64,000 nucleotides of DNA from the NCBI RefSeq assembly GCF_037126465.1, contig NC_088206.1:15418702-15482701 (forward strand). The letters are read 5' to 3'. The notes below the pieces were generated by a model. That model ran no database searches and had not been told where the DNA came from. It worked only from the letters and a program-made list of their open reading frames with translations. Positions 1 through 64,000 of the stretch are shown one piece after another. This stretch comes from Ornithodoros turicata. Taxonomy: Eukaryota; Arthropoda; Arachnida; Ixodida; Argasidae. The translations under genes and the position numbers were made by a program. Within the stretch, counting starts at the first letter, position 1, and each line of letters opens with the position of its first letter.

Positions 1-1051
1 TTACCCCACTTTGTAGCAGTAACTTTGCGTAATATGGCATACAGTGTCATCGAGCATATATATATATAAAAAAATCTCGTTCAATATATATTTCTTTGCT
101 TTCGTGGAATTACGTAAATAGAAAAAAAAAAACTGTGGAGAAACGCGAGAAAAACGCACAGATGCAAATATAGCCGAGTAGAGAGCACGATAATTATGGC
201 TGAATTGTTGGAAGCGCATAATAAGTTACATATAATATGTATAGCAGATATGCAGATATGCATGATAGATACATACGCTTAACATGGCACGTGTTGGAAA
301 CCGATCAAATTTATGAACAAGATAAAACGGGTTCGTTTTATGTAAAGTCCGCGTTGCACACTGCATGGCCGTGACTATACGACGAATGCGTGTCCCCAAA
401 TATCGAATTTTCCCATGCAGCATCGCGGAAATGCGATTTTTTTTATTATAACATTTATAACGTCTTCCCTGTGTGCTTTCATTCTCCATCCCTACTCCAT
501 TTTATTCTCAAAAGGAAAAAAAAGGCAAAAAAATGAAAAACAAAAGCAAACGAGCGCACGAAAAGCAGAAAGGAGGCTGAACAGCGGACATAAAAGCTTG
601 ACTTTCGCTTTGTCCTCTTTTTTTTTTTTTTTTCCTGATAACTAATGACGTATCCTCCGTACGCATCTTCTTTTTTCTGTTTTTGCTTTTGGGAGTTCTA
701 ACCGGGCTAAAAAGGCACGATTAATGACGAGCGGTTAATTGGACCGTCATGCCAAGCTCAAGTTACATAATACAAAAGTGACAAAGGTAAATGTACACCA
801 ATCAAAGCATACATGGCGTTTAATAGGCTGGTGTGTTTTTTTAGTTTTTTTTTATGCTCGATGTCCTTTTGCCGAATAATTGTATCGCATTCCGTAGCTA
901 TTGTGCCGGTGTCTTTCGTGACGTAGGTTTGACCGGAAAAAGCGGAGACAAGAAAAGGATTGGCGCAAATCATTATTTCATTTACCACGTTCTCATTTTG
1001 ACGTACAGTTTACGCATTTCCGATCGTTGACGTGGCCGACACCTAAGATAT
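1..1051. other. Non-coding stretch, nothing recognised
   Basis: AT-rich DNA with short TA runs near 55-90 and poly-T/poly-A tracts near 125 and 616-632. All reading frames are short and of low complexity. I see no domain, RNA gene or repeat boundary. Confidence 0.5.
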
Positions 1052-1172
1052 ATAATGTAAAAAACCCCGAGACTAGGGAACACGAAGGGACAGACACAAA
1101 CACGAAGTCTCAATGTCTTCGTGTTTGTGTCTGTCCCTTCGTGTTCCCTAGTCTCGGGGTTTTTTACATTAT
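1052..1172. repeat. Perfect 56-bp inverted repeat (snap-back hairpin)
   Basis: Arms 1052-1107 and 1117-1172 are exact reverse complements around a 9-nt spacer. Transcription from either strand would give a 56-bp perfect duplex. The arm contains a run of A followed by CCCCGAGACTAGGGAACACG. The phrase CACCTAAGATAT lies just left of the hairpin (about 1040) and recurs to its right (about 1220), so this may be a small insertion or a snap-back duplication. No coding role is evident. Confidence 0.9.
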
Positions 1173-1293
1173 GCATCATCTTCACCAGCTCGCTTGCTTC
1201 CTAGCCATTTTTTCATTGTCACCTAAGATATTTCATGTAACGTTCCTGCATTACGGTTTTGTGTAGGGATAAATTAATATAATTTATTTAGTT

Positions 1294-1715
1294 TTAAAGA
1301 GGCACTAGAGCGCAGAAGGGTTTCCCTTGCGGAATGAATTGATGCCGTTACCTCGACCCCAACTCAAAAGGAACGCGATCCATCCGTTGTGCCTTTTGTG
1401 ATTTATGAGCGAAAGGAACCGCAATGTACGCCTTCGCTCTCTCTCTCTCCTCTAGAAGCGCGACAATACGGAGAGGCCTCCAATTGATCTCCTCAAACGT
1501 TGCCCCGCTATGATTGGACATATAGTTTGAGGAGATCAATGAGAGCGCGCTCCGCACTGTCCGCGTTCTTGAGGAAGAGTGGGGGAAGGAAAGCGTACGG
1601 TTTCTTTCGTTCATAAGTTACGCAAGACAATACGCCGTTCCTTTTATGTTGGTATCAGGGTAATGGCGTCTTTCATTCCGCGTGGAGAAATCCTTGCCCT
1701 TTAGTGCTCCTTTAA
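1294..1715. mobile_element. TTAA-flanked palindromic MITE, copy 1
   Basis: The stretch begins TTAAAGAGGCACTA and ends TAGTGCTCCTTTAA, giving terminal inverted repeats of about 15 bp with TTAA at both ends. The interior is itself an imperfect palindrome: a GATGCCGTTACC segment on the left is mirrored by GTAATGGCGTC on the right. TTAA targets are typical of piggyBac-type elements, but no transposase is present, so the superfamily is an inference. Related copies lie at 2490, 3106, 44785 and 48648. Confidence 0.75.
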
Positions 1716-1834
1716 AATCCTAATTAATCATTAGTTTAATTAATACCGTGAAATAAATTGAATAAAATAAAAGTAAGTAAAATTCTATGCTGGAAACCTA
1801 GCGGACCTCTCCAACAGAAAGAGCCCACCACAAG

Positions 1835-1975
1835 GAGTTTCACCACATAGCACGCTCCTAGCCAAGCATCATCCCGAATGACAACGTTCCCGCCCCTGAT
1901 TTGTTGAAAACGGGAGGCGGAGCCTATTATGTATTCATTATGCACGTGCATAATACACGTACATTCCGTTATTGT
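1835..1975. mobile_element. Partial copy of TA-flanked MITE (CACTCTTA family)
   Basis: From TTTCACCACATAGCACGCTC through GATTTGTTGAAAACGGGAGG, the stretch matches one arm of the complete element at 2241-2483. The outer TIR and the second arm are missing or replaced by another short palindrome (TGCACGTGCATAA). Confidence 0.7.
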
Positions 1976-2240
1976 CGTCTCGTGAGAATTGCGATGTCCA
2001 GTTTGCCAACGTTTTTTAGAATAGCCCAATGAGTTTCAAATGTCCTTACCGTATAAGGATCCCTTGACATTTCGTTATTTTGAAATTTCGTGGAATGCGT
2101 TCTTCGTTGAAGTATTGTTCCTAGCATTGTTCAAACATTGTTCCACGGCTTAAAACGTTGTCGCTGTGATGGACTTTTTCTCAGTGGAAACTAAAATGCG
2201 GGAGTTGTGGCATCTTGAATTTTTCGTGTCGCTTGGTTCG

Positions 2241-2483
2241 TACACTCTTAAAAATGAACTTCACCACATAGCACGCTCCTAGCCAACCATCACCCCGAAT
2301 GACAACGTTTGTTGAACTAGATTTGTTGAAAACGGGAGGAGGAGCCTATTTTGTGGCCATTATGCACGGCAGAAAATAGGCTCCTCCTCCCGTTTTCAAC
2401 AAATCAGGGGCGAGAACGTTGTCATTCGGGATGATGGTTGGCTAGGAACGTGCTACGTGGTGAAGTTCATTTCTAAGAGTGTA
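2241..2483. mobile_element. Complete TA-flanked palindromic MITE (CACTCTTA family)
   Basis: TA followed by CACTCTTAAAAATGAACTTC opens the element, and the reverse complement closes it before a second TA. The two arms, about 110 bp each, pair almost completely around a short loop near 2360. The TA target duplication and AT-rich TIR suggest mobilisation by a Tc1/mariner transposase. No coding capacity. Other copies are at 1835, 14538, 18475 and 21980. Confidence 0.88.
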
Positions 2484-2489
2484 TAGTTG

Positions 2490-2930
2490 TTGAAGGGGCA
2501 ATAAAGCAGAAAAATTTCTCCTTGCGGGATTAATGATGTTCGTTACCTTGACAGCAATACAAGAGGAACGGGGCTCGTCAGTTGCGTCGTCCGTGAGTTA
2601 TGCGTGAACGAAACCGTTAATTTGCGCTTTTCATCTAGTCTCCTTCTCAAGAAGCTCGGCAATGCGGAGCGGTCTCCCATTGGTTTCCACAAACGATTTG
2701 CCCAATCATAGCGCGAGATCGTCTGAGGAGACACATGACAGGCCGCTACATATTGTCGCGTTTTTTGAGAAGGTGAGAAAGAGGGAAAGCGCAAATTGCT
2801 GTTTCTTTCGTTCATAACTCACGAACGACGGAAGGGATTAATTCCGTTACTTTTGTACTGCTCTAAAGGTAACGCTGTCCTGAATTCACGCAATGGCGCG
2901 CGAAGTGAATTTTGAAGCTTACTATACACG
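2490..2930. mobile_element. TTAA-type MITE, copy 2
   Basis: The left end GAAGGGGCAATAAAGCAGAA aligns with copy 1, as do the internal GTTACCTTGACAGCAATACA and GGTCTCCCATTGG segments. The right end has decayed (GTAACGCTGTCCTGAATTCACG). It lies 6 bp right of the TA-flanked MITE. Confidence 0.6.
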
Positions 2931-3105
2931 GGACCTTACCATGGGTGTAGGTCCGTTAGCGACTTTATAAGGTCACGTGACATCACGTGAAAGCGCCCCC
3001 TCCCACGTGATCGACGTACATTTCGTGATTCTACGATGTAACACTCAGGATGAATTTGGTTGACGTGCTCCCAGAGAGCCCTTATACTCTAGCCCCCTGT
3101 CTGTC

Positions 3106-3400
3106 TTAAAGGGTACCAAATTGCAAAATTTTCACCTCATGAATGATGCTGTTACCTTTAGAGTAATTCAAGAGGAACGAGGCTCCTGAGCTCCCTCGTC
3201 ATACACTACGAACTATACCCCCGTTTACACAATGGTGTCATCGCTAGCCTCGTTTTACGTCACACCTCAAGGAAGACCGCTATATGCGCAGGCTATACTT
3301 AGCTGCCGATCGGAGAAGTTGAGGGCGAAAAGCGATGCGACTTCCCATTCTCCGCGAATTCTCCAGATTGAAGATTCCGAAGATTCTCCGTACTGTGAAA
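3106..3400. mobile_element. TTAA-type MITE, copy 3 (left half)
   Basis: TTAAAGGGTACCAAA followed by GATGCTGTTACC and AAGAGGAACGAGGCTCC matches the left half of copies 1 and 2. Similarity fades after about 3350, and no matching right terminus is visible. Confidence 0.5.
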
Positions 3401-4119
3401 CTGTGAAATTACAGCAGTAACAATGAAAGAAAAAGTAATTAAAAGGTTTTTCAACTAAAATAATTGAATGGGGGTATTTCAAAAAGAGTCTCGCCAAATA
3501 TTTACAGCGAACGATGACCCTATCAAGCTGACACATTTTAACGCGTGTAGTGCGATGCCCCAAAAATGCAGCTTTTTTTTTTAATTTTTGCTGTCGTTGT
3601 ACCTGTCCCCAGGCTCAGACTATAGAAATACAGGAGTAGTCGGTCCTGATCCCGCTGGCGCTAACAACTCCGCACTCTTCCTCGGTGTAGGTTCTTCAAG
3701 CTGTTCCCTGTCTGGCTGACACCACTGCCACGTTTTAAAATGCACACAAAAATAAATAGATAAAAATATACTTCCTATGCTATTGTGATTCGTTGCATGA
3801 GGCCTCCTTTTCTAAATAGTGCGACTGGCGTGAATTAATTCCTAGTGGATAAGCCACTGACTCGCGCTAAATAAATGTGCCCCAGTCAGCAAGAATGGGA
3901 AAACGAACAAATAAATCAATAGTTTAATATGAGAAACCACCCACTCTCTGCTTTACTCCGTTGACCCCACATTGTCCCTTACTCTCCCCCGCCCTCAGTT
4001 GTCTCGCGACGTAAACGCCCAATTATAATACTCTCCCCCGCCGAATGCCACGTTCCTTTACTACAGTCTTCCACCGCATGAGACTTAATGCTTTTACACC
4101 GGCTTTCGAACGGTTAGGC
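3401..4119. other. Non-coding stretch, nothing recognised
   Basis: No ORF with recognisable content and no repeat boundary seen. A few AT-rich runs occur near 3750-3930. Confidence 0.4.
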
Positions 4120-5001
4120 CTCATATCCTCCAAATGCCCATTTCCACCGACGTCCCAAATCAACCAAAAGCTCGTTTCATCTGAAAAAATGTTCGGAGCT
4201 TCTGGGCTTTCGGTTGATCTGGGCACGCGGGTGGCAGTGACCCATATCCCCCAAATGCTCTTTTCATCCGAGCACCCAGAACCACCGAAAGCGGGATACT
4301 TGAAAGGACACGCTTCCCTCGTTTAACAGGGAAAGGAAGAAGGGTGAGCGGTTCTTGGGTGTGCGGGAATCCAATGTACTTCCTGCAGCTGACTCAGAAG
4401 TGAAGTTTGCCAAGGAAATATATTGTTGATGTCGATCGCGTTCAAGAATTGATCTGATCCGAATCGAGAGATATTTTCTATATGAGTGACTGGAGTCCAG
4501 GCACATGATAATGGAAAACGAATAATAATAAAGCGCCCACGGCATAGGTCCCTAAAAAGGTTACAAGAAGGACCTCCTTTACTTTTCTTTAATGCTTTCT
4601 GCTAATACAGTTCAGACGTTCAGAAAACACTCTATTAACCGTCTGAAACAAACCCTAGAATAAGCTTGCAAGCAGTAGGAATGCATGAAACCAACATATC
4701 GTCTGAAGTGTCAAACTCCTCAGAAGGCGCTTGAGGTTTGTGTGTTTTCCGCCGTCCCGCTACATGTTCCAGCCACAGGACATACCATTCCCACCATGTT
4801 CTTTTTCCGTGCCTCATGAGTCATGACACGGACCTCCATGAGCTTCCGAAGATAGTGCTTCTCCCGTGAGCGACCAGCATATGAATAAAATTCATTTTAG
4901 AAATATCTGTCTGTTCAGATCACTTCTTGAACGCGATCTCATTTGTGAGTGTCGTGTCCCAAGCTCAGGCTTCTTTAATTTAGATTCCGTGCATCAGCTC
5001 T

Positions 5002-5148
5002 AATTTTTATATCAGTCATATCTTTTACATCTAGCGGAGTTCCAGATGCTAGATCTCTTAGGAGAATTATTAAGCACGGGAACAAAAGAAGTAGTAAATT
5101 TTTATATCAGTCATATCTGTTACATCTAGCGGAGATCCCGATGCTAGA
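5002..5148 (+). repeat. Two direct ~52-bp repeats, 95-bp period
   Basis: AATTTTTATATCAGTCATAT followed by a conserved ACATCTAGCGGAG segment occurs at 5002-5053 and again at 5097-5148, with a few substitutions. Confidence 0.85.
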
Positions 5149-5886
5149 AGTCGGCGGACTACATACATCACGTTACAGAACATTTCGAGCACCGGATGAG
5201 CAGCTACCAAGGACCCACGTGACGGCTAGGATCACGTGACCCTCTCTGGTGAGTTGCAGGAAATACAGCTCGAGGCAAACGTAAGTGGAACGCGACTTCG
5301 ACCGCCGAATTGGGAAGAGAACCACCCTGGCGGCGCTTAGAAGAAATACGGGGAAATAATGTTTCGACTGTCCTACTTATGGAGAATTCGGGTGGTGATT
5401 TTATGGCAATACGGCCTAGCGCTCGAAAATTGCTAGGTCGGCTCCCGAGCTGGATCACGTGACAGTTGCCACCCGAACATGAGTGCCAGGGATCTAGCGG
5501 TTTTAAGATCAGGATCAGGCTCGCCTCATCCCTTTTGAATCAGGGCAGAGCAGAGTTCGTACACTTGGATCAAGCTTGCGGCATCGCGATCGCCCGTCTT
5601 CGGGTTCCGTCATCTGTGAAATTGCGTGAACTTCGACGTGCGGGCCAATGAGGGCACTTGTCACCGTTGCAGTGCTGATTTGACGACACCGGATAGAGTT
5701 CGGCAACCCGCTGCTCGATAGTTTCGAGAGAGCGCGAAAAAAGTGCTAGCTGGCAAATTCTGGGCGCTCGGAAAGCGCCACGCGAACTTGCGAGATAGCT
5801 TTGTTTCGACCAAGGAACATGACTGTTCGGGATCTGGAAAAAAAGTTGCCACGAAATGACCACCCGAATTCGCCATTATGCTGCGA

Positions 5887-6290
5887 GGGTGTCCGCCTTG
5901 CCCTTGGCAAGAGTTGTGGACTCGGCATTGCCATGAACTGTGGTTATCATCGCGACGTTTGTTTGGGTTTGAGGCGATTATGTAAAGGTGTATGCTGACT
6001 GATATCACGCGGATGCGATGCTGTTATCTAATTAACACATAAAGGCGGATACCAAATCCAATAAATTTGCCAGTAGACTCCGTGTATCCTCCTTTGTTTC
6101 ATCAGAAATTTGAAAATGCCCCCCTGAGCGAACGCGACCACCCTCGCGTGTATCAATGAAATACAGTCATCGCATCCATGCAGTTCAGCCGACATACACC
6201 TTCACATAATCGCCGCAAATAAACATCGCCATGATAACCACAGCTGAGGGCAACGCCGAGTCAACAGCTCATGCCAAGGCAGACACCCCA
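5887..6290. repeat. Inner imperfect hairpin
   Basis: 5887-6025 pairs with about 6160-6290. Landmarks are GGGTGTCYGCCTTG, TGTGGTTATCAT, GGCGATTATGT and GGATGCGATG. The ~130-bp spacer shows no structure. It forms the inner part of the larger inverted repeat. Confidence 0.65.
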
Positions 6291-6730
6291 GCAGAAACAG
6301 TGACACAGTCGAAACACTATTTGCCTTTATTTCTCGTAAGAGCCGCTAGGGTTGCTCTCTCCCCGGCTTTAGCAGAGCCGTTTGGACAGAGCTCTGGACT
6401 TTAGCTCCACCAGTCGAAGTAGCGTTCCAGTCAACTCTGATTTGACCTGTACATTGGATTCCCGCACACTTGGGAACCGCTCACTCTTCCTCCTCTCCCT
6501 GCTAAACAGGGGAAACGTGTCCTTTCAAGTATCCCGCTCTCGGTGGTTCTGGGCGCTCGGTTGGAAAGAGCATTTGGGGGATATGGGTCACTGCCACTCG
6601 CGTGCCCAGATCAACCGAAAGCTCAGAACCTCCGAATATTTTTTCGAATGAAGTGTAGCTTTGTGTAGTGAAGTGAAGCTTTTGGTTGATTTGGGACGTC
6701 GGTGGAAATGGGCGTTTGGAGGATATGAGT

Positions 6731-7144
6731 TTCTACCCTTTCGAACACCTACTCGGTGTCGGCGCATCCAGCCTCTGTTCCATGTGTGGGGTGTGTGGTG
6801 ACCTCCATCACATCCTCCTGGTCTGCGGACAGTACGATCGCGAGCGCTCCCTCATGGAAACTGCTCTGCAACGCGTCGATCAACGCCAGTTCCACTTGGC
6901 CAAAATTCTCGGGCCATAGTCGGACACCTCACATCAGACGCAAGGCCTACGAGTTGTTGCTGAGTTCCTCTCCAGCACTGGACTAATGGACGTACTCTAA
7001 TAGGACACCTTTCCGTCATCATCACTTTCTCATCCTTTCCACAAGCGCAATGGGGCAGTGTACCGCCATAACGGCGGTGAATGACCCATCACGTCATCAC
7101 CCCATTTATGTGTGTGTGTGTTTGTTAATAAGATGAAAAAAAAA
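6731..7144 (+). pseudogene. 3' end of a non-LTR (LINE) retrotransposon ORF2
   Basis: One frame (6731-7000) reads like the extreme C-terminus of an I/R1/Jockey-type ORF2. A zinc-knuckle-like CSMCGVCGDLHHILLVC (C-x2-C, then H-x4-C) is followed by YDRERSL and a closing FLSSTGLMDVL before TAA at 6998-7000. Such a motif after the reverse transcriptase or RNase H region is usual in these LINEs. A single in-frame TAG at 6917-6919 stands where a Trp codon (TGG) is expected, so the copy is dead. About 135 bp of 3' UTR precede an A run at 7136-7144. The reverse transcriptase and endonuclease are absent (5' truncation), and the 5' edge abuts the inverted-repeat arm ending at 6729. The clade assignment is tentative. 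Confidence 0.7.
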
Positions 7145-7170
7145 CATTTAGAAACCGTTAGGCGTCACTA

Positions 7171-7735
7171 GTACAGGGTGTGTGCAGAAAAACATGACCC
7201 GCATTTATGCACGTAGCTTGTTGTCTACCTAACTAACGAACTTCCGGTGGCGCACGATGACGCTTTTATGCGTGCGAAATCTGCAGAAAAATTGTGGAAG
7301 CCATACTCAGCTTAAAAAATAAACGGAGCAACGAAAACGTCGGCCTCCGTTCACCAGAATAGGGCAACATGGTGGACGTAGGAGAGTTGTGCTCAGGTAC
7401 CGCTAGGGGAGCTATCGGTGCAGAAATCGAAACGATGTCCCACATGGATGCTCATCGGCAGTACCCCTAACGGTGCCTGCACATAACTCTCCTGAAACCG
7501 AAATGCACTACCATGCACTGTGATGACCGCCCCATTCTAATGCATGGAAGCCCATGTTTTTGCGCTCTGTTTATTTTTTTATGCTGAATATGGCTTCCAG
7601 GATTCTTTTTTTTTTTTTTTTTGTAGCTTTCGCACGCATAAATACGCCATCGTACGCCACCGGAAGTTCCTCGGGTAAGTAGACAACGAGTTACATGTAA
7701 AAATGCGGGTCACGTTTTTCTCCACACATCCTTTA
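7171..7735. mobile_element. Foldback MITE, CAGGGTGTGTGCAG termini
   Basis: The left end CAGGGTGTGTGCAGAAAAAC is mirrored by GTTTTTCTCCACACATCC on the right. Pairing continues inwards for roughly 150 bp (ATGACCCGCATTT, CGTAGCTTGTTGTCTAC, CGCACGCATAAA, GCCATATTCAGC). A central hairpin with GGAGAGTTRTG arms spans 7379-7500, and a poly-T run lies at 7605-7622. No coding capacity. Confidence 0.75.
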
Positions 7736-8175
7736 CTTGTAAACCTTTATTTGTTATTTTGATGTTCTTGTGCGCGCCGCGCGGACTGTCTTTCCCTTGC
7801 AGCCTCTCCCGTGAAACCTTCTTTCAACCGGGAGCTTCATTGCGTGAGTGCGGGGTGGGACAGCGACTGTTCCACGCAATCGGGGTAGCCAGTCGTGAAA
7901 TAAGACCTCCACCTGAGGGCGCTGAAATGGCTGCGCGTATAATGCACCCACTGTTGAGCATCTGGATAAAATAGCGTAAATGCAGGCTATCTGATGGCAG
8001 CTTCATCTGTAAGGCGTAACGTTGGAGTGAGCGCCCGAAGTAATTTTGACCATCTTCATAATAATTGTGTCATACGTACTCTGCAAGTTTCGATGTCAGG
8101 CTGTAGCTCAGAATCGCCGTATTCGAGCCATGCATCCGAGACTTACTCTCGTTACGTGTTTGCTCCGTGACTACC
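7736..8175. other. Non-coding gap
   Basis: No recognisable ORF or repeat between the two MITEs. Confidence 0.4.
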
Positions 8176-8805
8176 TTAAGGGACAGTCCGAGAAAACCGG
8201 AAGTTGATTTTTTCCAACTGCCACGGATGCTTACATGCTGGGTGGAAAGTGTCAGCTCACAAAATGGCGTCGTTTTCGAGATATCGAATAAAAAATACTC
8301 CCTCGATTTCTTCCTTGCATACTCCTTGCCCCAAGGAGCCTCTGTGTACGTCAGCCGTCACGTGAGAATGACGTCCCCAATGGACAAAGCGGAGCGGAGG
8401 ACTGTGCCGTTGCTGGGAATGCAGAGGGGTGTTTTTGTCCATGAGTGTACTGAACAGAAGGCTGCGTCGTGATACCTGTGTTTACATTGACGCTACTCTG
8501 CATTTTAGTCTACATAACGCGTGATTGCTACTCAAAAACATCATAATGGACAAATGCTAGCACACGACAATCAACTATCGCGCAAACAGGCATGCGCAGC
8601 TCACGTGTGGCATTGCTCTTATGCACGTCACGCGAGAGCTCGCTGCGGCGTTTACTCAGGACCAACTGTGGCATAGAAAAGAGTCGATTATAAATCGCGC
8701 GATACGATTTCTTCTGAAATATTTCGCACAGTTGTTGTGAGGAGTATTAGAAATCATAAGGCGGTGTTTCCCAGACCTATGTTTTCGACCGGACTGTCAC
8801 TTTAA
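8176..8805. mobile_element. TTAA-bounded MITE, GACAGTCCG termini
   Basis: TTAAGGGACAGTCCGAGAAAA opens the element, and TCGACCGGACTGTCACTTTAA closes it, as inverted termini of about 17 bp with two mismatches. TTAA is present at both ends. The 630-bp interior has no recognised protein. TIR sequence and length both differ from the 1294-1715 family. Confidence 0.65.
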
Positions 8806-9066
8806 GCACCGTCTCTTTTCGCTGGGTGAGCTGGAAGTCGTCAGTGGGTCTAATCGGTACATATGCGTGAAGTATGGGCGCGTTGCCCTGAGGAACCTCG
8901 TTTTCTAACAAGGGATTCAGACTATGTAAATAGTGTAAATGATCACAACCAATTTTTCAATCGAATTTTGAGTGATGTGTGTACATACGAATGGTAGATT
9001 GTACATATTTTTAGCAGCTTGTTAATACTTGTAACAACAGTTTGCACTCATATGTTAACCCACGTG

Positions 9067-9147
9067 TGCTGAGGTATGGTACCGTAATTGTTGCGGTGAA
9101 TCACCTCATACCATCGTCATTCATGTAGTGGTTGTTGTTGTTGTTGC
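9067..9147 (+). mobile_element. Retroelement 3' tail with (GTT)n
   Basis: GAGGTATGGTACCGTAATTG, then GGTGAATCACCTCATACCAT, CGTCATTCATGTAG and (GTT)n. The same layout recurs at 15932, 39640, 51300 and 59710, so this is a 5'-truncated retroelement tail ending in a simple repeat. The family is not determined. Confidence 0.6.
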
Positions 9148-9250
9148 ACATAGAACATTTACGTTGTTATTGTGTTAGTTAAACGCAAAGTGTAATTTGG
9201 GCAGTTACTTGTGTAATTAGATAATTATGTTAATAAAATATTCTGAACAG

Positions 9251-9388
9251 CTGATGGACGAAATCCACGATGAAACAAGCCTGAGCATGGGCTACACGAA
9301 ATATACGACGAAATGAGCTTCGCTGTGTATGTTCGTGTATTTCGTGTGGCCTATGTTGAGGCCTGTTTCATCGTAGATTTAACATCCA
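9251..9388. repeat. Imperfect hairpin, ~57-bp arms
   Basis: Arms near 9251-9310 and 9330-9388 share GATGAAACARGCCT and CACGAAATAYACGA as reverse complements, with scattered mismatches and a ~20-nt loop. Confidence 0.7.
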
Positions 9389-9682
9389 GCTATCATATCA
9401 ATGACTCCATCATCGATGCGGAATTAATCCCCAAGAGAAATCCCGCCCCCCTTTTCTGCAATGTGAAATTGAGTTCGCTTCTTCTCCTGGCAACGCTGAC
9501 AACGACGCTTGGAGCATAAGTATGTTGGGCAATTGAGCTGATGCATACCTGATGCGGGGACCAATATCGCTTGGTTTAGGGAATAGGCAAGGGACAGAGC
9601 AAACAAGTGCATAGTCCAAGACAAGATACAGAGGACTTTTACTTGTTTTCATTCATTCAGAGGGAGAACTGGATAAGGAAAC

Positions 9683-9839
9683 AAATTGAGACGTCGGTCG
9701 TGTCAGATTCATTGCCTTGACCTATGTCTTCGTGCTCTTTATATGATCCGTACAGACTATAAGGTACATACTGGATCATATAAAGAGCACGAAGACATAA
9801 GTCAAGGCAATGAATCTGACACGACCGACGTCTCAATTT
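9683..9839. repeat. Near-perfect 67-bp inverted repeat
   Basis: Arms 9683-9749 and 9773-9839 are reverse complements with one mismatch (CCTATG versus CTTATG) around a 23-nt spacer. The bounds match exactly on both sides. No coding role or transposon terminus is evident. Confidence 0.9.
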
Positions 9840-10106
9840 TTGTCCTATACGTAAGGTACCATAAGGTACATAATTTATTTTACTAATTTATTAACTAACT
9901 AAGGTACATAATATGAATTACACGTGTACGCGCTGTGACAGAGGACGTACTACTTTATTTCCCATGGGTGACCGATACATCGAAGAACAAATTGAAACGG
10001 CGCCTGCCCAATTGAATTGAGTTATGAGAAGGTTCAACCGAGCTGGCCCAGGAAGAGGCAACGTTACTTTCCAAGCAGCAAAATATATTGGCCCAATGCG
10101 GAGTTG

Positions 10107-11160
10107 TGCCTAACTCGTTACAAGTAACTCGTTACTTGGTAACGGTTACTTTTTTGGTAACGAAATAACGATTCAGTTAATTCTTTTAAAAAATGGTAAT
10201 AGTAACGGAATCAGTTAGAAAAATTGGTAACGCGTTACTGACGTCACTCGTTCCTTTTCTTCAGCGCGGGGGAGCACATTTCGGCACTCGATATGCGTGG
10301 ACCTGCGTGACCCACGACCACGTGACCAGCTCCGGTGGCGCAGCGGTAACGCGTGCGCTTGGAGACTGGGAGGTCCGCGGTTCGAATCCGCGGGCCGGCT
10401 GTGCCGTCTGGGGTTTTTCCTGGGTTTCCCTCAGATGTGTAATAGGCGTATGCCGGCACAGTTCCCCTGAAGTCGGCCCATGGACGCAGCTATCCTCCCC
10501 CCGAGCGGATTCCGCTCGGTCTTCCACTTCACCCTTTCCTCTCCTCCTCTCCACCACCCTTCCCTTCCCGAGAAACATGCCGCCTAATCAGGCAGGCAGG
10601 CCTCTCGGTTCCTCCCAACGACACTCCTCCTCCTCCTCCTCCACGACCACGTGTGACTCAAAGTATTCTTGCAGACCCCCGCTGGATGTGTTGTTGACGT
10701 GCTGAATCGTCTTCAACAAAGGCCCTTGTCTTTCCCATTGTTTCCGTAATCTCCGACCATGACTCCTTCCCAAGAATGGGCCCCAATATGGCTACAAAAA
10801 ACGCGTTTCAACTTCTAGGTTTTTCTTGTCTTTGCTAAGCTTCTGAGCGCCCTGAATTATGACGCAGCCCCTCGTCTGTTTTTGGGAACCGTTGGTGATC
10901 GATGGCGCGAAAACCGGTGTCTTTTCTTGTGTTTTCATAATCTCCGATCACCCCCACTTCGGAAAGAAGGGAGAAAGGCCAGGCAAGCTGATACTCATGA
11001 CGGCATGTTTGTTGGCTCCTTTAACTATGCGGCGGTAACGTAAAAGTAACTCGTTACCTGTGAGTAACGAGAACTCGTTACTTTTGTATGTTGGTAACGA
11101 GTAACGTATTTAGTTTCCTTTTTCTGAAGTAACGGGTAACGGTATTTAGTTCCTGTATTT
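10107..11160. mobile_element. Element with TAACG-rich ends, SINE nested inside
   Basis: Both ends are dense in GTAACGAGTTACTTGGTAAC-type words: about 10107-10245 on the left and 11035-11160 on the right. The middle holds a SINE and unrecognised DNA. GGAGTTG near the left end resembles hAT termini, but no 8-bp target duplication was confirmed. The motif style resembles 58291-58938, which uses TAATG instead. Confidence 0.45.
10325..10650 (+). mobile_element. tRNA-derived SINE (tick Ruka-like)
   Basis: The tRNA-like head has an A-box-like TGGCGCAGCGG at 10336-10346 and a canonical B box GGTTCGAATCC at 10379-10389, about 33 bp apart, as in a pol III promoter. The body follows with GCCGGCTGTGCCGTCTGG, GGGTTTTTCCTGGGTTTCCC and CGGCACAGTTCCCC. 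The 3' part differs from other copies and carries a CCGAGCGGATTCCGCTCGG hairpin (10500-10518) and (TCC)n near 10622-10640. It lies inside the TAACG-rich element, so it inserted later. Confidence 0.8.
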
Positions 11161-11179
11161 TGGTAGCGGGCACAAGTCT

Positions 11180-11268
11180 GGCCCAATGTTGGCTATTAGT
11201 CGGCAATATTGGACCAAGATCGGACCAATATTGGGCGGGTATTGCCAATGTTCAGCCAATATTGGGCC
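11180..11268. repeat. Short array of GGCCAATATTGG-type palindromes
   Basis: Five variants of CCAATRTTGG at irregular 15-25 bp spacing. A simple palindromic minisatellite. Confidence 0.6.
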
Positions 11269-11289
11269 GAGATGTGCTGCTTGGGCAAG

Positions 11290-14200
11290 TGGGTAACTTT
11301 ATTGCAGTATGTAGAGTAACACGAGGAAGAAGCAGAAGAGGGTGTGGAGGAAAGAAGAGAGTACTCTCGGTGATCCTGCAAAGTTGCAAGGAATTGAAGC
11401 GTATGTAGCAATCAGGAGGTATGCAGTAACTTACACCAACCGAGTTCTGGAGAGCCTGGACCACCTCGAAGAATTACGCTAGTGTGTCGCAACAAATACG
11501 TACTCTCCAATTCAGTGTATAACGTGACGCTGGAGCTACGCGCCTGGGAAGCAGATCTAGCAAGCAGTTAGGGAGGAAGAAACAGCCGAAAAATCGTCTT
11601 CGTCGAAAAAAGAAACGTCTCTTCTATCATCATGTTCCCGCTCACATGTAACGGTAATCATATTAACACTGTGTGGGGAACAGTTATCGGATGGCTGGAC
11701 AGGGGTAAAGGTAAAAATCTGTGGCTGAGCAAGGCGTATACAACTAAGAATAAATGTTTCGAAGAATAGCACAAAGTGAAGCACGGTACTATGAAACACA
11801 TGGGAACATTTGGAGAGATAACGTTTTAATTAAATCTGCTCCAAATTATTATTAGGGTAAAGTTACATTTACCAGATTATGTAACCTGGGCACATCAGGC
11901 TAAACCAAAATAAATCAAAACAAATAGATAGACGAAAGCCCCGTTATAACGAAATCAATGGGATCGGCAAAATGTTGATATAAGCGGCAATTCGATATAA
12001 GCAGAATACTCACAGAAACAGTGAGTAGCCTCGGAAGAGGTAAAGTAGGTATTCGGATAAGATGACACAGGTACAGGCCTGGTGGAGGAGACCCATGGGG
12101 AAAACAGCCTGAACTTGAGCAACAAATACAGAAAAAAGGCAACACGGTCGAGCTTGACATTGAGCTTCGTCCTTGTCAGGTTCTTTCTGTGTCTGCTGCC
12201 CAAGCTCAGGCCGTTTTGATCATGAATAAGTATTCGAGCAAGGAAACAAACATTTATCTTGGTGATGAGCATCTTGGCAGACTTTTAATTTGGGTACAAA
12301 AAGAGATGGGTTTGCCATATACGGGACTCTGTCGGCTCACCCTTCGCTGAGGCGGAGTCGTCTCCATGTACAGTTGGAATAATCCGGTTCGAAATAGTTC
12401 AGTTCAGTTCAAATGTTTTATTCTACAGCTTGTACATAGTAATGTCATACAAATTGGAGCAAAGAAATGGAATACATTATACGGCACGAATTAGAAGGAT
12501 CAACGCCATAGGCATGGAATTGATCCAGTATTATATGCATACAACTCAAGCTGACCACACGACAGTGATCGCTAAGAAACACAAAAGAAAAGAATACCAA
12601 TTAGTATTACAAGCGTCTCATACAGGACCAGGACCTCTCGATCAAAGAAGGAAACATCAATGTCAACGAGGATACTACATGTTTTCGGAATACTACATGG
12701 ATTTCGGTCGAGACCGCGTAAAACTTCGAACATAACGAATTCGTTATAGAGAAAACTTGCTGTATGTTTTGATTAAAAGCGGGAGGTAAGATAAAAGCCA
12801 AAAGTCTCCCTATGAATAAATTGCAACAGAAAAGTAATATGGTGCTGTATAATCTTCAGTTTTATCTCAAACTCTTTCTCAAACCCAAGGAAACGGTAAC
12901 CTCCTTCTTCAGCAACGCACGTTTAATGGGGACTACCGGGAATTGCCTGTGGCATATTATCCGCGCTGCGCTCTACTGGGTTGCATAGCAATGCAGCAAC
13001 GACGAAAAACGGGGAGAGCACACGTGGCCTTACTGCTACTTTATCGTACCCGTAAAGCCGTCTCACCCGCAGCAAAAATAAAGTCCGTCAGCTGCTTCAG
13101 AAGCCATTTGCGGAACCATGTTTCTTCATCCTCTCCGCGAGCAATAAAGGTCAGCGAAGCATCAAATTTAATGTTGTCTTAAGCATTTCTTTATCATCAT
13201 GCTCTGTGCTATATATCGGCGTTCGAGAAAAACGCTAGCTGGGCAGAAATACTGCATCGACGTTTCCTCGTGCTCGTCATCGTGCAAAAGAAAATATAGC
13301 TCAACATCGAAGAGCGGAGTTTTATGCGGAGAATCCTTTTCTGGCGAGACGCCGATATGGCACATGGCGCAGATTATACGGCTGATACCGAAAGAAACAA
13401 AACGGCGTAACCGAAGCGGAAAACGTCGGATCGTAAAATATTTTATGTTCTTCTAAAAAGCGCAGTATATAGTATTGCGCCGGAGGTGAAATGAGCACAA
13501 GGTGTCGGCTATGAAGTCCGCCCTGCGCAAAGACCTTTCAACAGCAATAAAGTTATACTGCGCGCGTGGTATAAGCTGACGTTGCATGCAATTAACTCCG
13601 AAGAATGGTATACCTTCTTCCGCTGCTGCGTAAGTAATTGTAAATAAGTAAAGTAATTGGGTAGCGCGAGCATTTTTACCATTATTGTGCAAACAGGTAG
13701 GTTTTCCTTCAAAAGAGAGAGAGAAAAGGATGCGAGCAGCTTTATGTAAAATATTCTTTATCTTCTTTGTCACCTGAAATTGTCGATGCATTCATTCATT
13801 AGAGTTTCAGGTAACCGTGAATAGATTACGTTCCTTTTTTGATTTTGCCATTCATGTTTCTGTAACGAAAAAAAAAAAAATCGGTGTCTTCAGCAGCCCA
13901 GCGCTATCTGATAGAACAAAACACCATTTCGTTTTTACAGATTCCGTGACCGACGACCGTTTAGCAACGTCTTCACGGAGCACCTCACGGCAGTAGCTGT
14001 AAGTCGTCTTCTCCCGTGAATCTCTTGCGTGGTGTTCCGCTCATTTCCGGAACATGTGACCTCGCGTTGTTGACAGACGCCATTACGCTCGAAAAAGGAG
14101 TCTGGAAAGGAATCCGTTCCAGCTATTGTGAATCGTACGTCGGTAAAACGTACCCATCCACGACTCAACCCACGGCGCTCTGATTGGCTGGGGGTGATAT

Positions 14201-14410
14201 AGGATGTCGGAGCAAAGAAACGTTCGGGGTTCCCCTTATTCAGAGTGCCGTGGTGTCGGTAATTGTAGAGACTATCTTGCAACGGTACCTCACGCTTGAT
14301 TCGCGGCATTCCTGCATTGGCGATGCTGTCGCGTATATATAATTCACCCTGCGCGCTTCTTGGTGGCACCAAAGTTTGACTGGAAGGGAAGACATAACAG
14401 TATACAGGGT
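11290..14410. other. Mostly unrecognised DNA
   Basis: Apart from the pogo-like fragment near 11938, I see no protein domain, RNA gene or bounded repeat. A minus-strand frame of 145 codons at 13935-14372 has no ATG start and no recognisable family. Confidence 0.4.
11938..12006. mobile_element. Fragment of a pogo/Tigger-like MITE
   Basis: CCCCGTTATAACGAAATC followed by GATATAAGCGGCAATTCGAT matches the style of pogo/Tigger termini (CAGTG...CTCGTTATAACGAA) and the element at 63184. Only one end is visible. Confidence 0.4.
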
Positions 14411-14480
14411 AGCTACTTATACAGGGTGTCCGCCGTAACTATAGAAGTAATTTTTTTAAACAGAAAAATCAATTTTTTCC
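14411..14480 (+). mobile_element. CAGGGTGTCC-type transposon terminus fragment
   Basis: TACAGGGTGTCCGCCGTAAC followed by TATAGAAG resembles Tc1/mariner-type termini. Similar words occur at 56026 (TACAGGGTGTCCCAGCCTGT) and at the ends of 7171 and 25313. No partner terminus was seen. Confidence 0.35.
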
Positions 14481-14537
14481 ATTTTTAACCAAATGCGCCT
14501 AAACGCTTAAAGGCCATTCATAATTGTCACAAAAAAG

Positions 14538-14642
14538 GCGCACGCCTCCCGTTTTCAACAAATCACGGCAGATAACGATATCATTCGCGGTGATGGTTGG
14601 GTACTAGCGTGCTATGCGGTGAAGTTAATTTCAAAGAGTGTA
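14538..14642. mobile_element. Partial TA-flanked MITE (CACTCTTA family), right arm only
   Basis: CCTCCCGTTTTCAACAAATC through GTGATGGTTGGG to TCAAAGAGTGTA matches the right arm of 2241-2483, with more divergence than other copies. Confidence 0.65.
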
Positions 14643-15931
14643 AGAGGGCATAGGCAAGCTTCCGTGTCGATGCATTATATTAACTTTCGCTAATTAACTT
14701 TTTAATTATCAAAGATAGGAGATTGACCCAATGCGAACACCGAATCCCTTGTGGTCACTGGCAACATTGCCGTTTTCAGAACAAAAATCGAGACAGTTGT
14801 AGCGCGAGGAAAGGACCTGGAAATAAGGCGATCTGGTGGTCGTTTATCGACACTGAAGTAGAAGCGCCGAATCGTTGAATAAATTTTCTCAAACAAGTAG
14901 AAGCGCTCCCGTTTTCCCTTCCTCTGTATGCGGGGGGACGCTGTTGGGGGGGAGGGGGGAGGAAGATGCTCTTCTGCGCATGGTGCGCTGCGGCAGCGTT
15001 CTCTCTCCCTTGGTGGGGGTCTCATCTTGGGTCGTCTGTTTACAAACATGTGACGTCACGATAAGACTCGTTCGAGGTTATATTTTGCCGTGGTGGGCAA
15101 GAAGCGGGAAAAACGCGTCTGCTGATAGCCTGAAAATGTTTATAGGTGCCCACCAGCACGCTTTGCGCGGCGGCGAAACGTAATCTATGACGTAGTGGTG
15201 CAGGTCGTCTATTGGCCTCACACTGTACAATACCACCACCATCGTCGTAAGAACGTCTACGGGCATCTGCCATGGACAATGGGCCTATAGGAGAGTGTTT
15301 CTTTCTGGTTTACGAGAAAGAGGGATAGGAAGGTTTAGGAGAGTGTGCTGGAGTGAGAAGGTTGCGGTGTTACGGACGGACGCATTCGAAAGGCACGAAA
15401 TACTCCCGACCACAGGGGAATGAGTTTGCGGAGAAACGGAGAAAGACAGTTGCTGAACGCAACGGTGCCTGACTTTTTTAATGGGCATGATTTCAGCATT
15501 AGCCAATGAATGCGCATCTATCTCAGTGTGAGCCAATGCGACAGATGTGCTTGCATCGCAACAGTAAAAAAGACGTGTTGCGTTAATCTACCCTTTATCG
15601 TATATGTTGCAACACGAGCGCGAGATTACAAGTGGATGATTCGAGACCCTGCATGTGTCTGACAGGGTGAAGGAAAAGAGCGATTTCACGACGTATTCAT
15701 CTTTTCATGCTGTTATGTCACCAGACTTGTTGTGATCGAGTTATGTGTAATATTCGCGGCGGGGGCGTAATAAGGCGGAGAAGAGAGTTTCTACCGCTAT
15801 TTTATCTCGATATTATTGCCGACTGGGTTTTATCTCGAGAGTGTTACCCATGGGACTATACCCGTCGCCACTTTTCTTATAACACAGAACGAGGATGTCA
15901 CATGATCCCCCAAAACACCCGACAGCACATT
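14643..15931. other. Unrecognised DNA
   Basis: No reading frame with identifiable content and no bounded repeat. A G-rich run lies at 14930-14962. Confidence 0.4.
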
Positions 15932-16006
15932 GTGGTATACCGTACCGCAGGTCCGGCGGTGAAGCAACCCATATAATCATCATCATTCATTTGTGGTTAT
16001 TGTCCT
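15932..16006 (+). mobile_element. Retroelement 3' tail (degenerate)
   Basis: GTGGTATACCGTACCGCAGG, GGTGAAGCAACCC and ATCATCATTCATTTGTGGTT follow the layout of the tail at 9067-9147, with a weaker GTT repeat. Confidence 0.4.
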
Positions 16007-16832
16007 ATAAGCCATAATGAAATGAAAGACAGAACGGTCACTGAGCGTATTTCTTTTTTATTATGTACTTTTTTAGCACGGTGTTTTCTTTTGACTCCAG
16101 ATAGGCGATCAGCGAGTGCTATTGGTAGGAAACTCACAATTTCTTTTTTTTTTTTACGGCTGTTAGGGAAGTTACATGGAACAGTACACTACGTAACTTC
16201 ATATATATTGAGGGAATGAATGGATGCCAAAATGGAACAAGGTGAGGAACGAAAATGTGTTAGAAGACACGTCGTTTGCGCTCAGGGTGGTCCGATTATT
16301 TCCTCGTGACATCTCTAGACATTAATAAATTGCAAATGTGTCTAACTGTCCTCAAGTGCGAGCGGAGGAGAGGTAGTTATGTTTCTCGGCTGAGGAGAAG
16401 GGCAAAGAACAAGAGGCGAAAACGTCGGTCAACATCCCCCGATAAGGACTGTGTCTTCTCTTACAAATGATACCAGCTGAAGCATGTGAGTTTATGGACA
16501 ATGCCCCAGGTTCAGAAGCGGTCAGTTCTCCAGGTGATTGTGAGTCACACCTGCATTCGGCCGTCGCCTTCAACTCTGTAATAACACCGCCACTGAGGAC
16601 GGCACTAAATGATAGGCAAATGGTTGCACTGATAAACGAGTATGTCTCAACCTGAGGTATACACAGGTACTTTGGCAATGTGCCTCGTGATATGTCCTCC
16701 TCGAGTTACAGTGCCAGTGAGGGATATCTTATCGCAATGGCAATTTCACGATAAGTGCGGGCTTTTTCCTGGCAGCCCGTGCCGTGAAATCGAGGTAACT
16801 AAAGCAGGTATGAGAGCAACACAGTGTGGATG
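16007..16832. other. Unrecognised DNA
   Basis: Short frames only. No domain or bounded repeat recognised. Confidence 0.35.
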
Positions 16833-16866
16833 ATGTTTTTTTTTATTATTATTATTATTATTATAA
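16833..16866 (+). repeat. (TTA)n microsatellite
   Basis: A T run followed by about seven TTA units, ending at the left terminus of the 16864-18817 element. Confidence 0.9.
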
Positions 16867-17105
16867 TAGCGAATTCAGCTGGTCGTTTTCGTGCAGAAAA
16901 AATTGCACTGACTCGAGCGTGCATGTTCTCCTGGTCGTTTCAGTGCAACACGTAACATGTTCCGCTGGTCGTTCGCGTGCAGCGTGCGCTCGCGAGCAGG
17001 TCAGGCCACACCGAGAATATCGGCGGTGTGGACCGGAACACGAGCTCCCAAGTTCCGCTTTCCGCTCCTTCTCACCCTCCTTTTCATAGTTTACATTCGC
17101 TCAAC

Positions 17106-17234
17106 ATGGCCGCCATGGAACCGGCAGACCTACTGCAGATGTTGGATGCTTTGGATGAGTCAAGTTCACAGCTTCAAAGTAGCACAGAAGTAATTTTTAA
17201 CACCATGTTTTCTTCCTATCAAACTGTTATGTAG
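17106..17234 (+). CDS. Short ORF of unknown function with Kozak-like start
   Basis: Two in-frame ATGs (17106 and 17115) sit in GCCGCCATGG, an unusually strong start context. The frame gives a 42-residue acidic, Leu- and Ser-rich peptide beginning MAAMEPADLLQMLDALDESS and stops at 17232-17234. It lies shortly after the subterminal repeats of the 16864-18817 element, where an element-encoded protein would begin, so it may be the N-terminus of a lost transposase or accessory protein. The rest may be in an unseen exon or deleted. I recognise no family, and chance cannot be excluded. Confidence 0.2.
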   Translation: MAAMEPADLLQMLDALDESSSQLQSSTEVIFNTMFSSYQTVM

Positions 17235-17431
17235 GCCAGTAAGATGTACCATGAGAAGTCATTCACACCACAGAGTCATAATTATCGCAGAAATTGAATT
17301 TAAAGTACGCCGCAAAAAGCGACCGTGCGCAACTGCGGTGGAGAGCAGTACCAGCCTGTGATCTGCCAGGGACCACGCGCTGACGCTACAGGGGGTACGC
17401 TCGCTGATTGGTCCAGACCTCCAGAGAAATG

Positions 17432-17467
17432 TTGTCTGCTACTCCGCTGTCGTCTGCTACTCCGCTG
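17432..17467 (+). repeat. Tandem 18-bp duplication
   Basis: TYGTCTGCTACTCCGCTG occurs twice in direct succession. Confidence 0.9.
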
Positions 17468-17572
17468 TTCGGGGTTCTGAAAAAGCCTTGTTCCTGGCTC
17501 GGTCATGATTCGGCCGCTCCTTCTATCCCCAATTCTCCGGGAGCACCGGCAAAACTGGTATACGGCGGCAAA

Positions 17573-17588
17573 GGGGGGGGGGGGGGGG
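17573..17588 (+). repeat. Poly-G run (16)
   Basis: Sixteen uninterrupted G residues. Similar G/C homopolymers occur at about 20676, 24318, 26849, 28627, 33857, 48785 and 55945. Confidence 0.9.
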
Positions 17589-17597
17589 TGTCGAGGT

Positions 17598-17640
17598 AGC
17601 TTGCCGTTGTTGGCCGCACTCAAGTGGGCATCGTCACGAC
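17598..17640 (-). mobile_element. SINE 3'-region fragment
   Basis: Read on the minus strand, GTCGTGACGATGCCCACTTG and GCGGCCAACAACGGCAAG match the segment GTCGTGACGTTGCTCACTTG of the SINE copy at 52850-53100. Confidence 0.5.
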
Positions 17641-17986
17641 TATAGCCAAAGGGACCGGGCGCTGACCCCACTGACCGGCGAACCAGAACGAGTTCCCCCT
17701 GTACCATCATCGGGGACGTGGCATCGTACCTTCTCCTCCTCGTTATAGCCGGAGTGGCGAGTTAAGGGTGAACACGCGGAGCCAGGTTTATGTGAGTTTT
17801 TTTCTTTTTTTCTGGGAAACAAATTGCACGCATCAAAACCTTCCGCGCTATCCGGTAAAATGACGCACACACTTTCATAAGGCTTCTTAATCTGAAAATT
17901 TGTTGGATGGCCCTCTGTACTCCTTTAATAAGGTAGGTGCAGTTACCCCTCGCTTTATGCTGAGGTGTTCGACATATTTTATTTGT

Positions 17987-18646
17987 TACAGAAATATGAT
18001 GTTTGTAAAAAATGTCCGTTTCCTTTTTCGTTAGACGTAAAACGCCACCGCAGCGAACAACGCCATGTTGAATGAGCGTCGTGCGGAAATTCCATCGGGA
18101 TTTCTATTCACCGATAAATGTCGGGTAAACCATGTACACGCCAGGAAAAACATCGAAAAGTGCCGATTTCGCGAAAATCAATAAACATCGAAAAGCATAC
18201 GCCGAATCCACCCAAAAAACGCGGAACCGGACCTATGGGAGAGCCGGGTCATGGGTTAGTTACGCTAGTGGTCGCTGCAAGCGCCACATAGCATTATTGG
18301 GGAGAGGAAACGACATGTACACTATTATCATCATTGCCATCGTCGTTCGTCTGCTACCCTCTTCGTCGTTCTGAACACAGCCCACCATACATTGGCGCGG
18401 TTTCAGCAAATCACGTGGTAACAAATAGTGCTAGCTAGCGCCAAATCCCATAGCGAAGCGGCGTTTGCCAGAACTACACTCTTAAAAATGAACTTCACCA
18501 CATAGCACGCTTCTAGCCAACCATCACCCCGAATGACAACGTTCTCGCCCTGGATTTGTTGAAAACGGGAGGAGGAGCCTATTTTGTGCCTATTATGCAC
18601 GGCACAAAATAGGCTCCTCCTCCCGTTTTCAACAAATCAGGGGCGA
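17987..18646. repeat. 660-bp segmental duplication, left copy
   Basis: Base-for-base identical to 21492-22151 in my reading, a constant offset of 3505 bp. The copy starts inside the internal sequence of the 21286-22312 element and ends abruptly in the right arm of the embedded TA-flanked MITE. It includes the MITE insertion junction, so both copies descend from one already-inserted template. Confidence 0.93.
18475..18646. mobile_element. TA-flanked MITE (CACTCTTA family), truncated
   Basis: Starts with TA-CACTCTTAAAAATGAAC. The left arm and loop are complete, but the right arm stops at AATCAGGGGCGA, where it joins unrelated GC-rich DNA. Confidence 0.85.
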
Positions 18647-18817
18647 AGCGTCCGAAGGTGTAGAACACCTGGCCTGGCACACACCGACACTGGCACCGTC
18701 TAGCATGATCGGCTGGGCGGATCGGTGTAAGCAGCCCTGGGGCGGTTTACCTGCACAGGCCCTACACCGGCGCACTACACTGGCTTGCACCCGAACGACC
18801 AGCTGAATTCGCTATTA

Positions 18818-19599
18818 CATTCAAGCTCAAACGCGGTGAAGAAATCCGTGACACGAGAGAGAGAGAAAGAAAGAAGAAGAAGGAAAAAAAAAAAACACAC
18901 ACACACACAACGCCCAGTAGGTGGTACTGTTTGCCTTCCCGATGTGGTGGTATGTTGCTCAGGAGATATCGAGCGTTGGGGCCGACTTCGCCTTACAGCG
19001 GGTGTCGACAATGCATGGAATAATACCCAGAACCTTGCATGCAGGCACGCCACCCCTCACCAAACCTCACACGAAAGCATGAAGATCCGCCGAAGAAAAC
19101 TGGATAGGTGAACTCCTATGGAAATAGACAACTCAAAACGTGGCGCTTTAGGGTGCTAATAGGGTGATTAACTACTAATTAACTACTAATAGGGTGAGTA
19201 ACTAAGGGTACCCTAGGCACTTCACAAGACATCGGCGAATCGCGGGAAATACATTTCTCCCGTGTACTACCAGGGAGCTGACGAGAGTTCGGTTGCTTGT
19301 CTTGTCTTTTTGCAACCAACGGTAAAACTTGGGCAGGTTCGTACAACATGGTACTTGGAATCGCTTAAAAAAAGAACAAGAAACCGTTGCCCGGTTTAAT
19401 AAGAGGTCGACACGACACAGAAAGCTGAACTTGAACCACAGGCATTTTTACTTCACATCTGCGTCGTCCTGTTATTCGTCCCAGCACGGCTTTTTTTTTT
19501 TTTTTTTGATTAGCTTTTACTGATCGCACGCTTATAAGATGTGGTCTTAAGTCTGACGTGGTATCGCGGCTTTCATTGCTTTGTTTGTCGGCAATCATG
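18818..19599. other. Unrecognised DNA with simple repeats
   Basis: Contains (GA)n/(A)n/(CA)n near 18857-18909, a duplicated AACTACTAATAGGGTGA motif near 19160-19200, and a T run at 19491-19507. No gene recognised. Confidence 0.4.
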
Positions 19600-20348
19600 T
19601 AGGGTAAGGTGGGGCCAGATGAGACAGGGGCAAGATGCGACATTGTATTTTGCTCGACCCCGCCTGTCTCAGAGACGCGCTGCTCCATGCGCTTGAAACT
19701 TTACTCATCGGTGACTCTGCATGTCTGCTTTATTGCACCTAAGAATTGTCCGAATTGGTGTATGTGTTGAAGAGAAAAAAGTCGATTATTTCTGCCTGGA
19801 ATGTAAAGACCCGTCAAAAAGGCACGATTTTTTGTAGTCCCTTTTCTTGTCATCTGTGCAGCAGCGTTTCGCAGGCTTATTCTGTCAATGTAAGTCCACA
19901 CCCTATTTGTTTCTTCATTCATCTAGATATATGCAAAATATGGGCGCTCTTGGTTATCCGGTGTTGAACAGAAAAATTAATGCATCCGATGATGTGCACG
20001 GGGCAAGACGCGACAATTTAATGTAATTTAGTAACGGGTAAGTAAATTATTAGGTGGCGTTATGCTTCTTCCTCAGAGATTCCTCCTCTTTTTTTGCGTA
20101 TTGCCTAGGATTTTTCAGCAAATTTTCCTGTTTCCTATAGGATATCTCCAACAACACAGAAGCGCACGCATGAGACAATCTGCATTTTTGAATGTCTTGT
20201 TGTGTGTTTGTTTTAAACCGGCTACGCCCGTTCTGCATTTGCAGGTCAGGAGCTCTAGACCCTTGAGAATGTGCCTATGGCTTGTTTTTTTTTTTTTTTT
20301 GAAAAACACGAGAAATAAAAATTTCGCATTCAATTGCACCTTACCCTA
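19600..20348. mobile_element. MITE with TAGGGTAAGGTG termini and GGGGCAAGATGCGACA repeats
   Basis: TAGGGTAAGGTG at 19600 is mirrored by CACCTTACCCTA at 20337-20348. Subterminal 16-bp words follow on the left: GGGGCCAGATGAGACA and GGGGCAAGATGCGACA in tandem. A third, GGGGCAAGACGCGACA, lies near 20000. No protein recognised, and the target duplication is unclear. Confidence 0.5.
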
Positions 20349-20349
20349 A

Positions 20350-21285
20350 TATTATTTATTTATTTGTATTTTGGTGATCACGTAAACCTCCGACGAGCCT
20401 AGCTTTCGATATTTAGCTACTTCTACTTATCAAGCCAACGTCAAAACCTGCACAACACCAGTCAACTGGACAACGCGTACATGGCCGTCCCTCCTTGAGT
20501 CTGCCTGTCAGTCTTCTCACAGAGAAGTAGTATTTAGTGGTCGATTACGAGATAATCGCACGCACAGTAGCCCCGGCGATTGGCGAGTAAAAACCCTGCG
20601 CGATCCGTGCACATATGTGGGTATATCCGTAGAATGCTTCCAGTGTGCACGCAACTCCAATTGGAGGGAGAAGGGGGGGGGGGGGCTCTGAGTAGCTCGC
20701 TCAATAAACTTTTGTACAAAACATATTTCCCCACTGCACGATAGACGTACTCCTCTCGTGACAAGTTTAGAACTCCGTCAAACATCGAAACTGATAACGC
20801 TTATCATATTTTCTCTGTTCTCTCCGCTTTCTAGGAAAGGTCCGAAGGCCGCGTATTTTTTTATTTGGTTTACTTTGCTCCTCATTGAGATCCCATTGTT
20901 ATTCCAGCCGAGACAAATAAGATAGGAGTAGCCCATTGAAAAAACAAAGCTCATTTTGAAGCCACTGTCGGGGATTCAGTGCTCCTTGATCTCACGGGTT
21001 CATTTCCCGCAGCCCTCTTTTGTGCGAACTGGTTACGCATATCTTAGCTCATTAGTGATAACATTGTGAAGTGCCCTTTTCCCACACTTATTGTGAAGGG
21101 CTCAGAAGGGGAGGAACCGGTCTGAAACACCATATCGCCATATATCATTCGCAGTATAATGTTTTCTAGCCATTACCATCTATAGGGTCGCAGAAGCATT
21201 AACTTTCTGATTCCAACTTTCACTTTCTTTTGGTAACATTCTCAGCAACAATGGAGAGCCTTAGTTCTGCGCACGACATACTCTA
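20350..21285. other. Unrecognised DNA
   Basis: No identifiable ORF or bounded repeat. A poly-G run lies near 20676-20690. Confidence 0.4.
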
Positions 21286-21491
21286 TACTAGAGACCTGGA
21301 CATATGGCAATCGCCTATAGGGTTCCGCGTTTTCGGTTTTAACCGAAAAACACCGAAAAACATACGCCGGGTAAATTCTCCCTCATTCGGTTTTAATCGA
21401 AAAGTACCGAATACAGAGGGACATTCCAGGACATGACAGAGATAAATTGCTGCACATGTCCAGCAAATTGTTGATGCAGATTAGAAAACCA

Positions 21492-22151
21492 TACAGAAAT
21501 ATGATGTTTGTAAAAAATGTCCGTTTCCTTTTTCGTTAGACGTAAAACGCCACCGCAGCGAACAACGCCATGTTGAATGAGCGTCGTGCGGAAATTCCAT
21601 CGGGATTTCTATTCACCGATAAATGTCGGGTAAACCATGTACACGCCAGGAAAAACATCGAAAAGTGCCGATTTCGCGAAAATCAATAAACATCGAAAAG
21701 CATACGCCGAATCCACCCAAAAAACGCGGAACCGGACCTATGGGAGAGCCGGGTCATGGGTTAGTTACGCTAGTGGTCGCTGCAAGCGCCACATAGCATT
21801 ATTGGGGAGAGGAAACGACATGTACACTATTATCATCATTGCCATCGTCGTTCGTCTGCTACCCTCTTCGTCGTTCTGAACACAGCCCACCATACATTGG
21901 CGCGGTTTCAGCAAATCACGTGGTAACAAATAGTGCTAGCTAGCGCCAAATCCCATAGCGAAGCGGCGTTTGCCAGAACTACACTCTTAAAAATGAACTT
22001 CACCACATAGCACGCTTCTAGCCAACCATCACCCCGAATGACAACGTTCTCGCCCTGGATTTGTTGAAAACGGGAGGAGGAGCCTATTTTGTGCCTATTA
22101 TGCACGGCACAAAATAGGCTCCTCCTCCCGTTTTCAACAAATCAGGGGCGA
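21492..22151. repeat. 660-bp segmental duplication, right copy
   Basis: Identical to 17987-18646. Here the segment sits in its natural context: it is internal to an element with both TIRs, and the nested MITE is complete. This makes it the likely source copy. Confidence 0.93.
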
Positions 22152-22267
22152 GAACGTTGTCATTCGGGATGGTGGTTGGCTAGGAGCGTGCTATGTGGAG
22201 AAGTTCATTTTTAAGAGCCCTTTCACCATCATCACCACCACCCACCACCATCATTTTTAAGAGTGTA
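21980..22267. mobile_element. TA-flanked MITE (CACTCTTA family), nested, with modified 3' end
   Basis: TA-CACTCTTAAAAATGAAC at 21980 and AAGAGTG-TA at 22267. The right terminus is interrupted: CATTTTTAAGAG is followed by a CACCATCATCACCACCACC-type insert and then by a second ATTTTTAAGAGTG. The insert resembles the tail of the SINE at 52850. Confidence 0.85.
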
Positions 22268-22470
22268 CTTACCCCGGTGCTGGGAGCTTTGCGGATGTCC
22301 AGGTCTCTAGTACCGCAGTACGTCGTGGTTCTGAATACACTACAATTAAACCTATCTAATATTATCACCAATAAAACGCGGGGTCAACAAATCAACAGCC
22401 AACTCACAGCACGTAACAAATTAGGACAAGAAATTCACGTATGTCGCGGGGGACATGAAATTATTCTTCA

Positions 22471-22476
22471 TTTATT
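22471..22476 (-). promoter_or_regulatory. Possible poly(A) signal AATAAA
   Basis: AATAAA on the minus strand, about 137 nt downstream of the stop codon of the candidate exon at 22613-22890. Confidence 0.35.
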
Positions 22477-22612
22477 GTAAAAGTACCCTTCCTCTCGAGC
22501 GTCCTTTGAGGACACTGCTAAGGTGTCATCGTTGAAGACTTGCCAATATATATGCAAAATACGTCATTCTGGAGCAAGCACTTGCTTCCCAAAGTAATAC
22601 AAGAATGAGGAA

Positions 22613-22890
22613 TCATTTGCAGTAGTCTTTCTTGGAAGGGAGCTGCAGTGGGTGAAGACACTCTTTCACAACCTTAATAGGTATGAAGCAAATGTTCCCC
22701 GTGAAGCCGGCCCAGAAGGCACGATCTTCCTGAGCAACGTGCCGCACCATGCGGTCGACAGCTCGGGCCCCTTGACGCACCGCGAGAGTAATATCGGCAC
22801 GCACCTGATCGAGGCAGGGTGAACCATATATGCTCGAGGTCGACACTTTCACCTCCCCATATAGGTCATATAGGTCGACAACATCACCTC
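22613..22890 (-). CDS. Candidate terminal exon of an unidentified host gene
   Basis: A minus-strand frame open from 22890 to a TGA at 22613-22615 reads like real protein rather than noise. Codons are mixed with many G/C third positions, residue composition is balanced, and an AATAAA follows about 137 nt after the stop. Recognisable stretches are YGSPCLDQVRADITLAVRQG, ARAVDRMVRHVAQEDRAFWA and GFTGNICFIPIKVVKECL, with a basic CK C-terminus. Four cysteines and amphipathic segments would suit a small secreted helical protein. AG dinucleotides upstream (for example GGGGAG before 22852) could be splice acceptors. I do not recognise the family. Upstream exons, if any, would lie beyond the mariner insertion. 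Confidence 0.35.
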
Positions 22891-23004
22891 AATGTGGGCC
22901 TTATTAACAGCTCGTCCCATCAACATCACAACAGCTCCACTTCAATACCCATTCATTCAACGGGTCGATCCATCACTCAAAGCCCATCGTGGTAATTTCA
23001 AAAC

Positions 23005-23110
23005 ACATAATTCAACTTCAACTTCAACATCGCACCACATTATAGTCCATCGTTCGACATCAACTTCAACATCTCGTCATGTGGCAACCCATCACTCAAC
23101 ATCGTCATCC
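23005..23110 (+). repeat. Degenerate ACTTCAACATC minisatellite
   Basis: CAACTTCAACATC-type units recur at irregular intervals and would translate as Thr/Ser/His-rich low-complexity sequence. Probably non-coding. Confidence 0.6.
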
Positions 23111-23330
23111 TTCATACTGTGATGGTTAGTGACGTCCGTGATGGCCATGATGGGTGAATTTGCCGACCTATGGAGTGAACTGTCCCGTTACAGGTTTTGC
23201 ACACGTGTGTGGAAAGCACTTGAAAGATACGAGGGGTGTTCAAGTCAAACCGGGACTTTTCATTTTTCGCAAAAGTAACATAAACTTACAGGCTAGACAT
23301 TTTTTTTTTAAGTTATATTTTTCAACGTAA

Positions 23331-25202
23331 TCAGGCTCCAGCTGCACTAATGCACTGGTCCCAGCGTTTCACGAGGGCTTGGATGCCAGCAGCGTAGAAA
23401 TCCTTACTGGCGCGTATAGCAGCCATGATCGGACCGCATTTTTGACCTCGTCGTCGCAGCTGAAGTGGCGGCCCCCAAGGAATGCCTTCAGTGGTCCGAA
23501 GAGATGGAGATCGCTGGGGGTGAGGTCTGGACTGTAAGGGGGATGTGGCAGCAACTCCCAGGGAAGTTCCTGTAAGGTGAGTGTCGTGAGATGCGCGGTA
23601 TGCGGGCGTGCATTGTCCTGTAGGAGGAGGACTCCATCGGTGATCAGGCCCGGCTGCTGCTTCAGCGCCTTATGCACATCCCTGAGAACCTGGCAGTAAT
23701 ACGCACTACTGGGCAGAAAATCATGAACAACGGCAGCCTTGTCCCAGGAAACCGTGGCCATTACCTTACCCGCAGACGGGGTGCTTCGGAACTTCTTGGG
23801 AGCTGGCGAGACCGGATGCTTCCACTGTTTTGATACACGTTTAGACTCAGGAGTGAAGTGGTGCACCCACGTTTCATCGCACGTGATGATCCGATCAAGG
23901 AACGGCTGTCCTTCAGTGTGGAAACGGTGCCTTAGCTCTTGGGAGATTTCCAGTCTTCACTGCCGGTCAAACACGGAGAGCTGCCTCGGGACCCAACGGG
24001 CACTAACTTTCCGAAACTGGAGGTGTTCATGAATGATAGTGTTCAACGTTCCCACAGAAAGGTCCGTCTTTCGAGCAAGTCCGAGACATGTTATCCGTCG
24101 GTCCTTGAGGATCAGGCGCTCCACAAGTTGGATGTTCTCAGGAACTCTGACACTGCTGCCTGTGAACCGCCCCGGCCGGGCTCGTCCCGCACCGATGTAC
24201 GGCCGTCTCGGAACCGTTTGCACCACTCAAACGCTTTGCTGCAGCTAAGTGTATCGTGGCCATAGACGCCGACTGCGGGGGGGCGCGGGGGCCCTTGCCG
24301 CCCCGGAACATGAACTGGGGGGGGGGGGGGGCGCCGCCTCCCCCGGGAAGTCCCGCTAAGAGACTGACACCAACCTTTGGGGCTTGGCGCGCCCGGGTCA
24401 AAAGAGCGAAGCGGCACCAACCCCAAGGATGCACCTTGCAATTTTTAAAATATGTATCCGCCCACCATACTCATTATCACAGTAGAAGTTGAGGCGAAGA
24501 AACATAGAGGATGGCAGAACACATAGCCTGAATTTCGCCCAAAGCAATCAGATCAGTGAAACGAAGCAGTCGAAAAGGCACCAGCAGCTGCCAGTCTTCG
24601 GAACGCATATCCGTTGGGAGCGGGTTCAACTCCCGCTGCTCCATTCCATTGACCATATTCATTATATTGCGCGCATTTCGGGTCAAACACCGAGGATTCA
24701 ATGCAGTTTGTTCCTTTTGCATTCAGTTTTCAAGGACGTAATGCCTTCAATTGTGCACATGTCCACTGTTTACGTTCTCTCTGTTTTTCTTTTTTTTCTG
24801 TTCTTCCTCCCTCTTATTTCTATACCAGTTCTGCATACATCATAGGATCCCGCCAGAGTGTGTGATTCTTCAGCTTTAGTTTTGTGTTCTTCATTTTTTT
24901 TCCTTTTCTTTCCTTCTTTTCGTTTTCTTTTGCTTTCTTTTTTCTTTGTCTTTTTTCTCTTCCCTTTTCACTTTTTTTTTTCGAATAACAAGCCGACATC
25001 CACCTGGCTTACCTTTCCTTTTTTTTTATATATAAACATGTCCCCCCCCCCCCCTCGGGAAAATGAAAACTCTCCGCCTCTGATCGTGGCTATGCTGAGC
25101 CTGAAGTCTTCTGCGAATTTCAGATGACTTTCCGACTTCATTCACGAGAAACTTCATGACAATTCGCTGTTCGATGTGCGCGCTTACCTCGTTGTCGGCC
25201 AT
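23331..25202 (-). pseudogene. Mariner transposase pseudogene (DD34D)
   Basis: This gene encoded the DNA-cutting and strand-transfer enzyme of mariner. The N-terminal helix-turn-helix start MADNEVSAHIEQRIVMKFLV is at about 25202-25083. After an insertion, the second DNA-binding helix region (AFEWCKRFRDGRTSVRDEPG) resumes at about 24235. The catalytic triad is visible: D of TCDETW at 23876-23878, D of LLQDNARPHTA at 23615-23617 and D of YSPDLTPSD at 23510-23512. The last two are separated by 34 residues, the mariner signature. Lesions are the insertion at 24264-25082, a frameshift near 24170, an in-frame TGA at 23954-23956 and a frameshift near 23420, before the FYAAGIQALVKRWDQC end. It cannot make functional enzyme. 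Confidence 0.92.
24264..25082. mobile_element. Insertion inside the mariner gene, flanked by ATCGTGGCYAT repeats
   Basis: ATCGTGGCCAT at 24253-24263 and ATCGTGGCTAT at 25083-25093 bracket about 0.8 kb that interrupts the transposase frame. This is consistent with an 11-bp target duplication of retroposon type. The insert is G-rich at its left, holds a tRNA T-arm-like GCGGGTTCAACTCCCGC (about 24610-24640), and is pyrimidine-rich at its right end with a C run next to the junction. It may be a pol III-derived retroposon, but I cannot name it. Confidence 0.5.
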
Positions 25203-25312
25203 CTTGTCCAGCACGTGTCTTCTGTTTTGCACAAACTTTGGACCACCACGTGGTGAACGCGGATGCCTGTCGCGTGTGAAAATTACGAAAAAGAAGTAGC
25301 GCGAGCCATTTG

Positions 25313-25920
25313 TACAGGGTGTTACCCTATAAAAGTCTACCCGTGCCGCCATGCCGTATTCGCCAATTACTCAATGCAGGTGGCACATTGTGCGATCTTT
25401 ATATAAAGCTCATAAGGACATTTAATCTTGGTAAATTTCAAAGTGATTGAGTGCCGCAGCACGAAGTTATAACTCAAAACGTGCAATTCCCATAGTCAAA
25501 ACAAACAAGATGGCGGCGTTGAGAAGAGCACTTGACATGCTGCTTCCCACACGACAACGTGTCGCATATCCTGCCAGCCGGATGGAACTGCAGTTTTCAT
25601 TTCGCTTTCGTGTAAGTGTCGTATTTTGCTCAGAAGTAAGCAACGTGAGGAACGAAAAATGCCTACGCATACTCAGCAGACGACACTCAAAAGAGATGTC
25701 GTCTGCTAACTGAGAGGCGCCATCTTGGCTGTTTTGACTACGGGAACCTCACGTTTTGCGCTATAACTTTGCGTTACGGTGCTCAATCACTTCGATATTT
25801 ACCATGATGGAATGCCCTTATGAGTTTTATACGTAGGCAACATATTGTACCGCCTGCATTGAGTAATTGGCGAGCGCGGCATGCCGGCGCGGCTAGACTT
25901 TTATAGGGTAACACCCTCTA
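25313..25920. mobile_element. TA-flanked foldback MITE nested in mariner
   Basis: TA-CAGGGTGTTACCCTATAAAA at 25313 and its reverse complement ending in ACACCCTC-TA at 25920. Pairing extends inward about 200 bp (GCCAATTACTCAATGCAG, CTCATAAGGRCATT, CAAGATGGCGSC). Non-coding. It inserted between the mariner start codon and the mariner 5' TIR. Confidence 0.85.
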
Positions 25921-25966
25921 CACTCGGGAGACAGAAAGTCCCGGTTTGACTTGAACACCCCTCGTA

Positions 25967-28900
25967 TAAACACGCGTGCGGTAATTATACTCAGAGGCTG
26001 AAGTTCGCCTCAGTGCCTTGCATATCTTCACCGCCACGGGGAACCCTGTGTCATTGGGGATTGCGCAATTTGTACGTGACTCTGGTATATTCTTTGTATT
26101 ATATTTAATTATTATTTAATTAATTATTATTAAACCAATATAAACATAATGCAAATATATTAACTAAATAAATAATAATTGAATTAATTATTGTTATTTA
26201 TTTATTTAATATATTTGCGTTTTATTTATCTTACTTAATTTTCCTTGGATAGAACGACCTTGTTCTTGCGAAAACCGGTAGTTAGCCTGTAGTAAAAGAG
26301 GTGGTAGTTAATTGCGTTTTCTTCATCTTTTTTTTCTCTTTTTCAGTTCTCAAGAAAGAAAAGAGGTAAGACACAAACAGCCTTATTTTGTAAAAATCTA
26401 GTTCCTGCTCCCACTTTCCACTTTCTCGCCTTTATGCACACAATTTCTCTTTTCTTTGATCTTTGCGCTCCTGATCTACAACATCTTTATCCTTTCTTTT
26501 GCATTCGAGGTATAATAAACTAGCAGTGAATCACATGAAGATATAATCAGAAAGGCCACGCAGCCAGCAACGACCAAGCAGTAATGAATAATATACGGGG
26601 TATCCAGGCTATATACGAACATATTTTTATAAAATAGGGATACGCCTTTTCGCAATTACAATAAATGGCGATACATTAATGGTCAAGTAGGCCACCTCAT
26701 GGCTGCACTAAGAACCTCTTGGGGCATCGTCCTAATTAATTTTGACAAAGGTACTTCTCAATTCTGAAAGAGAAGGTCGGCCGGCTTCCATTCCTTTGGG
26801 TGCGCTGACGTCGTTTTCCAATACCGCGCGAGGAACTGTTAAAAAAAAAGGGGGGGGGGGGCTGCAGATTTATAGATCATTTTTCTCACTCTGTAGGAAG
26901 CGCGCTTTCTCCCTTCCCCTTTCATATAAGGGACGACGAGGGCTGCTGTTTTTTTTTTCTCCCTATCAGAGACACGAAGTCAGCGGTCTTGAGTAATTGG
27001 TATCCTCGCTGTTCATATCGCTGATATTTTTACCCGTCTTTTTACCAATATTTGATCCTGATCGCATCGTGCCTCGGCGACGGAAGGGATCTGTAGTAAC
27101 CGGCTCCATTTGTGGAATCAATCAATCTCCATTTTAGTTTTCTTCCCTGCATTCATTCATCCATCTATTCCCGATACGCCTTCCATATCTGGCGCGCGCC
27201 ATCCTTTTCTTTTTCCTTGCAGACGAGGAGAATGAAGACTTAGTTCTTCCCATTTACGATAGATGGCAGAAGCTATATCCTCTTTTCGTCGCCGTGCGTT
27301 GGTTGTTCTCTTTCCTTCGGCTTTCTCTCAGGTGCTTTGGCACATTGTTCCCTTTCCGAATCCAAATTCAGTTGGCGCGCCCTTGAGAGACGCTAGGCGT
27401 GAACACGCGTTTTCTCATGCCAGTTTTCTGTGTTTGTAACGTAGTTTTGTAACGCAAAGAAGCCAAGAAGCTACGTCACTTCTGGTTCGCCTTCTCCTTG
27501 TCGTCTGCAAGGCTGAGAACAGTTGTGTGATCGGCTGTAGTGAAGCAGAGAAAGCAGGTCGGCGTTGAACGCGACGCGGCCGAACGTATGCATTGACATC
27601 TGTGTGTTTATCACGTAAGGGATGCCAACCTAGGGGTTTGTGCCTGTGTGCCCCAAAGTCACGAACGGATAAAGAAGTCCATTGAACTCGGAAGCGGTGC
27701 TTGGAGAAAACGGTGAGTGAAGTCGTGTGTTTTACGAGAAATAGCGATAGCAGCAACGTATTCCACTTAACGGCACTATCTGTGCGCGTTCCGTTGTGCC
27801 GTTCACATGACAGTGACGCACTTATAAGGCTGCAAACGGGACGCAGTCATTTTCGACGCTGCAGTGGCTTGGTGATGAGCAGTTTATAATGGCATGGTGC
27901 AGTTCAGTAACGTAGTCCGAAAAATATGTCTATAAGGGTTCTTCGGGAACTCTTCTTTTGGGGAGGTAGATTTCACCCTTATTTCCCTCTCCCAAATTAC
28001 CGAACTTAGGACTTCGGGTAATGGGTTGAAACATGGGTTGATCCCCCAAAATCCCTGCCTTGGCTGCACCACTGGTGCAATTGCAGACTGCTTCCCACTT
28101 CCGTGTTTCTGTGCACGAAGTATGATATTGCCCGTGGAAAAGAGTTGTTGGTCGTTGAAATTGCCGTTTCGTAACGGCATACTTGGCACACATCGTGGAC
28201 GACTTGGCGCGGCCTTCGACAACACTGTTTACCCTTTCTCTGTTGCTTTTTAAAATGTCTAATTTGTCTCAGCGCCGCCTGACGTAGGCCAAGTAAAATC
28301 GATGAACAATGAAGCTGCAAGGAGCTGGATGATGGCGTGTGTTGGAATGCAGTGTGCGAATGTGAACGTGACGGACATTATAATTACGGAAAAGTCTTGA
28401 AAATACGGAGCTCTGTTCTACTCTAACACGGAAAACACGCCTGAAGAAAAGCAATCGAGGTGTAATCCCCGCGCATGGGACAAACGTAAGCTGTAATGGC
28501 TCGAGTACAGGGTGCAGTGCGATAGAGCAAAGTCAGCTGGAATACGCGAGTTCTCGTACTTTGTCAACAACATATGAGCAACAAGTTCTGTGCAAAAAAG
28601 AAGGAAGATAAAAGAGAAACTTTTAAAGGGGGGGGGGTAGCTTTAAAAGAAGCGATATCTTATCAAGGAATTTAGCAGGTACAGTTTGCTGTTGGACTCA
28701 CTGTACCGCCTGGCGCTCGTATGGGTCGGAAACTGACGAAGACATAGATGAACTTGTAACTGCGTTGCTATATCTCGCGATGAAGCTATAGGGGCACTAC
28801 AGTGTATATTGCTCTAGTAACTCTTTTGAATTGTGTAAATACATGGTCGTAGCGACTAGCCAGATATATTTCATATGTGCTCATTATTATATTTCACTAT

Positions 28901-29384
28901 ATTGGCGATAAAACTCAAATTTTCATCGTCATCGTCCAAATAAACTGGTCGCTTTCCCTGCCTCTGCGCCATCTGTTGTGCATACAAGGGTCATCGTCGT
29001 CGGCGAGTTGCGTACGCGAGGGTTGACTGGCCCAACCCTATGAACCTGTTTATAGAAGGAGGTCGCGCATGACCTGATTGGCGGAGGCAAAAACTGCATA
29101 CAATAGCTATGTCCCTCGACACTCTTTCGGTGGTCATTCGTCCGAGGTTCTATTGGTTTCTGGGAACTGAAGTATTTGCGGGTATCCGCAGAACATTTGC
29201 AGACGCGAAGAAACGTTGCGTTTACTTCAAGGGCGTAGCTTCCGTAAGGTGAAACGGCCCGATTTTTGGAAGTTGTAAGGACTAGTCCAGCCCTGCAGCA
29301 CCTCAGCCCTTTTTTGGCGATTACGTGGGCGTGACTGACAGTATTGACCCAACATTATATGGTGCTGTTAATTGAAATGGCATT
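25967..29384. other. Mostly unrecognised DNA
   Basis: No confident gene. Present are an AT-rich palindrome (26150-26222), poly-G runs near 26849 and 28627, and a splice-donor-like CGGTGAGTGAAG at 27711. The donor-like site follows a GC-richer stretch that might be a 5' exon but is not supported by anything else. Frames at 27884-28320 are short and unrecognised. Confidence 0.4.
26150..26222. repeat. AT-rich imperfect palindrome
   Basis: GCAAATATATTAACTAAATA on the left is mirrored by TATTTATTTAATATATTTGC on the right, with further AATTATT pairing in the centre. Confidence 0.7.
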
Positions 29385-29393
29385 GCTAGAACG

Positions 29394-29561
29394 ATTGTAT
29401 CTCATTACGGCCGAAGTCTCATTACGGCCGATGTCTCAATACGGCCGAAAGTCTCAATACGGCCGATAATCCTTTAATCCCCAAGTGTCTCATTACGGCC
29501 AAAGTCTCAATACGGCCGAAGGCAGTCTCATTACGGCCGAAGATGTCTCATAACGGCCAAA
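29394..29561 (+). repeat. Left TIR array (TCTCATTACGGCCGAAG units)
   Basis: About seven units of 15-20 bp. Variants include CATAACGGCC and CAATACGGCC, and AATCCTTTAATCCCCAAGTG interrupts the array. Confidence 0.9.
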
Positions 29562-30281
29562 TGTCAAAATGTGTATTGTAACCTGCATTGATATGCAATG
29601 TCGCAGCCAGGTATGGATATATATTCAGCAGGGTATAAGCCATGCACTGTGCCCTTATCATATTTATATACACATATTGCGAGACAAACGGTATGTTATC
29701 ATACCACAGCACAATGCAACATATTGTGTAATGTGTACTCCCACAAGGTAGTGTAGGCTGTGAAGCAGGCTACTATATGGAGTTAGCTACTTGTAGAGAG
29801 CTAGATGAATATTGGCTTTGTTGTGACACTTTTGGAGCCATCCTACAGTCATTGGCCATGACAGAGCACCTATCTCAGTCGATGCCAGTTTATTTCCATT
29901 CGCCTTACAATGATACAATTCTTGCTTCTGGAATGAGTAAACCTGCAAGAAGCGATGAGCAACCATGAATAGGCTAGAATATTAAAAACAACAACAACAA
30001 GCATTTGTCTCTACATGGCTCGTTTTAATGTGCACAAGCTGCACACGTGTTGATACGTGTCTGCTATTTCATACAAGGTTAACATAAATATTCATTTAGA
30101 CAAAAGAATGACAAGCCTTAAAAATGTGACTTCCTGGTAAACACAGAGCATGACCATGATATGCATATAGGTTCAGTAGTTCATTCCCTTAATGGAAACA
30201 TGTGAATATCAAATAGTAATACATTACAATTCATGAAATGATGCATGCATAACTTTCCATTTCTGGTTTCTTTTTTATAAA

Positions 30282-30313
30282 AGTAGTGCACGAATTAACA
30301 TTCGTGCACTACT
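30282..30313. repeat. Perfect 13-bp hairpin
   Basis: AGTAGTGCACGAA, a 6-nt loop, then TTCGTGCACTACT. Confidence 0.9.
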
Positions 30314-32834
30314 ACAAAATTTCTCACTTCACAACAGAACCTTATGATGATCTTAACAGCTCACCTCTTCGCCAGGACTCCCTGGGCAGCAACATCCTAT
30401 TAGCCATGTTGTTGTTTTTCTTTTTCGGAATCCTTCGTGCAGCCACATACCATGCCTGGAATGGAAAACCAGCTATAAATAACAATGCATTTGAATGACT
30501 TCCTCTTGAAGTATTTATTCTAATCAGATATGCTTTGTGCCTACTATGGTGCGCGAAGGCACATAAGTACAACATTTGCAGACGTTCGACGTAAGCAGTT
30601 CTTGGAGATCAATTCAAGTACGCCGACTTGCGCTTTTATTTTTGAAGAAATACGACGACAAATTTTAACAAATGAAATATGGCTCACAATGATACTAGTA
30701 AATGCTGCTGTACGGTGATGCATTATCGGTATCTTATCGTCTTCGAATAAATTTGTTGTTCCTAAACGCGCAACCAACTAGAAACGGCGCAAACCTACGA
30801 ACGGATACCGAGTTACATCTATTACAGGCACTTCAGCTGTTTTGATTAATTTAAATTACTCTTATGAGAATCCAACTATGTGTGGACAGCACACTACTAA
30901 GACAGGCAATCTACGAAAGCATTACTCACCAGAATTCCTGCTTGACTTGGTCTTGGTCAACACTGCGCGATATACGTTGAGGCTGTGGCGATTCATTCAA
31001 CTCGATTTTTACCGGAACAACAGGCGCTGCTCGAAAGACAACGACGGAAAATAGAGAGCCGCTATAAAGTCCGCTAATTTGCACATTACAGCACTACAAA
31101 GCGATATATGAACACGTCGTAAACAGCAACCGCTCGCTCACACACACAAGAAACGAGGTACCCAACGTTGCTAGACACATGGCTAGACACCATCCGAACT
31201 CCGAAGTGAGAGTAGCAAAACAACAAGAATCAAAACACGAAAGGAAGAGTATTGATCCCCCCTCCTTCTATAGCATGCAAAACGTGATTTGCGCTGAGAT
31301 GAACATATATGTTCATGACGCGAGTAATTTTCACTTTTCACTGATCCAAAGGAGGTCACGTGGGGTTGCTCGACGCTTGCGAAATTGCGAAATCAACAAT
31401 GAAAATGGCGAAACGAAACTTGTGAATCGTGCATTTGCTCTTCATGGTAGCTGCCAAAAAATCGAATCAAACTTATGGGACACTGGATTACAGGTATGTT
31501 GGCATCTTTTTCATTCCTGCATATCATTACACTATACGTGAATACATGGTGTCATGTCATGGGTGTCATGTCTCACGATGCTGGGGAAGTAGTTGCATGG
31601 GGAAGTGTGCATGGTTCTAGACTTTTAATTCTTGATCGCGTAATCGAAATATCGGCACCTCTCGCATTGTGGCTTGCATGTGACCAACCAAGTGCTGTTC
31701 CCTTACTAGCGCTTCCTACAAACGACAAAACGAAACATGTGGGAATGTATATTTTTGATTACTCATATGTAACAAGAAAATGTAACGTTTTCAGGTTGCT
31801 GCCACTACTCCATGTGCCCGCAATTGTCTTGCGTGTATGATTACACTAACGGCGTCGCCCACCACGGCGGAAGTGTTTTGCGTACACGCGTTTCAGCATG
31901 AAGCCTGCAGGTAACATCTGATGTTTACCCTTCGGATATTCTGAATTTACATATTGTCGCTTAGAGGAATTCCGAATGCCCAGAGTGACACACACTTTTA
32001 ACATTGTGACATCAGTGCAGTGGCATAAGCTCTAATGTAGTGCCCCACGAAAATGAACAAGGGGTAGTGGTTTATCCAGAATCCCAAGCACGAGAAGGGT
32101 GTTGGAAAAAATTGTTGGAATAGTTACGTCATTACAGCTTAACATATCATTACAGACGTATCTGAAGCTGAAATCGCAAGGGCACCCTCTGTAGGGGGTG
32201 CACAGGCAAAAAAGTTAGGGGGGGTCTGGATAAAGCACTGACGAGGGGGACTCCTCCACCCCATGTCAAGCCTCATAAAACACCTCCTGAAATAGTTTCC
32301 TGGCTATGCAGCTGCATTATTATGACGTAATTGTCATTGTTGTCCATAATTCTTGAATATGTTTTGAATATATGAAAAAAAAAAGTCTGCTTGACAGCAT
32401 ATGTCTTATAGTCATCATCAAACAAGAGCATATGTCATTTTGTTCAGTGGCTTATGTACTTTTTTTGTAAATTTCAGGTGGACGTAAATTGTAGAAGGCA
32501 GCTAGTGGGGGAGAAGATCATGTTCATAGGTCATGTGACTCCTGGAGCTCCCAGTGGGCTCCCTTGTGGAGTACTTTTCAGAACACACACACATACAGTT
32601 TGCTCACAGAACCAACGAGTAGGATGTTGCTTGACTACTGAGAGAAAATGGCGTAACACATACAAATATCGTGTGACACATATGACAATAAAAACATAAA
32701 GACACTGTCGCAATATTGTGTGCATGAACCATTGTGTGTGACACAAGCCGTGGGGGCACACCGCCTCGGACACATTTTGGGAAGCATAAAACACAGTATA
32801 TACAGAGCTACTATGGTGGATGCTTCTTTTTTCT

Positions 32835-33024
32835 TTTTGGCCGTTATGATAGACATCTTCGGCCGTAATGAGACTACCTTCGGCCGTATTGAGACTTTGG
32901 CCGTAACGAGACACTTGGGGATTAAGGGATTTTCGGCCGTAATGAGACTTTCGGCCGTAATGAGACTTTCGGCCGTAATGAGACTTCGGCCGTAATGAGA
33001 CTCGGGCCGTAATGAGATGTTACC
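32835..33024 (-). repeat. Right TIR array (inverted)
   Basis: About eight units reading CTTCGGCCGTAATGAGA on the plus strand, with CACTTGGGGATTAAGGGATT at the position matching the left-array interruption. It has one more unit than the left array. Confidence 0.9.
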
Positions 33025-33033
33025 GCTAGAACG

Positions 33034-34676
33034 GGTAGGAAGAAGACAACAAACTTGACGGCATCGTCGCTGCTGGCGTAACGACTGAGCACTGCTGCAT
33101 GAGTTGCAGCAGTGCTGTGCGGTTGTCTGTTCTGTGTTTTCTTCTGTTTCTTTTTCTGTTTTTTTTTTCGACGGAAGGATGGCGTAGAAGTTTTAACGCC
33201 TTTAATGCGAATTACTACCTTCAAGCTCAAGTTATTGCTTCATTAAGACCTGCATGAATTTCATACGTAATATAGAACGATTAATGCTACTTCTATAGGG
33301 AATACTAAGAGACAAAAATGGGAAAAGTCTAGCACTCGCAAGTGAATAAGATAAGTATTTAAAGAGATTGAAACATTCAAATAATTTATTTTTCTAAAAA
33401 AACAAGCTTTCGGACGATAACTGGTTTTATCCAAACTGCAGTATTCATTCGCCCAAGGTCTCAGAGGCGTTTGCATGATTAGCTCAGCTTAAATGACATA
33501 TCCAATAGTAGGAGGTGCGATGTTACAGGCAGCACTCCAACAGATACAAAAAAAGGAAGAAGAAGAAAAAAAAAACGTTGTTATAAGCATTCCTTAAACT
33601 TTCGCGTACTTTCTCTGTAGAATCCTTGAACTTTTTAAGGATCCTTCAACTCCAGCTAAGCAAGAGCTGTGGTGGTAGGCAGCACTCAAACCAGCGAAAG
33701 TTGCTTTGAAGGGGCTCAGGGCGTGTTTGCGGATTATTATGACCGACACATCGAATATGTCTGTACTACCACTGTGGTAACGAACATGCTTCGCGTCGGT
33801 CCTTCACAATCCCTCTTTGCTCCAATCTGCAAGCGCCATGACCATAAAGCTCTCCCCCCCCCCCCACCTTTTTTTTTTCTTGTTGTGAATAAATCCTTAA
33901 CAAAAATAACGGGATCGCAGCACGGCGACCGATGGAGCCGTCAGAAAGCCGTCCCTATAGTGGACTTTTATCGAGTATCCCAGTTTGTACAGCTTGCTCA
34001 TGCTGAAAGATCTCCCCTGAGTCAGGCACTGCGAACGCCAATACGCCTTGTTTTTCCCGCTCCGTCCGACGTGCGCGCTATGTCTGCATCTTCTTTTTCC
34101 GGCACACTCGCTAATTCTGCTATCTTTTTTCTTTTCTTTTCACATTTATTCGCTAATCCTGTTTTTACGCGCGAGAAGTGAGCCGTGTTGTTTGTGTCGG
34201 GAGAACAGGCAGACGTCCAACGGGAAATGTCACACGGAGGCGTCCTTTGCCTTCTGGTATAGGTGGCGTGTGCACTGTGATATGGGGGCTGTGAGATATT
34301 CCGCTGCTTTGTGTCATATGGACCGGTTCCCAGCTGGTGTTGTTCAGAGAAAGCGAGACTGTAATAGCAGACACCGTCACTGCTGACGGAAGGATTGCCG
34401 ACACTGCTCGGACTGTCGTGGGAGTTTTGCTGTGTGTCTTTCAAGCATGCATGGGATTGGGTGGATGCTGTCTGTGGAGTCGGACTTCGAACACCGTGAG
34501 GAGTGTGGTTCCCATGTCCCCACTTTATGGTGGGCCGCTTGTGCCCTTGCTGACGCCGTGACGTCATAATGACGTCATAATGATGTTTTCTTCTTATCAT
34601 GTAGCAGGGTTGAGCTGTTCCCGTGAGCCAGCTGCGGGAGTAATAACAGACAGGTGGTGGGTGCGTTGACGATAAC
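33034..34676. other. Unrecognised DNA
   Basis: No recognised domain. A minus-strand frame of 278 codons (34022-34858) overlaps this stretch and a SINE fragment. It is proline-, serine- and histidine-rich and looks non-coding. A C run plus T run lies at 33857-33880. Confidence 0.4.
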
Positions 34677-34798
34677 TTTTTATTATTATTCCGTGTTACT
34701 GCCGCGAAGCGACTGTGGCTATATGAGCGGCGTAGCAGATGTGGACAGATGGAGAGAGGACAGCAGGAAGGAGTGGGGGACGGGGGAGGGGGGGTTGA
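34677..34798 (-). mobile_element. SINE 3' end, 5'-truncated
   Basis: On the minus strand: CCACTCCTTCCTGCTGTCCT, CTCTCCATCTGTCCACATCT, GCCACAGTCGCTTCGCGGC and a terminal AACACGGAATAATAATAAAA. It matches the 3' part of the full copy at 37592-37876. Confidence 0.75.
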
Positions 34799-35388
34799 CC
34801 AGAACTGGAAGCTCAGAATAGCTCTGGTGTCCGTGACCACGTTACGAGAGGAGGACAACTTCTATAATGTTTTTGTTTTATTTTTCGTTGTTCTATAATG
34901 TTTGTGTTTCTTCGCGTTTAGAAACCACGTTACTCAACCAACACGCTTTACATCTTCTCGAACTTCTATATATTACTACATTTTTATGGCGAGCCCTGGA
35001 GGCTGTGAGAGCCTTAACGTTTTGTAGAGAATATGTATATGTATGCAAATCACGAAATTCCTTATCTCGAACGAACTGAAAGGACAAGATATTCATCTCT
35101 TTCTACAGTGTGCTAGTCCTGTTAATTAGAGGATAATGGCACTAGTTATACACCGAGAGCAAAAAAAGAAAGAAAAGCTAGTTTGCGGCACAGGGTATAC
35201 AACGACCATCCCCAAGGCCGTAATTGGATCATTATCTCTCTCGAGATATTGGGTCACGTATCACGTGCGTCGCACAGGTCAGATGAGGTCTTTTTTTTTT
35301 AACAGTTCTTCACACGCCAGTTCCAAAGTAATAACTCTTTCAATTTGTTCATATTTGCTTTATATATGATTTCAATTTTTGGCATTCT
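34799..35388. other. Unrecognised DNA
   Basis: TTCTATAATGTTTTTGTTTT and TTCTATAATGTTTGTGTTTC occur in close succession near 34860-34910. No gene recognised. Confidence 0.35.
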
Positions 35389-35616
35389 ACAGCGAGACCG
35401 GGAGGTGTCCCGGTTTCGAATCCCGACGCCGGCTGTGCTGTCTGGATGTTTTTTTCTGAGTTTTCCTCAGACGATTTAAGACAAATGTCGGCACACGTCC
35501 CTGTGAAGTCGGCCCAGGACGCACGATTTCCCCCACTCCTCTGCGATGTAGTCGTGACGTTGCCCACGTGAGCGTGTCCGACTACGGCAAGCTGATCCAT
35601 TAAAAATTAAATTAAA
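35389..35616 (+). mobile_element. tRNA-derived SINE, head truncated
   Basis: A modified B box (GGTTTCGAATCCC, one extra T) is followed by GCCGGCTGTGCTGTCTGG, TTTTCCTCAGACGATTTAAG, GTCGGCCCAGGACGCA and GTCGTGACGTTGCCCACG. The tail is AT-rich (AAATTAAATTAAAC) and runs into (TA)n. Confidence 0.8.
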
Positions 35617-35691
35617 CATTATATATATATACATATGTATATATATATATATATTAGAAGCTTAGGAGGGCGGTTGACCACGAGAATGAAA

Positions 35692-35985
35692 TAAGCAGGA
35701 AAAATCAGAAGACGACAAAGAGCTTACAGGAAAACACAAAGGGGAGTTTATTAACACATATAGGGATAGGGGTCGACGTTTCGGCAGTCAGCACACAAGC
35801 TTTATATATGGGAGAGGGTATAACCCTCTCCCATATATATAAAGCTTGTTCTTGTCACCAAACCCCAGTCCCGTCGAAGGCAGCGCTGACTGCCGAAACG
35901 TCGACCCCTATCCCTATATGTGTTAATAAACTCCCCTTTGTGTTTTCCTGTAAGCTCTTTGTCGTCTTCTGATTTTTCCTGCTTA
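35692..35985. repeat. Perfect 101-bp palindrome with inner hairpin, Penelope-like sequence
   Basis: Arms 35692-35792 and 35885-35985 are exact reverse complements in my reading. The 92-bp spacer holds a second hairpin, with CAAGCTTTATATAT and GGGAGAGGGT arms around a tiny loop (about 35797-35848). (TA)n runs lie on both outer sides. The arm includes GCCGAAACGTCGACC, which is the 3' half of a hammerhead-like motif, so two opposed partial Penelope-like terminal repeats may have been joined here. Confidence 0.9.
35871..35902 (+). ncRNA. Degenerate hammerhead ribozyme-like motif
   Basis: CCGTCGA-A, stem II GGCAG / CTGCC (35879-35883 and 35890-35894) with a 6-nt loop, then GAAAC (35895-35899) and GTC (35900-35902). 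The hammerhead core expects CTGANGA, stem II, GAAA and an NUH cleavage triplet. Stem II, GAAA and GUC fit, but the first box reads CCGTCGA instead of CTGACGA, so activity is unlikely. Penelope-like elements are known to carry hammerheads in their terminal repeats. Confidence 0.45.
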
Positions 35986-36002
35986 TATATATATATATAT
36001 GC

Positions 36003-36235
36003 TGGAAGAAAGGGTTCGGGCGACCGCGAAACTAAATAGGTACTAACAAAATCTGAGGCAGACAACGACGATATAGGAAGTAGGAAAAGGGGGAGTTATT
36101 TATTGACTAGTGGAAAATTAAGGGGGAAGTCAACGTTGCCACGGAAGCTCCGCCTTCGTCAGGACGGAAGAATGAGAAATGACACTTGGACTTGGAGACA
36201 CAATCGGGGGGTCCCGCCACCTATATATTATATAT
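36003..36235 (-). mobile_element. Penelope-like element terminal-repeat fragment
   Basis: Read on the minus strand: CCTGACGAAGGCGGAGCTTC, CGTGGCAACGTTGAC, then AATAAATAACTCCCCCTTTT. This echoes the 35692-35985 sequence (CGAAACGTCGAC then TTAATAAACTCCCCTTTGTG) and is bounded on both sides by (TA)n. The shared order of hammerhead-like core and AATAAA/CTCCCC block suggests one family of pLTRs. No reverse transcriptase or GIY-YIG domain is present. Confidence 0.5.
36132..36162 (-). ncRNA. Second decayed hammerhead-like motif
   Basis: Minus strand: CTGACGA (intact first box), A, GGCGGA-GCT-TCCGTG stem II with its closing pair lost, then GCAAC and GTT. GAAA has become GCAA, so it is predicted inactive. 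A C instead of G at the base of stem II and an A in GCAA would restore the consensus layout. Confidence 0.45.
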
Positions 36236-36240
36236 ATATA

Positions 36241-37539
36241 AGCCCTTTGCTTGACGGCACTTTATATCGCAAGAATTATCGCCCTGACGGCAACCGCTGG
36301 CTCCTCGTTGTTCCATGTACCTTGCAAGGCCACATTATTCGCAGTTGCCACGACGATCCTACTGCCGGGCACCTGGGCTTTCTCAAGACTTACACTCGCG
36401 TCGCTGACCGTTTCTTCTGGAAAGGCATGTATCAGTCTGTTTGGAAACACGTCCGAGCTTGTGTCCCCTGCCAACATCGTAAGCGGCCGCCAGGTCTTCC
36501 CGCAGGGCTTCTTCAACCGCTTCCTCCACCAGAGAAGCCTTTCGACCGCCTCGGGATTGATTTCCTCGGACCCTTCCCGCCCTCAGCGTCTGGTAACCGC
36601 TGGATAATCGTCGCCGTGGATCACATGACCCGCTATGTAGAAACACAAGCCGTTCCCACTAATAGTGCGGACGCAGTGACGACCTTCCTTCTCCACAACA
36701 TAGTGCTTCGCCATGGTGCTCCTCGTACGTTGCTCAGCGATCGTGGCACTCCTTTCCTTTCTGCTGTCGTCAGCGCACTGCTTCGAGCCTGCGGCACCGT
36801 CCACGCCCTCACCACCTCATATCATCCGCAAACCAATGGCCTGACCGAGCGTTTCAACCGCACCCTTGGCGACATGCTTTCGATATACGTCTCCTGTGAC
36901 CACACCAATTGGGATGTCGTCCTCCCTTTCGTCACCTTCGCCTATAATACTGCTCGTCAGCGTACCACTGCATACAGCCCTTATTACCTTCTGTACTCCC
37001 GTGCTCCGACCACAATCTTGGACACTCTTTTTCCTTGCCCCCCGCACTCTGATGACCCAGACGTGGTTCTCGACGCGGCCGCCCATGCCGAGGAGACTCG
37101 GCAACTCGCGCGTTTGCGTACCTTCGAGAATCAGGACACAGAGCGCTTTCGGTACGACGAACGCCATCGGCAAGTCCGCTACGAAGTCGGCGACGAAGTC
37201 CTTCTATGGACTCCGCTTCGTGTACCCGGCCGCTCATCGAAGCTTATGAAGCGCTATGTTGGCCCATACCGTGTCACTCGAAAGCTTTCACCCCTCAACT
37301 ATGAAGTGACGCCCCTTACCCCACCACCTGATCGTCGATCCCGTGGCACCGAAGTCGTCCATGTCATGCGGATGAAGCCTTTCGTCACTCTCCCTGGCCA
37401 CACACCCGAGACCACGGCTTCACAGTCCACCGCTCCCGACATCACCGGGCTTCCGTCCTCCGAGGGGGGGCAATGTAGTGAAGATAACGACACGTCAGGT
37501 GACGACGATGACTCGCGCCACTCCCGCGCGGCTGTCTGA
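36241..37539 (+). pseudogene. Ty3/gypsy integrase (pol C-terminal fragment)
   Basis: An uninterrupted frame of about 430 codons encodes a retrotransposon integrase, which would insert element cDNA into the nuclear genome. Zinc-binding HHCC: H at 36349, H at 36370, C at 36460, C at 36469 (H-x6-H-x29-C-x2-C). Catalytic DDE: D of GIDFLGPF at 36559, D of LLSDRGTPF at 36739 and E of NGLTERFNRTL at 36847, with 35 residues between the second D and E. A GPY/F module (KRYVGPYRV) is near 37250-37276. The frame ends at 37537-37539, inside the LTR. No chromodomain and no env follow. The reading frame is intact, so this copy may be young, but with no start or upstream pol it cannot act alone. Confidence 0.93.
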
Positions 37540-37587
37540 ATAAACCTATTCCTACGGTCACGCCTACCTGCGCTCTTCCGCTCTACA
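37474..37587 (+). repeat. 3' LTR of the gypsy element (114 bp)
   Basis: Begins TGTAGTG directly after a purine-rich tract (GAGGGGGGGCAA, the likely polypurine primer) and ends CTACA, giving TGTAG/CTACA inverted ends. It contains AATAAA near 37540. It is short for an LTR. No second copy is in the window to confirm the bounds. Confidence 0.7.
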
Positions 37588-37591
37588 ATAT

Positions 37592-37876
37592 ATATATTAA
37601 TTCTGTGTTAGCGCCGCGAAGCAACTGTGGCTAAGAGCGGCGTACAGATGTCGACAGATGGATAGAGGACAGCAGGAAGGAGTGGGGGACGAGGGGGGTT
37701 ATTATGCGTCCTGGCCGACTTCAGGGGGAACTGTGCCGTCATTCGTCTGGAAAGTCTTCGGAAAACCCAGGGAAAACCTCAGACAGCACAGCCGGCGGTA
37801 GGATTCGAACCCACCACCTCCCAGTCTTCAGCGCGCTGGTAATGCCGCTGGTAATGCTGGTAATGCCCATGCCGCT
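37592..37876 (-). mobile_element. tRNA-derived SINE, near full length
   Basis: On the minus strand: GGTGGGTTCGAATCCTACCG (B box), GCCGGCTGTGCTGTCTGAG, CCCTGGGTTTTCC, CGGCACAGTTCCCCCTGAAG, GTCGGCCAGGACGCA, then CCACTCCTTCCTGCTGTCCT and GCTTCGCGGCGCTAACAC, ending in AATTAATATATATA. It joins the B-box half seen at 10325 and 52850 to the 3' half seen at 34677 and 55526. The A-box side is damaged by GCTGGTAAT repeats. Confidence 0.85.
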
Positions 37877-39099
37877 GGTAATTAAACATTATAATCAAAT
37901 TAGATTAGTATAATTAAATTAAATGAGCAGTTCAGATTTAAATGTAAGTTTCGTCAGTCAACAACAAACACATATATGTATAGTGACGATGAGTGCAGAA
38001 ATTTGCCACTTTATTTTTCCTCACTCCCACTCCCACTCACCAAGGCACACTGGTTAGTACGAGATATGAAGGAGAAAATACGAAACATTTCCCCAAAGCA
38101 GAATTTTGAACACCCACATCAAGGGCTGCTGACGAGGCGCTGCTTATAAAAATGCCACATTCTGTCTCCCTGTACTCGCGCCTAAAATCTCCCTCCCATC
38201 CTAATTCGCATGCAAGAGTAGCTGCAGCGTAAAACGTGCAGCTCCTACATTTTGATACTGCGAGGCAGTGGAGCAAACGGCCAATTTTAGAACGCTCCTC
38301 CGTTTCGCATTTCGTTTTTCATGAGTCTCTACGGCAGTAACTGAGTTTGTAGTGGCTGCACACGAATCCACTTGTGCGATGCATCTCAAACACGAATTGC
38401 GGGGGCATCAAATAAGCCAGTGATGACGTCGCAGAGAACGAAATGACACTGTGTAGGAAGAGGAATGACCAGAGTTAACCAGACGATCAGTGCAGATAAC
38501 GTTGTCGTAGTCGCACAGGCGCGAAAATAAACACTGAAGGTTTCGTGCACAACGCGAGAAATTCGCTTATATTCGTATGCGTTTCTGTTTCTATAGGTAA
38601 AGGTATAGTAAGGAACACATGGCAAAATTGTGACTACTATAATAACAGTCATTCGCGAGTGCTTTTCTTATCATATCACGTAAATTTGGTAATTACGTCA
38701 CGTCGTTGCTGTATCTGGCCTAAGAACGTCATTACCGATACTTCTCTCCCTGTATTTCACCTCCGAAGGTCAGTACATTGAAAGAGACGGGTGGTACCTG
38801 TACACGGCCGTGTTCGTGCATACAAATTGTTATTTTTCTCGAATATGTGCGAAATAGATGTATAGTCTGCTTGTATATTCGCTCCGAGATCGAACGGTGT
38901 CGGCGCGCTGCGGGGAATGGAGAACTACCGTAGTGTGGGCGCGTCGTCTGCTTTTACACGTTTATTCCGCATTCAGTGCATAGGTGGAGCACTGGGGAAC
39001 CGAAGGGTATCGTACCATCGCGGCACAAGTGATCTTCTTGTGAATATGCACAAGAATTACGGAAGAGAACCATCAACTCCGAACATCGGCCCACGTGTT
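37877..39099. other. Unrecognised DNA
   Basis: A GCCGCTGGTAAT/GCTGGTAATG short repeat at 37850-37880, then AT-rich DNA and nothing I can name. Confidence 0.4.
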
Positions 39100-39220
39100 A
39101 TCCACACTAGAATGGTGACAGTATCGCCCCCTATAGGTCCATCTCGGAGCGATACGCGAACTTGGCCTGAATGTGACTTCATATCATCGTTATTTATGTA
39201 GTTGTTGTTGTTGTTGCACA
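39100..39220 (+). mobile_element. Retroelement 3' tail with (GTT)n
   Basis: CCCCCTATAGGTCCATCTCG then CATATCATCGTTATTTATGT, AG and (GTT)n-GCAC. Same tail type as 9067-9147. Confidence 0.5.
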
Positions 39221-39639
39221 ATTCAAGTTGAGGATCGGACACTGCGATACAAAAAGCTCTTGCTCCAACTGCGGCGTCGTAGCGAACACATACCGAGGTA
39301 TACACGAAATGGAAAGGCGGATGCTTCGTGTGCATTTGACTCGATATCGACAGGAAGCACTTCGACATGGCGGAAATCAATGAGCACTTGCCAGAGGCCT
39401 GTTCAACATCGTCAAGATCTTCAAATGTTAATGGAGTTCTGGCTTGCTCCAGACGCTTTATAGTGTTAGGCTGCGTTCCCCAGTGACTGTCGACGCTCTA
39501 TTCGGGGCCCGTTCATTTCATCCTCGTTGTGTTCCGTATTGCACAGTCACACGAGGACCTCTCAATTCTTCTGTGAAGTACTTAACTCATTTCTATACTT
39601 CATTCACATGCCACTCATCTAATATTGTACACGTGTAAT

Positions 39640-39712
39640 GGAGTTAACAGGGTACTGCAACTGAGCGGCGAAACACCTCGTGTCATCGTCGTCTTTTGTT
39701 GTTGTTGTTTTC
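39640..39712 (+). mobile_element. Retroelement 3' tail with (GTT)n
   Basis: GCGGCGAAACACCTCGTGTC, ATCGTCGTC and (TTG)n. It shares the CGAAACACCTC block with copies at 51300 and 59710. Confidence 0.5.
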
Positions 39713-40039
39713 CTTTCTAAGCATGTGACAGCCTATAGAGGAAACGACAAAAAGAACTTGCGCCTCACAATGCATTTTCAAGGAAGTCCCCTGCAGTTCA
39801 ACGCACAGCTAGCGTTAAGCATAATATTCTCACAATCGCTTGCCAACGTCGGATGCCGCCCCTACATTTACATGCATACGGGTGGCATCGAAAAGAAAGG
39901 AAAGCAACAACAACAGAGGCCCTTATACATGATAAAGTATTGTCTGATGACGATTACGGGAAAACAACAGGTGTGATGTTGGGGTCGGGGTCCCCTTTAT
40001 GTTCTTTAATCCTGACGATGCTGCCCTGCTCACGTCTCT

Positions 40040-40168
40040 CGTCCCCTCATTGTCATTTTACATCTCATGCAGTCCCGTCGGCATTGGGGTAGTGGGCCAC
40101 AACCCAGGTGGCGAATTTCCCCATTCATTATCATCAGTGTTTTTGTTGTTGTTGTTGTTGTTATTGAT
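40040..40168 (+). mobile_element. Second-type retroelement tail with (GTT)n
   Basis: GGCATTGGGGTAGTGGGCC, GGTGGCGAATTTCCCCATTC and ATTATCATCAG, then (GTT)n. It matches 51845-51985 (AATGGGGTAG, GAAACTCCCCATTCATCGTC, GTTGTT). Confidence 0.55.
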
Positions 40169-40319
40169 GGTCCCGTTTGACAACTTATGCCTGAACAGCC
40201 CGTTGCACATTGCTCTCGAGTGCAACGTAGACGAGCTCGGGCAGACATCTATATTCTGCTGGAGGAACCATGAATTCATGTTTACGAAAAGTGATGTGTC
40301 CTTACGAACTGTTTTCGTC

Positions 40320-42869
40320 TCCCTATGAAAGGATTAAGCTAAGTTTAAATAGAATTTCAGATAACAGAAGCAAACCTATATTTCGTGCACAAGAACCTCC
40401 GCAAAATAAACCCGCGAGGGATTGAAAAGCTTTGCGAGAGTCTCGCCTAACACGCGCGGATACTGTTGCTACTGTTGAACACCGCAGGAAATAGATCTCT
40501 TAAAATCTGCATATACATCCTTTAGTTCAGATAAAGGTGAAAAAATAGTTAGACAAGTAAACATACAACAAAGCGGCGAAAGATGATGACACGATTCATT
40601 TTTTAACGGAATGTTATTCGTCTAATGTTACTCGTGTAAAGTCAACAAACGTTATTCCCAGCATCAGCGTCTTATACCGATTCATAGTGCAGTCATCGTT
40701 ATTTCAGTCCATTAAAGCGCATTTTCATTTTTTTGTGTGTGTGATACAGTATCCGGGGTTCAACTTTTCACTGTTATTTGTGAGCATACACATCTAACGG
40801 GATGCAAAAAGAAAAAGAAAAACACAACGAGGGAATGGGAGCTCGTTGCTCATCGATGCCAGCCTAACGCCCACGTGTATACATTGACTTCTTATGAGAT
40901 GCCGATCATCCTTTCCCCAGTCTAATACTTAATACCTCGTCTGACTCCTAATGCCCTTTCCTTACATGAATGTTCCACGTATTTTCCTTTTTTTTATTTT
41001 TTATTTTTTCGCCAAACCTCGTCCTTCCTGTGATCGGTATGAAAGCGTCGCTCGGCTGCAGGGGTAGGGAGTAATGGTAATACTTTGCTTTATAATGGTA
41101 TTCAATAATATTTCTGTAATACTTTTTTTTATTTGCATTCTGTATTACGATACTCATTCTCTAATGTATCTGTGTTATTATAATATACAAAATTAATGTA
41201 TTACACGTGTTGTAATACTCTCGTAATACCTACTGAGAGGGCCCTAAGCCACCGAGCGTCCCCAGTGTATTTTGTCGCTGATTCACCCAGGCCCTTGTCC
41301 CACAAACGTGTTGTTGCTAACAAGGCACCCACTTTTCACCTCAAATACAGCGTGATCGGAGGATGACTGTCTCAAATTGTACACAAATTGCGCATATTTC
41401 CGCTTCTTCTCTCTTGATAACCCGCGGGTTGAGTATTAATTGAGTACTACTAGTATGCCTCGCGTAATACACGGATGCATTATTATTATGATACCTCGGA
41501 ATCACAATACATGCTTGTTGAAGGTTTCTGGCCAGTGTTATGTATTCTATTCTAGTGCAAGATATGACTGCCTACCGCTGATGACGCGTGATGGTAGGTG
41601 TGCTGCACATAAATTACGTAATAAATCCTTTATCCGTTCTTCTGATAACCTTGCCTGATATCTTCGTAGAATAAGGTCTCTCTAATATTTGTGACTGCGT
41701 GTACCCATTCTGCAGCGCTCCATAAGCTCGCACAATACACTCAGGACACTTCTTCGTTCGAGCACGCTTGCGGTAGCATCTGGCCATATAGTGGAAACGA
41801 GTTGAGACAATAGGCACATTTTACAAATAGTATTTTTCTTTCCTGACACGCCAACACATGTTAGTCTCCGAGTCAGTTTTGCAACATGGCGTTGCTGTCG
41901 CGTATACCGTGCGCGTCGTCCACGCAGCTGAAGAAGTCGGCCGCGCGCTCTGCACAACGCAGGTGTCCTAGAGGAGAGCCTTCGCTGAATTTCAACTGTG
42001 GGCGTACTCAAAAATTAAGCCCGCCAACGAGGAAAGCACGCTCTAATATTTGTTCGAAGCGTAATGGCAATCGGGGATGTGGAACCTTTCGGACGAGTAT
42101 GGTCAACACAAGTGACAAAAAGATAAAAACGCTGAAACTACAGTGGACTGCATTTCATGAGGTATGACAAGAATGACGAAGAAGTGATATCTATGTATAA
42201 CATACAGTTTGATCACGTGATGAGTAAGAGGAGATCTAGCTCCCTTTATCGACCTTGCAGGCATTCTCTTTCTATGTGCTTATTCCGCCAAGGGATTTGA
42301 TTTCCGGAGTTCACGTGGCTTTTCCATTTTGCATTTTTCTTTTTCGCTTCCTCTTTTTTGCCTCTTCCTCTCTTATTCACGTGGACACACCGTATGTGAA
42401 ATATATGACATTATTTTTTTATCACAGAATTTGTATAATAAAATTATGAGAGCTACATATAGATGCGGCTTTCACAGGTGGGTTATGTGGCTAGGCGGAC
42501 GTTCTGTCGGAACGCGGCGCATGTAACTACTGGACGACTAATCGCCTCAAATTGATTGATTGATTGATTGATTGAGCTTACTACAACAAAACAGATGACA
42601 AGGCGATGTCAAAAATTCGTGTTTACGTGTTGCTGGATCTGATTCTTGTCCGGTCTGCGTCGCATTTTGCTTCTTCGTTTCAGCTCCGCCTCGGCCACAG
42701 GGGTGTCTTCGTTTATATTTGTAGTTGGCATTTCTATTTTTCTTGTCTATTTTTCATGTGTACTTCCCACTTTCCATACCTTTCTACTGGTATATGTACG
42801 TCCTGTGTGTATATGGCTACCCTATAACCTGATGAAGTGCCTAACCGTCTTCTCATTAGCTTATTAATT
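40320..42869. other. Mostly unrecognised DNA
   Basis: GTAATAC-rich DNA at 41064-41230 resembles the ends of the TAACG and TAATG elements. (ATTG)n lies at 42553-42575. No gene is recognised; a TM-like frame at 42606-42867 is of low complexity. Confidence 0.4.
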
Positions 42870-43540
42870 TGATGTTTTCGTTGAAATGGGAGATGGCGGA
42901 ATTGGAGCCATTCGTTATCAAAATCCACCCTCTTTCATTTTTTTTTAAGTATCCCGAAACGGGCACGTCTACCTTGAGATATAAATCGCTAGATTTTGCT
43001 ATGCAAATGAGCCGAAACCGACACCACGCATTTCTCGAGCGCAACAAGAGCGACGGGCGTTCGCGTCGGAGGGTCACGTGTTTTGTAGCGACGAAGCTGA
43101 TTGGAGTAGGCGCTGATCTGATGACCAGATAGACCGTTTTCCGTTAGCCCTGACGTTGTCCACCTCTGTGAGGCCGACAACGGGAAATTCAAAAAGATGG
43201 TCACGTGACACATTGCGCGTGACGTATACCACGCCCTTCACGTATCGCGCGAAGAGCGCCGTGCACGTGTTTTATCACGTGCCCGTCTGGCCCCTCGTTA
43301 GCTGGTAACGCGTGCAAGCGATTAAGCACGATAAATGCGAAGGTCATGTCGTTTCTGTCCTTCCGAAGTGCGTCGTTCTGGTTTCGGCTCATTTGATCGA
43401 AATTTGGTGATGATATCTCGAAGTACGTACTCGCTTCAGGATTCTTATAAAACGAGGGTGCATTCCAATACTCACGATCATTGCCTCCAATTCTGCTGTC
43501 TCGCGTTTTCCCCAAAAGTCTAATTAAAAAGGTGATTAGT
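42870..43540. repeat. Imperfect foldback, ~300-bp arms
   Basis: 42870-43130 pairs loosely with the reverse complement of about 43230-43530. Landmarks are CAAATGAGCCGAAACC, GAGATATMAWC and CACGTGTTTT. The central part holds a SINE tail fragment (43144-43182, CCTCTGTGAGGCCGACAACG) and several CACGTG palindromes. Probably a decayed foldback element. Confidence 0.55.
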
Positions 43541-44784
43541 GAATTTTACGTAATATGTCGTTCAGTAGTTACATGCGCTTTCCAACCAGGATGTCCGCCT
43601 TGCCGCATTACCCGCATGCAGAAAGTGGCGTGAGTGCTGCTCTCACCGATAAAAAAACGCCCTGTGTATGTCACTGTCTCATCATTTTCGTACCTGATGA
43701 TTGCCCACTGCATGAAAGCTTGTCGCTAATAAACTGCAATTGCTATGTTTTTATCCTTTTATCATTCAAAGCACAATATAATTTTTTGGCTCTTTGGTCT
43801 TGTTAGTTGAGTTTGCGTGTTCCAAAGAGAGAGAGAGAGAGAGAGAAAAAAAAAAAGGGACTTCGTCACCTGATGAGTTCTGCTACTCCCAGAATAAGCG
43901 CCCTTTGGGAAAAAAGAAAATGATCATTCTCTCCCTCCTTCCTCTTCCTAGCTAGAGATATGGCTGCACGGCTGTTGTCCGAATGCCCATACACTACGCT
44001 TCTAGTTTCCTGGGAACTACCTAAAATGTTCGCGAACCTACGTAGTGCGAAAACAGCCATAGGTGTGTTGAACAACTTGAACTTGATGGCCTTTTATTTT
44101 ACCACGAGTATATACCAGCGTGAAAATAATATTTTTTAAGAGTAAATACGCGGTACCCTGCACGACTGCCTGCTCCGCGCAATATCCATTGTGACACTCT
44201 GTAGCTTCAGCGACGACAATGAAATCCGGATAACTATATAGTTCCATTCCGATGGCGAGCGTGGCGAGCGATTCATCGTGGGATACAGTGTATATCAACC
44301 AATCAGTCAATTGATTTATTCCCATAGATATAGATAGATTCCCATAGTTGTAGATACAGATAAAGAACACGAAAAAAAAAGCCTCCTACTACCGATTCGG
44401 TAGTCTCCACTCTTTGTTAGTTAACAGTAAACAGACAGCACGCCGCTTAGCTAGACCAACGCGTAGTACCATTGACGTCATACACGGGGTTTCTTCTTCA
44501 CTCACTGCCATCGTTTACATTTGCCTTTCCTCCTTTATTGCACCTGGCATCCGATTATTTTTCTTTCTCCTTTCCTTTGCGGATCACTGTAAATGTTGAT
44601 GAGCGTCGAGCCCACCGTCACCCTTGGGAACCGCGTACTTTCCGCGGAAAGTTTCTTGTTCTGTCTTGTTTGCCTTTTTATATATATATATATCTATAAA
44701 AAAAAAAAAAAAAACAGTGGCGATAGCATTGAAGAGCATTTGGCGTCTCACAGACCCGCAGGGAAGAGTGTTACGGAGCGATCG
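43541..44784. other. Unrecognised DNA with simple repeats
   Basis: (GA)n plus poly-A at 43826-43856 and (TA)n plus poly-A at 44682-44715. No gene recognised. Confidence 0.4.
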
Positions 44785-44945
44785 TTAAAGGGGCACTGAA
44801 GTGAAAAAAATTCTCCCTGCAGTATGAAAGATGCCGTTACCTTAAGGCCAACACAAAAGTAACGGGATTCACCCTTCCTTTTGTGTTGCTCTTAAAGTAA
44901 CGCCATCTTAAATTCAGTGAGGATAAGTCTTTGCACTTTCGAGAG
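44785..44945. mobile_element. TTAA-type MITE, copy 4 (internally deleted)
   Basis: TTAAAGGGGCACTGAAGTG start, then GATGCCGTTACCTTAAGGCC and ACACAAAAG, directly mirrored by CTTTTGTGTTGC, TTAAAGTAACGCCATC and GCACTTT. The central ~200 bp of copy 1 are missing, leaving a short hairpin. Confidence 0.65.
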
Positions 44946-46119
44946 CAGCGAAAGTTACAGAAACATCAATGTTTGCGTTCATCACTAACTGCTGTCTGTC
45001 TCTCTCACGGAATGCGGATCTCCGTACCGACCAGAATCAACACTGTTTGCTTTCTTTGTTTTTGTCACTTTTCTGAGTATCCGCCGTTTGCCAACATCAA
45101 TGTTGACATGACCTAGACAGCATACCCAGTTTTCTTAACTTGAGACTCGGAGATATGGCACCCACGCCATGTTTACGTCACTACCGCTCTTGCTTCCCCG
45201 GTAAAAGCATGATCAAAAAGAGCGTGACGTCATTACGAGGAAGGTAAGGTCCAGTTTACACAAAATAAGTGAAGTTTTTTGTTTGTTTTTTTTCCTAAAT
45301 AAGAGTGACAGCAAAGTTGTCTTGTGAGTTCAGTGTGAGTGCGATGTTGCAGTAGCGTGCACCGCCTTCTTGTTGACCCTCAAGATCGGTTAATACATTG
45401 GTCCTTAATGAATTAACGAAAACTGGGATAGAATACATTACGTACACGGATGGGCAGGTGAAGCCAACTTTAGGGCGATGTGTGCCTCCATAATTCTGAG
45501 AATGCAGTCTGTGGCTCCTCTTCCGGCTTGGCAATATCGAACCCAATACCGAACGTGTTTATGCACCTACAGCGGAAATAGCCGTTTGCTCAGGATGCCG
45601 CGACACGATATCGCGGCTGATATAGTAGGAAAAAAGAAACAGAGAGATATGGCTTCGGCATGTGCCGATATAGATATCTCTGTAGGACGGAAGCCGCGCT
45701 CTGGAAAGCAACAAGGGCGGGGCCGGGCAGCTGTGTCTGTGTTCGTTCGTTCGTTCGTTCGTTTCTTTCCGGGAGTGAGTGATATGTAGACCCTTAACCT
45801 TTTCCCTCACTGCTCGAGTGCGTCACTTCCTGTGTATCTCATAACGCACTTTCTGTGCTATGCGCCACGCCTACATGAAATATGAAAGCACTGTGGAAGA
45901 AACTCGCGCTATTGTTCCACCTGACGGAATACGAAGGGCTCTAGCTGCATGGCGACCTACTTCTGGTTGTTATGAATGATCTTGTCTTTCCGATTGATGA
46001 GCCAGCATATCCTCTCGTGTCAAAGAGACAGGTTCCGGTCTGCTCGAAATTATATCTGGGAAGTCAATGAACGAGAATGTTTATCGAAAGCCATTTTGGG
46101 ACGTACACTTCTAGACGTA
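44946..46119. other. Unrecognised DNA
   Basis: (GTTC)n at 45738-45763. No gene recognised. Confidence 0.4.
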
Positions 46120-46491
46120 CTTGGGAAGTAACTTACTGAGCGGTTAACCAGTAGCTGTAGTTAATAACTCGTTCTCAGAGAGCAACTTTCCCTTTGAATA
46201 CCGCTCGGCAACAGGTAGTGAACGGGGATGCGATCAGTTTTTGAAGTGAGAGAGACGAATATGAAACTCAAAAGTAATTACAACTGTTTGCTGTTTATAG
46301 TTACATTTACTTAAGAATTTCGTATTTTTTTCTACAGTTTCAGAAAGTAGTCGCATCTTCGTTCATCACCTGTCGCCGTCTTGCACTCACCACAAAAGTT
46401 GCTCTATCAGAAAAAAAAAAAAAAAGAAAGTTATCAGTAACAGTCACTGGTTAATTGCTCAGTAAGTGATTGCTTGCGAGTTACTTCCCAA
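46120..46491. mobile_element. MITE with CTTGGGAAGTAACT termini
   Basis: CTTGGGAAGTAACT at the left is mirrored by AGTTACTTCCCAAG at 46478-46491. CTTACTGAGCGGTTAACCAG pairs with CTGGTTAATTGCTCAGTAAG. 370 bp, non-coding. Confidence 0.7.
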
Positions 46492-46827
46492 GACTGCTCT
46501 AAGGGAACTGGCAGACTTCAGCTTTGCATGACTACAACTGCTGCGTCTGAAACAAAGGACCAGCAGCAGCTGTTCAAACAGCACTTCTTTGTCCCTTTGT
46601 TGAGGTGTCTCCCAGAAGTGTGTGTTCGACAGCTGATTGACCGACTGCTTTCCATTCATGAATGTCATGGGGCTTCTGATGGTAAAATATCGGGTTTGAA
46701 ACGAGACAAAAAAACGAATAGAGGCATCTTTTTTTTTGGTAGGGGGGGATATAGTTATGAGACGAAAAGGAAAAAAAAAAAAAACAGAGGAAAGGTCAGC
46801 CAAACGAGACGTCGGCTTGCTATTCCA

Positions 46828-46935
46828 GAAATAAATAAATAAATAAAATTAAGAAATAATAAATAAATGAAAAGAAGAGAATTAAAGAAAGAAAGAAACA
46901 GGAAGGAATAAGAAAGAAATAAATAAATAAAATTA
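46828..46935 (+). repeat. (AAAT)n/(GAAA)n low-complexity tract
   Basis: AAATAAATAAATAAAATTAA-type units, interrupted by GAAAGAAAGAAA and repeated once. Confidence 0.85.
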
Positions 46936-47446
46936 AGAAATAGGAAGTTGCAATATATACGTTAAAAATTCGGATATGCTGTCATTTGGTCCAGTTTCTT
47001 TGTCGACATATCGTAAAAAAGAAGAAAAAGAAGAAAAAGAGAGAAGCAGAAGAACACTGTCCTCTAAACATTTCTAATGTTCGGTCCATCGCTCCATTGA
47101 TTACTGCATAGCAAGCCGTCCTTTCTGGCTGACTTTTCCTGCTTTTCCTGTGAAAATAAATACCGCCCCCCCGCATCCACACGTGTGATGTACTTGTAAT
47201 TTCCAGCGTGGCACAGTGCACCTGTTTACTTATTTGCTTAGGCTTATTTTCTGTTTACTTCTCTACTTTGTTTACTTATCTTTCGTTTGTTTTCCTATAC
47301 AGTGCGAGTGTTATTCCTCTGTGTACAACATTGCTCCTGATATTGTAGTTAAACTATGGTTTTGTCTGTTCAAATATTGTGACGGAGAAATGCCGGACTT
47401 TCTTCATTTCATGGTCTCGGTTCATGGTTACCTTCGTGTTTTCATG

Positions 47447-47890
47447 GGGCGCGTTAGGTTCGTGCTCCGGGAACATTCCCTCTTTCAGGGGATCACTTAA
47501 CACCTCCAAAGGGACTTCCGGTGCACGTTCCCGGGTGCACCCTGCGCACCCCTTCTTCGGTGCTGGGCAGCCAGGGAACGCTGGGGAAGAGCGGGGCCAG
47601 TTCCGGAGCGTGAAGCATGTTCCGGTGTACTGCCTTTCGAAATGGCGCAACCGTTGCAACACGTTGCAACCACCCATGCTGTTTGTGTTTCCTGAATCAT
47701 CGGATGTCGGTGGTAAATAGTTATAATATTATAGAGGACTGCAGTGGTCTACTGCTATATTTACTTAAAAGCAGACGACAGAAGAAAACTCGATAGGTGG
47801 CGCGCGCTCAGCGGCTCTCTGCGCTCGGCTTCCGGACGTTCCCCTGAGAACACGGGATATGGCGCTCGGGAGCCATGCCTAACGCGCCCA
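47447..47890. mobile_element. MITE with GGGCGCGTTAGG termini
   Basis: GGGCGCGTTAGG at 47447 is mirrored by CCTAACGCGCCC at 47879-47890, both bordered by CATG. Further pairing is weak (GCTCCGGGAA versus its partner). The left interior is GC-rich (47450-47640). No protein recognised. Confidence 0.55.
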
Positions 47891-48647
47891 TGTATTATCA
47901 CGCTGTAGTCTGTATTATTTTATTTTCTTATTATTATTGCGTACGTTATCCTCTCAACAGGATTGCTGTATTGTTTTCGTCTCTTTTTGTTTGTTTGAAA
48001 TGGGGACTGTATCACAGGGTCTCCCCCAACAGCCCCGCTGGTTAATACGTGTATAACTGTGAAAACATTGATAAATAAAGTTGAAAGTATAAGTTGAAAG
48101 GACAGCTCAAGCAAATGGTGCAACGGGGCTGTTCGCAATGCGTTGGAAAGAGCGGTTTCTGAGTTTCCATAATTTACCGAAACAAACATGGATGCTGAAA
48201 AACTCTGGATATGGTTGTTAAGCATTCCATACGTGATTGGCGAAAGTTTCAGCGTGTGCCGTTCCTGCAGTATTTTCTGCGGAGGGAAAGGAATACCGTA
48301 CTTTATCTTGGGAACGATATTCCCCAGAATACCCCAGCGGAAGATGCGAAAAGCGTCGTAGCTTTCTGCTGTCAACGTCGTGTCTTCACGTGCACCGCTA
48401 ACCGTGGGAAAATATCCTGTGACAAAGCCACAAGATATTTTTCGTAGCAGACGACAGGAAAAGACGCTGTCGCTGTTGTCTGCTAAGTGTCGTCTGCTAA
48501 GGGCGCAATACGCCACTGCCGATATTCCGGCACTGTGTGAATGCTCGGGGTGGAACTTCGGCTCCGTGAGCAGTGATTTGCTTTTTTTTTTTTTTTTTTT
48601 CATTCCGCTAGAGTATTCCATGAGGATGTCGCTTGTGTTAATACGCG
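47891..48647. other. Unrecognised DNA containing a long minus-strand frame
   Basis: A 249-codon open frame on the minus strand (47920-48669) has a hydrophobic stretch (LSFQLILSTLFINVF) but also poly-Lys from a T run, and its first part reads the MITE at 48648. No family recognised. Confidence 0.3.
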
Positions 48648-48900
48648 GTAAAGGGGCCTTAAAGTGCAAAAATCTCTCCTCGCGGAATAAAAGATGCCGT
48701 TACCTCGACACCAACACAGAAGGAACGGGATTGATTCGTTGCGTTGTTCGTAATTTGTGAACGAAAGAAAACGCAACTTCCGTCCCCCCCCCCCCCCTCT
48801 TTCTCGAGAAGGCCGACGATGCGGAGCGGTCTCCCATTGGTCTCCTCAAACGATTTATCCAGTCATCGTGGGGGATTTTGAGGACTGATCGTTTGTCATT
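48648..48900. mobile_element. TTAA-type MITE, copy 5 (left half)
   Basis: GTAAAGGGGCCTTAAAGTGC, GATGCCGTTACCTCGACACC, AACACAGAAGGAACGGG and GGTCTCCCATTGGTCTCCTC align with copies 1 and 2. A C run at 48785-48800 replaces part of the interior. The right end is lost. Confidence 0.65.
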
Positions 48901-51299
48901 CTTTTTCAGGAACCAATGTCAAAGTTTACGGTAATTCGTAAAGAGCGCCCCCAAGCGGTCGGCGATTGGATTAATTTTGCCCAACTGAAGACTCTTTAAA
49001 AATGCGCAGAAATCTTGCCACACAGTGTTTGACGTCATACATAAATATTTCTGTTGTCGTCGACCAACGGACTCGCAATGTTGGGATCAGTGGGAAGATA
49101 TACATAGGAGGTGGCGGAAATATCATAAACGTCTCACGGGCACCGTGTGTTGGGGATTCTGGCTCGCATTACAGGACACATTAAGTGGTCCAAATTATCC
49201 ACAGTCCTACCCTGCGGCACGTGCAGCATTCGTCACACAAATATAGGCGAACTGCCCTTACGGCGTTGTCGAATGACTAAAACTAAAATCCTTTTTTGTT
49301 ATTATTATTATTATTACTACTACTACTATTACGTAATATCTCATATTCATTGCTGTTGCTGCTCATCCTCGCTCGTATGTGAATTTCTGACTCCTTGGTT
49401 GGTGACTGTGTTATGTTAAACTGAAGCAAAAAAAAACAACAACAAAGGGAAGAAAGAAAGAAAAAAAAAAATCCAACGACTCCGATCAATGGCAAAGCGT
49501 GACCGCTGCAGGTGCGCGCGCCATCGCTGAAGTTTTTCGCAGCGTTTTTTTTCTTTCTTTTTTCTGTTTTTCTTTCATTTTTCTTTCTTACTAGTTTCTC
49601 TATCTCACGTTTTTTTCTTTTTTGGCTGTTGTCGAGATGTTAGTGCAGTGTTCTGCCGGCTGCAACAATGAGCAAGAACAATGTTTTGACGGCCCATCGT
49701 TGCGCAACGACAACGATTGTGATTGTGATGCATAGCCAGCGTGATGTGGCAGAGACCCGTACGTACAAAAGTGAAACATGGAGATCCTTTTTTTTCTTCT
49801 TTTTTTCAGAAATGAAATAAAACAAAATAAAATAAATCAAGATGAAAATAATACGTGGGATAAAGAGCGGAAAGAGCGTATGGAATCTCTCTCCTTTGAC
49901 CGATGGCGCGCCTCTTCCTCCTCACTTTTTTGCATCAGTTGCTTATATTCAGCTCGCCTTTTCATGCTTTATTCCCTTCTTTGTGATTATTTTTGTTAGT
50001 TTTGCGATGTGCGTTATTATTGACAGTGATGGAGGACAGAGAGCGCTGTTGAGCGATGTTGCACCCTTCCGCTTGTTCTCCGCTCACTCTAACCACGGTA
50101 TATCGTATCCGATGATTTCGTTCAATACCCTCAAGCAGCTTTATCTCGCTTCAAGATCGACTTAGAGGACTAGCAATTTCGGAATGTTCACGCCCATGCT
50201 GTCATTGATTGAATGGTTGGCAGCAGATGGCAATGGCGCTTTCACTTTCTCTCTCGTCACTTACTTGTTTATTATTGCGCGATGATGCAAAAGAGAGAGT
50301 TTTACTGTGCATAGTTCAACCCATGCACACGACGATTAAACGTTGCCCTGAGGATGCTCCTGCGTTGATGGCGTCTCAAGTACAAATAGCGACGAACCTA
50401 CGATAGTTCTTGCTCTGGAAACGCACGCTGTTGTTGATGAAACGCCGTTTATAATCCGGCGCAAAGACCGATTCAACGTTCATTGGCACGGGTGGAGAGA
50501 ATGGGCATTGGGAGAGCGTGTATAAGTACGGCGTCTTGCGCATGTGCACCGGCATGTGGCGCTGCGCACCTGTTTCCAGAGCAGAATGACGTCGACAGCG
50601 ACAAAAAGGAGCAAGTTTTGCTGCACATGTTGCAAGGGGGGATGCCCCATCCCCACCGTAATGTATGCTTCCATAAGTAGTAACGTGCGAGGCGAACGCA
50701 GTGCATTCTAGACAGGTCCTGCGGTCCCACATCATTCCGAACGTCAACACACACGTGACCGTAAAACTGGCAGCGGCCAGCATCAGCGGCCAAACCGTTC
50801 GTAAACAACGCGATCGCAGTTTCTGAGCGTCATTTCTGAGCGTGCTATTCGGCATCCGTAAAGAGAGCAGCACCAGCACAGAACGGACACTGTATCCACT
50901 TGGCTACGCCGCGGTAGTCTTCTTATCTCTTTTGTACTTTAATAAACGCAAGCGTCACATATCAGCAACTGTTGACAGTAGTAAACTATTAGGTTCCTTT
51001 CTAAGATTCCGCTTAACTTTCTTGATTTTCTTGCCGACGTGTCATACGAGCCAACTGCCTATTGCATGTTGTTTATTACTTTTGTTCGTCGTCACTGCAT
51101 GTCGTGCTAGTGCGATTTATTGTGGCTCTCGAGACTCCATTTTTTCTTTAATGCATAAACACCAAAGGACCGCTAGTGGATTTGCCGACTGACTGAACTG
51201 AACTGTAGCTGGCGGCAGCCATTCCTAGGCCTCGGTGGCGCCGGTGTCTCGTGTGTCGTGCGCTCCATTCGTTTGACATCTCACTCATATAATATATCT
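48901..51299. other. Unrecognised DNA
   Basis: (TTA)n/(TAC)n near 49297-49330 and T-rich low complexity at 49545-49620. A minus-strand frame at 50376-50879 has one hydrophobic segment but no recognisable family. No gene called. Confidence 0.4.
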
Positions 51300-51380
51300 A
51301 ATGGGGTAGGGTAGGGGTACCGGAACTCGTGTGCTGTGAAACACCTCGTGTCACCATCGTGTGGCTGTTGCTGTCGGGAC
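51300..51380 (+). mobile_element. Retroelement 3' tail (degenerate)
   Basis: GGGGTACCGGAACTCGTGTG, TGAAACACCTCGTGTCACCA, TCGTGTGGCTGTTGCTGT. Same tail type as 39640. Confidence 0.45.
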
Positions 51381-51542
51381 AACTGCACCTCCAAACACAT
51401 ACAAACAAACACACTTATTTTGCCCCATGCACTTAAATCATAAAGATCCTGCGTATGATCGCAAATTACTCCCCTCGAGTATGAGGAAACTAACTACTAA
51501 GCGCAAACAAGCAGAGCGTTAATCACAGCGCACGTCATGGGA

Positions 51543-51562
51543 TCTCTCTCTCTCTCTCTCTC
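51543..51562 (+). repeat. (TC)n microsatellite
   Basis: About ten TC units. Confidence 0.9.
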
Positions 51563-51844
51563 TAGTCATCTATCTCTTTGAACGTACACTCTAGTGCTGG
51601 CGTAGAAAATAAGCGTTCAGGATGTGATGACTTCCTGCTGTATACCCCATATAGCTACTCTTCCCAGTGGAGTCGTGTTGACGTTCTTGACGTCGTCGTG
51701 CTAGTTTGTCACTCGCAGTTCCGACTTCCATAAGACTCCCCAACTAAACATCTCCACTTCTGGTGCCTTTTCAGCCACTTCCATGCTTTCTGCTTCTTTT
51801 TTTTTCGTAAATTTTTTTACCTTTTTGGACACCATACGACTTCG

Positions 51845-51985
51845 ATCCTTATGGTGAGGGGGCTCATTATTTCATTCCCCACATCACCACCAGCACCAGC
51901 AATGGGGTAGAGAATCGCCCTTGGAGATGAAACTCCCCATTCATCGTCTCCAAATAAAGTTGTTGTAGTTGTTGTTGTTCCATTC
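51845..51985 (+). mobile_element. Second-type retroelement tail with (GTT)n
   Basis: AGCAATGGGGTAGAGAATCG, GAAACTCCCCATTCATCGTC and TAAAGTTGTTGTAGTTGTTG. Pairs with the copy at 40040. Confidence 0.55.
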
Positions 51986-52839
51986 TTTAATCGAAATATG
52001 CAACTGGTCGTTGCGAGGCTTGAGTGTTCTGTTCGTCCGGCATGTTTCACTACCTCATCTACTACAACGCCATTCGCAGTTCGTTGTATACTCGCAGTTG
52101 TTACTTGCAATGCCTGATCGTAAATACCAACGAATTGCTCCGTGACATTGTCATCGCGTTAAATAGGGTTAAAAATTGGGCTGTTTGGTAGTTTATACTA
52201 AAAGCAATCAAAATCAGTAGCCTGTCCTGCGTTTGTCCTTTGGTGTTACCCTATAGCACTGAGGGTTTTTACTGCTTTCAGTGTCGTCATGACATGTTTC
52301 TTCTTGTTCTCTCGGCGGCTACACTCTATAAGAAGAAAACGAAAAGGGAGTCAGTTGGGGGAGCAACTGTAGCTTCTAGGTTGCAGTTACTCTCTGTTTT
52401 AGTCTCTTCAGACTAAAATGTACTCCCTCATAGCACTGCAAAGAGTTCTCAGATTCGTATAAGCTTCCTTGCATTTAGCCCTGGAAGGGCTATCAATGGA
52501 AGATTATTCCAATGATGAGAGAATTCATCCAATTCCAAGAATTCTAAGAATTCATCCAAGAATTCATCCAATGATGATATCAATGGAATCTTCTCATCAA
52601 AAGGTGTAAAATTACTCCTTTTTTCCCCCTTTCTATACACTATTTGGCGTAATCTTCCCACAAATGGTGAAGCGTACTGGGTTTAGCCAACCCCGCACAG
52701 ACTAAAGAAAGTATCCTGGATGCCTCCTCTCCCTCCTTGGCTAAGTGGACAGACAAAGCCGCGTATCGTCCGCGTCAGCCAATCGGCGATTTCACACGCA
52801 GAAAGCCTATGGCTATATGAGTGGCTGCTCTTGCGAGTG
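51986..52839. other. Unrecognised DNA with a small tandem repeat
   Basis: AGAATTCATCCA units recur at 52520-52575. No gene recognised. Confidence 0.4.
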
Positions 52840-53100
52840 GCGGTACCATTCGTGCGGGTACCATTCGATCCCGGAGGTACCCGGGTTCGAATCCCGGTGC
52901 CGGCTGTGCTGTCTGGGTTTTTTTCTGGGTTTTTCTCAGATGCTTTCAGACATATGTCGGCACAGTTCCCTTAGAAGTCGGCCCAGGACGCACTTTCCCT
53001 CAGGGCGTCAGTCGTGACGTTGCTCACTTGTGTGAGGCCGACAACGGTCGAGCTCTTTCCCCATCATCACCACCACCACCCACCGCCTCCATAGCTGGAG
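52840..53100 (+). mobile_element. tRNA-derived SINE
   Basis: B box GGTTCGAATCC at 52884-52894 inside a good T-arm (CCGGGTTCGAATCCCGG). The body is GCCGGCTGTGCTGTCTGGG, TTTTCTCAGATGCTTTCAG, CGGCACAGTTCCC, GTCGGCCCAGGACGCA and GTCGTGACGTTGCTCACTTG. The end is a CACCACCACCCACC tract. The tRNA-like head upstream is scrambled by GGTACCATTCG duplications. Confidence 0.85.
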
Positions 53101-54623
53101 GCGAGAGCGGATAAGATTGACAATATATCCGCATCCTTACGGTATCTGTGTATGTAAGGTCCTCGACAGTATCCGCAAGCGGCGCTAAATATGTCCGCAC
53201 GGATATTGAATACATCCGCAGTCTTTGCACTGGGAGGGAAAATTCAGCATGACGAAGATGTTATGTCACAAGCGTTTTTCTATTTTTCAGCATAGAGACT
53301 TTCTCACAAACATGATGTCATCCACAGTCGTCCCATAATGGCTGTTAAAGACACAGTAATGCCACGGATGACAAATAATTGGACACCATTTGGGGTTCAC
53401 TGCGCGCTTGTCAATAGACGACTTCAGAAAATCCCTTAGCGCCGCTTTGAACTATGGGAACTCAGTGCTTATAAGAAAGGAGGAGAAGGTCTCTGAATTG
53501 TTTCGGTTCCTCCTCTCTTGGCTGATTGTCCGCGGATTTCAAAACGTATTATTTCTATCCGCAAACCAGGATGTCGCGCGGATACGTGGATATGACCGCG
53601 CTCGGCCGCACACACCCAACACCACCTAGATACAGAAAGCCTGCGTGCTCATCGACGTGACGTAACAAGTAAGAGTCAGCCAATCAGGATCATGCTTTCA
53701 ACGGCCGTAACCAATCACGAATGTGCTTTCAGCCGTCGTGACTATGAAGACGAACCACCGAAATTTGCGAGTTGTGGTTGGACGCCCCCCAACCTCCGTA
53801 CTAAATGGAAAAACTTTGAAATAAAGCGCAAAATGTCCCAATCTTCTTCAAAACTGATTTTCTGGAAAGCGCCTTGCATTTTTTTGTCTAAATGTTTGAT
53901 CTGCAGGTTCCAGGTGAGCTGCAATCATTTGCGAGTTTTTGAATTCGCAGAACGGTGAATCGCTGTAGCAGACGAATTCTGACTCCTAATTGAAAGAGGG
54001 AGAGAAGGCAATGCACAAGCTTTCTCTATCCAGGTGGTGTTGGGCACACTTCTACCCATAGTTACGCGGTCCTAGGAAACGTGGCTGTGTGATTCGCGGG
54101 CTCTTGAGCATGTCAGTAGTTGCTTTAGCACGGGCTAACTTTCACGAGTACACTTCTATCCGGCATTTCACTTCCGCGTTAAGACCGAATGTATTTTGCG
54201 AAAGACCGAATGTCAAAAGATATTGCGTAACTGAATCGTCAAGAAAATTGCGGACCGAGCTGAAACATTTCACTTCCCTCCGTGGTACGAGTAATCCTGA
54301 AATATGACCAAGCCGTGATTGATTTTCGGTAAGGCGCTCAAGTATGTCTCCTCGCAGATAAGAATAGCCATCACAAAACGTTCTTTACTCTCTAGACCTG
54401 CAAGGACGCCACTTCGATTTTTCGTCCAGGTCTGGGCGTACGTAAAACGCGATAAGAGTGCACTGAGCCGATATCTGTTATCTTACTGGAATGCCAGTTA
54501 TAGTAGCACCAGTTACTTCCGTCATCCTCAAGGCAGAGTAGAAGAAAATGGGAGGAAGTGGGAATAGATGTATAAACGAGACACCTGACGAAAAAGAAGA
54601 GTATTAGATGATTTCACACAATT
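53101..54623. other. Unrecognised DNA
   Basis: Repeated (A/G)TATCCGC words between 53110 and 53580 hint at a decayed repeat. Nothing else seen. Confidence 0.35.
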
Positions 54624-54697
54624 TGCTTCAGAGATGGTCGAAGTTACGTTGCGAACGACGTTGAGTTACGAACGTAACTTCGACCATCTCTGAAGCA
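54624..54697. repeat. Perfect 27-bp inverted repeat
   Basis: Arms 54624-54650 and 54671-54697 around a 20-nt loop. CAGAGATGG/CCATCTCTG within the arms resembles hAT-type ends, but the flanks are themselves inverted, not duplicated. A T run follows. Confidence 0.85.
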
Positions 54698-55525
54698 TTT
54701 TTTTTTTTTTTGATGTGCTGTTTTGAGTCGTCATGAAGAACGTTTGTGAGTAAAATCAATGATGTTACGAGAGGGCATATATGGGATGCGCGCTGTCGGA
54801 TTTACGCATTTTCCGTAGACATCCCTCACAAAAAGACTGTTGGGGGCTTTGTCCCAAATCACAGTACGATGTACTTGAGGAGAAAGGGCATTTCGAGACG
54901 GACACAATTATGTAGATTACGTTCGGGTGTCACAACTGGGGAACGAGTTGTGAGGTTCCCAAAACGTTGTTGCCACAAACGTGGCAACTTTGCGATTTTT
55001 ATCCCTTCAAAGGCGAACCTTAGAACTTTCAGAACTTCGGATGCAATGCTACCCACCAGACAATACGTGACAAAAAAATTCAGCTGAATATGTCAGAGAG
55101 TTATGAAGTTAAATGGTGTGAACCTTCGCAGGAAGCGTAATGGTCGAAATGCCCACCTTTGAATGATAATTCATGAAAAAAATAACCACCAATTATTTTC
55201 AACTACTTTCAGCACCAATACGCCTCCTAGGGACAGGGCTTTAATATATGCTTGAAAGAAAAAAAACATTGGAGAGGTCGACCGGACCACCCTGCCTGAT
55301 TCGGCGTGAAATCACCCTAATCCTTATCTTCAGAAGACTATTGCTTTGCAGGGTACATGCTATACTAATGCTAGTGCACTACCATTTTTTATGTCCCGAA
55401 TCAACTAATAATACGCAACCGAGAAAAATCCCGTAAACCAAATGAATCGGACGCTAATTAATTGGAGCTCCCATTTCCCCGGACACACACACACACACAC
55501 AAAGCGTAATAATCAAGAAATATTC
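54698..55525. other. Unrecognised DNA
   Basis: No gene or bounded repeat; (CA)n at 55484-55500. Confidence 0.4.
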
Positions 55526-55651
55526 TGCAGTACACTTTGGCTCCCCCTGTCCTCCGCCCCGTCCTGCTGTCCTCTCTCCATCTGTCCACATCTGTATGCC
55601 ACTCGTAGCCACAGTTGCTTCGAGGCGCTAACACGGAATAAAAAAAAAAGA
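55526..55651 (+). mobile_element. SINE 3' end with poly(A)
   Basis: CGTCCTGCTGTCCTCTCTCC, ATCTGTCCACATCTGTATGC, GCCACAGTTGCTTCGAGGCG, then CTAACACGGAATA with an A run. A 5'-truncated copy of the family at 37592. Confidence 0.8.
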
Positions 55652-58290
55652 AGTACATTATGGCATTTGTTACTGAGAGAAATAGCATCAGCTCTCCTGT
55701 GCAACATGGCCTTCGAGAGTGTCCTTGACCATTGCGAGCACCTGGCGATGATGGCAACCATCAATTCAGTTTCTCGTACGTATACGATTCGCTACCGGCC
55801 TGCCTCGGAATGTCGCAGAGACGCCTCGTCGAAGTGGGCGCGAACTCGTATCGTACGTTCTTCGCTCCTGCTTTGCTGCCAGCTGCTCTTATGCCATCCT
55901 GATGCTGACAACACAATGCAATGACTCTACCTCTCTCGCCCTCCCCCCCCCCCCCTTCTCCTTCGCTGTATTGATTACTGACCCCCTTCTCCCTCGCTCT
56001 ATTGATTACGGAACTGCACTCAATGTACAGGGTGTCCCAGCCTGTACCAATATTTAGAGGAGTAGCTGCACTGCGTCCCAAGTTACGCCAATAAGACATG
56101 TATATAAGCATTATTATTTCCCTAATCCTCTTGCAGTATAACTTCGAGCATGGCTAGCATTAGTGAGCCACACATATCGAGATATCACAGTACCTTAAAT
56201 TAAGTAGGAAACAAAATAAATAAAAAGAAACAAGCCTCACGCAGCGCATCTTGTTGGAAACACCTCTGTCGGATGTTTCCCAGCTTTCCTGTTGACACCA
56301 CGTAACATACGAATTTTACGGGCACGTCCAAACCTTGACCAAGAATTGGCACTGCGAAAACTATGCAACAATTTCGAACTCATTTTCGCAGCTGTGGTCG
56401 CACAGTTTACTAGCAACTAAAGATCCGGACTAGTTTGCTGCACAAGCATCCGCAGTGTCGCTGGTATATTAAACGCTGTAGGATAATCTCGAACTTATCA
56501 TAAGGCAAACCAATCGAGTCACAAAGTGCAACATCCAAATATGCAAAACCTACTGGCCGCGAATATGAGCCACGCGTCAATCTACAGTGTTCTAAAAGAT
56601 AGCTACGTAATTAGTCTTACCTAATTAATCGATTAGACACAATGAAAAACTACTGGGGAGTATACGATGCACGACTGGTAAAAACACACTGTAGATGCTG
56701 AACGGAGAGCCGAAACACGAAAACAACACCCTCCATTTTTCCCGCTAAGTTTAACGTGGTATGACGTTGAGAGCGATTTTTAGAAAGGGCGTTACGCGAT
56801 CGTTTTACTACGCGTCTTCGTAGTGAACGACTGGTTACCAGTTGTTGTGCACGGCGTGCAGACAACGTGTGATCGTTGACAAATGACTTGTCGGAACTTC
56901 GGCGCCCCGAGAGGTATTTAAGTGGGACTTGCTTGGCTGTGATCCAAAGCGCAGCGGGACATACAACGCATTGGCCTGCTTTTCAATGTCAGTTTAGTAA
57001 CAACGTGCTGACGTGGGGGAAGTCCCCAGTCGGTGCACAGATGGACGTTGTAGCAGGCCTAGGGCTCTGATAAGAGCCAGTGTTGCCTATAGTGTTGGTA
57101 GCGTAAGCTTGTTTTGCAACCGTGTCTTGGACTTATCAAGAGGGCAAAATATCTTTATTGCCGGACGTTCGTCGGCGACGACAACACCTCGTACTGCCAG
57201 GACGACATTGTCCGTAAGTTTCGGCAATATGACTACACTGTCGCGCGAAGTACCATCGGATGTTATTGCTTTCGATGCACGATATATTTTGTGAGTTGGT
57301 CGTGTGTGGATCAAGTAACGTGCAGTGTGATATCGGCAATAAGCAGTGTTGTTCGATACGGTTCTGGAAATCCCCTAATGTCACTTATTGATTGTTATGT
57401 ATTAGTTGCTTTAAATCTCGTGCGTTCCAAATGGCGGTCCTTCGACGCTTATTGCAACGTTCGTCCGAAGAAATCGATATACGTCCTGACCGTGGTTTCG
57501 TCGTGTGCTCCCTCGGAAGACAGTGGGGAGATTTTGTGTGTGGTGGGGACTAAACGCTTGTTTGCCGCTACACGTTAACAGTTCGCGACGTGCGGTTTTA
57601 GTACTGCGGAGACCTTACCCACGTAGACTATTCTTGAGTCACCTACAGTGTAAAATAAAAACTGCTACATGAAGAAGAAAAAAAAATGAAGAAAAGAGAA
57701 GGCAACTTTCTATCGATGGATTTATACTCAAGGATATCAAGAGAGATTGCAGTTGGACATGCAGATTGCAACCTGAAATAGCAGATTGGCGAGATGTTAC
57801 GTGTGTGTAGTAACGAAGTATCCGATGACAAGCAACAATACAACACGCACTGTAATATATGCTGCGAGAATGCTGTATATCAGATCGGTATTTCTCAATT
57901 ACACAAAGCTTCAGGGAAAAAAAAAAGTTCAGTTATGGATATTGAGGCGAGCTTTTTATTGATAGACTAACACTGAAATCAAACCAATCAGAAAGTACGA
58001 CCTCTTGTCCTTGGCTAACTGGAGCAGCTGCGCAGTAGCAGCGCGTCGTGTCTTTCTTGCGGCTGCCATGATTTCCCGTCGAAGGCTGCTGTGGGCACGT
58101 GTGTTGTGACTGCAGCCCATTGAGATCCATCGCGGAGTGGGTCGCACGAGTTCACTTCTCCCAGTAGGTCGAAGTCATCAGCCGCCACAAAGCCGCATTA
58201 TACAGTCTGTTGCATGCGCCGCCTCTACGTTACAAACTGTAGGTCTCGCATGCCACACGAGAGTAGCACACAAGGGACCTAGCACAGATG
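55652..58290. other. Mostly unrecognised DNA
   Basis: A CAGGGTGTCCCAGCCTGTAC terminus-like word at 56027, a C run at 55945-55955, and a TATTTAAG box at 56916 within a promoter-like stretch. Frames at 57013-57578 end next to a TTTTGTGAGTTGG donor-like site (57287) but show no known domain. I call no gene. Confidence 0.35.
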
Positions 58291-58938
58291 CAGAGTTGTG
58301 CATTACAAAGTAATGCGTTGCTTCTCGGAAACGAGTAATGATAATGAGTTACATTTTGTGGAGGAGTATTGAGTAATGTAACGACATGACATTTTGGCCC
58401 TGTAATGCGTAATTGACGTTACTCATTGCTTGGGTCGAAAATTGTCTCAAGTCAGCAGTGACGAATTGGGCCTGGTACAGTCAAGGAAAATCCGAAAGCT
58501 ATTTTTGCCGAGCCACCTTTCTGGACGTCAAGAACTAGGGCAGAGTTCATGTGGAGTATTTGAAGACCGACTGCTTCTGCGCGCTACAGTTTATATTATC
58601 AGTGATTGGTCGTTTAGATTATGCGTATACTGCTCAGATCTCTGGACGAAATCGACATAGGTAGCGATTTTCAGAAGCTGTAATTACTATACTGGTAATG
58701 TGTAACTAAAAGACTAATCAAGTGTCTCTAAGTACCGTTTCAGACACCACATAGGGCTGTGTGGGAGACTTCTGGGAAAATGTAATGCCAAAGTAAATGC
58801 CATTACTCGATTAAAGTAATGACATTAGTAATGCATTACTGTAAGCATGAAAAAGTAGTGAATAATGCACTACGTTACTTTCAAAACTGTAATGAGTAAT
58901 GGTAACGCATTACAAAAAAGTAATTTCTCCAACACTGG
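58291..58938. mobile_element. hAT-like non-autonomous element with TAATG-rich ends
   Basis: CAGAGTTGTGCATTACAAAG opens the element, and AATTTCTCCAACACTG closes it. The CAGAGTTG/CAACACTG ends fit hAT-type TIRs. Both ends are filled with GTAATGCATTACT-like words. A clear 8-bp target duplication was not found, although CCTAGC occurs just outside both ends. Confidence 0.5.
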
Positions 58939-59160
58939 AACCTAGCGTACGCACACTCCATTTTTTGTTCTCCTTCACCTTCTCTCCCTCTCTCTTTCGA
59001 AAAACAGTGCTTCAGAAGAGGGTACACAAACGATGTGGGGTGCCCGTGAAATTTGGGGACGTCACGATGCACGCCCAGAACCCAATCCCTGTTTTCCGCT
59101 TTGAGGACGCGCAGTATAACGTCGGTGCCCAAATTCGCCCCAAAGTGAACATGTCTCGCC

Positions 59161-59711
59161 CTACACTCTAAGAAAAAAAGGAGTACTTTTACTCCTTTTG
59201 GGGAGTAAATGCATTGCCACAAAAAATAGTCCCTTTTGGGACTAAATGCACGGGAGTAAATGAATGTCACAGAGTGAAGACCGCATTTCACGCGCTGTCG
59301 TAAGAGTCCCAGGTACATAATTGGTGCGCATGCATGAAAATACTTTGAAGCAAACCGTCAACCGTGATATATCGAGTGATATAAAATCTTGCGCCATACT
59401 AGGGCACAATTTGCGAAGAAAGATGCGCTAACTGTTTCTTACTCTGTGTGGCTGGAAAATTGCTACGTTGTCTGAGTTATACAGCCTTATGCCCTTCAAA
59501 TTGACCAAGGGCACATATTTAGGGTGACTATTGCATTCAGGAGACAATTCGTGAAGTTTAGTGACAATTTGCAGTCCTGGGGAGTAAATGTCGGGACTAA
59601 ATTGTCGGGACTAAATGTTGGGTTAGGGGAGTAAAATGGGGAGTAATTGCAGACTAGTTGAGTAGAAGCTGCAATTACTCCCCGTTTTACTCCTTTTTTA
59701 CTTAGAGTGTA
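59161..59711. mobile_element. TA-flanked MITE, CACTCTAAG termini
   Basis: TA-CACTCTAAGAAAAAAAGGAG at 59161 and CTTTTTTACTTAGAGTG-TA at 59711. Many GGGGAGTAAAT and GGGACTAAAT words lie inside both ends. Terminus resembles the CACTCTTA family, but the interior is unrelated. Confidence 0.8.
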
Positions 59712-59787
59712 GTGCACTGAGGTATGGTATCGCAGTTGCTGCGATGAAACACCTAATCCCATCGTCATTCGTGTATAGTTGTTGTTT
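59710..59787 (+). mobile_element. Retroelement 3' tail
   Basis: GAGGTATGGTATCGCAGTTG, GATGAAACACCTAATCCCAT, CGTCATTCGTGTATAGTTGT. Closely matches 9067-9147 and abuts the MITE end. Confidence 0.55.
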
Positions 59788-60122
59788 CGCTATAGCGTGT
59801 AGCGCGATATGTTGCGAGAAGGCTATATAGCCACGGAAAAGTAAAAGAAAACGCATCGTTTAGTGTAACATAAATTCAACAGCGATATTTGGGACGAAAG
59901 CTCGAGTATTTTTCAAATGAAGTGAACTTCGAAGGCGAAATGGGTACTGTGGCAACCGTTTGATGTTGCTATAAGCGCAACGTGCTTGCGTTTTGGGTTG
60001 CGGTGAAGCTCTATCGCGTTGCCTTCGTTTGCGCCCGCGTTACGCTCAGTTTTCTGGGAGCGCTAAAATTTGACCACAATGGGACGAGGAGTCGTCACTG
60101 CGTATCGCGCGAAACAATGTTG

Positions 60123-60276
60123 AGTTTTAATGCATCCTATACACTATCACCTTTGCGTACGTATGGGATAGCGTGGTGGTTGTGCGCACTGCGCGAAGCT
60201 CTCTTTATGGTTTGCGCGTGCGCAGAACGCTATCCCATACGTTCGTAAAGGCGATAGCGTACGGTACACTAAAACT
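60123..60276. repeat. Imperfect hairpin, ~50-bp arms
   Basis: AGTTTTAATGCATCCTATAC through CGTATGGGATAGCG is mirrored by CGCTATCCCATACG through GTACACTAAAACT. The loop is about 50 nt and rich in TGCGC. Confidence 0.75.
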
Positions 60277-61099
60277 CTCTATTCTAAGACGCTTGAATAG
60301 CGTGCGCACGATCGGCGCAAAAATTTTGGTGTGGACGATGCGTGCGCAGTGTGAGCGGCGCTATTTCCTTCCGTTTTTGCGCGAGGAATACCAAAACCTT
60401 CAAACATGAGACAAAAATGATTTTCCAACGAAACGAAACAGTGACGCGAATGTTATGTGTCAAGCTACCCGCTATACTGCACTGCCCATATAACCGCCTT
60501 GCACAATTTTCTTCTTCGCTGTACCAATTTGCTCAACATCGAGTATATAGGCAAGATCGGCAAGTGTTGAGCCAGAGAGTTGAAAGCGCAAGAGCCACTG
60601 GCTGATACGCAGTATGTTGCTGAGAGAGAGAGCGCTTTCCGGAATCAATATTGACAGAAATATCTGACCTTCCAGTACATACAATGTTCGTCGCTATTCA
60701 AGGCCACACACATACACGCCGATTGCACGCGAATATACAACAGCCCTGGGAGAACGTGAACGGATTTTGACAAAAGCTTCATGGAAGCAGCATTCTTTGT
60801 GGCATCGCCCTGCACGACATTTAGGTTTGTAAGTATAGCGCTGGAGCATATCTAGGCGATGCGTGCAGTATCGTTCTCTAGCCCTGTTTACTTCTTCTTC
60901 CTCTTGTTATCTTTCACGATACGTAGTATAGGCCGTGGAAAGAGCGTGAATCACGTCTCGGGTGCATTTCTAAACGTGACACAATCTCCAGAACCGTAAC
61001 ATGTACTATGTAAGCATGAAAAACGACGGGATGGCATGAAGGAATCGGTGAAATAACGCAGTGGTAACCGTACATACTAAGTTAAAGACGTTTACTTGC
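60277..61099. other. Unrecognised DNA
   Basis: (GA)n near 60622-60632. No gene or bounded repeat recognised. Confidence 0.4.
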
Positions 61100-61710
61100 A
61101 TAAAGGTCAATGCACTTCGTCGGACCAGCGGTGTAGTCCATTGGACACGGCATCTGCTGGAAGGTAGTCCGCTCGAGAACCACCATCGTTTATTCACTCT
61201 GAGGTTTTCCTTTGGGTTTTCGGCAGGTTTTCCATGCGCATAAGCTGTTTTCACATGACGTCAGACGAACGTGTTTGGTCGCCGTGGTGGTGGTCACTTT
61301 TTCGGCGCAGCTGCCGAGATTATCTAGCATTTGTTCGATAACGAAGCCTTGAGTGGTGTTTTGAAACCCGGTCGCGTCCGTGCCCTTCTTTTATCCCGAA
61401 GACACTTCGTCATTGTCGTTCTCACATTTTCTTTTACGAAAACTATGGTTGTCGCATTGAAAAATAGCGCAGTTTGTCATCTTTCAATGCCGCTAGCACG
61501 AAAAGTGACCACCAGTGGGAGCAGCTTACGAGCATGCCACGTCACTGCCACGTCACAATGTAACGTAGGTGAAAACTCCCTATAACGGCACAGTTGTCCA
61601 GTGAAGTAGGCCCAGTACGCTTACCCCCTACTCCTTCCTGCTTATAGGGTCTCAAAAGATGGGCGCGTGCATCGTGGCGACGTTACAGCTACAAGACTTA
61701 CAAAAAAAAT
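61100..61710 (+). mobile_element. SINE split by a later insertion
   Basis: CTGAGGTTTTCCTTTGGGTT (61199-61218) resembles the SINE middle, and CGGCACAGTTGTCCAGTGAA with CCCCCTACTCCTTCCTGCT (61587-61650) resembles its 3' part. Between them, about 61240-61583 starts and ends with loosely inverted TRAGSWGTTTTCAC words, so a small foldback element may have inserted there. Confidence 0.35.
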
Positions 61711-62149
61711 ATAAGAAAATAAAGAAACTACTAAATTATTTCAATTCAGCCGTTTATTTCCCCATTCGGCGATGGGTGGGGCCCGGGGAGAAGCCCCAAA
61801 GTGCAGCTTGACGAGCCCACCGGCCCATACAACTCCAAAATATTTCCGAAATGCTCAAATTCCAAAATAATCGCCTTTCGTGAGCATAGTGCGTTGTTAG
61901 TTAAAAATAAATGGCATCGTGAAGGAAAATCGTTTTTGTTGTTTTCGGCCTTTTACAGACGACACGCGCTCACGCGGGTTCTCGACGGCCGCGAGAACGA
62001 CGCAAGGAAGTGCTGGAGAAACAGCGTGCGCACCCAAATCCCAAAGCGCGGTTCGCCTTCTGGACGTGCGCAGTGGCGACGACGTAAGGCGCTTGTGTCC
62101 GCTGTTCTAAAGCTCTATATTCTAAAGAAAGCATGGCGGCATGTCGCTC

Positions 62150-62300
62150 GGCGGCAGTGTGCGACCTTCAGCGGGAACCGTGCCAGTATTCACCTTGCAG
62201 TGTATGAAGAGAAAACCCAGGGAAACCACCCAGACAAGTACAGTCGATGCCAAGATTTGGACCCGAGCCTTCTGATAGGGCTAGCGCAGAAACACACAAA
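62150..62300 (-). mobile_element. tRNA-derived SINE fragment
   Basis: On the minus strand: a decayed B box (GGGTCCAAATC), CTGGGTGGTTTCCCTGGGTT, then GGCACGGTTCCCGCTGAAGG. It overlaps a chance plus-strand frame. Confidence 0.65.
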
Positions 62301-63183
62301 CAAAAGTAAGCACTTGGTCTTCTGACGCGGAAGGGTGAACTGTGCAAGTCCGCTCGCTCTGCCGTTGCCACGCGATTTCCAGCGATATCCACGCAATTTC
62401 ACGCAATATCCACGCAGAGCGCAATATCCGTATTATAGACTTGCGCGAATATTCGTATTTTTCGTATTACAAAGCGAATAATTCTGCATTCCCTTCTATT
62501 TTTTTTTTTCCGGATCGAATACGAAATTCTATATATTCGAATTTCTAATCGAATCAATGCTCCTTCCAAATCGAATATATTGGAATGGTTCCGGAAACGG
62601 CAAAAGAGAGTACATAAAACGGAGTTAGCGCAACTGCATATTCTGGTCCGCATGAATACATCGCGTGTCCATGCTGTGCTCATGTTTATATCTGCACACG
62701 GGATGGTCAAACTGAGAGCGAAAGTAGTTTACGGGGTCATATTGCAATTTGATCTTTTTCTACTTTGTTCTAGATCACAAAAAATGCGTACACGAACGAC
62801 GAATGATATGTGTCGGGTAGCAGCTTTCATTTACGCCTGAAGCCTTTTTTTATCGGTGTAGATATCTGTGACTGATAGGCAAACATCAACCAAGTGAACC
62901 GTGCATGTGTAGTGGCGATGAAGCGTTGTATGGGTACACCTTTGGCGTTCGTGCTGTGTCGTATAGGTGAAACAAGGACAGCGTGACGTATCTGACGTTG
63001 GATGATGACGTTGTTTCATGGGAATTGGACTAATGCCATTGTTGTTTGTTCTGAAGCCTTTGTTTAATGAAACGTGAACACCTCACACACACCGATCTAG
63101 CGTTGTGTATGGTCTGAAGGATCTGTTGCAAGGTTGTTGAGCCCGTTGTGAGTCTCGCATATTTTCCTATATTTTTATTTACG
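62301..63183. other. Unrecognised DNA
   Basis: Short CCACGCAATWTC repeats at 62367-62415 and CGAATAT-rich DNA at 62440-62580. No gene recognised. Confidence 0.4.
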
Positions 63184-63592
63184 TACAGTGCACCCTCGTT
63201 ATAGTAAAATTTTAGATTTTTTAATTATCGCTTTATTAGAAATTTCGCTCTGTCCCGGTTGAAATACATGCGCTTCGAACTGCATTATTCGAAGTGTACT
63301 GCCAGCCGACTGTGCTTATTTCGAACTCCGAGTCGGCGAAAACTCGTAGAGCAGGTACAGAGGTACTGTTTTAAAGCTTTCCTGCACTTGGTATTAATAG
63401 ACTACCAACGGGCTCATCACCAATGTTTATTTGCTTGCTTTAAGCCTTGTTTCATGGCTCCCGCGGTGCTTCGGCGCTCTTCTGAGGCTGCTGCCACTGT
63501 TTTTGTTGCACGTCCGCTTTTATCGAATTTCTGCTTATATCGAATTTGTTCCCGAACACACTGAGTTCGTTATAACGAGCTTTCATCCCATA
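63184..63592. mobile_element. pogo/Tigger-like MITE remnant
   Basis: TA-CAGTGCACCCTCGTTATAGT matches pogo/Tigger termini (CAGTG...CTCGTTATAACGAA). The other end is TTCGTTATAACGAGCTTTCA, decayed at its outermost bases, before TA near 63591. Internal CGAATTT/TTATCGAA words are also typical. No transposase. Confidence 0.55.
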
Positions 63593-64000
63593 CGAAACTC
63601 CGTGTAATCGTTTTACGTCCGTCTGATTTCCCCTCTGTCAGTTTCACTTTTCTTCCTTTTCCTTCTCTCTTGAATTCTAGGTATCTAAATTGACCTCAAT
63701 TTATTTACCCTTTATTGCAGCTCTGGCTGCATAAGGTTTATCAAAGTTTTCCTCACAATATAACCACAAACTCGGCCTGTCGGCATCTCGGCTTGTTATC
63801 ATGCAAGGTTTTCCTATTTAGCCAGTAGCCCTGACCGGGTCGTAACGTCTGCTTTTCTTTTCCATATCTTATCTAATCTCGTCCATGACCAGGAAAAAGA
63901 AGTGCGCAAGGGTGAAAAACAACGGCTGACCGTTTAATGATGGCAGTGTCAGGAAACTGGTCGGTCGCCCACGGGCAAGTTACACTAACATCATTTCTCA
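63593..64000. other. Unrecognised DNA
   Basis: No reading frame or repeat of note to the end of the window. Confidence 0.4.

Follow-up and report, generated by a model that had tools for sequence, protein, structure and literature searches.

The window analyzed here is a 64,000-nt stretch of the Ornithodoros turicata genome (NC_088206.1, positions 15,418,702-15,482,701, forward strand; the host genome is 1.07 Gb). It contains a 3,632-bp insertion, spanning 29393-33024, that is bounded by two inverted arrays of the 17-bp unit TCTCATTACGGCCGAAG and is composed as follows.

29385..29392, + strand: left target site duplication, 8 bp, GCTAGAAC (flank match, copy comparison)
29393..29399, + strand: left 7-bp terminal motif GATTGTA, not inverted relative to the right end (identical in 20/20 fetched copies)
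29400..29562, + strand: left array, 8 units of ~17 bp (TCTCATTACGGCCGAAG) (unit scan)
29468..29487, + strand: interruption AATCCTTTAATCCCCAAGTG separating units 4 and 5, common to the right arm (arm alignment)
29563..32835, no strand: interior, common to other copies, without a Pfam match in six frames (copy alignment, profile search)
32836..33017, - strand: right array, 9 units by a looser count or 8 in a 3-mismatch scan, with the same interruption as the left (unit scan)
33018..33024, - strand: right 7-bp terminal motif TGTTACC, inward reading GGTAACA (identical in 17/17 copies with a right end)
33025..33032, + strand: right target site duplication, 8 bp, GCTAGAAC (flank match, copy comparison)

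Inverted arrays, ends and neighboring features

Scanning the 64 kb for the unit at up to 3 mismatches gave 16 matches, every one inside the two arrays (shuffled sequence gave a mean of 0.13), and a looser count assigned 8 units to the left arm and 9 to the right. In an alignment of the two arms, 155 of 162 bases match and both contain the interruption AATCCYTTAATCCCCAAGTG, which confirms the proposal of an initial sequence-only reading that two inverted arrays share one interruption. Positions 1, 3, 4 and 8-13 are invariant across the 17 units, part of this apparent conservation being built in by a unit-picking pattern that tolerates three substitutions. Long inverted ends made of short tandem units are the structure of a Foldback-type transposon.

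The sequence GCTAGAACG is found in the window at the two flanks only, and a 9-mer match arose by chance in 157 of 200,000 draws of two random 20-bp window stretches. The flanking duplication had accordingly been read as 9 bp. However, the left end is GATTGTATCTC in all 20 fetched copies and the right end is TGTTACC in all 17 that have one, independent of the flank, and because copy ends are constant whatever surrounds them, the first base of the element is the G at 29393. Since the element starts with its own G, the duplication is 8 bp here and the ninth matching base is a coincidence; the duplication itself stands, one base shorter than first claimed.

Several other features lie in the window. 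A 660-bp direct repeat (17987-18646 and 21492-22151, 100% identity, 3.5 kb apart) has flanks without an obvious target duplication and ends unlike an LTR. An open 499-aa frame at 36040-37539 carries Integrase_H2C2, rve and p58 C-terminal domains, as in Ty3-type retrotransposons, and a 195-aa frame at 23369-23956 matches Transposase_1, as in mariner elements. A related palindromic, MITE-like element of ~240 bp occurs at 2241-2483, 18475-18646, 21980-22217 and 14513-14645, the copies being 80-94% alike.

Copies, target duplications and empty sites

Searching the genome with the left end gave 40 scored matches, each at 97-100%, of 1,384 candidates, and an exact unit-pair pattern matched 983 + 965 = 1,948 times (reversed control, 0 + 0). 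Complete copies hold 5 to 7 exact unit pairs each (18 copies), so that the genome would contain ~300 copy-equivalents, a rough inference and not a count. From the 40 listed matches we fetched the 20 best after the window's own; L041, L042 and L054, with the right end absent from the fetched stretch, were excluded, leaving a complete set of 18 (the window copy and 17 others). Neither outcome that would have refuted the sequence-only reading was seen: the paired arrays recur in the genome, and aligned complete copies share a common interior with duplications in 17 of 18, where unrelated interiors without a consistent duplication would have been the refuting result. The unit pair was not found in collections of viral contigs and genome contigs, nor the element in a phage collection, all of them non-animal; these collections may omit near relatives of the host.

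The duplication is a perfect 8 bp in 13 of the 18 copies, 9 bp in three (L049, L052 and L056) and 10 bp in one (L048), and L051 is the one copy without a duplication. In a few copies (e.g. L040 and L045) the flank repeats the last bases of the element, so the duplication can be read 1-2 bases longer. A variable length of 8-10 bp is within the range for the Mutator (MULE) superfamily, given as 8-11 bp in the available text of PMC6446971.

To look for empty sites, we joined the two flanks at each of the 18 sites and searched the joined sequences against 87 fetched loci and the window. Gapless empty junctions were obtained for 3 of 18 sites: the L040 site in L059 (99.3% over 293 bp), the L053 site in L047 (99.4% over 180 bp) and the L047 site in L053 (91.1% over 180 bp, with 16 gap positions, all at least 40 bp from the junction). 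In the L053/L047 pair the two insertions are reciprocal, each in a copy of the same repeat. For the site in the window, no empty counterpart was found among the 87 fetched loci. Dispersal, duplications in 17 of 18 copies and empty junctions are the marks of mobility expected of a Foldback-type transposon and, together with the constant ends, bear out the original description of a complete, bounded insertion.

We also considered whether the feature arose artificially during library preparation or assembly, for instance by concatenation of an adapter with the same core letters. The ten-letter core CATTACGGCC does recur in the literature, in 127 papers, probably owing to a cDNA adapter. Yet the units vary within the arms, in parallel between both arms, and the copies have distinct duplications, empty sites and diverged older members; because of the empty sites we reject this explanation, whose probability we regard as negligible.

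Between the window copy and the 17 others, interior included, identity is 96.0-99.4%. Members of the main young group are 98.5-99.9% identical to one another, and L050, L052, L053 and L058 are 95.9-97.3% identical to that group (gaps omitted in all these values). The loci L067, L068 and L069, tried as longer partner elements, were rejected as such and are older diverged copies with larger matches at 78-90% and homologous parts that are rearranged or interrupted. Because copies were chosen among the best matches to the window, young copies are over-represented. In the right arm, the window copy exceeds 15 of the 17 other complete copies (8+8) by one unit and L039 and L052 (8+7) by two, and L050 and L058 carry ~190 bp extra near interior position 800. 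At G000:C1:49338772-49346076 two ~3.6-kb elements apparently lie head to tail, with ~70 bp separating the matched unit pairs.

The interior and FLYWCH-MULE transposases of the same genome

A Pfam search of six frames of 29394-33024 (X at stops) returned 0 families at E ≤ 1. In the window copy the five longest frames measure 162, 157, 129, 129 and 112 aa; these are disrupted in 17, 17, 16, 14 and 17, respectively, of the 17 other copies. In tblastn, 38 MULE loci were each represented by their longest frame, and none of these frames matched the 18 copies; 14 of the frames are similar to L026 and at least one, that of L065, differs from the MULE frame of its locus. In the control, the L026 frame matched related MULEs at 3e-66 or lower. 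Neither the frame over the right end (array and some flank included) nor the longest wholly interior frame had a homologue in protein searches, and Rfam and tRNA scans of the window gave no match. The absence of a known transposase noted at the outset is upheld by the Pfam, frame and tblastn results, and the insertion at 29393-33024 is mobile, has defined borders and lacks a transposase. Three shorter frames (90, 88 and 81 aa) are disrupted in just 2, 4 and 7 of the 17 other copies, and variable sites fall at third positions in 12 of 24 cases in the 88-aa frame and 12 of 29 in the 81-aa frame, a slight excess; the remaining shorter frames have no consistent third-position excess. As the three frames are mostly open and the 88- and 81-aa ones show this excess, the interior might conceivably encode a short peptide. 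A perfect 14-bp stem with a 4-base loop occurs in the interior at 30282-30313; a hairpin motif of a different kind is also present in some elements of the Meloidogyne family Tm1, according to the available text of PMC3169594.

The interior could alternatively be a host segment captured between MULE ends (Pack-MULE type), as the sequence-only reading had allowed. Host fragments are frequent in MULE derivatives, as described in the accessible part of PMC5225508, and the CpG ratio is lower in the interior (0.78) than in the flanks (1.07 and 1.04). However, the interior is common to the sampled copies, has no Pfam match, and its longest wholly contained frame has no homologue; with no match in the searches made and an interior that is shared and not unique, captured host sequence is unsupported, and we judge it very unlikely.

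Searches of the genome for transposases covered the MULE type. PF10551 gave at least 150 matches (150 scored of 820 candidates) and the transposase of L026 gave 94. The L026 transposase contains FLYWCH (9.4e-9) and MULE (4.9e-17) domains, and L026 and L038 encode open 482-aa proteins with both; the L025 frame is shorter. This domain pair is characteristic of the Phantom group and is present in the relatives L026 and L038, the window element itself being without a transposase. In L025, L026, L027 and L038, inverted arrays of ~16-bp units such as ATCAAAAGGCCGAAAA and AATCATAAGGCCGAA, with the core TCA..A.GGCCGAA, flank the transposase, and L030 has a GGCCGAA array on one side only. In L059, L064 and L065 the transposase likewise lies between inverted arrays, here of units such as GGTCCCGGAAGAAAT and GGAAGAAATGTCCCC. 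Beside related transposases, 5 of 10 further 1-kb stretches bear arrays of either kind, and a sixth, L078, has a short array. Transposases of the first (GGCCGAA) clade are ~65-100% identical to one another and ~29-33% identical to those of the second, which are 48-52% identical among themselves.

L025-L027 are three near-identical copies with short, G-starting 9-bp ends (GGGTCCCTA / GGGTGGCAA) and 9-bp duplications read off the flanks, with a 10-bp match in L025 and L026. L059 and L065 have 9-bp flank matches, and L038 and L064 gave no clear reading. Relatives of the L026 transposase are found in ticks (Hyalomma, Ixodes, Rhipicephalus), a moth, a snail, a nematode, an aphid, a rotifer and a fungus. 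The fungal relatives (P0005, P0011 and P0019, 37-40% identity) are named from Rhizophagus irregularis and perhaps reflect horizontal transfer or contamination.

Shuffling each relative's unit and scoring it against the window's unit showed that one transposase clade carries units, of the TCATAAGGCCGAA type, that are significantly like that of the window element. The score was reached in 6 of 5,000 shuffles for L026, 3 for L038 and 6 for L080 (unit as in L026), and in 110 for L081, a weaker likeness. Units of the other FLYWCH-MULE clade are dissimilar (3,331 of 5,000 for L059, 3,911 for L064 and 4,809 for L074), and four other arrays gave 2,866 to 3,898 of 5,000. In a separate run of 10,000 shuffles the score was reached 20 times for L026, 9 for L038, 1 for L030 and 4,993 for another L038 array. 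On these unit sequences the likeness to the GGCCGAA clade appears significant and specific, and the evidence is strong but not conclusive, because several comparisons were made and shuffles preserve composition but not history. No DNA similarity was found between the window element and L025, L026, L027 or L038, and the unit and terminal motif sequences differ.

An element combining the exact unit with a transposase gene was not found, the unit pair occurring in 0 of 54 MULE-associated stretches. These comprise 30 MULE loci, 8 further loci, 10 stretches of 1 kb and 6 of ~1.4 kb, many of them short or one-sided, and represent a sample of the MULE loci in the genome, with 150 of 820 candidates scored; L010 and L060 hold one unit-like match each. 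At L070:95-210 there is a GGTAACA end with the shared interruption and part of an array, next to an interior unrelated to that of the window element; no second end was found within 11 kb. Similarity 8.7 kb from the L070 end is to the longest frame of L065, not to its MULE frame.

An 8-bp duplication by itself fits hAT or P-type elements too. The window element could be a Foldback-like element of another superfamily (hAT, or P-type like Galileo), its 8-bp duplication and repetitive ends having arisen independently of MULEs. The commonest duplication is indeed 8 bp, which counts against the MULE reading in that the readable array-bearing autonomous relatives have 9 bp, and Foldback ends do exist on the P-type element Galileo (available text of PMC3688188). 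Three observations point the other way: the duplications vary over 8-10 bp, as is described for Tm1 (8-10 bp) and close to Muta1 (8 or 9 bp); the unit resembles that of one FLYWCH-MULE clade of this genome, significantly and specifically; and the short asymmetric terminal motifs are like those of the array-bearing MULEs here and those reported for Tm1. We consider another superfamily unlikely.

Proposed mobilization and comparison with known systems

We interpret the element, with a probability of roughly 0.87, as a non-autonomous Mutator (MULE) DNA transposon with Foldback-type ends that is moved in trans by a FLYWCH-MULE (Phantom-type) transposase. Its placement among MULEs is based on the range of duplications, the end design and the unit likeness, and the resemblance to Mutator-like elements noted from the sequence alone is supported by the presence in this genome of FLYWCH-MULEs that have a comparable structure and a unit resembling this one. 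The best reading of the copies is a recently amplified, non-autonomous Foldback-type MULE. We infer that the enzyme moving it is a FLYWCH-MULE transposase, supplied by another element, which would bind the 17-bp units arrayed at each end; by analogy, these units are putative transposase-binding sites. Multiple bound units would help to pair the two ends, the paired element would be excised by cut-and-paste, and insertion at staggered cuts, usually of 8 bp and sometimes of 9 or 10, would generate the duplications. Muta1, which is an active MULE, provides a precedent both for an end design of this type and for 8 or 9-bp duplications (available text of PMC5225508).

A broader reading, which we offer tentatively and would put at somewhat below even odds, is that Foldback-type FLYWCH-MULEs have radiated within one genome, each transposase clade with a 15-17 bp end unit of its own, units and DNA-binding fingers diversifying in step. 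The window element would then represent an enzyme-free lineage of great success, in which a single 3.6-kb non-coding interior persists from old (78-90%) to young (~99%) copies, perhaps owing to a role of the interior itself in amplification. This possible unit-transposase radiation within one genome is the more novel part of the findings; the analysis also documents recent amplification of a 3.6-kb MULE that has no transposase of its own. The genome provides many natural copies of one array together with related transposases with similar and dissimilar units, and binding specificity is therefore testable by unit swapping. The copies would also be a ready source of repeats for ectopic recombination.

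Among the top-ranked results of our literature searches, no paper describes the family. An arthropod MULE survey (PMC13359780) includes, in its accessible text, three species of Ixodida, whose MULEs are 2.7-4.2 kb long with 87-144 bp ends.

Among the Foldback elements, Tetris and the P-type Galileo have, like the window element, long internally repetitive ends. Tetris of Drosophila virilis is described in the available part of its report as non-autonomous, with 8-10 bp duplications and without a known transposase (PMC4079207), and differs in that its repeats are far longer (TIR-220) than the 17-bp unit. Galileo, with Foldback ends on a P-type element, is a precedent for binding sites within such repeats, and its authors stated that end repeats of Foldback and Phantom elements were untested as transposase-binding sites as of 2013 (available text of PMC3688188).

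Within the same genome, the FLYWCH-MULE elements L025, L026, L027 and L038 likewise have inverted arrays, of ~16-bp units, but encode a transposase, unlike the window element. L025-L027 share with it short ends starting with G and differ in having 9-bp duplications, against mostly 8 bp.

The Aedes aegypti MULEs Muta1 and Muta5 are described as having a short terminal motif followed by 9 tandem copies of 12 bp (Muta1) or 15 bp (Muta5), and Muta1, which generates 8 or 9-bp duplications and has many non-autonomous derivatives, was classed by its authors as a type 2 Foldback element (available text of PMC5225508). Long inverted ends of tandem repeats, 8/9-bp duplications and non-autonomous derivatives are thus points of likeness. 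In contrast, Muta1 encodes a transposase and moves in yeast (PMC5225508), and the window element encodes none found; the 10-bp terminal motif of Muta1 is palindromic, whereas the 7-bp ends of the window element are non-inverted; and Muta1 derivatives mostly have varied interiors, while the sampled copies of the window element have one 3.6-kb interior.

Copies of Tm1, a Mutator/Foldback family of Meloidogyne, are mostly non-autonomous and are flanked by duplications of 8-10 bp; their 7-bp ends are asymmetric and lie outside the inverted part, their arrays consist of a ~14-bp unit with a distinct interruption, and the transposase of the family is of the Phantom type (available text of PMC3169594). 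Homology of the unit to that of Tm1, suggestive by eye, was rejected: when two versions of the window's unit were compared with three Tm1 variants, 899 to 1,166 of 5,000 shuffles reached the score, and 2,320 of 10,000 did so in a second test. Tm1 differs in its nematode host, its unit length and a unit sequence without significant similarity, but shares most of the end design, including the 7-bp non-inverted ends, interrupted arrays and 8-10 bp duplications. The suggestion of a new family in the sequence-only reading accordingly holds at the family level and not for the kind of element: we class the element as a new family within a kind already represented by Muta1 and Tm1, the Ixodida MULEs of PMC13359780 being compared by published description.
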